DNA of 64,000 nt from Polyporus tsugae (taxonomy: Eukaryota > Basidiomycota > Agaricomycetes > Polyporales > Polyporaceae), in the NCBI GenBank assembly GCA_024305745.1, contig JAHRBS010000003.1, positions 2,976,001 through 3,040,000 of the forward strand, in the 5' to 3' direction. The position numbers and the translations under genes are program-made. Positions 1 to 64,000 of the stretch are shown here, in pieces; positions within the stretch are counted from its first letter, which is position 1, and every line of letters starts with the position of its first letter. The notes under the pieces were generated by a model. The model was given only the letters and a program-made list of their open reading frames with translations, did no database searches and had not been told where the DNA came from.

Positions 1-91
1 CGCCAGAACGCGCGGCTGTGCCTTGTGATATTGGTCCCGCATATGTGGAGAAGAAGCCGGCTTGCTGACCTGCCTTCCTCCTCTTTTCCAG

Positions 92-2025
92 CCGCGATAG
101 GTCGGAGGTGGTCGCTGCTCATCTGGACGTTGGTCTTCTCACTGGGTGCGGTGCGTATCGCGTTTCCCCCCTACTAACCCCGCCGTGCCTGGTGTACTGA
201 CGGCCCAGCTCGCTTGGCGGCGTCCTGTGTGAACGCCCCACAGATCCTCCAAACCGTGGCCGGCGGCTCGCGCGGCCTGGGGTACATCTACGCGGGGCGA
301 GTCATCGCGGGGCTGGGCATCGGCGCGATCTCGGCCGTCGCGCCCGCGTTCGTGTCCGAGTGCTCCCCTAAGGAGGTCCGAGGGCGGATCACGGGCATGT
401 TCCAGATCATGGTCGCCATCGGCGTCATGCTCTCGTACTTTATCAACCGTGCGTGGTTCTCTCAGACTCTTTTCGCCGCTAGCCTGTCGAAAGCTAACGC
501 TGAGTGCGCGCGATCGTGAGACAGTGGGCATCAGTCTACACATCAAGAGCGGGTTCGCGGTGTGGCGGATCCCGTTCGGCTTCCAGCTCGTCCCCGCCGG
601 GCTCATGGCGTTCGGGCTCCTCACCGTGAGGGAGTCGCCGCGGTGGCTGGCGTCCAAGGGCCGCACCGAGGAGGCGATCACGAACATCGCGTATCTCCGC
701 CGTATGGAGCTGGACGACAGTCGCGTCCGGGAGGAGATGGCTGAGATCGAGGCGGCGATTGAGGAGGAGCGCGAGGCGCGCAAGGGGCTCGGCACGAAGG
801 AGGCGTTCCTGGGGAAGGGCAACTTCATCCGGTTCGTGATTGCGGTGGTGATATTTTTGCTGCAGCAGTGGAGCGGGCAGAACTCGGTCGGGTACTACGC
901 GCCGCAGATTTTCTCTTCGGTGAGCTTGTGTTCGTTGTTTCATGTGCGTACGGAAGGTGTACTCATCCCGCATGCTCAGATCGGTTATACGGGCACGTCG
1001 AACTCCCTGCTCGCGTCTGGTATCTACGGGATCGTCAAGGTCGTCTCCACTGCAATCTTCGTGTTCTTCTTGGTGGACTCGCTCGGACGCAAGCTCTCGT
1101 TATTCATCTCTGCGATGGGCATGGGTATCCTCTTCTTCATCATTGGGGCGCTCCTCAAGACGTTCCCTCCACCTGCGGCCGATTCTGGCGCCCACCCCCC
1201 TCCTGCGAGCAAGGCGATGGCGGCGATGCTGTACCTCTATGTCTGCTTCTACTCTATGGGCTGGGGACCGCTTCCGTGAGTGTGACGTACAACCGCAGAT
1301 CAGGGTGGATTCGCTGACGCTGACGTCGATCACCCCCACCCCTCCCCCGGGATCGCGTAGATGGGTGTACGTGTCCGACATCTTCCCGACAAGAACGCGG
1401 CACTACGGCCTCGCCACCGCTAGCGCATCACAGTGGCTGTTCAGTACGTTCATCCTTTCCACACGATGGTCCCCCATTCAATGTTGCTTCGTAACTCCAT
1501 TCGGAGCGGTATTGAATGGGGCGGGACCGGAGGCGCTCCCGATTCCCGAGCTGACCCTTCCGTAATCCCGCCGTGCCAATAGACTTTGTCGTCGCGAAGG
1601 TCACGCCGACGCTCGAGACCGACCTGGGGTACAAGCTGTTCCTGATGTTCGCGACGATCAACATCGGCGGCATGGCCGTCTTTTCGCTGTGGGTCCCCCC
1701 TCCCCCCCGTTGTGTCTAGTGGGTCTTACGGCATGTGTGCTCACCGCGCTCCTTCCACCTCTGCTGTCCCTGCGCTTGTGTGCGTTTGTAGGCTTATTCC
1801 CGAGACGAAGGGACGCAGTCTGGAGGAGATGGATGTCATCTTTGGGACTGTGCAGGCGGACAAGCGGAGAGCGGATATCGCGGCGCAGGCACGGGGTACG
1901 TCATTGCTTTGCTGTCATCGCTGCCGCTGGGAGTGTGTTCGGTGTCTGACCTTGAGGTGGTTCGTCATTTTGCAGCGCTCGGGAACGAGGTATCGTCCGA
2001 TCGGTCCGTCGACCAGAAGGTGTAG
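92..2025 (+). CDS. MFS sugar/quinate-type transporter, 5' end outside window
   Basis: Plasma-membrane sugar porter of the MFS (Pfam Sugar_tr), 5' truncated. Exons that keep phase: 92-150, 244-448, 525-919, 980-1275, 1361-1443, 1583-1688, 1792-1895, 1976-2025 (TAG 2023-2025). Signature pieces appear in order: GRRWSLLIWTLVFSLGA; YAGRVIAGLGIGAISAVAP followed by PKEVRGRITG (loop 2 and TM4-5); GFAVWRIPFGFQLVPAG; PESPRWL-type RESPRWLASKGR; QQWSGQNSVGYYAPQIF (TM7); DSLGRKLSL; WVYVSDIFPTRTRHYGLA; and the C-terminal LIPETKGRSLEEMDVIFG. The 'F-V-V-A-K-V-T-P' stretch after the WVYVSDIFPTRTR motif resembles quinate/hexose carriers of ascomycetes and basidiomycetes, but the substrate cannot be read from the sequence. 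All introns are short GT-AG. Missing N-terminal exons (about TM1-2) lie before position 92; bases 1-91 look intronic at least near the acceptor at 89-91. Confidence 0.9.
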
Positions 2026-2290
2026 TAGGGACTCGGACGTCCTATTGGAGGAGCCTGTTCGAGTTTGCGACCGACCGCATCGGAAACCGGTACATATTTG
2101 CTAACTGTCGAGGACGACAACTTAAAAGTGTGCGGAGGAGTCGATTTCGGCCATCCGGGGGTGGACTGTCGTGTTATGCTTTCGATGCTTTGCCTTGCCA
2201 CTCGATGTACTTGTACTAAGCTGTTTTGTACATGTGGATTGCCTGGTCCTGGAAAAGAAGCTATTGCGATCCATGCAAGGACGGATGTAA

Positions 2291-2371
2291 TCTCTGTTAG
2301 TATATCGGTTAGTACACGCGCCTGTCATTCGATTGGCCGCGCGAAAGCGGGGTTCGACTCCCCGACAGAGA
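2291..2371 (+). tRNA. tRNA-Asp (GTC) with a ~10-nt intron
   Basis: A full cloverleaf can be drawn. The acceptor stem TCTCTGT (2291-2297) pairs perfectly with ACAGAGA (2365-2371). The D-stem is GTAT/GTAC, and the anticodon stem is CGCGC (2317-2321) with GCGCG (2339-2343). The T-stem is CGGGG/CCCCG around the loop TTCGACT. The anticodon GTC is at 2324-2326. The anticodon arm closes only if about 10 nt (2328-2337) are removed one base 3' of the anticodon, the canonical nuclear tRNA intron site. A run of T follows at about 2391-2396 and can serve as a Pol III terminator. The exact intron edge may slip by 1-2 nt. Confidence 0.9.
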
Positions 2372-3608
2372 GTTAGTATTGGGACGTCTTGCTTTTTCTA
2401 TTAGTTTCGGAGATGTCGATGAACAATCTGCATCTCATCCGACAGATGTACATGCTAGGTCACGGAAGTAGGTCCCAGGAAGGTTCGGACTACCGAGCAC
2501 CTGAGAATTCTGTCGCTGGAGGACTCGGAGTGACTCCGCACCCATTGCCGACATCTGAGCTCAACGGAGTTTCAAGCTCATATGCGGTGACGTCGAACGT
2601 TGAACGTACTTACGTTGAACACCAACACCCATGTCTAATTTTTAATGAACTTGCATCCCCATATCCTCTCTAGCTTGCACTGTATCCACATCGCAAAGAC
2701 CATCGATACATGCGTTGACGATCACTACCATGGGCTATAGGCTTAAGGGATCAATCCACCAGGAGGGGCGGACACATCGTTAGAGCCAGACTGGCGGGTC
2801 GCAGAATTTTATTGGGGGTTCGAGTGCCTAGTATGTTCCTCCATATCACGCTTCTATGCGCATGTTTATGTCCACAAGACGAATCACAACAACGTGGTAG
2901 AAGCGGCCTTGGGCGTGAAGAGTCTGACGGCGGTCATTCGGCGATATACCATCTCCGTGCCATGCATTTTCGGCGTGCGCATGCATCTCAGCCGATGAAA
3001 TCCGTGAGGCGACATTAGTGGGTATCCGTATGTTTCGTTTCCCTACAAGTCTTCCTAGGAAGAGCACATACAGCTCGGAAACCTTCCGAGGCGGTGGCCA
3101 AACTACTCCTGCAACGAGATCCGTTTTCTCAGAGAGAAAAACTTAACGCAGACTGTTTTGCGAAGGCCGGCCACAATCTGTAGCTCCATTTTCGATGACT
3201 CCACGTAGTAGAGGGAGCAAGCCGTGGAGGCCCAACCATACCGTGTCGCCGGAGCGGTGAGTTGCTTGTTTTCAAGTTGCTGCAGTCAAATTAACGGTGG
3301 CTGTTTTCCAGCCTCTAGGGCTTGGCGAGAAGCCCTCACCTCATCGCGATCATCTCCCACAGCTGTGGGACCTGTCCATGCGGAGCCGAGCTCTGAGCTT
3401 CCATTCAGCGCGGGATACCACTTTTCAATGGCCATCGCAGCCGCTGTCCAACTCCTGACCCGCCACGCTCATCTATTGTGGTGGTATTACGGCGATGGAC
3501 GAGCCCTGTCTTCGGTTATCGCCTCCCCTCACCCCAAGCGACCAGCTCATTTAATGACCATACCATCCGAGCAAACGTGTCGCCACACCTTGGACTCAAG
3601 CAATCGCC
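2372..3608. other. intergenic, nothing recognised
   Basis: Only short overlapping frames without recognisable motifs. It holds the presumed promoter of the first NACHT gene. No TATA box or repeat stands out. Confidence 0.5.
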
Positions 3609-6372
3609 ATGAACTGCTGCAATGTCGACTCGGTCGACCCCAATGTCGACAAGCTCCTCAGTGGCGCCCGTCTGGTCTTGGTGACTAGCCAGAGCATCAC
3701 CTCCATCGTCCCCATCCCAGGCATTGGTCCCGTCACTAGCGTCTTGATTTCGCTCATAGACAAGATCTCGGTATGTATCAAGTGTGCGTGGAGATTCGTT
3801 ACTAATGTATCACAGGAGACGAGGTCAAACCACAAGGGTCTCAATGCGGTGTCGCGCGAGGTCTCGCAGTTGGTCAACACCGTCGATAGGGCGATGAGGA
3901 AGGTAGCGCATGACATCGATGAGATCCCCTCCGACGACCCACGGCGCCACGCTTTGGTAGAGGGGCTTCAGCGATCTTCGAAGCTCGAGAACCGCGTTGA
4001 GAAGCTTTTCAGGTATGCTGTTCTGTGTTCGGGACGTGGCGACGACGGGCGTTGAGATACTCGCATTTTAGGGACCTCGGAAGCCTGAAGGCGAAGGCCG
4101 ACCAGCTTTATCAGGGCCACTGGTGGCTTCGTTGGTTTTACAGCTCGCGAGATGCGAGCACACTTGAAGAGATCCAAAAGGGTATCGCTGAATGTAGGGA
4201 GTATTTCAAGGTAACTATCATTTTTCGCATGGAATGCTTGTCCTCACCTTGCGACTGCGCCAGTTGGAGTGCCAGGTTGCCATCGAAGCTTCCATCGAAG
4301 AAGTGCTTGAGAAGCTCGCCGGAATCGAGAAGAAAGTCACTGACGTGAGGGAGGTAGTTGTGGTCAGTGTGGCTTCTCTCCATCATTGTGACGTGTGTTA
4401 ACATCCCGCCAGCAAGTAGCAGCGCACAACTCATCTGAAAGTACGTAATATTGGCGCATTCCCCCCTCGTGCACTAACACGAATATGACTCAGGGGACGA
4501 GAGGATCTTGGAGTCGTTGCCCCATGCTGAGGCGAGTTACCGCGCCGCCGTGAACACCATGAAAAGCAACTTTCTTCCTGGAACGCGAGTAGAGCTCTTC
4601 GACGCGATAAACGACTGGGTCGAACGGGGGAACCAGGAGCTGTCGAGCAAGGCTGTCTGCATTCTGACAGGCGGCGCGGGTACCGGCAAGTCGACGATCG
4701 CGTCGGAGTTCGCGCGACGACGCGATAACAAGGGTGACTACGGCGCGTCGTTCTTCTTTGTACGTGGGGTCGCAGACTTGGACTCCACTCGCTTGGTTTT
4801 CCCTACGCTGGCGTACCAGCTCGCACAGTCGCAGGAGGCGCTGCGCTCGTACATCATCAACGCCGCGCACGAACACCTCAAGCGGGGCAAGAATCAGCAG
4901 ATGAAGTACGAGGCGCCGAACCTCCTCCATCGCCCGGTCCACGACGTCAGCAGCCAGCACTCGGTTTTCCTCGTCGTCGACGCCCTCGACGAGTGTTCGG
5001 AGGAGACGCGCGACCTCGTGCCCGAGATGCTTGATCTGCTCGTCGCGAGCGTCCGCGAAGCCCGATTCCCTCTCCGGATCTTCTTCACGTCCCGTCCGAA
5101 TTCGCTGATCGAGAACACGTTGCGCTGTTCCCGGTGGGCGTCGCTCGTCCACAAGATCTCCCTGCACGATCTCTCGCCGGAGTCCATCCAGCGGGACATG
5201 GCGATCTTCGTCCGGGACAAGCTCACGAAGCTGCCCTCAGGCCAGGCACTGCTGCAGGAGCGGCCAGAGATTGCTGATAGGCTGGCGGAGCGTGCTGGGA
5301 GCCTGTTCATTTACGCGAAGACTGCCATGGACTTTCTGGGCGATTACCCCGGCTTCGTCGAGGACGGTCTGGACGAGCTCCTCTCCGAGGGCTCTTCGCA
5401 ATTCTCCACCGCGCTCCAGCCTCTGGACGACCTCTATCTCACTGTCCTGGAAGTCGCGTTCCCATCGAAGGACCTGTCCCACGTCCCACGACTCCGGCAG
5501 GCTCTGGAGTCGACGCTCGGCAACATCGCGGTCCTCCGTAACCCCATCTCGCCTGCCGTCCTGGAGTCACTGACCGGTGTCCCGCGTAAGGACATCTGCA
5601 CCGTTCTGAACCGCCTGAGGTCTGTCGTGCTGTTCGATGAGGAGAAGCCGGACGAGAAGTTCCGGGCGATGCACGCGACGTTCCCCCAGTTCCTCGTCGA
5701 CGCGAAGCGCTGCATGAGCCCGTGGTACCGCGTCGACACGAAGCGCCAGCACTCGCGTCTCGCGGCGGGGTGTCTTCGCGCGCTCCTGAGCCTCGAGGAG
5801 AACATGTGCCGGCTGCCGGATCCGACGGTGGCCAGAGCGGACGTCCCTGATTTGGCGGAGCGGTTGGGGAGACACGTCCCCGAGCACGTGCAGTACGCGT
5901 GCGCGCACTGGGCGGCGCACCTTGGGGACGCTTGCGAGGTCGGGAAGCGGCACATCGGGACCGCGTGCAGTTGCAGGGAGATCGGGGAGCAGCTGGCGGC
6001 GTTCGCGAGGACGAAGCTCGCGGCGTGGGTGGAGGTGATGTCGTACATGGGGCGGCTCGATATGGTGACGGGGGCGCTGGACGCCGCGCGCGCATACCTG
6101 CAGGTGTGTGTGTGCTCTGTTGTGCTTACATGGTAGGACGCACTGACACTTGATCTTCGTAGGATGTGCCGCAGTACCAGGAGGTGGACTCGCTGTTGGA
6201 CGGAGCGCAGCAGCTCGTGGTGGACCACTACTCGGAGATCGAGGAGTGCCCTTACGACGTCCATCAGGACTCGATGCCCGGTGGTTTCTCGCCCACTCTC
6301 CAGTTCGATGTCGGCACTCAGCCGCGCAGCGGTCAGTGGAGGCCTCAGATGGATATCCACCTCAACTATTAG
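3609..6372 (+). CDS. STAND/NLR-like NACHT NTPase, paralogue A
   Basis: Predicted 814-aa protein from 7 exons: 3609-3770, 3816-4012, 4072-4210, 4264-4362, 4413-4440, 4494-6103, 6163-6372. All joins keep phase and the stop is TAG at 6370-6372. Residues 1 to about 205 are alpha-helical with no enzyme motif; the opening 'VPIPGIGPVTSVLISLIDKIS' pattern and regular heptads resemble the HeLo/MLKL-type four-helix N-termini of many Agaricomycete NACHT proteins (inference). Walker A GGAGTGKST lies at about 268-276 and Walker B VFLVVDALDEC at about 366-376, with a TSRP sensor-1-like motif further on; a helical/winged-helix part follows. The protein ends about 70 residues after that part, with no WD40, TPR or ankyrin repeats. 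Family role (known): STAND ATPases act as ligand-triggered switches, often in allorecognition or cell death. The trigger here is unknown. Start ATG 3609 is supported by the matching start of paralogues B and C. Confidence 0.88.
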
Positions 6373-7745
6373 TTGATCCTGTTTGGGCTTCTCGAAATTA
6401 GGGGAGGAACCTTGTTGCTTTCAGCATTTGAGACAACGCACAGCTGCTCTAAGGATACTGCGTTCACCGTGAACATTCAGAAGGGCGTCAGTTCTGATAA
6501 GGTGGAGATCAAAAGTTCGGGTCTGTAGCCGAGATGCTCTCGCTTTCCTCCACACTTTCCTCGTCATCCCATTCATTTCCTCAATATCGATATCTTGCTT
6601 TCAGAGTTTGACGGGGTGCCGCGCATGGATCGAAGATGGTCCTTCTCAGTCACCGGAACCTGTGGCCGCCATGCTCGGTCAGTGTTGTCCAACCTTCCCA
6701 TGAACGTCACACTTCTCAGATCTCAGCTTCCACCCAACGACTTCTTTATCATCGCATTCCCACTGGTCAAGGTGCCGACGCACTGGATTTGCGGGTTGCG
6801 TTGCCTCAATTGGCCGGTCGCATTGGGACAAGTGCCGACGCAGGTCCTAGGGCCCGGTGACCACGGACTCGGGAGGTATGTCCTCGTTGCACTCCGGGAG
6901 GCAGCTTCGTGGCGGGCTGGGGAAAGCACGGTGGATCGACCACATTCTGTGGGTTCATATCGAAGCCGGACCCTAAACGAGCGTGCTTCGGCCGATCCGT
7001 TTCTCATGGTGAGCACTTTCCTTGTGTATTCCATCTGGATCGCTGTTCGCAGTGCTCATCCGGGGCCCGATCCTCCGTGTGGCGATACGCTGTGTACTTG
7101 GAGGCGGCGTGGATGCGTCGAGGGCGGCAGTGGCGCATTCATTACCGTTAGGGTCGTGCGGTATCGTGAATCCGACGGAGTATATGCGGTCCTTGTGGGT
7201 TCTGAAGAGCGCTGGGCACGTCGAATCCCGATTGCAGCTGACGCGCCGATTCTCTAACAGATACAGCAACGGACAGTCTTGACTGAACGTCGTTGGGGCT
7301 TTTATGTTCCCTCATACCACTATGAATTACCGTAAGAGCTCGTGCAGCTTTAATGGCAACACGAGGTTGCAAGAAATGCGCTCTGAGGATGCACCACGGT
7401 ACGTTGTCGTGGTCCCGCGTGCATTTGCAACATACGGGTATGGTGTGTTATCTCCGATATGTATACCCCAGGCTCTCGACGCCGTCACCAGATACTACCA
7501 GCGCCCATGTGAGTGCCCCAGCGTCCATGGATCGAGATAAAGATATTGAATTGCGTACACACAGCCAGCGTCGGAGCGTGTTGATTCTGTTTTCCACCCT
7601 CAGGCTGTGGAGCGTATCGGCCAGACAATCGGATATTTCGTAGCAGGGGCGCCTGTAGCCATCGCTGTATCATTTATCACGACAAGCGAGGCCTATCCGG
7701 TGAGTTAGCTTCAGACATTCACTCTTCCTCGTAACACCACTCATC
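6373..7745. other. spacer between tandem NACHT genes
   Basis: No gene recognised. A 220-codon open frame at 6595-7257 lacks any motif and any sign of splicing conservation. Two short near-identical patches (GTGCCGACGCA at about 6772 and 6832) are the only internal repeat seen. Regulatory DNA of paralogue B must lie near the right end. Confidence 0.45.
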
Positions 7746-10523
7746 ATGCCCTGCTGCTCATCCGCGGAGAGAAGGGTCACCATCGACGACATATTGAGTT
7801 GGGCCAGGACCGGACTCTCTTGGGGCCAGCAAGTCGCCACTGTGGTCCCCATTCCCGCCTATGGCCCAATCTCCCAGGTCTTGATTAAACTCATAGACCA
7901 GATATCGGTGCGCCTTCCCGGCTCATGTACTGCTCGCATTGTTCATCCCTATCTTCGTCCAACTTTAGGCGGCGCGGACGAATGAGCAGGCTGCTGAAGC
8001 CGTGCTAAAAGATATTCAAACCCTCGCCAATATAGTCGGAAGATCTAGGATGACTGTCGAAAGCCGTATCGCCCCCTTATCGGAGACAGACCGGCAGACA
8101 GCTGAGAGCGAGTTCCAAGATTCGTCCGCGGTTCAAGACCCCTTTGATCTGTTTCACCAGTGCGTGCCGAGTGTTCTGCCACCTATTCATCATCCGAACG
8201 CATGGAGCCAGGGATCTGAAGCAACTAGAGGCTCGGGCCGAGGGTCTCAACCACAAATGGTACCTTCCCCGCTGTTTTTTCAACAGCAAAGATGCGGAAA
8301 TCATACAAGCGATTCAAGTTGGAGTCTCGAAGGCTACATCATTTTTCCAGGTCAGCACTGGCGTTCGCATACTTACGCCGATTAGAGCGTGTCTAATCGG
8401 GCTAACTTTAGACGCGATGTGAAGTTGCTATACGGGGATGTCTAGAGTCCATCGACGAGAGACTGAGAAATATCCATTCTGCAGTCAACCATGTCGCAGA
8501 GGTGGTCGAGGTGAGAGGGAACAATTGTATTGTAGTCTGCAACCGCTGAAACGATCGGCACAGGAAGCGGAGTCCGCGCGCAAGACGGAAGGTAAGCAGA
8601 TGACTTCCGGAGGTGTCATTTCCTTCGCCGACGAGTTGCATACCTGGCACCAGCCGATGACAGAATCCTGGAATCCCTGCCTCATGCGGATGCCGGCTAT
8701 CGCGCTTCGATCAACGAGCTGAAAAGCAGATTCTTGGAAGGCACTCGCTCCGGGCTCTTCGCAGAACTGGCCGAGTGGGTAGAGGGCGACCTGTCCAACA
8801 AGTCGATATGTGTTCTCACTGGCGGCGCGGGTACGGGGAAGTCCACGGTTGCTTCGGAACTCGCTAGGCGAGTGGAGCATCGTTACGGCAAACTCGGTGC
8901 TTCGTTCTTCTTCGCCCGCGGCGTCACCGACTTGGACTCGACACGAGTGTTCTTCCCCACGATTGCGTACCAGCTGGCTCACTGGACCAACGGCACGCTG
9001 CGAAGGCCCATCATCGATGCCGCTAGGGAGCACTTGACCCAGGGCAGGACCCAGGCGATGGAGTATCAAGCTCCGGCTCTTCTCCATGCCCCTCTCGCGT
9101 TCGCGGACAGGCAGAGCCCCATTTTCGTCGTCGTTGATGCCGTTGACGAATGCTCGCAAGAGGCGTTCAGGTTGGTGCCGGAGATGCTCGACTGGCTCAT
9201 GACGTCCACACAGCACGGGCCACTGCACATCTTCCTCACCTTCCGTCCAGACCAACTCGTCGAGAACAAGTTACTGTCTCCGAAATGGTCAAACACTATC
9301 CACACCATTTCCATCGACACTTTCTCGGACGACGCCAACCGTGACGTCGCCGCGCTCATCAAGGTCCGCTTGTCTGACATGCGTCAAGGTCCCGAGCTTC
9401 TCGACAGACGCCCAGACGTGACAGACCGCTTGGGTGCGAGAGCCCAGGGTTTGTTCATTTACGCCCGGACGGCGATGGATTTCCTTGAAACCTACCCAAG
9501 TTCCTTGGAGGAAGGTGTAGACCTCCTTCTCTCCGAAGAAGAAGGCGTCACGCTCGGACCCCTGGATCAACTTTACCTCACCGTCCTGACCAACGCATTC
9601 CCGCCGACCCATCTGCAAAACCTCGCGTTGCGCGCGCGCGTCCAATCAGTTCTCTCATGCATTGCTCTCCTTCGGAACCCCATGACGCCACGCGTGCTCG
9701 ACTCATTGACGTCGCTAACTCGCACACCCATCACATGCCAGACCACGGAATCTGTGCTGGACCGCCTGCGTTCCGTGGTCGTTTTCAAACGCGGTGCTCC
9801 GGACGAGGTATTCCGCCCTATGCACGCCACGTTTCCTCAGTTCCTCGTCGACGACGCGCGTTGCACGAACGCGCTGTACCTGGTCCGCCCTCAGCGCCAT
9901 CATGCGCGCCTCGCCGAGGCGTGTATGAAAGCGCTTTTGTCCCTCGACGAAAACATGTGCCAGCTGGACGACTCTGCGTTGGAGGCTTCCATTGGGGAAA
10001 TCGAAGATCTACAGGACCGCCTCGGCAGGCACGTCCCGCAGCATGTGCAGTATGCCTGTGTACACTGGGCGGCCCATCTTCGCGAGGCTTGCGGGCCTGA
10101 CGAGCACCCTGGCAGCGGATGTTTTTGCAGGAACCTTGTCGTCCTCCTGCTGCAACTTGTGACGGAGAAGATGCTGCGGTGGCTGGAGACCCTCGCTTTC
10201 ATGGGTAGGGTGGATGGTGCGATGGACGACCTCGCCGCTGCCTGGAATTGGCTGCCATCGGACGTATGCACGCGCACCCCTGTTTTGTCTGCGAGGACAA
10301 GCACTAATATTCACCATTCTTTGGATAGGCACGTTACGACGCGCTGCGTGTGTCTATCGACCAGGGACGACAAATTTTGTTCAACTACACGGCCGATATA
10401 CGTGAATGCCCGCACTCCGTATATAGCGTCCCAGTGCGACCCGGTAGCTCCCGGCCGCCGCCTGTTCGGTCGGCCTCCAACACCGACATACATGGAAACC
10501 TTATCAATTTTGGTCACAGTTAG
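7746..10523 (+). CDS. STAND/NLR-like NACHT NTPase, paralogue B
   Basis: Predicted 807-aa protein from 7 exons: 7746-7907, 7969-8159, 8212-8350, 8412-8510, 8564-8591, 8654-10263, 10329-10523 (TAG). Exon lengths 162, 139, 99, 28 and 1610 nt are identical to paralogue A; only exons 2 and 7 differ (191 versus 197, 195 versus 210). This gives strong mutual support to both gene models. The helical N-terminus starts MPCCSSAERRV and carries VVPIPAYGPISQVLIKLID. Walker A GGAGTGKST lies at about 263-271 and Walker B IFVVVDAVDEC at about 363-373. The last exon (QGRQILFNYTADIRECP) aligns with A's LVVDHYSEIEECP. No C-terminal repeat domain is present. It lies head-to-tail with A and converges on the methyltransferase gene. 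Divergence from A is substantial at the protein level, so the duplication is not recent. Confidence 0.88.
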
Positions 10524-10787
10524 GCAAGTTCACGATCCACTTGACCTTTGTATGAGCGAACTTCATTCTCTAATCGAAAGCACCCACAGGTTATGTCGGC
10601 GTAAATATGTCTCGTTCTCGTTGACTCCGAACGATGTCCAGGACCGCGCTATCGTACATATGTCTCCAGCCACGGCTACAGTACATGGATCGTATGAGTA
10701 CAGTAATGCGAAACAACTCTTTATGACTGTTATGGAGATGAGTGCGCGTGATGGATGGCTACGAGTTCGTCTCCGTACCTATCAAGG

Positions 10788-12014
10788 CTACAGTATACCC
10801 TTCTTGTGGAAGAGGTGGTTCAGCCCTTCAACCTGTGCCAGCCATACACCTCGGGCAAGCTCGATCAGACGGTCCAGATACTCATCAAGGATCGTATCCG
10901 CGGTGGCGATGAAGTCCAGATCTTCCGGAGCGATCATCCTACCACGTCCATCTGGCCCTCCGTGCCTGAGCTGAACCAGCAGCTTCCGCAACCCGGCGAG
11001 ATACAGTTGTCGCGTCTTCGCGTATCGAACTCCGCCGACGCCTTTAGCCACGACGTAACATGTCCCGCGGCTGCTGTGCATGGTGCGCGGTTTGTGGAGG
11101 ATGAGTTTCTCCGAGAGGTGGTCGAGGAGGTAGACGAGTTGGGCCGCTGGGTAGCACTCAACGTGGGACACTCTGGTGACGATCGTCCCTCCTGGAGTGA
11201 CAGACTCGAGCCCGATGATGAGTTGAGAAATAAGGAGGCTGTCGCGGTATGCCCCGTGAGCGGCCTTCCACTCGTCCCGCGTGAGTTCGGTGAGTCGCGG
11301 ATGCTGATAGGTGCGTAGGGCGTGTCCGTCCATGAATACGAGGGGGAAGCGGCCAAGGAACCTTCCTGGGAACTTCTGGGTGGCATCGAATGTCGCCTCT
11401 GCATCTAGTGGCTCGAGGTCGTACTTGAGTATGTCTTTCTCGATGAATTCGTAGCGGGACATATAAAGGTCCTCGAGTTGGAAGGCGTGACCACCTTGTG
11501 CCACTGGTAACGAGATACCGATCCCGCGAGCGTGTTTGTTCTTGCGCAGGACGTAGGAGCTAAACCCTCCAGGGGAACATCTGGAAGAGTTTTACGAAAA
11601 GAGTAAGTGCTCAGTCTGAAGCTTATGTATGAGATGCCTGCTTACGCTACATCGAGGAACTCAATGGGTTTCAGGGCAGGGACGCAGCCAGACGAGGCAA
11701 GATCCACCTCCTGAAGCACGTTCTTCATCATCCGAAACCACGTGAAGGCGACCACATCGCTCGGGTTGTCTGCGACGCCACGTTGCCACTGGAAGTGATA
11801 GTCCAAACTGTCTTCACCCCATCCCTGCGGAGCAGTCAGTTAGCGGCTACGGACGCCAGGAGGAATACGATCCGTTCACCTTTTTCCTCATCGCGACTAG
11901 CGCCTGGAGCTCTGGTACATTGCGCCTGGCGAGAATTGCTGATGGCCCGAGGATTGGCTCGTGCTTGACGATATCTTGAGCGGTGGACACGGCAGAGTGT
12001 TCGTACGATGACAT
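10788..12014 (-). CDS. FtsJ-like SAM-dependent methyltransferase
   Basis: Predicted 368 aa from 3 exons on the minus strand: 12014-11880, 11824-11646, 11580-10788. The split second intron rebuilds SAM-binding motif I as FLDVACSPGGFSSYVL, a textbook Rossmann methyltransferase signature of the FtsJ/RrmJ fold. A DGH motif (PLVFMDGHALRTYQ), the helix LLISQLIIGLESVTPGGT and a KPR...YVVAKG ending follow in the order seen in fungal FtsJ-domain proteins. The canonical K-D-K-E tetrad looks incomplete: the usual VVKL lysine reads VTRV, and the final E position in SRGTCYVVAKG is C. The substrate (RNA or other) is therefore uncertain. It sits inside the NACHT cluster, tail-to-tail with paralogue B (264 bp apart) and 452 bp downstream of paralogue C. 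Start ATG is at 12014, with no other in-frame ATG before a stop. Confidence 0.85.
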
Positions 12015-12466
12015 GCCGTTGTACCTTGTCAGTGTGGATAGGAGAGAGAGCGAGTTGACGTCTCACGACAAGTTTGCTGATGCTTTTATATGATTTTGCG
12101 GGCATGCCGTAGCGAGCATGGTGTCTTCGTTCATATTCCGCAGCCTGCAGTGGCACAGGTAATTAACCGCAGAACGAGGGATGAAAGGAGAGAACCGCCT
12201 TTGAACTCGGTGCTGAAGCATTACCGCAGTGCGTTCTGCGACGTACAGACCTTACAGTTTGATGTACCCTTGCAGTGCTCGACCGAAGGACCTACTGGTG
12301 ACGGCTGCAATCCACCGTAGCAAGATCCCACAGACCATTCAGTAGTAGGCGTAGACGATCCAATTAAATAGTCCATACATGCTCTACAAAATAAGCGGAT
12401 AATAAATAGCCCTGTTGCTCGTTAGTGGAGTTAATTACGGTGCAAGTGGTCAGTCCGCTCACTCAC

Positions 12467-15261
12467 CTAGAAAAGTCCGATCTTGACATTGTTCCCGTTG
12501 CGGTCAATGAACGACGAGTCCTGTTCACGGTCGACCGAAGTATACCCATCTTGAGGAATCGCAGAAAGATACACGTCATCCGGACACGCTTCGATCTCGG
12601 CCTGATGGTTGACGAGCAGCTGACAACCTTCCTCCAACACGCTGCGGATCCTCGGGTGTCGAGTCTGGGCAGGTGCCATTAGTGCAGAGTCCCAATCAAA
12701 GCGTATACGGGCGCATACCCCAAGGTAATCACGAGCCGCCGTGAGCCCTCTCATCGCAACATCGAGCCTTCCGAGGTACCCGAGTACTTCCAACCACACC
12801 AACAGCTTCATCGTCGCGAAGTCCTTCAATAAATCGACGATCTCCACGCATCGGCACCCTTTCGTGCTATGGGCGTCTCCTGGCTGACATGCGGCCTCCA
12901 GGTGTGTGGCCCAATGAAGGCACGCATACCGCGCATGGGGAGGAACGTTGGCGCGAAGCCGCTCCACGAGGTCTGAAACGTCAACCTTGCGCATGGAAGG
13001 GTCTTCGAGCCTGCACATGTTCCTGTCGAGGCTCAGAACCACCCTGAGACACCCTTCTGCCAGTCGCGCGTTCTGGCGCTTCGCGTCAACCAGGTACAGG
13101 CGGTTTGGGCACCGCGCGCTGTTGACGAGGAACTGGGAGAAGGTCGCGTGTAAGGGGCGGAAGACCTCGTCCAGATCGTTTCGGTTGAGCAGGATCGTGC
13201 AGCGCAGTCGATGGAGAATGGGAAGGGCATCTTTGCAGGGAAGGTGTAGGAGTGACTCTAGCGTGCGGGGCGAAATAGGGTCGCGAAGCACTGGTATGCA
13301 CCCTAGGACGGATTGGACTGACGCACGTAGAGCCGGTTGCTGTTCCATCTGTGTTGGGGGAAATGCAGACTCGAGGATGGAGAGGTAGAGGCCGTCAAGT
13401 GGCCCTAGGCCTGAAGGAGTGATGGAAAAGATAGATTCCAGGCGCTCTTCGAGCTTGACGGGGTTGTCGTGAAGGAAGTCCATTGCCGTACGCGCGTACA
13501 CGAACATCCCGTCTGCCCGTAGAACTAGACGGTCGATCAGGTCGGGTCGCTCGACTAAAAGTGCCTTGCTGGATTTCATGCGCGATAACCTGTCGCGGAA
13601 GAAGATAGCGATGTCTCGGTTGATGGACTCGCGCGAGAGGTTATGGAGGGACATCCGACACACCGTCACCGGGCCTTGGGACAAAGTTCCGTCAACAAAG
13701 TGTTCGGGGACCGACGTGAGCAGGATACGCAGGGGGAACGATACCTCCCGGACACAAGTCACGAGAGTTTGCAGCATTGAGGAAATGAGCTCCGGGGGAT
13801 CGTCCACGCACTCGTCTACCGCGTCGACAATGATGACAATAGGGGTGTGGTGATCGCGTGCAGCGAGCAGGGGCCGTCGAAGCAGGTGTTCTCCCTGGTA
13901 CTTGGCGTCTTGAATTCGTCCTAACGTCCGGTACTCCTGGACAGCGGCGACGATGTGGGGACGGAGCGCATCTTGGGAATGAGCTAGTTGATATGCGAGG
14001 GTAGGAAAGAAGAGTCTTGTAGACGAGAGATCGTCCACGCCACGAACGAAAAAGACGGAGGCTCCAAGGTGGCCACTCTCCCGAAGACATCTAGCGAAAT
14101 GGGAAGCGATGCTAGATTTGCCTGCACCCACAGCGCCGTTGAGCACGCACATAGATTTCTGGGATGGGGCTGTATAAACCCAGTTTTCGAGCTGTTCAAG
14201 GACTTCACTCCGCGTCCCGGTCAGGAGATGGTTCTTCAATGTGTGGATCGGAGACCGGTAGTCGGCCGCCGCATGAGGGAGTGCCTCGAGGACCACATCA
14301 CCCACTACGTAGGGGTATAATGAACGAGGGCGGTTCTCGGCCTTCCATCATCAAGCGTCGTCAAGTCAGTGTACGTATCTGAACCATGCAAAGCGTTCAA
14401 CTCACTGGATCGCTATCTCCCGAGCGTATATCCCCTTCAACCGCTTTCTCCGATAGCTTCTCCGCCATCTTCTCTGCTTTCTCGAGGTCGGCACTGGACT
14501 CTAAATACTTGTTTACCGACCTCTCTATGGCCGTTCGACATTCAGCCTGTGGACGATGAGTTCAATCACCACATCCCCGGCTGATGCCTGCGCATGTAAT
14601 ACTCACATCGTAGTACTCCACTGCAGTGTGAAGACCATCCCGAATCTGGTCCAACGTCCTTGAATCCCGCTGACCGTGCACGTACTTGAGAAGCAACGGC
14701 CCTCTATTGATATTATCCACACGAGCCTTCAATGCTGTGAGGTCTCTAGCGCGTTCAGGTGAGTACGACCTAGCACGAAGGGGAGAATGTAGCAGCATCT
14801 TACACACGGAGCTTCTCGAAATGACTCGATAAGGCGAGCGATCCGAGGTCATTCTCTAAGGCATGTCTCTTCGGATCGTTGGCAGGATACTTCTCAACAC
14901 AGCTGCGCACCGCTCCCGTAGTCCCATCGATGAGCCTCACAAGGTGAGATATCTCACGCGACAAAACTTCGAGAGTCCGGTGACGTGAACCTGAACCTGG
15001 GGTCTTTGAATATTGATGAAGCGAATTCCGTGAAATACGCTATGGGGGACTAGTGAGGCGGGGACAATCTCGCCAGCAAACCGTAGCATATGTACCACGT
15101 ACCGATACTCCGTCTATGAGAGAGATTAGAACGTCTGCGAGGCGGCTCAGGCCGTGGATAGGAGAAGTGGCGAACGCGGCTTTCTCGCCCTCCAGAGCGG
15201 CTTTGGCGTTGGATAACGCGTCGTCGACGTCGCCTCGATCACAGGGTCTGAAGCAGTTCAT
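12467..15261 (-). CDS. STAND/NLR-like NACHT NTPase, paralogue C (inverted)
   Basis: Third family member, on the opposite strand. Supported exons: 15261-15103, about 15039-14804, 14745-14607 (139 nt, the same as A and B), 14546-14406, about 14304-12719, 12664-12467 (TAG). Exon 1 begins MNCFRPCDRGDVDD, close to A. Walker A is GAVGAGKSS and Walker B IVIIVDAVDEC; the TRHPRIRSVLEEGCQ tail matches the last exons of A and B. The last intron (12718-12665) is 54 nt, a multiple of three without a stop, so retention would insert 18 residues. The join between exon 4 and the large NACHT exon is unresolved. The 28-nt exon of A and B has no clear counterpart, and direct joining breaks phase unless a 4-nt exon (ATAC) or the alternative acceptor near 14286 is used. 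It may be functional or in early decay. Confidence 0.8.
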
Positions 15262-16362
15262 GAGTGAGTGCAGTTCGAGTTCGGGAGGTTGAAGGTACAG
15301 TACCTCTCGCCGGTCAATGCTGTCTGCTAATAAACCGAGGCGACTGTCGTGTTTCACTCAACACTCGCATCAAAAGCCAAGCAGTTTTCGAGCAAACACC
15401 ATGAAAACTGGGGTCCCCGTTGAACCTGCAACGAGGCTCTACGGACTGAAGGGCGCGGCATGGCTATTTAATGCATGGAAGTGGGGGTGCGGCTGCTAAC
15501 GGGCGAGAAAGCACGAGCTTCAGCGCTGCGGCGTTGCTTCGAAGTATCGCGGTCTGGCTCTGGATACGGTGGGCAAGAACATGCGACTGTAGGCATGGAA
15601 TCACTAAATGCCGCCCATTCCATTCAGAGGACGGGTATCAAATGACATCCCGGCGAAGAAACTATCTAAGGCCACTTAAGGTCAGTGAAACGCAGTAAAC
15701 GATGAACATTACGGGCTTACCGTAATGCCGCCCTTTGTCACCAAATCCGCCTACGATATGCTTCAGGGCATCAGCACGTCGACATCTTAAGCCGCCGATC
15801 CGAGTAGTTGCTGTACAAGTATATGGTAATCGCAGAACGGGGTTAGCTGTGGTCTAGAGAAGGGAGACACGAGGATGGTCTAGACCGCGTGATATGAAGT
15901 AGCACACACAGAAACAACGTTTCAGCACAGGACGATTCAGGACAGGTAGGCGAGGGAACACGCTGGTGCTGCTGGAGCGAGATCACGACTCGTGTACAGT
16001 AATGGAACAGACCTACGAGACTCCGGTTAACGCAAACATCCGATCTCCACCCGGTTCACCACCGCCACCAGCATCGCGGAGGATGAAACGGATAAAGATA
16101 ACCCATTCAGTCTAGAGATCGCGGGTAAGTAAGGGACACGATAGACGTGGTAGCGGAGGGTGTTGGAAACCCAAACCAACAAACGCTCTCACACCTCCGA
16201 AGACCCCATCAACTCGGTCTGCCAGACGCCAATGGGGCAGAGTTTTCACCTAAAACGAACATTGTCATGTCCGTCTCCTGCATTGCTGCGATCCAGCACG
16301 AACGAAAGGAACGCACCCAATCCATAAAATATGCTAAATGTCAAGACAGGCCGGTGCGACAG
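15262..16362. other. intergenic between paralogue C and XPF
   Basis: No gene, tRNA or repeat recognised. It contains the presumed promoter of paralogue C on its left side. The right side is 3' flank of the XPF gene. Confidence 0.5.
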
Positions 16363-19300
16363 TCATGGCCGCGTCCGGTCACCCCGGTGAATAAACTCCC
16401 AGCACGCCTTGCCCGGTTCGACGCCCAACAGTTCCTGCACGTCCTTCATCTCCAGCTCGCACAGCTCCCGCACGCTCTTCACCCGATTCATGACGTGCTT
16501 CACGTTATTCGCCGTGATCCCGGGCAGCGACCGCACGAGCTCCTCTGCCGCAGCGTTCACACCCGCCCCTGCCTCCGAGTCGTCCTCTGCCCCGACGTGG
16601 ATCGCCTTCGCTGGGTCTGGCTGCGCAGCATGCGCCTTCAGGTCGTTGAAGATCTCCGCCGTCGCATACGGCGACGACGACCAGAGGATGCGCACGCGGG
16701 GGAAGGTGAGCGTCAGGAGGACCAGCTTAGATTGGATGGATTGCGAGGCAGTGTCCGCGCGTGGGTCCTGCTTCTTCTTCGAGGGATACTTTGAACTCTT
16801 TGCATACGACTTCATGTCGCCGACCGTCTGGATGCGGTGTTGGTGGGTGTGTGCACACGTTATGCGTGAATGCGAATGAACATACCTGGAGCGAGAACGA
16901 CTTGTACTCCTCGAACTCGATGAGCAAGATGGGCTGCTTGTAGTGCGCGGACATGAGCTCGCATTGCGTGTACCTGTACGCACATCATCAGTCACACAGC
17001 CGAGCCCCGGAGATGAAGCACCGCTCACAGTCGACCGCTGCTGAAACTGGACACAAGGTCCGGTATGCTCTTCCGTTCCACACAGAGCTCTGGCGTCAGG
17101 ATGTAGTCGCCGACAGTCAGAGTGACGGGCAGAACGAGCAGCCCAGACGCGTGCAGCAGCGACGGCAGTGACGACCGAAACTCTCGCATGTCGACGATGA
17201 CCTGGACGTGCGTGTGAATGGCCCGGACTAGCTTCACTTTCATCGAACAGCCTACCTGTGCCGGTTCGATGCTCGCCTCCTTCCGGCCCCCTGCTATTCG
17301 CGTGCTTATCGTCCTGATCAGCGTCTCGCCCACGGCCGTGGTCCGGTCTTCGTGGATGGGCATCAGCATCGACTACAGACACCGTCAGCGATGCGCGGCG
17401 AGTGAATGCTCGGCGATGACCTACTCCGCGTTCCTTGATGAGCCGCTCGAAGGACTCCTTTTCGCGACGCAAACCAGTGAGGTACTTGCCTTCCTCGCAG
17501 CTGAGCTTGTACATCATGAAGTACACGCGCACGCCCAATCCTGGGTTCGAGTTCCTGTATACCTGTGTCCGCGGAAATCAATGCAATGCTGTTACGCGAT
17601 GTGCATCGCACCGCACGTACTTCTATCCGCCTGATGAACTCGAGGTTTGGTTCATACATCACGATGAAACGTGGCTTGATCTCCTGCAGGACCTGGTCGT
17701 CGGAGTCGTCCGAATACGGCCGCACCAGAACCGTCTGCGGGGGTGAAAGGAGGCCATAGTGCGTGTCGAAATCATCGTCCATCGTGAACAGCTCAAAGTC
17801 TTGCGTCAACACAGCCTCGCCTTCGTCCACCTGAGTTTGTGTGGACAGGCTGCAGCGTGTAAACCGTCAGAGCTACGATGCACGCATTGTCGTGGCAGAA
17901 GGTACTCACAAACCGGCGATGTCATCCGCCTCTTTCTTGATCTCAACCTCCCCTAAAACTCCCCTGCTCCCCGCCTCGTCTCTCCCCGACGCAACCACTG
18001 GTCCACCGCCCCTCACACGCCTCCGTTTCGCTTGTCGCTCCTGCCTATCCCGATCCTTCTTCTTCAACGCTTCGCTCACTCCGCTGTCCACCTCGCCCGT
18101 ACCCTTGGGGAGTGCGATCGGACCCTTCCCCTCCGCCTTGCGCTCGGACAGCTTGCCCTTCCACCACAGGTACAGTCGCAGCTTGTCCTCCAGCATACGC
18201 CGCCCTCGTGCACCGCGCGGAGCGTCGCTGTCGAGCGCGCCGAGAAAGTCCTTAATGAGCGTACAGGTGTGCAGCGACGAGGCCATGACCAAGACCGTAT
18301 TCGTCCCCAGTGAGTCTGCAGGTCATCATCGTCAGCGGCATACGACGCACTGAACAATGGACGGCATACGTGACGACAGCGTGGGCTCGCGGCGGATCAT
18401 CTCCTCTTCGATCTCATGTAGCACGTCCCCAAGCAGCGTCCACTTCGGGAGTTCCTCCAGGACGGGCTCCATCCCGTCTGGGACCCACGATTTCCGCGTC
18501 TCCCGCTCCTTCCCTTTCGCCCTCGGCCTGCTCCCACTCGCGCGTCCCTCTGCCTCCGCTTCTATCTCGTCGAGGATCGCCCACTCGTCCTCTTCGTCGA
18601 TCAGGTTGATGACCGGCGCAGATCGTGCTGTCATTATATAACACCGCCGTTTCGCGTACTGGAAGATGATGTTTGCGGCGTCTGTGAGCATCCAAGGGGA
18701 CTGGTGCTGCCGCGCGGCACCGGACTCGGTCGTCGTGTTCGACGCAATCAGCGTCTCGAGATATGCATGGAAGGCGAGCGCGTCGTATGTGAGCAGGTAG
18801 GTGAGCAGGCGGCGGAGCGTCGCCAGGTCGCTCACGAGCTGCTTGGTGCGGGGGCCGACCTTGTGCCAGACGGGATCCAGGATGCGACGGACGACCATGT
18901 CGAAGGAACGGAAGTACGCGTTGTCGATCGACAGGTCGTCGAGGTCTAGCATGGTGTTGGCGCGTTTGAGCTCGGCGAGTGTCGTCGTCATGCATTGGAC
19001 GATGGCGTGGTGAATCTCAGACATCGAGTCCGTCATCTCTTGGTGCAGCTCTACGATATCTGGAGTCTTGCGGTCGAGAGACTCTTTGATATCTGCGTGG
19101 AATCTGCTCTGCGTGAACACCAGACGAGAGGTGACTTGTCCAGGGACATACCGTGGATAGATATGGACCGTACGCAACTGCAGCTCCTTCATGATGGTGC
19201 GAAGGGGGGACATGCCGCTCGTGATATGCTCAGGCTGGTCGGAGAACGCTTTGAGGAACCCTTTCTTGTTCTTCTCGCGGTACAGTCGGACGATGAAGGC

Positions 19301-19833
19301 CTCCGCAGAGGTCGGTGTCACCCTTCACTGCGTTCAGAGGCGGTCAATAGAGCGAAACCATTCGGTAGCGCACCTCTCTGCGTGGAGGATGAGAACACCG
19401 GTGATGAGATGTGTCGGAATGTCGGATGTGAGCATGTCCACGGTGAATATCTGGGAGGTGACGGACACTAGGCCGCCCTTCTTGTACAAATCCTGCCTAG
19501 TCCCCTGAAATGAGAACGTTCGATTCCCTGCGTCTCACACAGTCTATGCAAGCACGATAGTACTCACCTATCCTTCCTCCCAGTCTCGAATGCGACGATA
19601 CGGAGTCCGGGGTTCCTACACCCCATGATACCGAGCTCCTCGCCAATGGCCGCTTCTTCTTCGGGCGTTGCATTGACGAGAAGGACAAGGTTGTGAGGAG
19701 AATCGTAGATTTGAAGCAGTTTGCAGACAATGCGTCGCAGGCCGAGGCCTCGAGCAAGGAGGACAAGCTCCGAGGTCGCTGGATCGTGTATTTTCTCGAG
19801 AACGGAGGCATGGAAGGGAAGCAGTATAGACAT
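16363..19833 (-). CDS. XPF: XPF/Rad1 structure-specific DNA repair endonuclease
   Basis: Catalytic subunit of the XPF-ERCC1 (Rad1-Rad10) 5' flap nuclease for nucleotide excision repair and crosslink repair, nuclear. Ten exons, all phase-consistent: 19833-19568, 19496-19374, 19322-18370, 18315-17910, 17849-17617, 17540-17425, 17372-17256, 17201-17029, 16973-16886, 16827-16363, giving 979 aa (human 916, yeast about 1100). The N-terminus [15 protein letters not shown] and [11 protein letters not shown] belong to the degenerate helicase part; [11 protein letters not shown] follows. The middle carries [19 protein letters not shown] and [16 protein letters not shown]. The nuclease core [16 protein letters not shown] is the canonical GDX(n)ERKX3D active site, fully intact. 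The C-terminus has tandem helix-hairpin-helix sequence ([18 protein letters not shown]). The exon 5/6 junction is the least certain. Confidence 0.95.
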
Positions 19834-19877
19834 GGTAGGCTTCAGCACTGACCCAGCATTGAGCAGCAAAGATCGCC

Positions 19878-19930
19878 CTGGTCGTCGTCGTGATCGTCGT
19901 GGTCGTCGTGGAGGTCGTCGTGGAGGTCAG
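19878..19930. repeat. GTC/GTG trinucleotide low-complexity tract
   Basis: Imperfect run of GTCGTCGTCGTGATCGTC-type triplets just upstream of the XPF start. It is probably a promoter-proximal simple repeat. Confidence 0.7.
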
Positions 19931-20356
19931 AGTTCAAGTTGCAGCGCGCCCGCAGCGCTTACATGCAGCGGGCGCTTGTTAGCGCGCTAACGAATAATTC
20001 CGACTCGCGGAGGGGCAAGCTTAAGTCCAGACGGTAGTACTCAACTTCACTGTCACCCACCAGCTCCGTGTAGGTGGAGAACGAATCATAAATTTATTGT
20101 TTTTATCAGTTCGTCGGAACGTACATCGAAACTCATGGACAATCTGTCATCCGTATACTCCGTCGTCTGCCGACCCGCAGTACAGTCTGCACGGATCCGA
20201 CATGGGAGAAGGGCCAGTTGCATGCTACTTTCGTACAGTTTTATCGGCTGTGAGCAGGGAACAGGTGATGAATTGCTAACAAGGCCGCTTATTACTAGTA
20301 CATTATACTAGTACGATTCGCTGAAAGACAAAGAAACGATACAATTCCCGCCCATG

Positions 20357-21416
20357 CTAAGATGATGGGCTGCGACCGTCATCATGCTCATATACAATGT
20401 CGACATTGAAACGCTCGCAACTGCGTCTCAACTCGATGAACGGCTCGGGCTCAGGGGTGCCCGATCGGACGACGATCCGCGGTAACTTCGTACCGCCGCT
20501 GGGAAAGAGCCCGCCATCCAGCGCGGGGGGCAACGTCCACGACGCCATCCTTCTCTTAGATAAGGCGACGCGCGGATGGCGCAGAACCAGAGTCCGAACG
20601 GCCGGGGGGAGCAGCGCAAGCGTAGACAATTCCATCGGGTTCGTGATCTCGAGGGTCTCCCTCCACGTTCGGGCACACACGGAGCATGGCCACCACAAAC
20701 GCGGTCGGCACGCCGGACAACGAGAGATGGCGGAGGTTCGGAGCAATGATGTAGCGCCACATATGGATCCACCGTATCGCCCCGGAAAAGTTGAACGGGG
20801 GCACCTTCGCGGTGGCAGCCGTGAACGAGTAGTCCGAGTCGAGGGAGAGGTGCGTGACCTGCCGCGGGAGCCCCACCACGAAGAACATCAAAAAGATGTC
20901 GTTCCACTCCCGGTCCGCATACAAGATGAAGACGTGTCGGAGGTTAGGGAGGTGGTGGCGCACAGAGACCTCGTACAGGAATATCGAAATTTCTATGGGG
21001 ATGTCGTTGGCGGGATCAGACGACTGGATTCTCCTGTCGACGTGAAAGGTGATGGACCGACAGGTGTGGTTAGCAACTCGTTTTGCCTCCATGGTGAACA
21101 GGTCGCCCGGCTCTTGTGCAGTGGGTGACCGTTGGGGAAGGAGTTTCAGAAAGGCTTTTGCCTTGTGATATTTAGAGAGGTGAACATCGCGAGAGGTGAT
21201 GCGAGCGATGAACGTGAGCCAAGTGCGGTTGCCCAGAGCGTCGTTCTTCAGCAAAGCCAATCGGTCCTGTGCTGTGTGTGGTGCCTCCCAGAGATCGACA
21301 AGGATGAGATAGATGAGTTCTGGGGGAATCCATGGGGAGCACGACTCGGTGGAGGAATTTACAAATTGTGTGGACGTAGACATTTGCGTGGTGGTTCTGT
21401 GGATGTTTGGGGACAA
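20357..21416 (-). pseudogene. F-box/LRR-like protein gene with a 4-bp frameshift
   Basis: Minus-strand reading from ATG 21416 gives an F-box-like start (PWIPPELIYLILVDLW), then leucine-rich segments such as LPNLRHVFILYADREW, LPRQVTHLSLDSDY and IAPNLRHLSLSGVP. At 20657-20664 the tetramer GGAG (minus strand) is present twice in tandem. Removing one copy restores the reading CPNV-ETLEITNPMEL and carries the frame on to the stop at 20357, adding about 100 residues of matching LRR character (LPPAVRTLVLRHPRVAL, RSCERFNVDIVYEHDD). As written, the frame leaves the family pattern at this point. No GT-AG intron can remove it. Either a young disabling mutation or a sequence error. F-box proteins are substrate receptors of SCF ubiquitin ligases (family knowledge); the substrate is unknown. 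Confidence 0.7.
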
Positions 21417-23102
21417 GGGTAAGGGAGGGGTGATGGACTTACGGTCGGTCTTTTATGTGCACGGATGTGCAGCCCCTCTATGGCGCCCGGGCTGGTGCAA
21501 GATGCGAGAGCGGGCGGATGTGGCAGGGGGGTCTGGTATTGATTATGGAGTGTGGCTGCCGGTGGTCCAAGGCCTCAGCTAGAGCGCGGGTGTTGGCCAA
21601 GTTGAAGGAGATTGGTCCGCGAACATTGGACATACGGTGTACGTCTACGAGGTGGACCAAAGCCATTGAAATGGAGAGCTGAAGATGTTGAGCTATAGCA
21701 GATCTATAATACAGCCGTTGTCTAACGGGAATATTAACATTTTGAATTTCAACCGCAGGTTCATCCGAGTTCCAAAAAGGCAGGCGAGGGCTTTCGATCC
21801 TAACAGGACCAAGTAGTCGGGCCGGTCCGACTTCGAGAGCTTGAGCCTGACTGACTTCGCCAGCACCTGTTACCCGCCTGTGGCTATTGCAGGCACTGCA
21901 ACGAATCGTCGGATGCGGAGATCACTTCAAGTTTGCACGGCTGGCATGTCGAGTCTCGAGTCTCGACCTCAACGTTCGAAACGTTACGAACAATAGGCCA
22001 CACTCGTCATGGAGATAAACAGAACGTGCGTCTGTGTATTGTTCATCAACCTTCCAGTGCTGTCCCACACCCTCTCATTCTGGCACGTATTCGAGCTGCC
22101 GCTCAAGCACTGGGGTAGCCGGAGCGATGGCGGCGGTAATGGCAGCAGGAGACTCAACGTTCAAGTTCGAGGTCCCGACCTGTTGCTCGTCCTTGCTTAT
22201 GGCCTACTGAAGTCCACGGTCCGAGTACACATCGACTGCCTGTGAGGACGGCTGTGAGACGACAAGTTCGTTGAAATAACAACGGCGGAGTCAGCAAACT
22301 AACGGGAGACCATTCTTCTACAGGCCCACCAGGCCGCTCGGTACGTTCCAGGGAACCCTGTGTATTCATTCAGTTTGAAACGCCACCCTGGTCTGAAAAG
22401 GTACGGCGAAGAGCCCCCATAAAGGCCGTCGAGTGAGACTGAAATAACTAGTTTCCTCGTTTAGCCGGCGACACCCCATTGTGACACTGGAAACGCCGCG
22501 GCCGACAAACTGTTGGCAGGCTTTAACCTCCACGCTAGCTGTCACAATACTAACTCACCCAGCGCTGGAGCTTCACTCGGTGTCGATTTCCACTTTACTC
22601 GTCGCATCTTTGAGCATTCCGATAGCCTACTGCGTGAAGCTTCCCGTGCTTTGCTCTGTGTCCAACCGTGATGCTGAGAGCGTGAAAATCGGATCGAGAG
22701 GCCGCTATAGGCGCTGCATATACGCCGTCAGTCGTTGTTGAGGAGGATAGAGGTCGGTTTAGAAGGACCGGCGTACCGGAAATATGTCGGCACAGGTTCT
22801 GCTTCGCATGCGAAGAGCTCCAACGAAAGGGAAAGGGGGGACGGAATGATGGGCACTAGCGAACGGGACATCTCGAACCCACCTTCCAGGTCTTGCTAGA
22901 TCCAGCCGCACGATTGACTCGTATACATCAAGAAACCCATAAAAGCTCGTCTAAGCAGTAAGCAATACAGTCCTACCGACACGCTCGTCAGCGTTCGCGA
23001 CCAACCACAACCATAGGGACTCACTATGTGCCTCCGTCCAGTCGAAAGCGGCCGTCATTTTAGCACCCCCCCCCCTCTTCTCAGGCTTAAGTACTCTCGA
23101 TG
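21417..23102. other. gene-poor stretch, 1.7 kb
   Basis: Short overlapping frames only; no family motif, repeat array or RNA gene recognised. A C8 tract lies at about 23067-23074. Confidence 0.5.
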
Positions 23103-24948
23103 CTACTGTTCTGCAGTCCTCGACCCCAGACCGAGCTTCTCGCACAGCCGCACGTTGCCCGCGACCGCCGCGCCGACGAGCGCGACAGTGCCCCCGGCGA
23201 GGATCACGCCCGTGAAGACGATGAGCGCCTCGAAATGCTTCTCGTCCGTGACCTTGAGGAGCGCGCCTGCGGTCGGTGTCCCGATGAGGGTCGCGATCGC
23301 GACGAAGATGTATACTGAGCCTGGGCGTGCGGGCGGGCGGTCAGCACGATCCACAAATCATGGGAGGAGGAGAGGCACGCACCGAGCCGCGCGCCGTATA
23401 CCTCGCGCGGGGTGATAGTCGCGATGTACGTCGCGAGGAGAGAGGGGACCGGGCCTGCAGACCAGCGTTGTGCACGAAGTCAGCACGTGTTCGTGATGCC
23501 AGTGGTTCTATGGAGCGCGTTGGGGACGCACCGGAGAACAAGCCGTACAAGGCGGAGAATGCGACGGTAGACCCGGCATTGCGCGACGGCAGCCAGAGCG
23601 CCAGGGTGAGGATTGTGCAGACGGCCCCTGCGGGGATGAAGCACTTCAACCTGTTGAAGAGCGTGAATACGAAAAGTAGTGGTGCGCATCGACTAATGCT
23701 CACGGGCCGAATCTGTCTGCAAGCATTCCGGGCAGGATGCGAGAGGGGATGTTCATTGCGTTCATGATGGCGAGCAGCGAGTTGGAAATGGTGGGCGGGA
23801 CGTGGCGGAATGATGCGTAGATTTGGATGTAAAAGTAGGGTATGAAGTAGGCGTAGGATAGCCTGGAAACGTTGTGCGTTCAGCTATTCAGTGCAATACG
23901 GAAGATGTGGGGGCATACAAGAATCCAGCAATCGTAGCGAGGACGTATCGCGCATCCTTGAAGCCGTGGAGGTCGATCGCCGTGCGCCAGGAGATGTGAC
24001 CGGACAGCGGGAGACGGGTCTTGATGGTGAGGGATGCGACGATGAAGCAGGCCATGATAATGAAACCAATGGTGCGGACTGCCCATCCGAAGCCGATAAG
24101 GGGGGTAAGGTGCTGGAGAAGGATGGGGAAGACAATCCCGCCCACAGCGCCACCACTGAGGACGATACCAATAGCGGTTGCTCGGTGGCGGCGGAACCAG
24201 TGGCCGACAACGGCGACAGATGGATTGAAACTGGGCGGAAGACAAGCAATGTGAGAAAGACGGAAATAAAAGCCAAGATCGTATGCATACAGTAGAGCAA
24301 TCCCCATGCCAAAGAGGACTCCTTGAGAGAGGAAGAGCTGGTATGCCTGGTCCTTCTGTGCAAGCGAGATCATCATCATCGCGACCACGCATAAGGCGGA
24401 TCCGAGCGGAATAAGGACCTGCTCTCGAGTTTGTCACCTCGTTGTCAGTCGACAAGATGGGCTGAGGGAGAAAGTACTGACGGTAGAGCCATAGGCGTCG
24501 AAGATTCTGCCAGTGAGCGGACCACCCGCATAGAGGAAGAACACTTGTAGCGATCCGATCAAGGAGATGGATGCAGAGGAGGAAGATGGGAGAAGGGTGG
24601 ACTCGTAGTAGTCTTGGAATGCGCCCTGCAGTTACGTTAGATACAGGATCGTTGTGGGGTAAGGGAAAAGCAACGAACATATGAGTTTATCATCCCGGCA
24701 GAGGCGAAGAGGGCCAGGGTCGATCCAAGGACGACTGTCCATGCCTCCCTGCCTCCGTCTGGAACGTACTCCAACTCCTGTTCGGAGGTGACGGATGTCG
24801 GAGGAGCCACAGTGGCGATAATGGCAGGCTGAGGAGACTCGACGTCGGATCCGGATGTCTTGGCAACCTGCAGCTCACCCTTGTTCGCACCGTGCTTCTC
24901 CGAGTCCTCCAGGGACATGGTGCCAACTGTTGTCAATGTCGGTCTCAT
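23103..24948 (-). CDS. MFS monocarboxylate-transporter-like permease
   Basis: Predicted 493 aa from 7 exons: 24948-24679, 24625-24482, 24418-23919, 23862-23704, 23650-23532, 23454-23383, 23320-23103 (TAG). All phases close. A roughly 65-residue acidic cytosolic N-terminus leads to the MCT signature [D]GG.[E]AW as VPDGGREAWTVVLGS (TM1). FQDYYESTLLPSSSSASISL and VFFLYAGGPLTGRIFDAYGS follow. The loop WFRRHRATAIGIVLSGGAVG is typical of fungal MCH/SLC16-like carriers. Later segments include SYAYFIPYFYIQIYAS, ILPGMLADRFGP, PSLLATYIATITPREVYGAR and SVYIFVAIATLIGTPTAGAL. The family moves carboxylates or related small molecules across membranes, often without a known fungal substrate. An alternative start is the internal ATG at 24918. 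Confidence 0.9.
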
Positions 24949-26060
24949 GAGACATTCATAGCCTCTGGGTAGTAGCTGCGAGTGGAAGCAATGACCTCGT
25001 CAACAAGCCAGGACGGGTAAACTGTTCCACCGTCGTTCGTTCCGGCGGGACCCCGCCCATTCATTTTGAAGCGCCGGGCCAGCTTCATCCCTCCTCTCAG
25101 CCAACGACAGAAATCTGGATTGAAGAGACAGTAGGGTATGAAGGGGTTGTAAGAGGACCCACATCGAGCGAGAGTCAGACTACTGTACTGCACTTGTGAC
25201 GGTACTACTGACACCATCATGGCGTGGACTCGGACTCGGAGCGGGCCGGTCGGATCTAACGGACCAGATTGGGCGCTAATATTTCCCGTTTTATCCACTT
25301 CTCGTGGCAGTGTCCCAATCAGTCCACGATCCCCTTACTTATTATAATAAGTAGCTTCATCGACATCCATCGCGCTTATTATATGTCCTTCACTCGATTT
25401 TTCATCACGCTTCGTAAGTAAGCCTTTATTGCATTCCTCTCCATACCATTATATATTCCAGTGGTCATTTCTTTCGCGACATTCGCTGACAAACCATCCA
25501 CGATCGCAATCGAAGGGCTATTCCCAATTCTCTGCACTGGCTGACCGAGCTGCCCTCGATCGCGCCTTCTTACCGCCACCAGACTTGCTGATAAATTCGA
25601 GTCATACCAATAGTATACTTATTGCTAACGTTCGTCTATCACTAAGTTATATCTATCCTGGTCGTCATCGACGTCATCCGATTTTGGCATCTGAACGTAC
25701 ACCGTCAACCATCCAGCGATTCCACTCGAAAGGGTTGCTCACCACCCACTCGATCTGCCCCATCTTCGGAACGATGACCGAATGGTTCACGTCATGAGGG
25801 CAGGACGGGTCTATCTGAGCACCACGGTTGTGGTAAGTTACCTATCGAGTTGCGCAATTCGACGGGTCCGTGTGCTGCCGGGCGTCAAGCTTACCAATCC
25901 CCCATCCTTTCTTCCCCGTTGTTATTGCTCGTTCTCACATTGGTAAGCTTAAACTGGAGAGTGTGAATCATATGACATCCGTGGAACAATGCTCCGCTCT
26001 TGTTCTCCGCACGCCAGTATGGGAAGTCGACGACGCGTCTGCGTAGTATACCCCTCCAGG
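24949..26060. other. intergenic between MFS carrier and GST
   Basis: No gene recognised. The patch 25330-25400 is AT-rich (TTATTATAATAAG). It probably contains divergent promoter elements for the carrier and the GST. Confidence 0.5.
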
Positions 26061-26070
26061 GTTTAAATAG
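26061..26070 (+). promoter_or_regulatory. TATA-like box of the GST gene
   Basis: The sequence GTTTAAATAG lies 97-106 bp before the GST ATG, the usual distance range for a fungal TATA-like element. It is followed by a C/T-rich leader with CCATTCTGTTTTCCCCC. Assignment by position and sequence only. Confidence 0.4.
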
Positions 26071-26166
26071 ATCGATCCCTCCATTCTGTTTTCCCCCACG
26101 TCCAGGTTTCTCCGTCCCCTCACAACCAGAACACGACACTCGCAGCCTCCTACAGCACTCAACACC

Positions 26167-27063
26167 ATGTCCCACGGAAAGCAGTTCACCCTCTACACCC
26201 ACCTTGGCGGCCCCAACGGCTGGTACGTCCCCCGCACCCTCTCCCACCACTCAGGCTGATGCATCGCGATCTATATCCCACGCTCACAGGAAGGTAGCGA
26301 TCGTGCTCGAAGAGCTCGGACTGACCTACGAGTCCGTCTTCCTCGACTTTGGCAAGGGCGAGCACAAGGAGGCTCCCCACACGGACCTGAACCCGAACGG
26401 GCGCATCCCGACGCTCGTCGACCACCGCAACGGCGACTTCACCATCTGGGAGTCGGACGCCATCCTCCTCTACCTCACCGACAAGTACGACACCGAGAAG
26501 CGCCTGACGGTGAAGGACGAGAAGGAGAAGTACTCGATCGTCCAGTGGCTCTTCTTCCAGGCCTCGGGCCAGGGGTGCGTGCCCGTCCCTCCGCGCATGC
26601 TCGACTACTCCGGTCTGGAGAGCTAACGCGCACTCGCACACCCCCCGCAGCCCGTACTTCGGCCAGGCGTTCTGGTTCATCAACTACCACCCAGAGAAGA
26701 TCCCCTCCGCGATCGAGCGCTACCAGAAGGAGACGCTCCGCGTGTTCTCCGTCCTCGACGGCGTCCTGTCCAAGCCCGAGAGCGACGGCTGGCTCGTCGG
26801 CGGGAAGCCGACCATCGCCGACCTGTCGTTCATCACCTGGAACAACACCGCCCTCAACGCGACGGTGAAGGACTACGCGGACGTCGAGAAGCAGTACCCC
26901 GCGTTCTACGCGTAAGTCCCGTTTTCTGTTGAGTTGGTTTCGACTCTCGGGGTCGGCCGGGGGTGTGGCTGATGAGCGGATGGTCGACAGGTGGCACCAG
27001 AAGCTGTCGGCGCGCGAGGCGGTGAAGAAGACCCTCGCGATCCAGGCGTCGCTCCGGAAGTAA
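26167..27063 (+). CDS. glutathione S-transferase, Ure2p-like class
   Basis: Predicted 224 aa from 4 exons: 26167-26222, 26290-26574, 26651-26911, 26991-27063 (TAA), all phase-consistent. The thioredoxin-fold N-terminus reads FTLYTHLGGPNGWKVAIVLEE, with the short GPNG-K loop used by fungal Ure2p-like GSTs. LNPNGRIPTLVDH holds the cis-proline and DFTIWESDAILLYL the glutathione-binding E-S pair. The helical C-terminal domain carries GKPTIADLSFITW, including the conserved N-capping box and Asp. Predicted cytosolic; it conjugates glutathione to electrophiles or acts as a peroxidase. This class is expanded in wood-decay basidiomycetes (family knowledge). The length is normal for the class. Confidence 0.95.
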
Positions 27064-29188
27064 ATGTGGACGGCGGGTTCGCAGGCGTCAGCCTATCGGG
27101 CGCGGATGTGCGCGATAAGTAAGGGTTGGAGGAAATAGGTCATACCGTAACTTATATCATGCCGCTTTGAGAATGCGAAACTACCGTGCATATCGCTGAG
27201 GCTGAGAGCGTTGCCGCAGCCTAAAGCCAGTGTCAACACCTGCAGTGATTGGTATGAAAAAGCACGCACGGATCGGGAATGTATGCAAGCATGTGTGCCG
27301 GAGGGAGGAATTGGAGGGAAAGGTTGGACCAGGAGGACTCGGATGAGGATGAAAGCTGACAAGTCGATATGCCTCATCTTGTCGCCTGGAATGAGCGGGG
27401 AAGATCGTGAGGAGGATGCATCGTCGATCTTGCGTCCACGCCCTGTCGGCTATGATCAGGATCGGGGGATTCGCTGTCCCGTGCTTCTCCTGCGCATGCC
27501 AGCAGCTCCCATCAGACGACAGTCGACGTCGTCTCGTCTCCACAGACTGCCAGTTGTCTCCACTTCTCCCTCACGCCCCCCAGCGCGCACTGTAGTACCC
27601 GCTCCAAGGCCGCCGCCGCCGTACCAATATCCATGTTCACCACAAATCATCCGCCACCAGACTCCGACTCGTTGCTGCAAGACTACGCATCCCGATCCAC
27701 CATTAGACGAATCGCTCTTCCAAGCTCTTGCGCAGGCGCTATGGTATGAACACCTATCCAGTGGGACATAGCGGTCCCCGTGCCGAGCGCGATGCTATAG
27801 AAGACGAGCGCTGCGCTCCACTTCGTCTGCGACTTGGAAAGTACAGGGCCACGCCGCGCTCCAATTGAGGGCCTGAAAGCGCGCGAAACCTCGAACGTGA
27901 GGCTCAGCATTTATTCGTGCGACAAGTACATACGCTCCGAGCCATAGCGAGGATGAAGATGCACTCCCAGGCCGTATGGGCAGCGAGTGTATCAAGGTAG
28001 TCAGACAGAGCACGAAGACCGTGCGAGCTGCCATAACGCACCTATGGAGCACCCGAGGAGTCGTCAACGCACTCGCCCCCGGCTTGTGAGCGTGTCGGGC
28101 CTGACGCAAGCCTACCGCGAAGGACTCCGGCGCGATCGCGCGTACGTTGCGTTTGAGACCGCGTGAAAGACGTCGGGTTTTCGCGTAGGTGCTCGAGAAC
28201 CCACGAATGGATGCACAAATATGAATGAAGAAGTAAAACATGCGAGAGTGCTGCAGCTGCGCGCCCGCCTTGGTCAACGATTCGGTGCGTTCCGTGACTG
28301 GGGAAAAGGTTTTTGCGACTGACGAGCATCCGAGGATATTGGCCACTTCAAAGCCGCGATCTGACTCCACGCGTCGCGTTCTACGAGCGAGTCCGAGGTG
28401 TCCCATGCAGCTCTGAATGAGCGCAAGCAACCGGTAAACGCGACAAGTGGTGTCGACTTTGGACCGATGGCAGGCGTCCCTCCAGCTTCCTGCGGACGAA
28501 ATGCCTCTCAGCATGCCGGACTCGACGTGGCGCGACAGTGTGAGCGACCGCGAACGGTGGGACGACCAGGTAGCTAGCCAGTGAAGCGATAACGTTGCAG
28601 GTTTCAACCGATGGAGAGACGCTGAACACAGGGAACGTGGATGAGATGTTGACAGATCGTGATGGATCTGGAGGCTCAAGGAGGAGGAGGAGGAGGAGGA
28701 GGAGGAGGAGAGAGAGAGCTCGGAGAAACTGCAGAACGCGCGGAGAGGATCCCGAATCGCGGTCCGGCGGCCGCCGACGTTAGACGCCAGTTGACCTCCG
28801 GTAGATCGTGATCACCGACGGAGGCCTGCATGTGACCAGGCCCAGCAGCTGTCAGTTCCGACGACGGTGGGGAAGGTTGCTCGATCGGGCCCTGTCGCTC
28901 GAGACAGCGAATCCGCCTCTCCCGATCACGATGTTTCAAGCCGGGCCGGGTCCACTGGACAACGCGGCTCCTCCCCGTGTACTGAATTCCTTCCTGCCGT
29001 TCCTCCCTCCTGTGAACGTGCTCTCGTGTTTTTTCACACAATTACTCCAGGAACTGACCCTCGCTTTCTTCGTCCCAGCCTTAGCAACGAGTCCATGCAC
29101 AGCTAAGTTGTAACCCACTGCAACATACCGTCCACCATCGCTCTCTATGGCTTGGTATCTGCACGTGCGTTCCACTGCCCGTATCTCC
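27064..29188. other. 2.1-kb stretch, possible decayed gene on the minus strand
   Basis: A 294-codon minus-strand frame (27795-28679) is Ser/Arg-rich and matches no family I know. Overlapping minus-strand frames contain more protein-like pieces: ETCNVIASLASYLVVPP near 28600 and WSAALVFYSIALGTGTAMS near 27810. These suggest a membrane-protein gene broken by frameshifts or with unseen introns. I could not build a coherent model. Confidence 0.3.
28681..28718. repeat. GGA/GA microsatellite
   Basis: About ten GGA units followed by GAGAGAGAG. Confidence 0.9.
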
Positions 29189-29540
29189 ATGCAACATTGG
29201 CGTCCGGCCAGCCCAATCTCACGCTCGTCTCCCGCAGGCACGGCCGTCTCCCTCCCTCGTAACATCAATGTACCCTTCACGCCACAGTTGGCATTTATCA
29301 CGCGTCTCGGTACGTCCTCACCCTCCTTTCCCCTCTTCTCCGACTTACCCGGAGCTCGCTTCTCACTCAGTCTTGACATTCACCTTCGCGGTTCTTGCGG
29401 CCCTCATCCGGTTATTCCTCCTCTGGCTGATCTATAGGGAGGCCCGCAGCCGCAGCGACATTATACGGCGCGTACGTGGTGCGGACATCCACTACCTCAC
29501 AGATCCCTCCATCGTCATCAAGATCTCACGACATGGAGAG
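29189..29540 (+). CDS. small candidate gene with one predicted membrane segment (fragment)
   Basis: Two exons join in phase: 29189-29309 and 29371-29540. The intron begins GTACGTCC and ends CTCACTCAG. The product reads MQHWRPASPISRSS..., then TPQLAFITRL, VLTFTFAVLAALIRLFLLW (a hydrophobic helix), and DIHYLTDPSIVIKISRHGE. A plausible donor (GTGCGG) follows at 29541, but no third exon could be placed; the DNA beyond it merges into the NACHT relic. Family not recognised. It may be the 5' remnant of a larger gene interrupted by the relic. Confidence 0.35.
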
Positions 29541-29689
29541 GTGCGGGGTTCTAGCCATTCGCGAACAGCCCCCGGCCACCCGCATCTACGCAATGGGCGT
29601 CGAGGCGAGATGTGGGGTGGGTTCCGACGTACGATCGTTTCGTTTCGTTTGCTCTTGTTCCATAACCGCTTCCGTTGCTCTCGTATGGA

Positions 29690-29950
29690 CGGCAATTACG
29701 GTCGATGGTTGCATACGAGCAGCAGACGGCGCCCCGTGCGCATACCGGCAGGCGCGGAGTGTGTGCTCTGCTCTGTTTATGCTCGAGGATCGGACGCGTA
29801 GAGTCCAACCGTTGGTCTTGGTCTTGATTGATGATCTTCGTGGGGTGCACCACAGTACTTACCAGGAGGTGGAGTCGCTGTTGGATGGAGCGCGGAGGCT
29901 TGTAGTAGGATATCAACGTCAACTATTAGGGGATCCTGTTTGGGGGAGAC
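29690..29950 (+). pseudogene. relic of the 3' end of a NACHT (paralogue A-type) gene
   Basis: Collinear similarity to 6050-6400 of paralogue A. It covers the end of the NACHT exon, the last intron (GTGTGTGCTCTGCTCTGTTTA here, GTGTGTGTGTGCTCTGTTGT in A) and the start of exon 7 (CAGGAGGTGGAGTCGCTG here, CAGGAGGTGGACTCGCTG in A). The relic then jumps, with about 100 bp missing, to the stop region (TCAACTATTAGGGGATCCTG here, TCAACTATTAGTTGATCCTG in A). Frames are broken and no NACHT core is present. It shows that a fourth family member once lay here, or that a 3' fragment was copied. Confidence 0.8.
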
Positions 29951-30414
29951 CTTCTGCATTCTGATTCACTGTGTTTGTACAATACTGGCGACAATCGTAC
30001 ATGACGTTCGTTGGATACAACCCATAAGCAGCCGAAAGAAAAGCATGAACAGGCGCGGGTGGGGTGAATAGATACAGAAGCAACAAAATGTACCATGGGC
30101 GGGCGACACTGCCGAGAAACAAGAAAACATCGAGGGTCCGGGTCCGAGAGCAAATGAGACAGCATACGGTAACGGAAGGACAGCGTACAAAGCAACGGTA
30201 AACACGACAGCAACGGAGCAATCCAAATCCTGCGAAATGCCCGGCACTGTCCGAACGCGGACAAATGACAATTGCCAAATCCATACGGAACCGGGAAGGA
30301 GTCCTGGTGATTCTTTCGTAAACTCCACCCAGTTGTCGTGGACTCCGAGTCGCCACCTTGCATGCCACCTCGGACAGAGCGCTCCTGCGCTCGGGGTCGA
30401 GGATGCCTACTCTC

Positions 30415-31951
30415 CTAGCTGAAGGGTTTCGAAGAGTTCCGCGACACTACACCCATCCGTACGGGGCACGGATGCGGATGCAGGACCGCCACTGGTGCTC
30501 GCCTCGTCCAAATCAATTGAGACTGCGTGTGGTCTGTTGACCCCAGCTGTGCCTTCTGGGTCTGCATGTGGGGTCTGCGCGTAAAGGTGTCGTCAGTCAC
30601 AGCCATACGGAGCGTCGCCTGTGCAGTGCGCAAAAGAGCGTTCGCGTGCTAGCATATGCACTCACCTGAATCCAGCCCTGGGCCTCGAGCTCCCGCACCT
30701 TCCGGATGCAGACCGTCCCATCCTTCGCCCCCGACACGAGCAGCTCTCCGTCCGGAGAGAACATGACCCACGTCACCATGACGGAGTGGCCTACGAAGAC
30801 CCCGACACTCGACCAGTCCGCCGTGCTCCACAGCCGCACGGCGCCGTCCTCGAACGCGGTAGCGACGTACTTCCCGTCCGGCGAGAAGCGTGCTGTGGTT
30901 GCACTGACGCGATGTGTATCCACCGAGCACGAGGAGTTGCACTGCCGACGCAATGATGCGACGCGATGGCCAGTGAGCAGGTCCCAGACGTCCGTATCGA
31001 CCCGAGGTCTGGAAAGCAGGCGCCGAGGTTCCACGACGGAAAGCAGGAGCCGGCCCTTGCGCGAGACCTCCACGGCCCTCACTGGGGGCTGAGGTGGGAA
31101 TTGTGGAGGATACGACCGCGGGTACCAAGGTCGGGTCTGTGCAGGATACGGCCGCGGGTACCAAGGTCGAGTCTGTGCAGGATACGGCCGCGGGTACCAA
31201 GGTCGAGTCTGGGAGGCACAGGCAAATGAATCCTCTCAGGGCGCCAGTCCTCCGAGTCAAGGACCCGCTCCTGTCCGGTTTGAACATCGGTGATGCGTAC
31301 ACTTCCCCGCCCAGAAACGATGGCAAGGCGCATTGTCGAGGGTTGGAACGAGTACGCTGCCACGTCATGATCCTCAGGGCCGTAATCTAGGGGGAGGGGA
31401 CATGGCTCCGCGTGAGATAAACGATCCCGAGAAAATGCGCCAAGTATGGCCAGGCGACCGTTGCGATACAGACCCCACCAGCGGCCGTCGGGAGAAAGGG
31501 AAGGTCCGTGATGAGGTATGAACTTAAACGCAGAAATCTGGCTGTACGAGCGCGTGTCCCATATCCTTACGTCGCCTGAGGCATTGTTGGTGCACGTCGC
31601 GAGGTTTGTGCCGTCGGCTGATCAGGCGCATATGGGGTGAGGAGACGGGAATGAGAACATCTCTTGTGTGCGGGGCGTTGCGAGATGCTCGCCGAGGTTG
31701 ACGTCCCAGACTAGGATTTTGCCATTTGAAGTGCACGAAGCGAGTTGCCGGCTGTCAGGAGAGAATAGCAACAAAGTCGTCGCTGCATAGCGCTCGCGTG
31801 ACAGATCACGAACCACCGTCTGATCCTGCATGTCCCACAGCATGACCCCGTCTCCGCCAGCCGTCGCCATCCAGCGAGAGTTGGGAGAGATTGCCACAAA
31901 TTCAAGCTCTCCCTCATGTCCTGGAAGAGAACTGGAATCTATTTCCGCCAT
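30415..31951 (-). pseudogene. WD40-repeat protein gene, one in-frame TGA
   Basis: Exons 31951-31265, 31208-30666 and 30618-30415 join in phase into 478 codons. WD40 blades are clear: LEFVAISPNSRWMATAGGDG...MLWDM, LLFSPDSRQLASCTSNGKIL, DGTNLATCTNNASGDVRIWD, ARFSPDGKYVATAFEDGAVR and VMFSPDGELLVSGAKDGTV. Codon 110 (31624-31622) is TGA, in a place where the sister copy at 35.5 kb has TAT. The first intron is 56 nt with a weak donor (GTCCTT). The second exon opens with a 12-residue repeat read three times (TRPWYPRPYPAQ type). WD40 propellers are scaffolds; no enzyme motif is present. The TGA makes it a probable young pseudogene unless read through or mis-sequenced. Confidence 0.75.
31108..31210. 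repeat. 36-bp coding minisatellite, ~3 copies
   Basis: Unit starts GGATACG(A/G)CCGCGGGTACC at 31108, 31144 and 31180, a period of exactly 36 bp. On the minus strand it encodes the 12-residue Pro/Tyr/Trp-rich repeat at the start of exon 2 of the WD40 gene. The unit length keeps the frame. Confidence 0.9.
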
Positions 31952-31987
31952 AAGTCCATGCTTTGGCGTGACGTACGTAGACCGGGA

Positions 31988-33100
31988 TTACCCACCAGCA
32001 GCAAGCTCTACTTTCAGCAGGGATCGAGAAGACAGCGTAGGCAGGACGCGCTCGAGCTCCGCCGTCCTTTGTGCCAAGGTGTTGGGACGGCCACCTATGA
32101 GTTCAAAGGTCACTTTCTGCTTCGCGGCGAGGAGAACGCTTTCGAGATCCGACCACTGGGTCGGACTCATGATCGACCGCCAGAGCATGGACACTTGGAA
32201 CTTGAGTCGCAGGTGTTGGAGAGAAGACATATCGATGGCTTGATGAAGAATGTCAGCAACACTATTTAGGGATAGATCTGGAACGCGGGCCGCTTCTGAG
32301 GCACTTCTGTAATTAGTCAACTTGGCGAATGAGGAGACTGGTCGGAAACTTACCCTGAGCTTCACTGAAAGCGTACAGCTGCAGTTCTTCGAGAGTCGTC
32401 CGCGAGAGGCGTATAAGGAGCTTCACGATATCCCTGTCTACAGCATCTGCGATCTACGTATACGTTGTCGGTATTTGATCACGTCGTGTACTATAGAAGG
32501 AGCACGGCACCGATTTGAATTGAGGTACGCACGGAGAGACTACGCAGACGTAGTTGTGGCCCACGGAGGGTGACAGGATCCACAGTCCTTGGGTTTTTGC
32601 ATTTTGGAATGTGAGAGAGACGAAGAGATCGGAGTAGGGGGAGTGAGGTCAGGAACCGCACCATCTCGGCCTGGGATGTGAAGCGTATGGTGCTGAGGTC
32701 CATGTCTTGGATGAGGCTGGTGGCTCTGAGATACGCGAGTGTTGTAGGGTGCAAGGCTAGCGGCAGTATGGGACCGTCGTTGTATCTGAAGGAAAACTTC
32801 CAGTGACAGAGGCGAGGAATCATCCGTAGCAATCGGTAGGGAAAGACGGGCTCTTGGATAATACGTTTCCGTCGGCCTAGTGGCTCAGGTCCGTGATAGA
32901 TGGTGACCTCATGTACCCGGAGAGCCAGTAAGGGATTTTCTTCGACGAATTTGCATAGGGAGTCTATGTCGTCTGTAGTTTGCTGGAAGCGGATGGCGTG
33001 GAATAGACGGAGGCGACAATGTGGAAGGAGATGGCGGCTGACAAGTGCAAGTTGGCGGAGCACGGGCACGTCAGAGAGAAGGACGACATGGTGGATCACA
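31988..33100 (-). CDS. F-box/LRR-like protein, 5' end unresolved
   Basis: An exon from about 33099 to 32530 starts in an F-box-like helix (LPFPWDVIHHVVLLSDVPVL, then LRQLALVSRHLLPHCRLRLF). It continues through leucine-rich pieces (LVEENPLL-like, LPLLRSLRLSHIP, GPQLRLRSLSV). A short exon with VKLLIRLSRTTLEELQLYAF ends in the donor GTAAGT near 32352. The last exon (about 32308-31988) reads DMSSLQHLRLKFQVS... and stops at 31988. No in-frame ATG was found before the F-box; an upstream in-frame TAA lies at about 33135. The true start is therefore spliced, non-AUG or lost. It is 36 bp upstream of the WD40 gene on the same strand. It is typical of the large, fast-evolving F-box families of Agaricomycetes. 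Confidence 0.55.
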
Positions 33101-34535
33101 TCCCAGGGAAATGGGAGACAGATGGCATCGAGGAGTTATACATGTGGGTGACCGAGTTCAACCTCGGACTCAGCCTCTTCACCTCGTCCCAACCTCGTGG
33201 GGTCCGTGTGTCCCACTCGCTGGCGTCTACTAGGACTGTACCATTTCGGTCATGCCAAGGGTCGCATCGCGGCAGGGTGCGCGAGGTCGCGCGCCGAAGG
33301 CGCGCTCTCCTCCTACCCTCGACCAACACCTCTCCCTCTCTCCAGCTCCTTCACTTTGGCTGCCACAATCGGCTATAAAGGCTAACCAACTCACCCGTAT
33401 TTGCCGGCTCCTCGCGGCCGCGCGCGCGCCGCCGCGTCTCCGTCTACGTAACTGTACTCTTCGTGGGCACTGGCATCTTGCCCGCTTCCGACTTCTCGGC
33501 TTCTCCTCCTGCGTATTCAAGATTTAGCCCATGTCGACGATCGCATTCTGTCAACACCAATGTGCCCAGTGTCCGGTCCGGCGCGCCACCGTGCTCAACG
33601 TCACGGACGACCACCGTCGCTCTGCGCGAGAACCCTTCCCGCGCCTGACGCGTCACGCTGTCGCGCCGGACCACGGGCTCGGCGATGTGTTTGACGGGCT
33701 GTCCTGTCAAGGTCCTGGAAAGCCTAGGACCGACGGGATGCAAAACGGAACTTGTTCTGTCGGAGGCGCAAAAGGTCACTGCATTTGTACTACGCATTGC
33801 GTACTACTGTTCTATCATTCTCCACAAGACGAGGTGCTCTCCGCCCTCAAAGCCTCTGCACAAGCGAACCGACGTCCACGCAAGCGTGTATATGCATAAG
33901 ATGCCCCCTCTCCAGTCGCGCCCCCGGAGGACGACGCGCACGCCGCACACCCTCCGCGAGGAGTCGGGTTTCGACTTCGATGGGACCGTCTCCTCGCTAG
34001 TCCGCCCACACCCATCCTTACGGTACGTCTTCCTCGTGACGGCCGGCTACCTGTCGAACTGGCATGAGGAGTGATTCGACGACGTTGCATATGAACGGTG
34101 GCATGCCACCCACAGTTGGCACATCGAGGAGGCTGGGACGACTGCAGGTTGCAAAGAGAGCGGGCTCTCGTAGAGCTGTGGCCGGTATGATTATTAGGAA
34201 CGAGGAGCTTATCCTGTCGGAGGCAGACAAGGTCAGGCTAGCTTTTCTTTGTCCTCGCGGGACCATGATGCTGGACACGCTGTTACATGAACAGGAGGTG
34301 CTTCACATGGACCATAAACTAGCACCCATCGTCGGAATCCTCAATGCATACACCAGAGTACACTTGTCGAACTTACACCCTCACCTTCGTTCGCACCGAA
34401 GCTCGGCGTGGGATTTGGGGTAGCAGCCATTTGTCCTGTGAGCGACGCGACGTTCGTCATATTCCGCTTCGGGTACGAGGATACGAGGCCGTCCATCTGT
34501 CCCGACGGTTGCGCCCAAGTGCGTACCGACTCCGT
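33101..34535. other. intergenic, partly duplicated
   Basis: No gene established. A TATA-like CTATAAAG occurs at 33373-33380 (+), and an ATG frame (33531-33899) lies downstream but has no motif. Two diverged patches, 33735-33765 and 34206-34236 (CTGTCGGAGGC(G/A)..AAGGTC), encode LVLSEAQKV and LILSEADKV on the plus strand, hinting at an old duplication. Confidence 0.4.
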
Positions 34536-35640
34536 TCACAATGTCCCTTCCGAGTCAACGATGGCACGCGGCCCGGGAACCTGTGTATGCGATAGCAGTC
34601 GTGAGCTCCATAGAACGCGAGATGAGTCTGTGGAGCTCCTGACTTCTTCGATCCAGCCTTGAGCTTGAGCCTCGAGTTCCCGCAACCTCCGCATGCAGGC
34701 CGTCCCGTCCGCCGCTCCTGTCACGAGCACCTCTGCATCCGGAGAAAACGCGAGGCAGATCACCCCGACGCTCGACCAGTCCGCCGTGCTCCACAGCCGC
34801 AGGGTGCCGTCGTCGAATGCGGATGCAACGAACCTCCCGTCGAGCGAGAAGCTCCCCGTTGTGGCCAAAGGACAATGATGGTCGTCCGGGTGCGTGGCGT
34901 ACCCCGGCTGACCCAGCGACGCGAGGAGGATGCCCGTGAGGAGGTCCTAGATATATGTTCGAGGGACGGTCGATCTATCGGGACCTCCATCGATAGAGAG
35001 CACTGGGAGTTTACCGTTCGGGGAGATCTCAACAGCCATGACGGAGTGTGGGTCCGCGGACGCGGGACTCAGGACGGAGGTTCCGGGGACACCTCATATG
35101 GACTTAGGGTTCCAGATCTCAGGGCTGTCGTCTTCGTTGGGTTCGTCGGCGCGTCCGTGCTTGGTCCCGCCGAGGAGCAGCTTCTCCTCTCCAATTTCGA
35201 CATTGATGGATGAACCGGTCGCAACACGCATCGTCGCAGGATGGATGAAGCCCGCACACGTGCGGTCATTGCAGTGTGCGAGGAGCATCGTGTCGGGATC
35301 ATGCGCCTATCATGACCAGTTGGCCGTTGTGAGTCAGGCCCCACGAGCGTCGGCCGCGGGAGAGCGGAAATGTCGGGTGTATGGCGCATGCTTTTCGAAG
35401 GTAGATATGAGACTGGTTTTGCACGCGTCCCGTACCTGTACGATGCCAAAAGCATCGTCCGAGCACGTCGCTAAGTTGAGCTGTTGACTTACCAGGGGAA
35501 TATATAATGGGTTCGAATGCAAGGCAGTCATAGGCAGCCAGTTGGAGTGACAGGCGGAAGAACGAAGATACTGAACCGTAGCTCACCGCCGTCGACGTTC
35601 CAGACTGTGGCGCCGCTCCACGCAGTGGCGGCCGAACAGG
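34536..35640 (-). pseudogene. second WD40 gene copy, decayed
   Basis: Diverged duplicate of the WD40 gene at 30.4-31.95 kb. Matching blocks in order on the minus strand: ATVWNVDGG (35.6 kb), LNLATCSDDAFG with TFEKHAPYTRHF (35.4 kb), FIHPATMRVATGSS (35.25 kb), SVMAVEISPNGKLPVL (35.03 kb), DLLTGILLASLGQ and FSLDGRFVASAFDDGTLRLW (34.8 kb), VLVTGAADGTACMRRLRELE (34.7 kb). Several frame changes separate the blocks. At 34949-34947 a TAG replaces the Trp codon of the WD motif (YI*DLLTG here, DVWDLLTG in the sister copy). The 36-bp minisatellite is absent. Not translatable as one protein. Confidence 0.8.
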
Positions 35641-35926
35641 CCCTTATGCTCTTACGATAAATTCAAACGCAAGTCGGTATCAACGCGAATGTACACTAAC
35701 TGTATGCTACATCCAGATAGACTAGCTAGGACTACAGGTATGCATCATGAGAACGACGTATTACTGTATGTACTAGGGTAAACTTGGACCGTCCACGACG
35801 CTACAAACGAGTCTCCTGTCACGTACTCGCACGCACTCGACGCGCGACATCGCCCCCCCCCAGTCAACATCACTGTTACTCTCCCAAGCACCAATGTTGG
35901 CTCCAACCACGCGAGCGACCGCACCT

Positions 35927-37744
35927 TCAGCACGGCACCGCGTCGACATGCACGCCGCCCATGCCCGCCGGGGGACCTAGAGAAACAGAAACAGTGCCGA
36001 CGCCGACGCCGAATCCAGGCCCGACGTCCTCCTCGAACTCGCAGTCAAACGCGCTCTCCTCAGCGAAGAACGAGAACCGAGGCGAGGACACCTGGACGAC
36101 CGCCGACGGCGGGGCGACCGAGAACTGCACGCCCGCGCTCTCGAGCGCCGCGCTCAGCTCGTCCGCGAGCGTGCGCGGAGCTCGACTCGGAGGACGGGCG
36201 TCGCGCGTGTCGGGGGTGAGCCGGGCGGCGTACGTGCGGGGCGGATGCGACGAGGACGAGGGGAGTCTGACTACCGGGCCGGCGTCGGCGTTCGACCGAG
36301 ACCCGTCGCGCTCTAGTGGGGGAGCCGGTGTATGGACCTCGGGAGGTGGTGGTGGCCGGCTTGGTTCTCCTGGTTCCGCGCATACACGGAGGGCGTCATC
36401 GCGAACGTTGGAGTCTCCTGCCTGGCGGTCTGAATACGCATCTGCGAGGTGTACGAGGAACGTCGCACGGTTCGGCTCGTCGTCTGGGAGGGGCGTGCCC
36501 GGGCGCGGAGGTAACTGGACAAGGGGAGATGACTGCGCCAAGTCAGATTCGGCCGAAGAGAGCAGAGGCGATGTCGAGGAAGTCGTGGACGATGGAGATA
36601 GGGACTGCGGGAACAGACGCTGCTTCAGCAGTTCCCAACGATCGAGCCACCGCAGCCCGCCGCAGTGACCAGACGCTCGAGGAGCAAGCGACATGGTGCT
36701 AGAGGTGGCCATCGTAGACAGTTCGACGACTCCGCGCCCGTCTTCGCTATAGACTGACCCAGGAGACCATGGTGTGTCAAGCGGAACAGACGGACTGGGA
36801 GGGACAGGTGCAGAGAGTCCAAGCGTGTCCTGACGGGCACCAAGGTTCTGCGCCTGGGCGGCCTGCTGTTCGACGTAGAGAAGCTTGGTGATAACGTACG
36901 GAGGGAAGTTCATGAACATCCTATCAAGATGTTCACAAGAGGGGTCTCGCAAGTCCTCGATGTCGCCAAAGCGCGGAAAAAGAGGTGCCCAAGGAGGGTA
37001 CACCTGCAGGCGGGATGCTCGGGGAAGGGAGAGCGGGTCCATGGTGGTGCGCTCCGTGTTGAACGAGATACCGTTTGGGCCACTCCATGGAGTCAGACGC
37101 GACGGAAGGAGGGCGGGAGATGGTGGATAGTACATTGTGGCGTCAAGGTTCTCTTGAGAACTAGAGGCGGAGGTGAGGTAGTTCTGGAGATGACGGCAGT
37201 GTTCGTCGTAATCCCACCAAGTACGATGCCGCCTGTACCAGAACCGCTTCATTTCAAACAAAGAGTTTCCTGACCAGCCGTGGTACGAGTCGCATGCTTG
37301 CGGGGGAGGGTGAGGGGGCATGTTGGGGTTGGGTGTCGGGGGCCAGGGATGGACGTGGGGTCGGCTTAACTGGGGAGGCGGAGCGAATCCGTCATGGAAG
37401 CGTTCCCAGTCGTCCGCTTCGAGCGGGGCGGCGAGAGAAGAGGTTGAGGAATCACTAGAGGATGAGATTGGGGAAGGAGGAGAGGGTGGGCACATGGGGG
37501 AGAGGTCGACCTTGATGTGGTAGTCCCCGCGGTCACAGAGGCCACCGCCGATGTTGGTGGCGGCCTCGTCCGCAAGTGCAGCTGAGTCAATATCGGGGGA
37601 TGAGGTGCAAATGGTTTGAATTGGGGCGAGGTCTGGGAAGAGGTTGTGGCTCGCGTGAGTGCGTTTGAGTGGTGGCCGCCGGTGGCCGGCGCGCGAAGGA
37701 GCGCGACTGGGGATGTCGTGGGGATGGTTGGAGGTGGTATTCAT
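35927..37744 (-). CDS. uncharacterised Pro/Ser-rich protein, 605 aa
   Basis: A single uninterrupted frame of 605 codons with ATG at 37744 and stop at 35927. Low-complexity Pro/Ser/Arg-rich ends surround a more ordered middle with aromatic residues (GNSLFEMKRFWYRRHRTWWD, then YDEHCRHLQNYL; PPWAPLFPRFGDIEDL; FMNFPPYVITKLLYVEQQ; GLRWLDRWELLKQRLFP). No catalytic motif, signal peptide or membrane helix seen. Codon use is strongly C/G-ending like the neighbouring conserved genes, which argues for a real gene. Its antisense frames are shadows. Confidence 0.7.
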   Translation of the reverse strand: MNTTSNHPHDIPSRAPSRAGHRRPPLKRTHASHNLFPDLAPIQTICTSSPDIDSAALADEAATNIGGGLCDRGDYHIKVDLSPMCPPSPPSPISSSSDSSTSSLAAPLEADDWERFHDGFAPPPQLSRPHVHPWPPTPNPNMPPHPPPQACDSYHGWSGNSLFEMKRFWYRRHRTWWDYDEHCRHLQNYLTSASSSQENLDATMYYPPSPALLPSRLTPWSGPNGISFNTERTTMDPLSLPRASRLQVYPPWAPLFPRFGDIEDLRDPSCEHLDRMFMNFPPYVITKLLYVEQQAAQAQNLGARQDTLGLSAPVPPSPSVPLDTPWSPGSVYSEDGRGVVELSTMATSSTMSLAPRASGHCGGLRWLDRWELLKQRLFPQSLSPSSTTSSTSPLLSSAESDLAQSSPLVQLPPRPGTPLPDDEPNRATFLVHLADAYSDRQAGDSNVRDDALRVCAEPGEPSRPPPPPEVHTPAPPLERDGSRSNADAGPVVRLPSSSSHPPRTYAARLTPDTRDARPPSRAPRTLADELSAALESAGVQFSVAPPSAVVQVSSPRFSFFAEESAFDCEFEEDVGPGFGVGVGTVSVSLGPPAGMGGVHVDAVPC

Positions 37745-37894
37745 CGTTCTAAGTTGTGGTCAATACTTCTAGCACGTTGGGGTCAGAAAATACGGGAGAG
37801 GGGGGGGAGAAAAGGAGGCATACGGGTGTGGTCTCTGGCGGGTGGTTAGAGCGATGCCGGGGGTGCGTGTCAAATGCTGGAGGCGCAAAGACGA

Positions 37895-38239
37895 CTAAAC
37901 AGGGGAAGACGTGGGGCTATACAACGAGGGGGTCAAATAAGGCGGCGGGGGAAGAGGTTTCCGGGACCGAGGGTGGAGGTTGGTGGAGGAGGTTGAGCTG
38001 CAGCTCGATCCGCATTCCGAGGACAGCGCGTCAGTCACGGGTGCGCGCCTTTCCCACGCCGCGCGCACCCCTTCCTTCGCGCTCTCGAGTTCGACGCGAT
38101 GTTCAGTGGCACTTGAGGCCATGTCGCGCAGACGATTACGGACAAGAGAAGTAATCGAGGCAGACATATCACCGCGAGTAGGTAGTTGCAGCAAGAAAGC
38201 ACAAGCGCGGGGGGCGCGCGGAACGTTGAGCAGTCGCAC
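37895..38239 (-). CDS. small hypothetical protein, 114 aa
   Basis: An open frame upstream of, and on the same strand as, the 605-aa gene (150 bp gap). Either ATG 38239 or the internal ATG before SASITSLVRNRLRDMASS could start it. It has an amphipathic helical core (HRVELESAKEGVRAAWERR) and a Ser/Pro-rich tail. No homologue recognised; it could be a chance frame. Confidence 0.3.
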   Translation of the reverse strand: MRLLNVPRAPRACAFLLQLPTRGDMSASITSLVRNRLRDMASSATEHRVELESAKEGVRAAWERRAPVTDALSSECGSSCSSTSSTNLHPRSRKPLPPPPYLTPSLYSPTSSPV

Positions 38240-39259
38240 GAAAGTGTCTCATCACATTTGCAGCGCATGGCCATGGGTTGGAGAATGGATGGATGATTCG
38301 CGTGGGGGACATGCTCAGGACACGGAGCAGTTGCGTCTAGACGAGACGAAGGGCAGCAATCCACGAGGACGAGAATCACACAGGACGGGATACAGGGCGC
38401 GGACTCCACCGACTTGACAGAGAAACGGTGATAGGGCGAGGTGAGAAAGCGGGCGGATTCAATTGAGGAAGATGTAGACTAAAGGTTACTGGCGGGCGAG
38501 TATGGGATAGATAGACTTGGGCCGTCACGTAACCCGGGGATTGCAATTGTATGCGGCCGAGTAAGAAGAAGCCCACGGGATGAGGTCGACAGTCTCTATC
38601 TCAAGAGATCTGCGGTAAGTAGACCCGGGTGAGAATCCGTGTGTTCAACAAGATTCGCAGCGGCGAGCTTATTGAGAGTCTGAATGAGAGTGGACAGAAT
38701 CATCGTAGGTTATTAGTCGTCGGCAAAGCAAACGAACGCGGTGGGACGGCGTAAGTACCTACCAACGTTTGAACGCCTCCCAGCGGCACCAACGACGTAA
38801 GCGTGTACGTGTACTCAACGTGTTGCGCATGGGCGGAAGGTGGAGGAGGCTTCTCGAGCATGTGGAGGTGAGACGGGAAGACGGCTGCTCGCCCTGCTCT
38901 AGTCCGTTCCCGTGGTATGACCACCTCGCCCAGACGAGACAGCTCACGCCAGGATTCGAGCGTGTTTGGGGTCGATCGCGGCGAGTGTGAACGACGGTGG
39001 GGATGGAAGCAGCGTGTGCCGCCTGTTTGCAATACTAATTGCATGCGCATACAGTCATGGTGCGAGCGACAAGCGCACAACCGTTCGTTGACGGCCGCCC
39101 GTGCCTCTCCTCCTTCCGACCATCTCAAAAGCCCATCCACACCCGCCAGTCCTTGTAAGTCGCCCTCGACGTCCCCTTCCTCGCTCTCCTTCTCCGCCTT
39201 CACTATCCACATCTGTGCACGACCACCAGCCCCTTTCCCCCTCATACCCACACCACACC

Positions 39260-39719
39260 ATGGCCGACAAGGTCGATGCCCCCACCGGCTCTGATGCCGG
39301 CTCGATCGCAAAGGCAGACGGCTCAGGCCCCAAGGCCATCATCAAGAACGTCGACATGGGCGAGGAGATGCAGCAGGAAGCCGTCGACGTCGCCTCCGCC
39401 GCCCTCGAGAAGTACAACATCGAGAAGGACATCGCTGCCCAGATCAAGAAGGAGTTCGACAAACGCCACGGGCCCACCTGGCACGTCGTCGTCGGAAAGA
39501 ACTTTGGGTCCTACGTCACACACGGTGCGTCCCGCAGTTCCATCTCGGTCCTCGTCCTCGCATTTCCCCGCTTGGCGTCGCCTGGTGTGGTGATCGCTCG
39601 AATCGCTCTGTCTATGCCGTCTTGTGGGTGGATCGAGCTGATGCAATGTGTAATCAGAAACCAAACATTTCATCTACTTCTACATCGGCTCGCTCGCCAT
39701 CCTCATCTGGAAGTCATGA
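39260..39719 (+). CDS. cytoplasmic dynein light chain (LC8/DYNLL type)
   Basis: Predicted 108 aa from two exons, 39260-39524 and 39658-39719 (TGA), phase 1 join. From about residue 27 it is nearly textbook LC8: [75 protein letters not shown]. It acts as a dimeric hub of dynein and of many other partners carrying TQT-like linear motifs; cytosolic and microtubule-associated. The N-terminal ~26 Asp/Ser/Gly-rich residues are a fungal extension. The ATG is preceded by a C-rich leader. Confidence 0.97.
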
Positions 39720-42591
39720 GCGACCGCGACCCGGCGTGCTAGTGCGCCCGCACGCGAGCGTCGGAACGGTTCGGAGCAGGGATTGACGGTGGGCGGTCGT
39801 GCGTGCAGAAGAAGGAAACACATATCCAGCAGCAAGAACGGGAAGGTGGAGGGAGAGAGGGAGGAGGGTTCAGGGAGGAGCTTGGACCGTCTGTCCAAGG
39901 CACGCGCTCGACCTCGACTTTGTCTGTCGTGCTCGACGCTCCGAAACCATACCAGCAGAAGCAGCAGAGATCTTGGGCAGTCGTATGTTGTACACATCTT
40001 GCTTTCTTGCAATCGTCATTCGCTCTTGCTCTTCGTCTCTCGTCTGTGACGCATACGCTCATCCTGTGCGTGAGTTGCTGAGTCCGCGATGGAGCGGTTG
40101 CGATTGCCCATGCGAGGTGCAAAGGTGCGCCTTTTCGCTCCTTCCGCGTGCTTCTCGAAACTGACGATTGTATGTGACATTGCGTTCAGGTGTGATCGTG
40201 ACGATTCCCGCTTCAAGTGTGCATATGCTCGGGTGAGCTCATTTGGTACCCAATCCGGACGTCGATTCGACAACTTCTCTCCCGTCATTCCGGGACTTGG
40301 GCACCCCCTCATTTAGATCGCCCATTATGCTGTGCAAGCGAAGTAGCCCACCGAAGAAATCACTCTTGGCGGCAGCTTTGCGCCAGTGGCCAGTGGCCGG
40401 TGCCAGCGATCGTGTTTGACTCAGAGGGCCCAGACAAATAACCCGATTCGCGCGCGTCCAGACTGAATACCGTTCCGATTCCCATGTAGCGTCGATGCGA
40501 TGGCGAGCACGCTCAGTGTCCCGAACGACGATGTGGCCTGTCCCCATGCGCATGTTACAGTAATGTCGGGGCATGCTAAGATTGCTGCAAACGTGTGCCG
40601 TGGTGTCCACATCTAGCCCTGAATCACGACGACAAGAACTCCAGCCGCTTGAGATCCGGATCCTTTCGACCGTCGTAGATAGTACACTGTCAAAATAACA
40701 TTGCGTCATTCCAGGCATGAGAACATTTCATCCCAGCAACATATCGACACGGAGAAGAATTGGGGAACGTTTGTCCGGCGGCCGATTGACTAGAGCTCGT
40801 TGGGCACGACAGCGTCAGGAGACACAACTGATCGTCTGAGCATTGGTTCTGTGAGAACTAGAACCAGACTCGTGTGGATCCAGAATGTCATCGCGTTCGT
40901 CTCGAACACTGTTGGAGCAGTCGACTGTCCGTGGGGCGGAACGGCGGAGCACGAGAGAAGGAACCGCGGCGGCGACAGGCAGGTGGCCGCAAGGCGAGGC
41001 GGTGAGAGGCGGTGATGTCCCATGGGGACCTGTTCAGTCCCTCCAGCATCGTGACGATCGTGGGATAAATGGCGTGGAACGGCGAGACCATGATGGAGGA
41101 TTCGTTGTCAGTTGCGCTCGCGACCCGAGCAGAGAGAACGGCCTACGACAATGACGACAAGTCTTGGAGTCGGTGAGGAGCGCGAGCACCTGCGAACGAG
41201 CCAAAAACCTCCCGAGGCCGTTGCCACGGACAAAAGTGTGATGTTTCCTGGGGTCGATATATTAGTAAGCCTGAGTATAACAGAATAGGTTGAAGTGGAA
41301 CCATGCTTTGTAGCCTATACAAGCCTATACAAGGCACGTCGACATTACGTTTGTGGCCTGAGGACAGATGCTGCGACACCGAAAGGATCGCCTTCGAAGT
41401 ATACACCCCTGATGTTTCCGGCCGACGGGCCTATGGTAGGACAGATCCAGCCGTTTACTTGGGTAGGATTCTACGGTGTGTATATCATCTCGTCATGCCG
41501 AACGAAATAGGCCTTGGGGAGAATGAAGGGCGAACACTACGCCGTGGCTGTCGTGGGATGAGGTGGTATCGTCAACCTGATTCCGTGTATCAAGTAAAGC
41601 GATCAGAGTACTTGCCCGTTGTTCCTACGAGGACGACAGTCACACGAACATGAGAGAGATGAATCAACTCCCGGGCCAGAGAACGCATGCTGCAGGATGT
41701 ACGAATCAACGAGACTTTGTTCTGGCAGAAAACGATCAGTAACCGGACAGTCCTCACCAATGAAGCCTGGTCATTTCTACCATCGAAGTACCGGACATTG
41801 ACTTCGCATGCGGTGGTGTTCATGGGCCAAAGGTTGAAAAGGACGATAGTACGCCTCAGTAGTACGGCGTTTCCAGCGGCACGGGTTGCTATATGCCATC
41901 TTCCCCGAATGGCAGTTCCTGACACTTGTCGCGGTGGCAAGCGGGTTCTCGAGAGACTGAGATGCCACAGGTTAAATAGCAAGGGAAAAAGCACTTACTT
42001 ACATGTGCATGAGTAGATAGCCCAACCTTGACAGACACTCAAAGTCCGACTGTATGCGCGCAAGTTGGGAGAATCTGTGGTTACGTCGTTGGACTAATGC
42101 GTGGGATGTCTTGCGAATTTGTATGCCCAGTGCGTGGACGGACGTTGAAGAGAACTGAAGTACTATCAAGTTTGCTAGCACTCCGAACAAGCTGAAAGGT
42201 GGTTAGCGGACCGCACTGCGACCTGTCAAGCTAAAAACGCACATTTTGACGCTGCTGCCCAATCCGGATAATTCCCGATGGCGAGTAATGCGTAATGGGC
42301 GAGCGAGGGAATAAAGATAAGAGTGGTGCGAAGCTGGTCGAGGCGGGCGGAGACAGGTGCTGTAGGTACAGTACTGTAACTCTAAGGTAGGAGGAGTGCC
42401 CGATGAGGATCTGATAGGATTACATAATGGCGCATCTGAGGACGGTGAGCTGAGGACATCGGCAGACACACTCCCTCCCTCGACGCTCACCGTCGTCTGC
42501 AGTGCGCGACTCGTTCTCCCCGGCCTCGGACCTTTCTATTCCAAACGCCGTCCTCGTCCTTTCCTTCAACCACAACCGCTTTCCTAACCCG
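39720..42591. other. 2.9-kb stretch without recognised genes
   Basis: Only motif-free short frames on both strands (for example 41303-41653 + and 41590-41994 -). It contains the BUD6 promoter at its right end. No repeat array seen. Confidence 0.45.
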
Positions 42592-45500
42592 ATGGCCTCA
42601 AGAACCGCGTCACATCCATCCCGGCGCACGAACCACTCCATCTCCTCCAATGCATCCGCCTCCTCCTCTCGCAGCGAACGCGGAGCATCCCGTCAGCCCA
42701 GTGTGAGTGCCTTGCCACGTCTCTTCCACGAGGCTTCCCTTCAATTCTTGCATTTTGGCCCCTGTTTACAATCTACGAACCTACCTCTCACCACAATCCC
42801 AACCCCCTCATTCGCTTCCTTCGCTACGCTTCCCAGTCTTGACGGTACTTTATCCATCGCTCCCCCAATCCCACCTGCAGACGCGCTCCGGGCTTTGACG
42901 TACTCGGAAGATGCCAACATCCACCTCATGTTCATCATAACCGTTTCTTGCTTTAGCATTTCGTTCTCCGCCTATCCCAACCTCTCTCGCTGCACCTTCT
43001 AACTCCTTTTCCAGCCCGCAGTCGAGTCTGCCGTCACAAGATTATTGGTCTCCATCAAGGCCCTCCTCGAATCCCTCACCCAATGGAGCAAGGCTACCGC
43101 CGACGAGGCCCAAGTTAGCGATGTTTACGTCCGTCTCGGAAACGACTTTAATGCTGCCGTCGCCGCCTTCGGAGCTTTCGGAATCGACATGAGGTACGTC
43201 CTCGCACCCACCGTCCCGTCCACACGTGCGATATATAAGCCCCATCCCTCAGTGAGCTCGCCTCCGTCCCTGAAGACCTCCGCTCTGTCCTCGAGGCTTG
43301 TCTCTCAGAGGACGCCACGCCCGAGAACCTCGAGATCTACCTCCCCGAAGTGCGCAAGATTATTACCAGTCTCCTCCAAGGCTTGCGTGGCAAGCAGTCC
43401 ATATATCGTCGTATCGTCTCTGATCAAAAGCGTTCTGACGGCACTGACCGAGACTCTCGTTCCTCCCGTTCTGAACGCCCGCGGGACGACGCCCTGCGCC
43501 CGTCTTCCCGCGGGCCCGACGCTGTTTCTTCACGCAGCAAGACTCCAACCGGCTCCTCCAGACGCAAGCCATCCAACTCTGAAAACGTCATTTCTCTGTC
43601 CGTATCGAATGGATCGGATGCATTTGTCGGTGGCTTCGCACCACCCAGCACATCTCCCGATGCCGACACACGACCATCGCGCTCCTCTACGCCCATCCAT
43701 GCGCGTCCTTCACTACTACAGTCGAATAGCTTCCCAGCTCCGCGTGCGTACTCCGCTGACCTTAACTTCCCTCGCGATCCACGAACAAACGGCTACGGCA
43801 CACCCCCACCGCCAGAGCAACCCCTTCCTCCCCCTCCCCCTCCCTCTCAACCTCCTGTACCCAGTCATGTCAAACGTTTTTCCTTGGTCGATGGACCCGT
43901 CCCTCCACCTCCGGCCGTGGTCGTCACCGACGGCACCTCACCTACGGTCCCCTCCGAAGGCCCCACACCGCCCACGAGTCCGCCATCGGAGAACGTGGCG
44001 CTCGACCAGAGCGCACCAGCAGTCCAGAACTCCCTCGCCGCGCTCAAGAAGGCCGAGGCGCTCGAGCGGCGGGCGTCGAAGCGCTTCTCGACGTACAACA
44101 TCTCGAAGATGACCGGCGGCTCAACGCGCAGCGGCGGGGGCGCGGGCAACCGCCGGTCGCTCCTCGCCGCGAACGGGATGCTCACGCCTGCCGAGCTCGC
44201 TGCGCTTGCCGAGGAGGGCGAAGTGGCGAGCCCACGGAAGAAGAGCAGCAAGTCACAGCGGCCACGGCCGTCGCCGATCGCGGAGGGCGAGGAGCCCCCA
44301 CCTGTTCCGCCCCTTCCGCCCGCGCCTCCGCAGGAGACGAAGAGCCAGAGCCCATCGTTGCAGCCGCAGCCGCAGCCGCCTGTGGAGGTGGCAGCGACGG
44401 AGACAGCGATCCGCGTGTCTGCCGTGTCTGCGGTCGAGTCGGAGGGGTCAAGCACGGCCCCGCCGACGGGGCCGTTCCCGGTATTCTTGCAGGTCGGGCG
44501 AGAGGTGAAGAAGGTGACGATCGAGGCGGGGATGTCGCTGTCGACGCTGAGGGTGCTGTTTGTGGACAAGTTTGCGTACAGTCCTGGGCAGGACAACTTC
44601 CCGGCGATTTACATCCGGGATCCGTCGAGCGGGGTGCAGTACGAGCTTGAGGATGTGGACGAGGTCAAGGAGAAGGTGCTTCTGTCGCTCAACATTGAAC
44701 GTCAGTGCTTTCACGGGGAATTGCGTGCTCGTGTCGCTGACGTCGATTTGTAGCGCTGGACCAGATCAAACAACACATCGACTCTCAGATTTCGTCGCTG
44801 CAGCAGGACATCAAGGACCTGCGGACAGCGGTTGTGAGCAATCGCCGGACGTCCACCATCATCGCGCAGCCTCTGGCGGAGAGCACGCCTGTCGCGCCGC
44901 GTCCGTCGGAACAAAGGTTCCGCGACGTCGCGCGGCGGATATCGCGCTTCCTTCCCGACCACAACACAGCGACGCCCATTCCTTCCCCGATCCCGACGCC
45001 AATACCAGAGCCGTTACAACCGCAGATGACCGGGGCGACGATCCAGCCACAGATGACGGGCATGTCGATCGCGTCGGAATACACGGCGCGCGTCGTTACG
45101 GATTTGAAGACGCAATTTGACGAGGTCCAGAATCTCCGGCGCGACCTGGGCATCATGCGGCAGCTGTACACGGAGTTCATGAAGCAGACGAAGGAGTCGC
45201 TCGGCACGCTCCGACAGCAGACGCAGACGGTGAAGCAGCTGTCGACGCAGAAGGTCGGTGGTGCACGAGCGTACATCGACACAGGCAAGGCGAAGCTAGA
45301 CACGCGTTCGTCGAACGTACTCACGCGGATGGAGGAGCTGCAGGACACGGTTGAGGGCATCAAGGAGGATGTGCTGAAGCGGAACGTGTCGCCGAAGGCG
45401 TTCCTGCTGAAGCAGATCAAGGGGGACATCGACGGGGCGGCGGCGGAGCTGCAGAGCCTGCGGGACCACATCCAGACGGTGAAGCCGATGTGGAAGAAGA

Positions 45501-46087
45501 CGTGGGAGGAGGAGCTGCAGAACATCGTCGAGGAGCAGCAGTTCCTGCAGCACCAGGAGGAGTTCCTCGAGGACCTGTTCGAGGACCACAAGGCCGTCAT
45601 CGAGGTCTTCGGGCACGTCGAGAAGGTCATCTCGCTGCGCAGCTCCTCCGCGTCGACCAAGCGTCGGGGCCCGTCATTCAGGCCGCCGCCGCCGGATGAG
45701 TCGAACGGGGGCCTGAACTCGGTGCTGATGGAGATCCGGACCGCGGCGGTGGACCCGCAGAAGCGGCTGAAGGCGATCGCGGCGAACGAGAAGAACAGGG
45801 AGCGGGAGCTGGCGAGCCGGTCGGACGAGTTCCAGACGGAGCTCTCTGGGTTCGTGGGGGGCAAGAAGCTGCGGATGACGGGCGGGGCGGAGGAGGCGGA
45901 GAGAGTACGGCAGAGGAAGAACGAGCTCACGCTCAAGGCGATGTTTAATGGGAGCGCGAGCACGGGGAGCCTGACGGCGTCGCCGGTCGTCGGGGCGGGG
46001 GGATCGCTGTCGTCGCCGGTTGTGGACGTCAGCGCGAGCGTGAGCATGAACGGGGACGCGTCGACGGTGGAGGCGCCGTCGTTATGA
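42592..46087 (+). CDS. BUD6: BUD6/AIP3 actin-interacting polarity protein
   Basis: Predicted 1023 aa from 4 exons: 42592-42702, 43015-43193, 43253-44700, 44754-46087 (TGA), all in phase. The N-terminal AIP3 helical region includes LLVSIKALLESLTQWSKATA and YVRLGNDFNAAVAAFGAFGI. A long Ser/Pro-rich linker follows. The conserved block GPFPVFLQVGREVKKVTIEA, then LRVLFVDKFAYSPGQDNFPA and YELEDVDEV, resembles the AIP3 core. The C-terminal coiled coil is evident (LKTQFDEVQNLRRDLGIMRQ, SPKAFLLKQIKGDIDGAAAE, EELQNIVEEQQFLQHQEEFL). In yeasts Bud6 binds G-actin and stimulates formin nucleation at growth tips; the same role in hyphal tips is inferred. The next gene is AXL2-like, in the same direction, 476 bp on. 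Confidence 0.93.
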
Positions 46088-46563
46088 TTTTTGTATGTCT
46101 AAACTAACGATACCCGTTCATGCTTTGGCGTCGGACCAGCGGATTCGGACGTTCGGGGAGGAGGAGGACGCATACGATCCTGTTACATATGCATTAATCT
46201 TTTCGCTTGCACTGACAGTCGTTTGTCTTGTTTTCTTCGTACGTGTAGCCTAGTGTGAAACGGTGTTAATTGTAATCGCTGCGAGTCTCTGGACGGTGCC
46301 AGTGAGCCATGAATGTCGCATTGGGCGGTGGGTGTAAGCGCTCGATTGGCGCGGGGGGGAGTTGAATGGGTCACGGTGTTTGGCGGGCAGGGCTCTGGTC
46401 TGGCTTTTCTCTCTCCGTCGTCGCCGTCAACGTCGCCAAGTGCAGGACCCGCAAGTCACTGGTGCAGCCCTCGCCGCCTCTCCACCGCTGATCTCTCTGC
46501 CTCCTTGTAGCTGAGGTCGCTGGTCGACTGTCGTTGCCAGTATCGCTCGTTCTCCCCATCACT

Positions 46564-49500
46564 ATGCTTGTCGTTCTTTTCTCTCTCCTCCACATCGCGG
46601 TCCTCGTCGGCGCGTCTTCCTCGGTCTATGTCTCTTATGCACTCGATGACCAGCTGCCGCCTATTGCTCGCATCAACTCTCATTTTTCCTGGTCATTCTC
46701 TCCAGACACCTTCCTTTCTGACACCCCCAATGCAACCATTACCTACGCCGCTTCCTCTCTCCCCTCCTGGCTCTCCTTTTACCCCTCAAACCGCACGCTC
46801 TCTGGTACACCATCCGCCAAGGACGAAGGCTCGCCTCAAGTCACCATCACGGCCACTGACTTGATTGGTGGCCAGACCGCGTCCTGTCCTCTAACTTTGT
46901 GCGTGACGCCCTACCCTCCGCCCCAACTCTACATCCCCGCCGAGAAGCAGTTTACACCCAACAACCCGTCCCTCTCCTCCGTTTTCTTGGTCTCCAACAC
47001 TTCAGCCCTCTACAACTTCCGACCCGCGCTCCGTATCCCCCCAAAATGGTCTTTCAGCATCGGCTTCCAATCCAACACCTTTCTCGCCCCCAACGACGTC
47101 TACTACGCCGCCCGCAAGGCAGACGGGGGCCAGCTTCCGGACTGGATCGACTTCAACGAGCACGAATTGACATTCGACGGCGTCACCCCTCCGGCAGCCA
47201 ACTTGACCTTGCCGCACGTCGTCCAGGTCGCCCTCCATGCTTCTGATCAGTACGGCTACACGGCGTCGTCCATTCCTTTTGACATCGTCGTCGCTGCCCA
47301 CGACTTCGCGCTGGCCACTCCCACGAACACTCTGCCGACCATCAACGTCACGACTGATCAGTCGTTCCAGTTGACTCTCAACTCTGCGGCGGACTTCTCT
47401 GGGGTCACTCTCGACGGCCAGCCTATCGAGCCCAACAACATCACCACCCTGGAGATCGACACGTCTGGTCTGGAAAGCTGGCTGCACTACGACCAACAGA
47501 CCAAGACGCTCACTGGGAATCCTCCTGAAGAGTTCACTACCGGTGTTCTGCCTGTCGTCTTGAGGTCCAACGTCAACCAGACCCTGCACACGAAGGTCAC
47601 GCTCGCCGCTGTGCCCTCGTTCTTCTCTGCCGCCGAACTGGATCCGGTGCTCGTCACGCCAGGGAACAACCTGTCTTACAATCTGGCCTGGCACTTCTCG
47701 AACGCTAGCGGGCTGGGAAGGAACACCGACATCGAGCTGTCCGCTGCTTACAGTCCTATCGAGGCTGGCTACTTTCTGACCTTTGATTCGGGCTCTGACC
47801 AGCTAACTGGGACCGTTCCGGCGAACACGTCCTACAACCACGTCGGTATCACCTTCACCGCGTACTCGCGCATCACGCACTCGACCTCGCACGCCTCGCT
47901 GCCGCTCTCGCTCTCGTCGTCAGACTTCGACCAGCAGAAGAAGAGGAACAGCGGAGGTGTCCTGTCCAACGCGGCCCGCGCGAAACTCATCCTTGGGCTG
48001 AAAATCGCCTTCGGCGTCATCTGCGGGTTCGTCAATCTCGCTATCCTCTTTGCGATGCTTCGTCGATGCACCCGCGTCCCAGACTCGGCGATCGTGGGTG
48101 AAGAGGGTCGGAAGGCGTGGACGGCCGAGGAGCTGAAGTGGTACGGGATCGGGATCGAGGTCAACGGTGAGAAGCACGACCCTCCGTCGGTCGACAGCGG
48201 CAGGGGTTACGGGACGAGCGAGGGGGCGTTGGCTGGGTCTGGGATAGTGCCGAGCCTCTCCCGTTTCCTAACGCGGACGTTTTCCAACCACCGCGGATCC
48301 CCGCTCAGCCCTGTCGGTTTGCCGCAGAGCCCGCCTGTGATCAAGAAGGTGGAGTTCTTGGGCAAGGTGCGGCAGACGGCGCGGATCGTCAGCGATAAGT
48401 ATCGGCGGGTCTTGAGCGGCCCTCGACGGCCGATGATTGGGAAGCCGACGCTGATACTCACGGGGGAAGACGCGAATAGGATACCGCCTGTTCGAATAGG
48501 CATCGACGGATTGCCGTTCACGAATATCGAAGGTTTGCTACCTATGATCGGTCGTCCGTCCCAGAACGACCTGCGGCCGTTCGACGACGCTACCCTCATC
48601 CGCTACACCCCGAGCGGACTGACTAGCCCGACGGACTCACCCTCGTCGTCGACGGATGGCCGATCGATTCCCCGCCGGCGCGCCGACTTTGTGCCTCGGA
48701 AGACGGTCGCCGTCCCTGCACAGGTGCACTATGTGAACCAGGACCATCGTTCGGTGGACTCGTTCGCGTCGTCGCTCGCCACGAACTCGTCGACGCGCAC
48801 GCACGAGGCCGAGGCCGTCATCCAGCGCGCGACTCGGGCGCTGAGTCTTCGAAGCGGGACGAGCGGAGTGTCGAACGGGGGCGAGGACGGACATTCGCAT
48901 AGGCAGAAGGCGCGTCCGCGGCTGGTGCCGTTCACGAGCGCGGCGCGGGTGCCGGTCCCGAAGCTGCCGTCGTCGTCGTTCTTCGCGCCGGACGCAAACT
49001 CTCCGAGCCCGCGACGGGTGGCGAGCCAGATGGCAAAGGTGTTCAGGAACGCGACGGCGGGGGTGGACGCGACGGCTGCGAATGCGCCACCGACGACAGA
49101 CGAGTTGCAGGCAGTTGGACAGCCTGACGCGGAGGGTACGTCCCATGGTCCATAAGCTGCCTAGTGCGGTCGTGATTGGAGCTCAATTCATTTCCGTTCA
49201 CATTGACAGAGGAGCGCTCGGTGGTGGTGTCGTCTTCGTCCGTCGAATCGCCGCAGACCAGCAAGAAAGGCGGGGCGCGGCCACCGTCGGTCCCGCGGAT
49301 GCTGACGCGCACGGGGGAGCGGTTCAGGTTCAGGGTACCGGTCACTGCAGGGTCGGGACCGCAGAGGCGAGGGCCGGGGAAGGGGGGTCTGGAGGCGCGG
49401 CTGGTGTCGGGGAAGCCGTTGCCGAGGTTCATCAAGGTTGACGTGGACGCGGTTCCTAGCGGGGCTGGGGCGCACCAGCAGAAGCGGGTGGTGGAGCTGT

Positions 49501-49616
49501 CTGGGGTGCCGGTGTCTCCGAACATCGGGGTGTACGAGATTGGGGTGTACGAACAGGACGGCGGGGCGTGCGTCGGGAAGGTGGTGGTGGAGGTCGTGCT
49601 GAAGAAGCCGGCGTGA
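46564..49616 (+). CDS. AXL2: Axl2-like cadherin-domain transmembrane polarity protein
   Basis: Predicted 992 aa from two exons, 46564-49135 and 49210-49616 (TGA). The ATG at 46564 begins a clean signal peptide (MLVVLFSLLHIAVLVGASSS); an in-frame ATG at 46534 would add 10 residues. The ectodomain has four dystroglycan/cadherin-like repeats marked by LPSWLSFYPSNRTLSGTPS, LPDWIDFNEHELTFDGVTP, LESWLHYDQQTKTLTGNPP and YFLTFDSGSDQLTGTVP. One membrane helix follows at about residues 474-500 (LILGLKIAFGVICGFVNLAI). The cytosolic tail is long and Ser/Arg-rich, and its last exon contains PRFIKVDVDAVPSG. In budding yeast Axl2 marks axial bud sites and binds septins; in basidiomycetes a septin/hyphal polarity role is inferred. 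Confidence 0.9.
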
Positions 49617-50153
49617 ACGCGGGCGTTCAGTGTCGGAAGAGACCTGTTTGCGCTGCAAAGGTCGGTTTGTGTATTTGCTACGGACGGATGATAGAGTACA
49701 TCACTAGAATCATAGAACGGCTGAACGACGACGATACGGTCTGACAATCTATCGAGCGTCAGACTCATAGTGGCGAGTCACTCAGAGGTGGAGATCGCCG
49801 TCCGTCTGTCTTCCGTGCGTTGGACCGAGCGATGCCGCTGGGGCATGGGATGGGCGTGTTTGTACACTGACGGCGAGGGCGCTGTTTATGGGCAATGTGC
49901 AGCCAGTGCCGGCTGGTGGGTTCCCAAGAGGAAGGCTTAGTACCGGTTTAGCGTGGGATGGCGAGAAGCGGTATCTGATAAGATTATGATGTGGCCACAC
50001 GTCCCTGCGCCGTTGCGGGTCTCGTCTGAAATGTGCTCGTCTCTTCCTAATCCTGGACCTTTACTTTAGGCCCTCTCCCACCATGCAGACTGCGTCCCCT
50101 CCCCTCTTTTTCCGCTCCCAATAACCCTCCTTTATCCCTCCAACCCCTCAGCT

Positions 50154-52914
50154 ATGCCCCGCCGTGGCTACACCCTTCTTCCAACGTCTCCGTCTCCAGG
50201 TCTGTCCCTCTCTGCACGGTCCAAAGACGTGTCGACGCGTGCTAACTCAGTCCTTGCGCGTCCGTTGGGCCCCGCAGATGGCCGCGGAATCTCCCCCGTC
50301 GATGTTCGTCGCTCCGTCCTCAGCTCCGTCTCCACCCTCTCCCCAGATGTCGCAGAGGAGATCGAGGCAGAAGAGGACGCACATGGAGGCGTGGTCGCCG
50401 TCGAAGCCGCAGGGCAGGTCTTCGGACAGTATTCACAGTGGTTCTTATTCATCGGGTGCGCCTCCTCCTCCTTCCTCGTCTTGCTTGTCCATTGACTTGA
50501 TCTTGCCGGCGCGTAGGATCGGACTGGCCTCATACGTCTACTCGCTCGATAACCAGACCACCTCCAACTACCTCGCATTCGCAACTTCATACTTCGGCTC
50601 TCACAGCCTTATATCGTCCATACAAGTAGTCCAATCTATCCTTGGTGTGTCATATCCTTTCCTGTTTGTTTCCCGTTTCCTTAAAACTTGTTCTAGTCGC
50701 CGTCGGGAAGCCTATCATCGCCAAGGTTGCAGACGTCACCTCTCGCGCTACCGCCTACCTCGTCGTCCGTGAGTTCTCCTTTCTCCATCGTCAGTTGTAA
50801 TAGTCTGTTCAAATCCCATCCAGTTGGTTTCCATGTCACTGGTGCGTTCATCGGTAGACCGGCTAGATGTTCCACTCACGTCCTCGACAGGATACCTCGT
50901 AATCGCCACCGCGCCTAGCGTTGGTGCTATCGCTGTTGGAATCATATTCTATGCTATGTGTGTCCTTTCCCTTTGGCAGTCGGCCCTATTTAACGCATTG
51001 TGTCCTGCAGCGGATATACGTGTGTCTCACCACTCAGCATCTCCGAATGAATACTAAACAAGGGCACACACAGAGGACTCCAGTTGTTGACCTCTATAAT
51101 CATCGCTGACATTACCACCCTCAAGTGGCGTGGCCTTGTGACCGGTTTGACATCCGCACCTTTCCTAGTTAACGCCGTCATCGGCTCCAAACTCGCCACC
51201 GCGGTTCTCGAAAATATTGGTTGGCGTTGGGGCTGTAAGACGTTCACTTGCTCAGCTCCTTCGGAGGATATTCACTCGTCTTCCGCAGATGGCATGTTTG
51301 CTATCCTCGTCCCCGTAGCGATGGCACCCCTCATCCTCACCTTGTTCTGGGGAGAGCGACAGGCCAAGAACCTGGGGCTCGTCGGTGCATCGCCTCCACG
51401 TGAGGACCTTGTTCACCACGGCAAAGGACAATGGATGCAGCGGGCATGGTTTTTCGCCGAGCAGCTTGACCTCGTCGGTCTTGTCTTGCTGGGCGCTGCT
51501 GTCGCCCTCATTCTCCTGCCCATGACTCTTGCGCAACGCGCAAAAAATAGCTGGAACAACCGTGAGTGTATTTATACTCCGCGCACGCTTGTGGACCAAG
51601 GCGGACTGACGTAACTCACTCAATGGCGGCTCTCCGGGTGCAGCGGGCATGATCGCCATGTTCGTCCTCGGCTGGATCCTTCTTCCCGTATTCGCTCTCT
51701 GGGACATCAAGTTCGCGAAGCGGCCCGTTATCGCCCGAAGATTCTTGTCGAACCGGACCGTCGTCTGCGTGGCGTTCATCGGATTCTTCGACTTCGTGCG
51801 TAGTCCCTGATCGTCGCGGACTCTCTCGTCGGCTAGATCTCAACGTTTCGCGCGATGCAACACAGCTCTCGTTCTTCCTGACTTTTATGTATCTGCCCTC
51901 CTTCGTCTTGGTGACGAAATCATGGTATGTACCATCCGCCCTCATGATCCTATATCCTTGCTTATGATACTTTTTCAGGTCGATGACCAACGTCTTCTAC
52001 TTCGGACAAGCGCAGACGGTGGGGTTGACCGTGTTCGGTATCGTTGGCGGCATCATCATGCGCTTCACGCAACGGTACAAGGTACGCATCGCACTCCGCG
52101 CGACCGCCCACGGTGTTAACGTTGCTCAACCGTTCCGCAGCCTCTCCTCGTCATCGGTCTCTGCATTCGCCTGCTGTAAGTTCCATGTGATCCATCAGGT
52201 CCCACGATCCCGACACCCTTCTCACACGTGTAACACTCAGCGGCGTGAGCCTCATGATCCACTCCCGCGGCACGCACAGCTCAGATGCCGAGCTCGTCAT
52301 GACGCAAGTCCTCCAAGGCCTCGGCGGCGGCTTCGCAGCGATCTGCTCTGGAGTCGGTGCGCAAGCGTCCGTCCCACACGCCGACGTCGCCATGGTCATC
52401 GCGATCGTCCTCCTGTGGACCGAGATCGGCGCTGGGGTCGGCGGCAGCATCGCAGGCGCGATCTGGTCGGGGATCATGCCGGAGAAGCTGCGCGAGTACC
52501 TCCCGGGCCTCTCGCAGGAGGACCGCGACGTCCTCTTCGGGGACATCACCGCCGTTCGCGCGCGCCCGATGGATGACCCCGTACGCCTTGGTGTCATCAG
52601 CGGTGAGTCTCCTTCTCTTCTCCGCTCTTCCACCGCCGGACGAGGCAGCTGACTGATCCGGATCTGGGGGAACAGCATACAGCGACACGATGAAGGTCAT
52701 GCTCATCCTTGCGGTGGCGCTGAGCGTCATCCCGCTCGTCTTGTCCATCTTCATGCCAAACTGGTACCTCGGCGACCAGCAGAACGCGGTCGAGGAGGCG
52801 GACCTGATCGGGCGGCGGAGCCAGCGCGTGTCACTCGCGATCCCGCGTCGGAGCGAGGACGAGGAGGACGGGCAGTCTCGTGGCAGTTGTGAATCGGGGG
52901 AGGGGACGCTGTAG
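50154..52914 (+). CDS. siderophore-iron transporter (SIT/ARN family MFS)
   Basis: Predicted 659 aa from 14 exons: 50154-50455, 50517-50644, 50697-50768, 50824-50841, 50891-50957, 51011-51019, 51074-51234, 51289-51561, 51644-51795, 51866-51924, 51979-52081, 52141-52175, 52241-52602, 52676-52914. Every junction is in phase. Family motifs: IGLASYVYSLDNQTTSNYLA, VAVGKPIIAKVADVTSRATA, GLQLLTSIIIADITTLKWRG, SWSMTNVFYFGQAQTVGLTV, ELVMTQVLQGLGGGFAAICS and WTEIGAGVGGSIAGAIW. It takes up ferric siderophores across the plasma or endosomal membrane (family knowledge). The N-terminal ~95 residues are cytosolic and acidic. Exons of 18 and 9 nt are needed to recover the conserved YxxGYTGLQLL region. No GATA (iron-regulator) sites were checked systematically. 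Confidence 0.92.
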
Positions 52915-53193
52915 AGTGCTTCGTGCGATACTATATGTGTTCATTCTCTGTAAGAGGTCCAGGGAGTGTAAGTCTCAGTCACTAATGTGCAGCCGGTAAT
53001 CGCTGACGGTAGACGCCGCAGTCATCTACTACTAGTTTTCGCGCATGCCTGTCATGCCAAATGTACGAACCATCTGTCTCCCTTCCCCGGGATGTGATCT
53101 ATCATCTCATCCAATGTGCTTGTGCTCCCCTGGCCAACGCAAGCAGTCAAGGCTTTTTCTACATCTGCGGTTGCGTGGGCACTGCATGACTTG
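52915..53193. other. 3' flank of the transporter; left edge of the repeat island
   Basis: No gene recognised. Sequence character changes here from C/G-ending codons to repeat-rich DNA. Confidence 0.5.
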
Positions 53194-53232
53194 CTATCTC
53201 TATAATACTGGCCCTAAGCCCCTTAGGGCCAG
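53194..53232. repeat. CTATCTCTATAAT-palindrome module, copy 1
   Basis: CTATCTCTATAATA is followed by 11-bp inverted arms CTGGCCCTAAG / CTTAGGGCCAG around CCC, then a T-run (GTTTTTG). Two further copies lie at 56.3 and 57.5 kb. Confidence 0.8.
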
Positions 53233-53472
53233 AGTTTTTGCAGTATTCAGCTTCTAGAGTGGGAAAATTAGGGGGCGACAGGGGGCGACCTAATATTCTG
53301 GATACCTAACGACAATGGGTTATTGGATACTGTTTGGTGAGCCATCCCAGGGATGAAAATAGCCCCTACTGTAGGGTTACTCACCCCTACACTAGGGTTA
53401 CATCCTATAGACGCTGATTGACCCTTGGGCCGGGGTTACCAGCCAGGGTGCGTTCAGGTCCTGGCTCAGCAC

Positions 53473-53747
53473 ACCCGACCTGGTCGGGTGTTAGGGTGAG
53501 ACGCAATGAGCGAAGTCGATTGTATCAAGTAGAGTGTTTCCTAGAGCACAGCCCAATAGCCGATGGCAGAGGAGGGGCTGTGGGTAGAGACCCGACCTGG
53601 TCGGGTCAATGCGCATGGGCCATGCCATCCCTCGGAAGCCTGCATGCCTTGGCCGGGTTGCACGGTAGTGACCCGACCTGGTCGGGTGCGTACAAACCGA
53701 ATGGCCCCGGGCAGGGACCGCTGGTGGGTGACCCGACCTAGTCGGGT
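53473..53747. repeat. four copies of the palindrome ACCCGACC(T/A)GGTCGGGT
   Basis: Copies at 53473-53489, 53590-53606, 53671-53687 and 53731-53747. Each has 8-bp arms around one central base; the last has an A-for-G/T change near the centre (CCTAGTC). Flanking sequence between copies is unrelated, so this is not a simple tandem repeat. Confidence 0.85.
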
Positions 53748-54149
53748 GCATGTACCAGCGGTCCATTTGCGCGAACCGGCCACATTGCTTGACAAGATGG
53801 ACATGAGATACAAAACCATGGTGATTTGGAACAATAAAGTAGGGTTATGGGAACATCTCAGCCCTCTATCCCTAGGGATGAAATAACCCCTAGGGTAGGG
53901 TTTAGCCCTCCTAAGCGACCGGCTAAACAGCACTAAGCGCCTGCCTAGCCAGCGCTAAGCGCTTGGCTCCTAAGCGAGGGACCATTAGCGCCAGCACCGT
54001 ACAAAGAGAATAGTAAGTCGGATGTGATAAGGGAGTAAGGAGTCCGGTATTAGCAACTGAGAATCGGAGTGGTAAGTGGACTTACATCCACATTGATGGA
54101 GTGAGCAAGGAGGATATAAAGAGGATAAGGGTGGGAAGATAGAGGAGAG

Positions 54150-55010
54150 CGGGGGGCAGAGCAGGGGTATCCGTCCTGGACGGACAGCCGAGTATAGGAC
54201 CACGCACATGTGGTGGGGCAAGGGCAGTCCCGCAGGTGTCCGTCCAGGACGGACAGGTCCGGTGTTAGACCTGGCTCATATTGCAATGATGTGCCAACCT
54301 GCATGGTCATTACATAGTACTTATCCCTTTTGCTTCGTTCAATGCCACTATTGAGAATAAAGGAGAGCAGGGGGCAGAGCAGGGGTATCCGTCCTGGACG
54401 GACAGCCGAGTATAGGACCACGCACATGTGGTGGGGCAAGGGCAGTCCCGCAGGTGTCCGTCCAGGACGGACAGGTCCGGTGTTAGACCTGGCTCATATT
54501 GCAATGATGTGCCAACCTGCATGGTCATTACATAGTACTTATCCCTTTTGCTTCGTTCAATGCCACTATTGAGAATAAAGGAGAGCAGGGGGCAGAGCAG
54601 GGGTATCCGTCCTGGACGGACAGCCGAGTATAGGACCACGCACATGTGGTGGGGCAAGGGCAGTCCCGCAGGTGTCCGTCCAGGACGGACAGGTCCGGTG
54701 TTAGACCTGGCTCATATTGCAATGATGTGCCAACCTGCATGGTCATTACATAGTACTTATCCCTTTTGCTTCGTTCAATGCCACTATTGAGAATAAAGGA
54801 GAGCAGGGGGCAGAGCAGGGGTATCCGTCCTGGACGGACAGCCGAGTATAGGACCACGCACATGTGGTGGGGCAAGGGCAGTCCCGCAGGTGTCCGTCCA
54901 GGACGGACAGGTCCGGTGTTAGACCTGGCTCATATTGCAATGATGTGCCAACTGGCCTGCATGGTCATTACAAAGCACCTATCTCTTTTATTTCGTTCAA
55001 TGCCCCTATT
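54150..55010. repeat. 218-bp tandem array, ~4 copies, with internal palindromes
   Basis: The marker TCCGTCCTGGACGGA occurs at 54170, 54388, 54606 and 54824, a spacing of exactly 218 bp, and the copies are almost identical. Each unit also carries GTCCGTCCAGGACGGAC about 80 bp later. The fourth unit ends with small differences (TGGCC insertion near 54953). The first copy's left flank is different. At 55287-55309 the stretch AATAGTGGCATTGAACGAAG is the reverse complement of the unit's CTTCGTTCAATGCCACTATT, so part of the unit also exists inverted nearby. Confidence 0.95.
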
Positions 55011-55509
55011 ATGCGGTGCATTGATGCATTAACATTAACTGATCTTTAAGTCTTTATTCGGCTGAATTATTGGTAGACTAGTGCCCATATCTTGTTGTTC
55101 TGCCCATCGGTAGTGCGTGTGCGGTCAGGCGTCGGGCCATAGGTCTCCATCCTGCACGGACACACTGTGCATGGGGTGCGACCAAGTGCAGTACTTAGCT
55201 GATATACTGCTACTAATGAATACTGTCCCGTATGCTAATAACACGGCGGGGTAAAGACATTGATGCATTGATCAATTGACCACTTAATAGTGGCATTGAA
55301 CGAAGCAATACTGATATAATAACCTTGCAAGCCAGTTTGCAGCGGGAGGCAGGACAAGCATCTGAGCTGTCCGTCCACTTCATTGACTAAGTCCATCTCC
55401 TAGACCAAGACAGGCCATGACATTGAGTTACAATATGCAATGCGACAACATATTAAGCAATACACGCAGTACAGACACCGTCCTACTTTCTCACCCAAGA
55501 CATCGGCGC

Positions 55510-56216
55510 TCACGGTGCCGCTGCTGTGTCCCAGTAGACACCGTGCCTGACAACAGTGGTCACTGCAGAGAAAACAGTTAGTAACTCTATACCGCGAACA
55601 GATCGGGTTGATACTCACACTCGTTGCGACTCGTGATGTCTTCTTTGAGGTGCGCCAAAAGACGCGCCTTCGCCTCCGTGACCTCCGCATCCGCCATGTG
55701 CAGCTTGCCCTCCGTCCTCTGGTTCATCTCCTCGGCGTACTCAGCGGCGGCTTCCTCGGCCTTTCCGCGTGCTTGCAAGTACGCGTGCATCGCTGCGCAG
55801 AAGTTGTCTTGCGTCGCCTTCATCCGCCTGACCCGCGTAATGATGGAGTATTCCTCACCAAACTCCCGCAGATCCCGAAGGCCAGGCTGCTCGTGATACG
55901 GCAGGCTGGCGAGGTGGCTGTACAGCGTGCTGAACTCGCTATCCACATTCACCAACGGAGGCAGCGCGCGCACTAGCATTAGGAACGCCGACATCGTGTA
56001 CGACGCGTTCAAACTAGCAGGCTGCAGCGTCGCGCCTGTGATGGGGGTCGATTGTGTAAGTGTGGATGGGTGGCGGGAGACAGTCCGGGTGACGTAGTTG
56101 ATGACCTCCTGGTGCACAAAGTCGTCGATGAAGCTCATAGCGGTGAGAATGACAGTGATGCGATGGCTGCTCTCCCAACTTGTGGTCCCTTTATATTCAT
56201 CGCCAGGCGGGCTCAT
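55510..56216 (-). CDS. small helical hypothetical protein in the repeat island
   Basis: Two exons join in phase: about 56216-55619 and 55562-55510 (TGA). The donor is GTGAGT and the intron ends CTAACTGTTTTCTCTGCAG, with a good branch site. The predicted product is 216 aa from ATG 56216; the frame is open 12 codons further up but without ATG. It is mostly alpha-helical with an Ala/Glu-rich C-terminal coiled-coil-like part (RGKAEEAAAEYAEEMNQRTE). Earlier segments are FIDDFVHQEVINYVTRTV and YTMSAFLMLVRALPPLVN. No family recognised. Splice-site quality suggests a real, expressed gene between repeats. Confidence 0.5.
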
Positions 56217-56323
56217 CCATGCGGCCAGCACCTCCACGGCCTTCCTTTTCACTTCACCGTCCGTCCCATAAGTCCTCCCTTCTTGCCGGGGTCTCCATCA
56301 ACACTCCTTAGTACATTCAAGTC

Positions 56324-56360
56324 CTATCTCTATAATCCCGGCCCTAAGCCCCTTAGGGCC
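56324..56360. repeat. CTATCTCTATAAT-palindrome module, copy 2
   Basis: CTATCTCTATAATCCCG followed by GGCCCTAAG-CCC-CTTAGGGCC (9-bp arms). It abuts directly the CCTTGCGCCAA palindrome and lacks the T-run of the other copies. Confidence 0.8.
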
Positions 56361-56862
56361 TTGCGCCAATTGGCGCAAGGGCTTTCACGCCTCGTTCTAC
56401 TTAACAACTGCCTGGCGCAAGGCACTTTCTAGATAGCCCTGGACTATGTCTACGTCCTCCAATAAGTTCCATGTCCATACATGTGCTCGTCGCTGAGCAA
56501 CGGCCCTTGCGCCAATATTTTCCACCCTTTTTCGGAGTTTTCGTTGGCGCAAGGTCCATTGTGCCACAACCAGGTGGGGCGAGGTGGGACGAGGCGGTAT
56601 GTAGGGTGCCCAAGGACTATGGCTACGCACTGTAGGTAGTTTGAAGGTCATCGCCTTCTTCGTTGTTGCATGCCGGATGTCAAAATCTCAACTACCGCGT
56701 AATATGCCTCAAATCCGTTGGCGCAAGGTCCGTTGTGCAAGATTGAGGTGGGGTGAGGTGGGGCGAGGTGGGTTTCTAGATGCCCCAAGACCATACCTCC
56801 TCGCTCCAGGTGGTTTCAAGGTGCCAGCTATTGTTGTTCCCTCACAATCGACCTTGCGCCAA
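56359..56862. repeat. TTGGCGCAAGG inverted repeats
   Basis: At 56359-56380 CCTTGCGCCAA and its exact inverse TTGGCGCAAGG are fused into a perfect 22-bp palindrome. The same arms recur as 56505-56515 with 56544-56554 (28-nt loop), and as 56718-56728 with 56852-56862 in everted order. A G-rich tract GAGGTGGGGCGAGGTGGG-like accompanies several copies (about 56573, 56748, 57605, 57780). Confidence 0.85.
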
Positions 56863-57247
56863 CAAAGTACCCTGTATCTGTGCTCGGGAAGGGCGTTGCA
56901 AGTATAGTGGGGCCACTTCATAGTTGGCTGAGCTAGAATAAGGTCACACATCAGATGCTTCTAGAGCTCTTCTGAGAACTTCACCATCATCTTTGTTTAG
57001 TGCACCTCCAGTGGTGCTTCTGTCCATCCACCTATAGAGTCTTCAAAAAGTCATTTCGACTTTTTGAGTGGCTGTGCAGCATCAGTCATAGTCATTACAA
57101 TCACTGGTGGCTGACAGCCTGATAAGATAAGACAAGCATTCCTATTATGGAATCCTGGCAGTGTCTATTTTTTCCCACCCTCTCTTGAACCTGAACCACC
57201 ACCATCTATCTGTTATCACCCTACCTGCCTATTCTCTGTTCATCACT

Positions 57248-57637
57248 ATGGCTTCTACTTCAACCTCTACTGGCAGCAAGAAGTGCACCTTCTGTGACAA
57301 CCTCTTCACTGGCCATCCCTCCCATCATTATCGCACCTGCCGTCGCTTCACCTGGAAGATCCCTCACCTTTTTGCAGAGCAAAAGGGTCCCATGATCACT
57401 GTCACTCGCAACAGTGAAGGTGACATCATTTGCAAGTGTGTGTCCAGTAATGGTAAGGTCTGTACTAGGACCTGCATTAGCCGCACCGCCCTGGACAAGC
57501 ACTTGGGCAAAGTCAAGCCCGCCTATCTCTATAATCCTGGCCCTAAGTACTTAGGGCCAGGGTTTTTTCGGTATATGGCTCCTGATGCCACAACGGCCCG
57601 GGGCGATGTGGGGCGAGGTGGATTTTTAGGTGCCTGA
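57248..57637 (+). CDS. small Cys/His-rich ORF, C-terminus made of a repeat
   Basis: 130-codon frame from ATG 57248. The N-terminal half has a zinc-finger-like pattern (KKCTFCDNLF, HPSHHYRTC) and a second Cys cluster (DIICKCVSSNGKVCTRTC, TALDKHLGK). This is reminiscent of DNA-binding modules at the N-terminus of fungal transposon or transcription proteins (inference). From about residue 92 on, the reading runs into the CTATCTCTATAAT-palindrome module and then G-rich repeat DNA, so the natural C-terminus has been replaced or the gene is truncated. Confidence 0.45.
   Translation: MASTSTSTGSKKCTFCDNLFTGHPSHHYRTCRRFTWKIPHLFAEQKGPMITVTRNSEGDIICKCVSSNGKVCTRTCISRTALDKHLGKVKPAYLYNPGPKYLGPGFFRYMAPDATTARGDVGRGGFLGA
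57523..57561. repeat. CTATCTCTATAAT-palindrome module, copy 3
   Basis: CTATCTCTATAAT then a perfect 26-bp palindrome (arms CCTGGCCCTAAGT / ACTTAGGGCCAGG, 57536-57561) directly followed by TTTTTT. The module interrupts the Cys/His-rich ORF. Confidence 0.85.
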
Positions 57638-57939
57638 AGACCATGGGCACCCTTTCTAGGTGTTTGGAAGGCCGTCACTACCTTGGTTTCTGCTCACCAG
57701 CACTTTATTTAAAAAAGAACTACAAAAAATCCTCAAATTGTAGGTGTATCTAGGCTCGTGGGCTACAACAGGCTAGGGCGAGGTGGGGCGAGGTGGGTTT
57801 TAAGGTGTCTAGGGCTGTCCTCTATGACCTCCAAGTAGTTGCTAGTCATTATCTGTGTTGGCTATTGTGTGCCGGCCCTATGAGTAGTGGCTTCTGGTGT
57901 AATATTTTGTGCAATTTAGGGATATATGGCCCGGTGAGC

Positions 57940-58540
57940 TACAATGGGGGAGGGCGAGCTGGGGCGAGGTGGATTTCTGGATGGCTGTGGACTGTGTCTG
58001 TGCGCTGCCCTTTGTTTCGGGGTCATTGCTTTCCTGGTTGGTGCTTGCCGGCTGTTTGATTATCTGCCCACCCTGCATTATCGGCCAAGTGCGCAGCAGC
58101 GTCCAGGGCTGGGGCGAGCTGGGGCGAGGTGGATTTCTGGATGGCCATGGACTGTGTCTGTGCGCTGCCCTTTGTTTCGGGGTCATTGCTTTCCTGGTTG
58201 GTGCTTGCCGGCTGTTTGATTATCTGCCCACCCTGCATTATCGGCCAAGTGCGCAGCAGCGTCCAGGGCTGGGGCGAGCTGGGGCGAGGTGGATTTCTGG
58301 ATGGCCATGGACTGTGTCTGTGCGCTGCCCTTTGTTTCGGGGTCATTGTTTTCCTGGTTGGTGCTTGCCGGCTGTTTGATTATCTGCCCACCCTGCATTA
58401 TCGACCAGGTGCGCAGCAGCGTCCAGGGCCGGGGCGAGCTGGGGCGAGGTGGATTTCTGGATGGCTGTGGACTGTGTCTGTGCGCTGCCCTTTGTTTCGG
58501 GGTCATTGCTTTCCTGGTTGGTGCTTGCCGGCTGTTTGAT
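57940..58540. repeat. 160-bp tandem array, ~4 copies
   Basis: GGATTTCTGG at 57971, 58131, 58291 and 58451 gives a period of exactly 160 bp, with only scattered substitutions between units. Units start with a GGGGCGAGCTGGGGCGAGGT tract. The fourth copy is cut after GGCTGTTTGAT by the hairpin-array element. Open frames of about 90-150 codons across it are repeat artefacts. Confidence 0.95.
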
Positions 58541-59488
58541 TTAAAGGGTGCAAAGTTGGGGGGGATTATGGTTAGACCTAGGTTATGGCCACATGAATCC
58601 CGAAAACCTGCGAGAATGCAGGGCGACTGCAACCTCGCAGCGTTTACACGAGTGCATCAAGCGGGTGACTGCGAGATTGCAGGAGAACTGCGTTCTCGCA
58701 AGGAATGCACATAAGGTGCGAGGTAGCAGGGCAACTGCGTTCTCGCACCCATGTGTGAGATCAACTGCGAGAAAGCAGGGCGACTGCAATCTCGCAGCGT
58801 TTACAGGAATGTGTCCAACGGAAGAGTGCGAGATTGCAGGTGAACTGCATTCTCGCAAGGAACGGACATACGGTGCGAGGTCGCAGGTGAACTGCGTTCT
58901 CGCAATGTTCACGGAGGTAGATATTGTGAATGACTGCGAGAACGCAGGGCATCTGCTATCACGGAGCATTCACGGACATATATAATATATGATTCACTGC
59001 GGGGTAGCAGGTGGCCTGCGTTCCCGCAAGCGACGAGAAGTGTCGATATGGTGCGAGAAAGCAGGGCGACTGCAACCTCGCAGTATACACATGAGTTGAA
59101 ATGGGCGACTGCGAGGATGCAGGAGAACTGCATTCTTGCACGGATGGGTGAGATCGACTGCGAGAACGCAGGGCGACTGCAACCTCGCAGTGTTTACACG
59201 AGTGCATCAAGCGGGTGACTGCGAGGTCGCAGGCGAACGGCGTTCTCGCAACGTTCGCAGAGGCAGACACTGTGAACGATTGCGAGAATGCAGGGCAACT
59301 GTTATCTCGCAGCATTGGTGCGAGGTAGCAGGTGTCCTGCGTTCTCGCAGCAGTTGGATGGGAGAGTACGGTATATGATATGTGCGAGAATGCAGTGAGA
59401 CTGCATCCTCGCAACGTACCGGAACAGGACACGGCGGGCGATGTACGCGACAGAAAACGAGTGCGCCGAGGGTCTTCGGGGGCCTATT
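58541..59488. mobile_element. hairpin-array element, copy 1 (~950 bp)
   Basis: It begins TTAAAGGGTGCAAAGTTGGG and ends near GTGCGCCGAGGGTCTTCGGG; both ends recur in copy 2. Inside are about 15 units of about 33 nt. Each is a near-perfect hairpin of the form TGCGAGAATGCAG, a 4-6 nt loop, then CTGCATTCTCGCA, with covarying stem bases, separated by 15-30 nt of non-palindromic spacer. Representative units start near 58609, 58826, 58934, 59051, 59157, 59318 and 59381. There is no coding capacity. It interrupts the fourth 160-bp unit, so it inserted, or was joined, after that array formed. Confidence 0.75.
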
Positions 59489-60734
59489 ACAGAGGTACAA
59501 AGTAGTGACCCTTTGGGTTATCCTTAGGTTTGGCATAGGTCGAGGGCTAATTTCTGCGCGCACGCACAGGCCCTGCATCTGCGCAGGATTATACAGTGTG
59601 CAAAACACGTCAATGACAGCGCAGAGGCAGTGTCTGTGCGTTTGCGGACATACTGAACGAGGTTGAGGACAACACAAAAGGATGTTTAATTTCGATGTGG
59701 TACGGCTGGTGTGGGGAGGCAAAATGCGCATAGGCACTTGACGTGCATGTGCGCTGCTGCTGAAACTGGAGGACACCTTTGTATGAACCCAGGAGGTGGG
59801 TGTATCCATCTACAGATTGGCGTGAATGCACAGGGGTGTGCCTTTGCGCCAGAATATGGTATAAGTATTGTATAGGATAAAGATGTATATTGTATATGAA
59901 AGGACAGGATGTATTGTCATGTGGAATGAACACCTGAAGAATGCATATACTGCATAGTGAATTCAACATAGGTCATATATTATACATGTATGCAATCCAT
60001 ACAATGTTATTATAAACTATGTGACACAGATGATATGTATGTGATAGCAGATATCCTCATGTTGACACAAATAAAAGGTGATGGTTGAGTACTCTACCGA
60101 TGGATAACAACACTGAATAAAAAAGGACTGTATGACAGATTGCGACATACAATAAGCAGGAGTGGAACATATGACCAGACGTTAATTGCAAACCGCTCGA
60201 AGTACCACAACGATGTAGTTGGTGAAAACTGCAAGTGGCAGTCGGAAAGAATGGTGAATACATAGAGGAGTATGCTCTATGTTTTGTAGAGGAAAGAACT
60301 ATGTATGGAAGAGATCTCAGTGCTGACTTTTGTGGCATAGAAAGGTGTAGGATGTGGTGGTTCTCTGTCCTGAACAAGTTGTAAGTTGTAGGCTGTGGGC
60401 AGTGTGGGAGAGAGATTGAAGTGGAGGAAGGAGGTAAGGTAAGCAGAAGTAGTTCTAGAAGTGGAAGCAGAGCAGACATCGGTATGCAACATGTTGTTGC
60501 GTCCGGTCTAGTGATGCTGGAGGAAGGGTCGGATGATGTCGTGCTGGATAGTGTAAGGGAGCGTGTTATTGGACGTCGCTTGAGGGGCTCGATGGATCTA
60601 TCAGTTGGATAGCAGCTTCTGAGCTTCGGGGGTGGTTAAGCGAATGCGCCGGTGCCGTAATGCAGGCACGGTTCACACAAGGGCCCGAGGGATATTTAGA
60701 CTGTTGCGAAGCTGCGGGAAGCCTGTGACCGATC
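59489..60734. other. AT-rich spacer in the repeat island
   Basis: No gene recognised. 59860-60120 is markedly AT-rich. A single CTGCGCGCACGCACAGG...CTGCGCAGG hairpin-like patch lies near 59555. Confidence 0.5.
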
Positions 60735-61520
60735 ATGATGCGCCCCGACTCTACAGCCTCACGCGCCAGCACTGACAGCGACGAGACAGTGCGCCCGACT
60801 TTGCGAGGGTCACTAGCATCCACGTGGAGCGACAGCTCCTCTGAAGATGCTGAGAGGGCTGATGCGAAGTTAGCACGGGAACGGAGTGAGGATTGGAGGG
60901 GTGGTTGCACTTCTGTGGAATCTGTTGTGGATCCCTCGCTGCCGCACATCCATCTTACGAACGAGTACAGCATCATGTTCCCGATGTCTGAGCGGCACAT
61001 TGACTGGGAGATCGAGCACGGGGGGCACTTTGCGGAGCATCGTCTTCCAGGGCGAACATGCACGCTTGACAAGGTGAGATCTGGACGATGTTTGTTCAGC
61101 AGTGTGTCCCTCTGATTATTATACTGCGCGCATTGTTAGCTCCCTTCACGGCGACCAGCTCCTCGAGGTCCACTACCGCCGCTGCCACCTGTCCAGCAAC
61201 CCGCGCCACCATGGCGTATCCGCGAGGGACCATATCCTACTCGGCGCGCGACAGCAGTGCTCGACACGCGCCCAGCTCTCCTCGCTGTTCCGTCAGCAGC
61301 TTATGGCTCACGCCATGCTGCAGTCACATCGCACTGTCCCACCTGTGCTGAGCGGCACGCTTACCGCACCGTGCGCCCTCCTGCTGCCACTATTTCCATG
61401 TGTGTGCCATGTCGTCCTCCGCTGCCGCCGCCTCCGCCTCCGCCTCCTGCAACGCCTTGGTACTACCTTCCCAACGTCCCGACTGAGGGAGGGATGGATG
61501 ATACTGCGAACCTGTTGTGA
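60735..61520 (+). CDS. hypothetical Pro-rich protein with CxxC pairs
   Basis: Exons 60735-61073 and 61140-61520 (TGA) join in phase 0, giving 239 aa. The first half is Ser/Thr/Asp-rich (SRASTDSDETVRPTL), then more ordered (HIHLTNEYSIMFPMSERHID, WEIEHGGHFAEHRLPG). The second half is Pro-rich, with two CxxC motifs, CPTC and CVPC, about 28 residues apart (HCPTCAERHAYRTV and MCVPCRPP). These could form a small zinc site (inference). It ends with PATPWYYLPNVPTEGGMDD. Two adjacent ATGs (60735, 60738) can start it. No family recognised. Confidence 0.5.
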
Positions 61521-61820
61521 GCATGCATTGTGATCAATTTGCAGATGTCGGTTTCTTACTGGTTGACAGCTCTGCACCATCAAAGGTGTTGGCCTGTGTG
61601 GGCGCGGTGGAGAAGAAAATGGGAGACAATGTATGCTGTTTCCAGTAGGGAGAGATTGTTGTGACAAGGTGGTGGTACGGTTAATATATGGAATGGATAG
61701 TACCGCGTGAAGGCCCAATGAGTGCGTGTGCGGAGCTATACTTGCGCGCGGGCACGGGATGTGCGTTCGTGCGACTCAATATCTGTGCGTGGACGCGTGG
61801 ACATGTCCGCGAAGGCACAT

Positions 61821-62508
61821 TTAAAGGGTGCAAAGTTGGGGATTATGATTAGACTGTGGTTATGGCCACCGAATTCCTGAAAACCTGCAAGAACGCAGGG
61901 CATCTGCTATCACGGAGCATCCATAGAAATATATAACATACAATTGACTGCGGGGAAGCAGGCGGCCTGCGTTCCCGCAAGCGACCGGAAGTGTCGAGAC
62001 GGTGCGAGAAAGCAGGGCGACTGCAACCTCGCAGTATACACATGAGTTGAAATGGGCGACTGCGAGGATGCAGGAGAACTGCGTTCTCGCACGGATGGGT
62101 GAGATCGACTGCGAGAACGCAGGGCGACTGCAACCTCGCAGTGGTTGTATGAGTGCGTGAAACGGATGAGTGCGAGAATGCAGGTGAACTGCATTCTCGC
62201 AAAGAACGGACATATGGTGCGAGGTCGCAGGCGAACTGCGTTCTCGCAACAATCGCAGAGGCAGACACTGTGGATGATTGCGAGAACGCAGGACAACTGC
62301 TATCTCGCAGCATTCACGAACGTGGATAGTGGCATTGGTGCGAGGTAGCAGGTGTCCTGCGTTCTCGCAGGAGTTGGATGGGAAAGTGAGGTATATGATA
62401 TGTGCGAGAATGCAGTGAGACTGCATCCTCGCAACGTACGGGAACAGAACACAGCGGGCGACGTACGCGACAGAAAACGAGTGCGCCGAGGGTCTTTGGG
62501 GGCTATGA
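61821..62508. mobile_element. hairpin-array element, copy 2 (~690 bp)
   Basis: Same ends as copy 1 (TTAAAGGGTGCAAAGTTGGG at 61821; GTGCGCCGAGGGTCTTTGGG at the right). It holds about 10 hairpin units in the same order as the right-hand part of copy 1 (for example GCGAGGATGCAGGAGAACTG at about 62062). Copy 1 carries about five extra units, so unit number changes while the ends stay fixed. Confidence 0.75.
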
Positions 62509-62654
62509 CACGCGCTGCACGACGAATCAGGCAGGTGGAGTGGCTGGGGTCCAGGTGATCAGCGAAGGAAAATTTCGGGAGCGCAACGTTGCGCTCCTCC
62601 ATCACCATCTATTCTCGCACATCGACGGCCTTTACACACCGATACAACGTCGAC

Positions 62655-64000
62655 ATGTCTGGAGCAAGCAAGAGGCGAGGGAAAGGGAAGGATATGGAGC
62701 TACGGGAGGACAACGCGGAGACGACGGATGGGCAGGAACAGACGCAGGGCGACGACGGGGTACGTCGACGATGATGGAGGCGATGATGACAATTGGGATG
62801 AGCTAATGACGGCGGACATTGAACAGGACGAGTCGGCGGGACTGTCCGAACTGGACGCCCAAATGGAGGCGTTGAAGAAGACAATGGAAGCGAAGAGGAA
62901 AGCGAAAGCGCAGGTGGGTACCCAGAATCTGATGGTGCGACGCGTAACGTCTGATTGGATTTGTGAAAGCAGGGAGCCGGGGCGGCGGCGCAAGGGTCGG
63001 CCGGAGGTCCGTTGGCCGGGAAGACGGAGACGAAGGGTGCGGCTGCGAAGGTGGGTGTTGTGGCAGGGCTTGTGGACGGCGATGGGCTGATGAGGGGACG
63101 TGTTCAGTCGAACCGCGTGCCGACGACGGTAGCTGCGAAGGGGAGAAGGAGCGCGGTGAGTGGCTCACAGGGTTATGGCGAGGGGGATGCTGACGGTGGG
63201 GCGCGTTTCCAGAAGGGGAAGGCTCCGAAGGCGCCGAAGGTTACAGTGAAGGTGGAGGACCTGGATCTGGACAAGGTGAATCTCACGACTCCTGACCAGG
63301 TGGAGCTGGACGCCGCGATCATCGGGTTCGTGCGGGTGAGGATCGTGTTCCCCGACCCGACGGTGAAGCAGGAGTGGACGGTGGTGAACGAGCGGGCGAT
63401 CAACAAGGCGCACTTGGCGAGCATCAAGCAGAGCCTGAGGTTGCGGAAGGTGGACTGGGAGCACCCGATGATCGCGATGGTGAACGGGGCGCACATCAAC
63501 CCGGCGTGCGTCTCGCTGTCACCTGTGCCGATGAAGGACCTGAAGGAGATCTCGTGGACGTGTCCTGCGGCGGAGCGGCGGATCCACTTCCTGAGCGGGA
63601 ACCATCGTCAGGAGGCGATGCAAGAGCTGCACCAGGAGTTCGTCGAGAAGGAGTCTGGGTATCAGCGGCAACTGGAGTTGTACCAGGCGCAGCAGGCAGC
63701 GGGGGCGCAGGGGGAGCTGAACATGCAGGGGGAAATGGTGGACACGTTGGGGACGAGGCTTGAGGAGCAAATTGAGGACCTGACGAAGGCGGAGGAAGAG
63801 ATGGCGCTGTGGACGACGACGCTGTACGACTCAAGTGAGTGGTGAAGTGTGTGTGAGAGAGGAATGAAGTGTGTGCGCTGACGAGGGTGATACAGCGAAG
63901 CTGCAGCGGAAGCCTGCGCTTGTTGCGCAGCTTGCGTCGAACGAAGCGCGGCCTGCGAAGGCGGAGGACGTGCAGGAGCGGGCGCAGATTATGTTTTGGA
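62655..64000 (+). CDS. large protein with ParB-like 'GNHR' domain, 3' end outside window
   Basis: Model: 62655-62759, 62827-62913, 62973-63834, 63896-64000 and beyond. The first exon junctions are uncertain, because the frame through intron 1 (DDDNWDELMTADIEQDESAG) also looks protein-like. After a Lys/Ala/Gly-rich start comes VKVEDLDLDKVNLTTPDQVE. Then INKAHLASIKQSLRLRKVDW, HPMIAMVNGAHINPACVSLS and IHFLSGNHRQEAMQELHQEF follow in order. The order 'IN..H...I..S...', 'P(I/L)..', 'L.G.HR..A' is that of ParB/Srx-fold domains, where GxHR sits at the nucleotide-binding site (family knowledge; assignment is inference). A coiled region rich in Gln/Glu follows. It may be a lineage-specific Agaricomycete family. 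Confidence 0.6.

Follow-up and report, generated by a model that had tools for sequence, protein, structure and literature searches.

Which kind of element gives rise to a row of similar hairpins, set apart by different spacers, in the subtelomeric DNA of a fungus? This question was raised by a 948-bp stretch within the window, i.e. the 64,000 nt of DNA analysed here (C17:2976001–3040000 of 3053868). The initial annotation had regarded this stretch as an element of its own. Searching the whole genome (43.2 Mb, 18 contigs), we found instead that it runs from 58539 to approximately 59485 and is not self-contained, but is one truncated representative of a large element of the subtelomeres, here called F1. 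Its hairpins resemble protein-binding sites of a mobile element of chromosome ends more than they resemble an array of the RNA-structure or CRISPR-like kind. A role as putative protein sites is suggested by the uniformity of the palindromes, by their location in non-coding gaps and by their belonging to a multi-gene element which is joined through one fixed end. Judged from sequence comparison, there is about an even chance that the array consists of double-stranded dyads serving as putative protein sites of F1, and that F1 is a one-ended element attaching to chromosome ends.

Number, geometry and distribution of the palindromic units

Copy A of F1 (58539–59485, plus strand, the right edge being good to a few bases) has the fixed left terminus ATTTAAAGGG and consists of a 70-bp leader (58539–58608, plus strand), 15 dyads and a tail. 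The dyads form its terminal palindrome cluster at 58609–59413, to which no strand is assigned. Thus, the number of about 15 hairpins given by the initial annotation was right, but the unit core is 31 nt long and not 33 nt: a 13-nt arm TGCGAGRWNGCAG, a 5-nt loop and a 13-nt inverted arm, or TGCGAGRWNGCAG-N5-CTGCNWYCTCGCA with few departures. A 33-nt unit with a 7-nt loop had no match in the genome even at three mismatches. Copy B, the longest copy of F1 found (61819–64000 in the window, plus strand), starts further downstream and has a terminal cluster of ten dyads at 61886–62433, again without assigned strand. Together these are 25 units in the window, which agrees with the approximately 25 previously counted.

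When one mismatch was permitted, the half-site pattern occurred 49 times in the window compared to 2.09 expected instances, and 49 was reached in none of 100 shuffles. The exact dyad occurs 202 times genome-wide, a reversed control pattern not once. All of the 197 occurrences that fall into the stretches examined are located downstream of an F1 left end and inside the same copy, the remaining five lying outside these stretches, and at least one exact dyad is present in 15 of 20 F1 copies. The geometry is strict. When eight chromosome ends were scanned with loops of 3–10 nt permitted and near-identical copies counted, 210 of 211 units (55 distinct ones) had a loop of 5 nt, and not one of 361 exact half-sites at these ends, counted in the same way, stood alone. 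The asymmetric centres of the dyads are seen in both arm orders.

The sequences between the units are unequal and partly duplicated: unit starts are 38–64 bp apart in the cluster of copy A, and part of the spacers is repeated within a 157-bp super-unit (1.9 copies). These repeated, unequal spacers do not bear out the proposed likeness to CRISPR, and no cas-like Pfam match was obtained among the proteins scanned. Viral contigs contained neither the exact dyad nor a relative of an exon of F1 gene iv (see below). Six stretches of prokaryote genomes have one exact dyad each, which we took as chance palindromes. In the literature on fungal subtelomeres, represented by titles and abstract openings of the matches listed and including few subscription papers, such palindromes are not mentioned.

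Genes of F1 and location of the palindromes

The initial annotation had found no encoded protein. This holds for the truncated copy A, whereas longer F1 copies carry genes. According to approximate predictions by a simple script, copy B contains gene i (62728–64000, plus strand, start approximate and running out of the window), gene ii (at about 1.5–4.7 kb) and two pieces, iii and iv, all reading telomere-ward. Gene i has one database match, a hypothetical protein of Ganoderma leucocontextum (68% over 80% of the query, and 74% in a second comparison), and an exon of gene iv has four unnamed protein matches (60–66%). A diverged paralogue on C13, found in tblastn pieces of 30–33% identity, suggests that the predicted pieces iii and iv belong to a single gene. 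Immediately after the gap between them lies an exon that aligned to this paralogue with a score of 100, whereas 2000 shuffles reached at most 45; BLASTP of the same pair gave no output. Substitutions in one exon of gene i relative to four other copies fell on third codon positions in 3 of 3, 3 of 3, 3 of 5 and 1 of 1 cases, numbers too small to prove selection. The predicted introns, the TTAGGG telomeres and the single match of gene i in Ganoderma fit a fungal origin of F1.

Pfam gave nothing above cut-off in selected F1 ORFs on both strands, and neither solved structures nor NCBIfam gave a significant match. The window ORF of gene i has a sub-threshold similarity to ddrB-ParB at 62967–63842 (E = 0.033, 14.8 bits at a cut-off of 27.6), for which the Ganoderma homologue showed no counterpart up to E = 1; we regard this ParB likeness as a weak lead only. 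Structure predictions for two proteins were of low confidence (mean pLDDT 38 and 36). Limited scans, comprising the listed RVT_1 matches and Pfam searches of selected ORFs, found no reverse transcriptase (RT), integrase or transposase in F1, and no helicase match in the F1 ORFs scanned. None of the RVT_1 matches listed from the genome (150 of 242 candidates were scored) lies inside an F1 copy; even the longest of these copies may be truncated. One is located in the stack at C7R beyond F1, where a YLDD motif is found on the minus strand, outside F1. Three RVT_1 matches that were inspected appeared LINE-like by eye; two of these three stretches contain masked N.

Five palindrome clusters are spread over the whole 15.9 kb of copy B, all of them in non-coding gaps: before gene i, between i and ii, before iii/iv, in the iii/iv gap and after iii/iv. 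The iii/iv gap starts with GTAAGT and reads, by eye, as an intron of about 430 nt. At the corresponding gap the paralogue on C13 has unrelated palindromes with the core TCCGCGCGGA. In this putative intron (locus L054, 1174–1477) 25-bp palindromic repeats lie within a 24-nt perfect inverted repeat, an arrangement that is MITE-like by eye.

Conservation of the units

The units are better conserved than their surroundings. Among eight F1 copies, 7 of 300 fixed stem columns vary compared to 41 of 340 spacer columns (P = 1.5e-6); variation affects 9 of 90 columns at positions 7–9 and 2 of 75 loop columns. Copy B was omitted from this count because its array differs; when it is added, the values become 18 of 300 for the stem and 66 of 340 for the spacers. 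Gene conversion may also have produced such a pattern.

This touches the alternative that the palindromes are functionless, selfish or recombinational sequence of a satellite or MITE-like kind, which multiplies in non-coding gaps and is homogenised by gene conversion. The 157-bp super-unit testifies to local duplication, the location in gaps and the MITE-like paralogue array on C13 would be as expected, and gene conversion could account for the low divergence of the stems. However, the dyads are confined to F1 (197 of 202 in the copies examined) instead of being dispersed through the genome; moreover, the spacer within the dyad is fixed, lone exact half-sites are absent, and the sequences between units drift while the stems do not. 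Hence, we consider this explanation rather unlikely, although it survives better than the other alternatives.

Stem pairing

Compensatory changes at the variable stem bases had been proposed as a sign of selection or gene conversion on structure, with a covariation analysis as the appropriate check. We carried out such an analysis on 44 aligned units from copies A and B, which comprise 40 distinct rows, by comparison with shuffles that ignore relatedness among units. Paired cells amount to 88.5%, compared to 90.3% in the shuffles (497 of 500 at least as high), and the covariation score is 0.082 compared to 0.102 (490 of 500 at least as high). At positions 7–9, the 46 distinct arm pairs form 52 Watson–Crick pairs where 67.5 are expected after shuffling of arms (P(<=) 0.0023), or 76 compared to 89.4 if G-U is counted. 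This deficit is found in the terminal cluster taken by itself (27 pairs compared to 40.1, P 0.001) and as a tendency in clusters 2–5 (26 compared to 31.9, P(<=) 0.06). The variable positions thus pair less than shuffled arms do, and the compensatory changes could not be confirmed. A single double change, A-U to G-C at column 5, occurs in 2 of the 40 rows, which, judged from their position, are two copies of a single unit; G-C at column 7 is present in four rows.

The arms are, in part, asymmetric. The dinucleotide AA is present in exactly one arm of 37 of 46 distinct pairs (22.9 expected), and of 27 of 28 in the terminal cluster. As a general rule this fails in clusters 2–5 (12 of 20, 10.05 expected), and because it is absent there, the asymmetry may perhaps reflect shared ancestry.

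Judged by these sequences, there is constraint or gene conversion on the units, not visibly by way of compensatory pairing; of the earlier statement the conservation stands and the covariation does not. As compensatory covariation is lacking, selection on a folded strand is less well supported than the conservation of dyads in double-stranded form. This bears on a further alternative, namely that the units function as hairpins, either of RNA or of extruded DNA, for instance as packaging, termination or silencing signals, and that selection keeps the fold. The 13-nt arms, the fixed 5-nt loop, the high proportion of paired cells, the loop conservation between copies and the double change at column 5 are in line with a fold, but pairing at the variable positions and the covariation score below shuffled expectation speak against it, as do the asymmetric centres in both arm orders and the result of an Rfam search, which gave nothing above gathering score in 56000–64000. 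We rank this alternative second and hold it to be unlikely. The same region, including two F1 left ends, contained no hammerhead ribozyme up to E = 1. Sub-threshold Rfam matches to mir-4650 (47.3 bits, gathering score 80.7) and mir-4877 (28.8 bits, gathering score 100) sit on dyad pairs at 62276–62373 and were read as chance products of inverted repeats.

Fixed spacing, the lack of lone half-sites, both arm orders, the lack of compensatory change and a family-specific sequence favour double-stranded dyads as putative protein sites.

Left ends, joins and orientation of F1

With the 984-bp stretch as query, at least 20 F1 left ends were found. The terminus is exact in 20 out of 20, and the adjoining DNA differs at every join; two pairs of flanks share sequence, yet the shared part does not end at the join in both members. 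All 20 left ends point to the nearest contig end, none is reversed, and 15 are located within 45 kb of it. The other five lie at 71 kb (C11), at 113 and 119 kb (C14) and, two on C1, at about 680 kb (up to 681 kb). These latter two are F1 fragments near 4.98 Mb, beside the ends of other repeat families (L017, L020), and perhaps stem from an ancient fusion of chromosomes or from a join made in the assembly.

F1 adjoins ordinary, non-telomeric sequence, and TTAGGG directly precedes the left join in none of 20 cases. At the two joins for which a relative shows the undisturbed sequence, and to which the comparison with native sequence is confined, F1 and target overlap by 2 nt (AT) and 3 nt (ATT). 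The latter is copy A, whose leader overlaps the interrupted 160-bp repeat. Of the native distal sequence, those pieces that were looked for by exact match are absent from the stretch examined beyond these two joins. On C11 and C8 one and the same F1/F2 junction is found behind different F1 flanks, as if a composite had moved with the F1 end as its boundary. As to the surroundings, a 218-bp tandem repeat occupies window positions 54139–55010 and a 160-bp tandem repeat 57952–58541; copy A breaks the latter array in the middle of a unit.

Right ends and capping by telomere repeats

Copy B extends past the end of the window and meets telomere repeats at about C17:3053737, a total of approximately 15.9 kb. 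The right ends vary: eight other copies depart from copy B at approximately 692, 742, 813, 1774, 4352, 6472, 11663 and 14680. Their identity to copy B is 97–99% in the four longest and 92–97% in three shorter copies; copy A, which ends at about 59485 where element F2 starts, is 81% identical. Four F1 copies run directly into TTAGGG, after about 4.6 kb (C1L), 12.0 kb (C17L), 15.1 kb (C5L) and 15.9 kb (C17R, copy B). At C3R the F1 end bears GTTAGGGT and is followed by another element. At two further loci (L008, L013) F1 copies are truncated into short TTAGGG tracts, after which another repeat starts with AGGAGCGC.

Another alternative is an immobile F1, with subtelomeres that merely swapped blocks through ectopic recombination or through break-induced replication. 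The four copies matching copy B over the greatest length are subtelomeric and 97–99% identical to it, and capping of truncated ends by telomere repeats is ordinary healing. Nevertheless, a copied block should bring its flank along, yet in 20 copies the terminus is exact and the DNA next to it is different each time; the overlap of 2–3 nt at two joins and the F1/F2 junction behind two different flanks are further points against this alternative, which appears improbable to us. Least probable of all is an F1 that belongs to the conventional DNA transposons with two ends (such as KDZ or CACTA) and has lost its right ends through terminal deletions. Subterminal repeats beside a fixed terminus are typical of such transposons. 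However, the copies compared have no common right terminus, 0 of 20 left ends are reversed, dyad clusters extend along the whole 15.9 kb, a transposase domain is absent among the scanned F1 ORFs, and at the two sites for which the native sequence is known, those parts of it that were tested do not reappear past the copy.

A possible mode of attachment

If F1 is a one-ended element with protein-bound dyads, the following course of events can be imagined. F1 would attach by its fixed end to chromosome ends that are broken or eroded, overlapping them by 2–3 nt as observed at two sites. The 3' end of the chromosome would prime the attachment on a template whose own 3' end is the complement of ATTTAAAGGG, and this template might be copied by an activity supplied in trans. 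The far end would become truncated, and telomere repeats or a further element of this kind would cap it. A protein, perhaps encoded by the element, may bind the dyads for synapsis or for the control of chromatin or expression. We infer the mechanism of attachment and the role of the palindromes in this indirect way because limited scans found neither an RT nor another mobility enzyme in F1.

Several observations count against this explanation. The genes of F1 are antisense to the template it requires, the conservation of the loops (2 of 75 columns vary) is not demanded by a pure half-site model, five of 20 copies lie 71–681 kb from a contig end, and the limited scans detected no RT, integrase or transposase. 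If it is true, a fungus with TTAGGG telomeres also rebuilds its chromosome ends by capturing one-ended elements, the palindromes provide a sequence handle on the protein involved, and a connection of chromosome-end repair with mobile elements and with fast-changing subtelomeres becomes directly testable.

Comparison with known telomeric elements

Terminons resemble F1 in being large, multi-gene elements of chromosome ends with one fixed end, truncated by telomeric repeats and stacked head-to-tail (PMC6431247). They and other endonuclease-deficient Penelope-like elements possess an RT as well as hammerhead motifs and become attached to telomeric G-repeats via complementary telomeric repeats (PMC6431247), whereas in F1 limited scans found neither RT nor hammerhead, and F1 joins non-telomeric sequence with the 2–3 nt overlap at two sites. 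Of the terminon-like traits, F1 thus has the uniform orientation (20 of 20) together with truncation by TTAGGG in four copies, and lacks the attachment via complementary telomeric repeats.

The MoTeR and FoTeR elements of ascomycetes share with F1 the fungal host, the location at chromosome ends, a uniform orientation and truncated copies. They possess an RT with endonuclease, telomeric repeats at the 3' junction and a 5' end directed toward the chromosome terminus, whereas the predicted genes of F1 read telomere-ward and the scanned F1 ORFs yielded no RT domain. The HeT-A element of Drosophila lacks an RT of its own, and its gag is encoded in the sense of the RNA intermediate. F1 differs in that its genes are antisense to the intermediate our model needs and in its TTAGGG caps. 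Successive one-way additions to chromosome ends are a feature which F1 may share with the HeT-A/TART arrays of Drosophila telomeres (PMC5537684). Blocks of subtelomeric RecQ or telomere-linked helicases in fungi are likewise multi-copy genes beside telomeres (PMC7473861), but F1 has its own terminus and palindromes, and no helicase match was found in the ORFs scanned. The telomeric elements compared here (terminons, MoTeR, FoTeR) are retrotransposons, and those described in detail encode an RT. F1 is placed in none of the compared families, be it terminons, MoTeR/FoTeR or the subtelomeric helicase type.

F2 and other neighbouring families

Element F2 (59486–61818, plus strand) has the left terminus ATTACAGAGGTACAAAG and directly follows copy A where the latter is cut off. 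By eye, it agrees with F1 at 14 of its first 20 bases. Four F2 dyads, without assigned strand, lie at 59554–59850 (near 59554, 59620, 59725 and 59818), with the half-site GCG(C/T)RNNNGCA; one of the eight arms lacks the leading G. Their inner gap is 7, 7, 7 and 8 nt by eye, and 7 nt for F1 counted likewise, so that the F2 dyads appear to have nearly the F1 geometry with a changed half-site. Matches with a loop of 5 nt number 3, compared to 0.26 in mononucleotide shuffles (maximum 2). The predicted start of an F2 gene (60735–61520, plus strand) encodes an N-terminus which resembles, by eye, the predicted start of F1 gene iii/iv.

At the eight F1-bearing chromosome ends, all left ends of F2 and of the families F4, F5 and F6 found by exact pattern are directed telomere-ward and none is reversed. 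This uniform orientation, shared with F1, as well as the variable right ends and the joins, fits successive one-way additions to chromosome ends. More tentatively, and with less than an even chance, polypore subtelomeres might in general be built by related one-ended elements (F1, F2 and others), which would attach by 2–4 nt of pairing to broken ends, carry telomere-ward genes without an RT and possess family-specific palindromes that co-diverge with a putative element-encoded binding protein.

F4, another telomere-ward family, has left ends at window positions 57525 and 56326. CCT precedes its boundary in 7 out of 7 copies, and a palindrome GGCCCTAAG...CTTAGGGCC near its end contains telomere-like sequence. 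An ORF with an OrsD domain (E = 2.6e-13) was found in the F4 stack on C10, so F4 may belong to the known subtelomeric helicase type. A left end of F5 is located at window position 53846, with GGGT before it in the copies compared; at C3R, the F5 left end comes after a leftover telomeric repeat.
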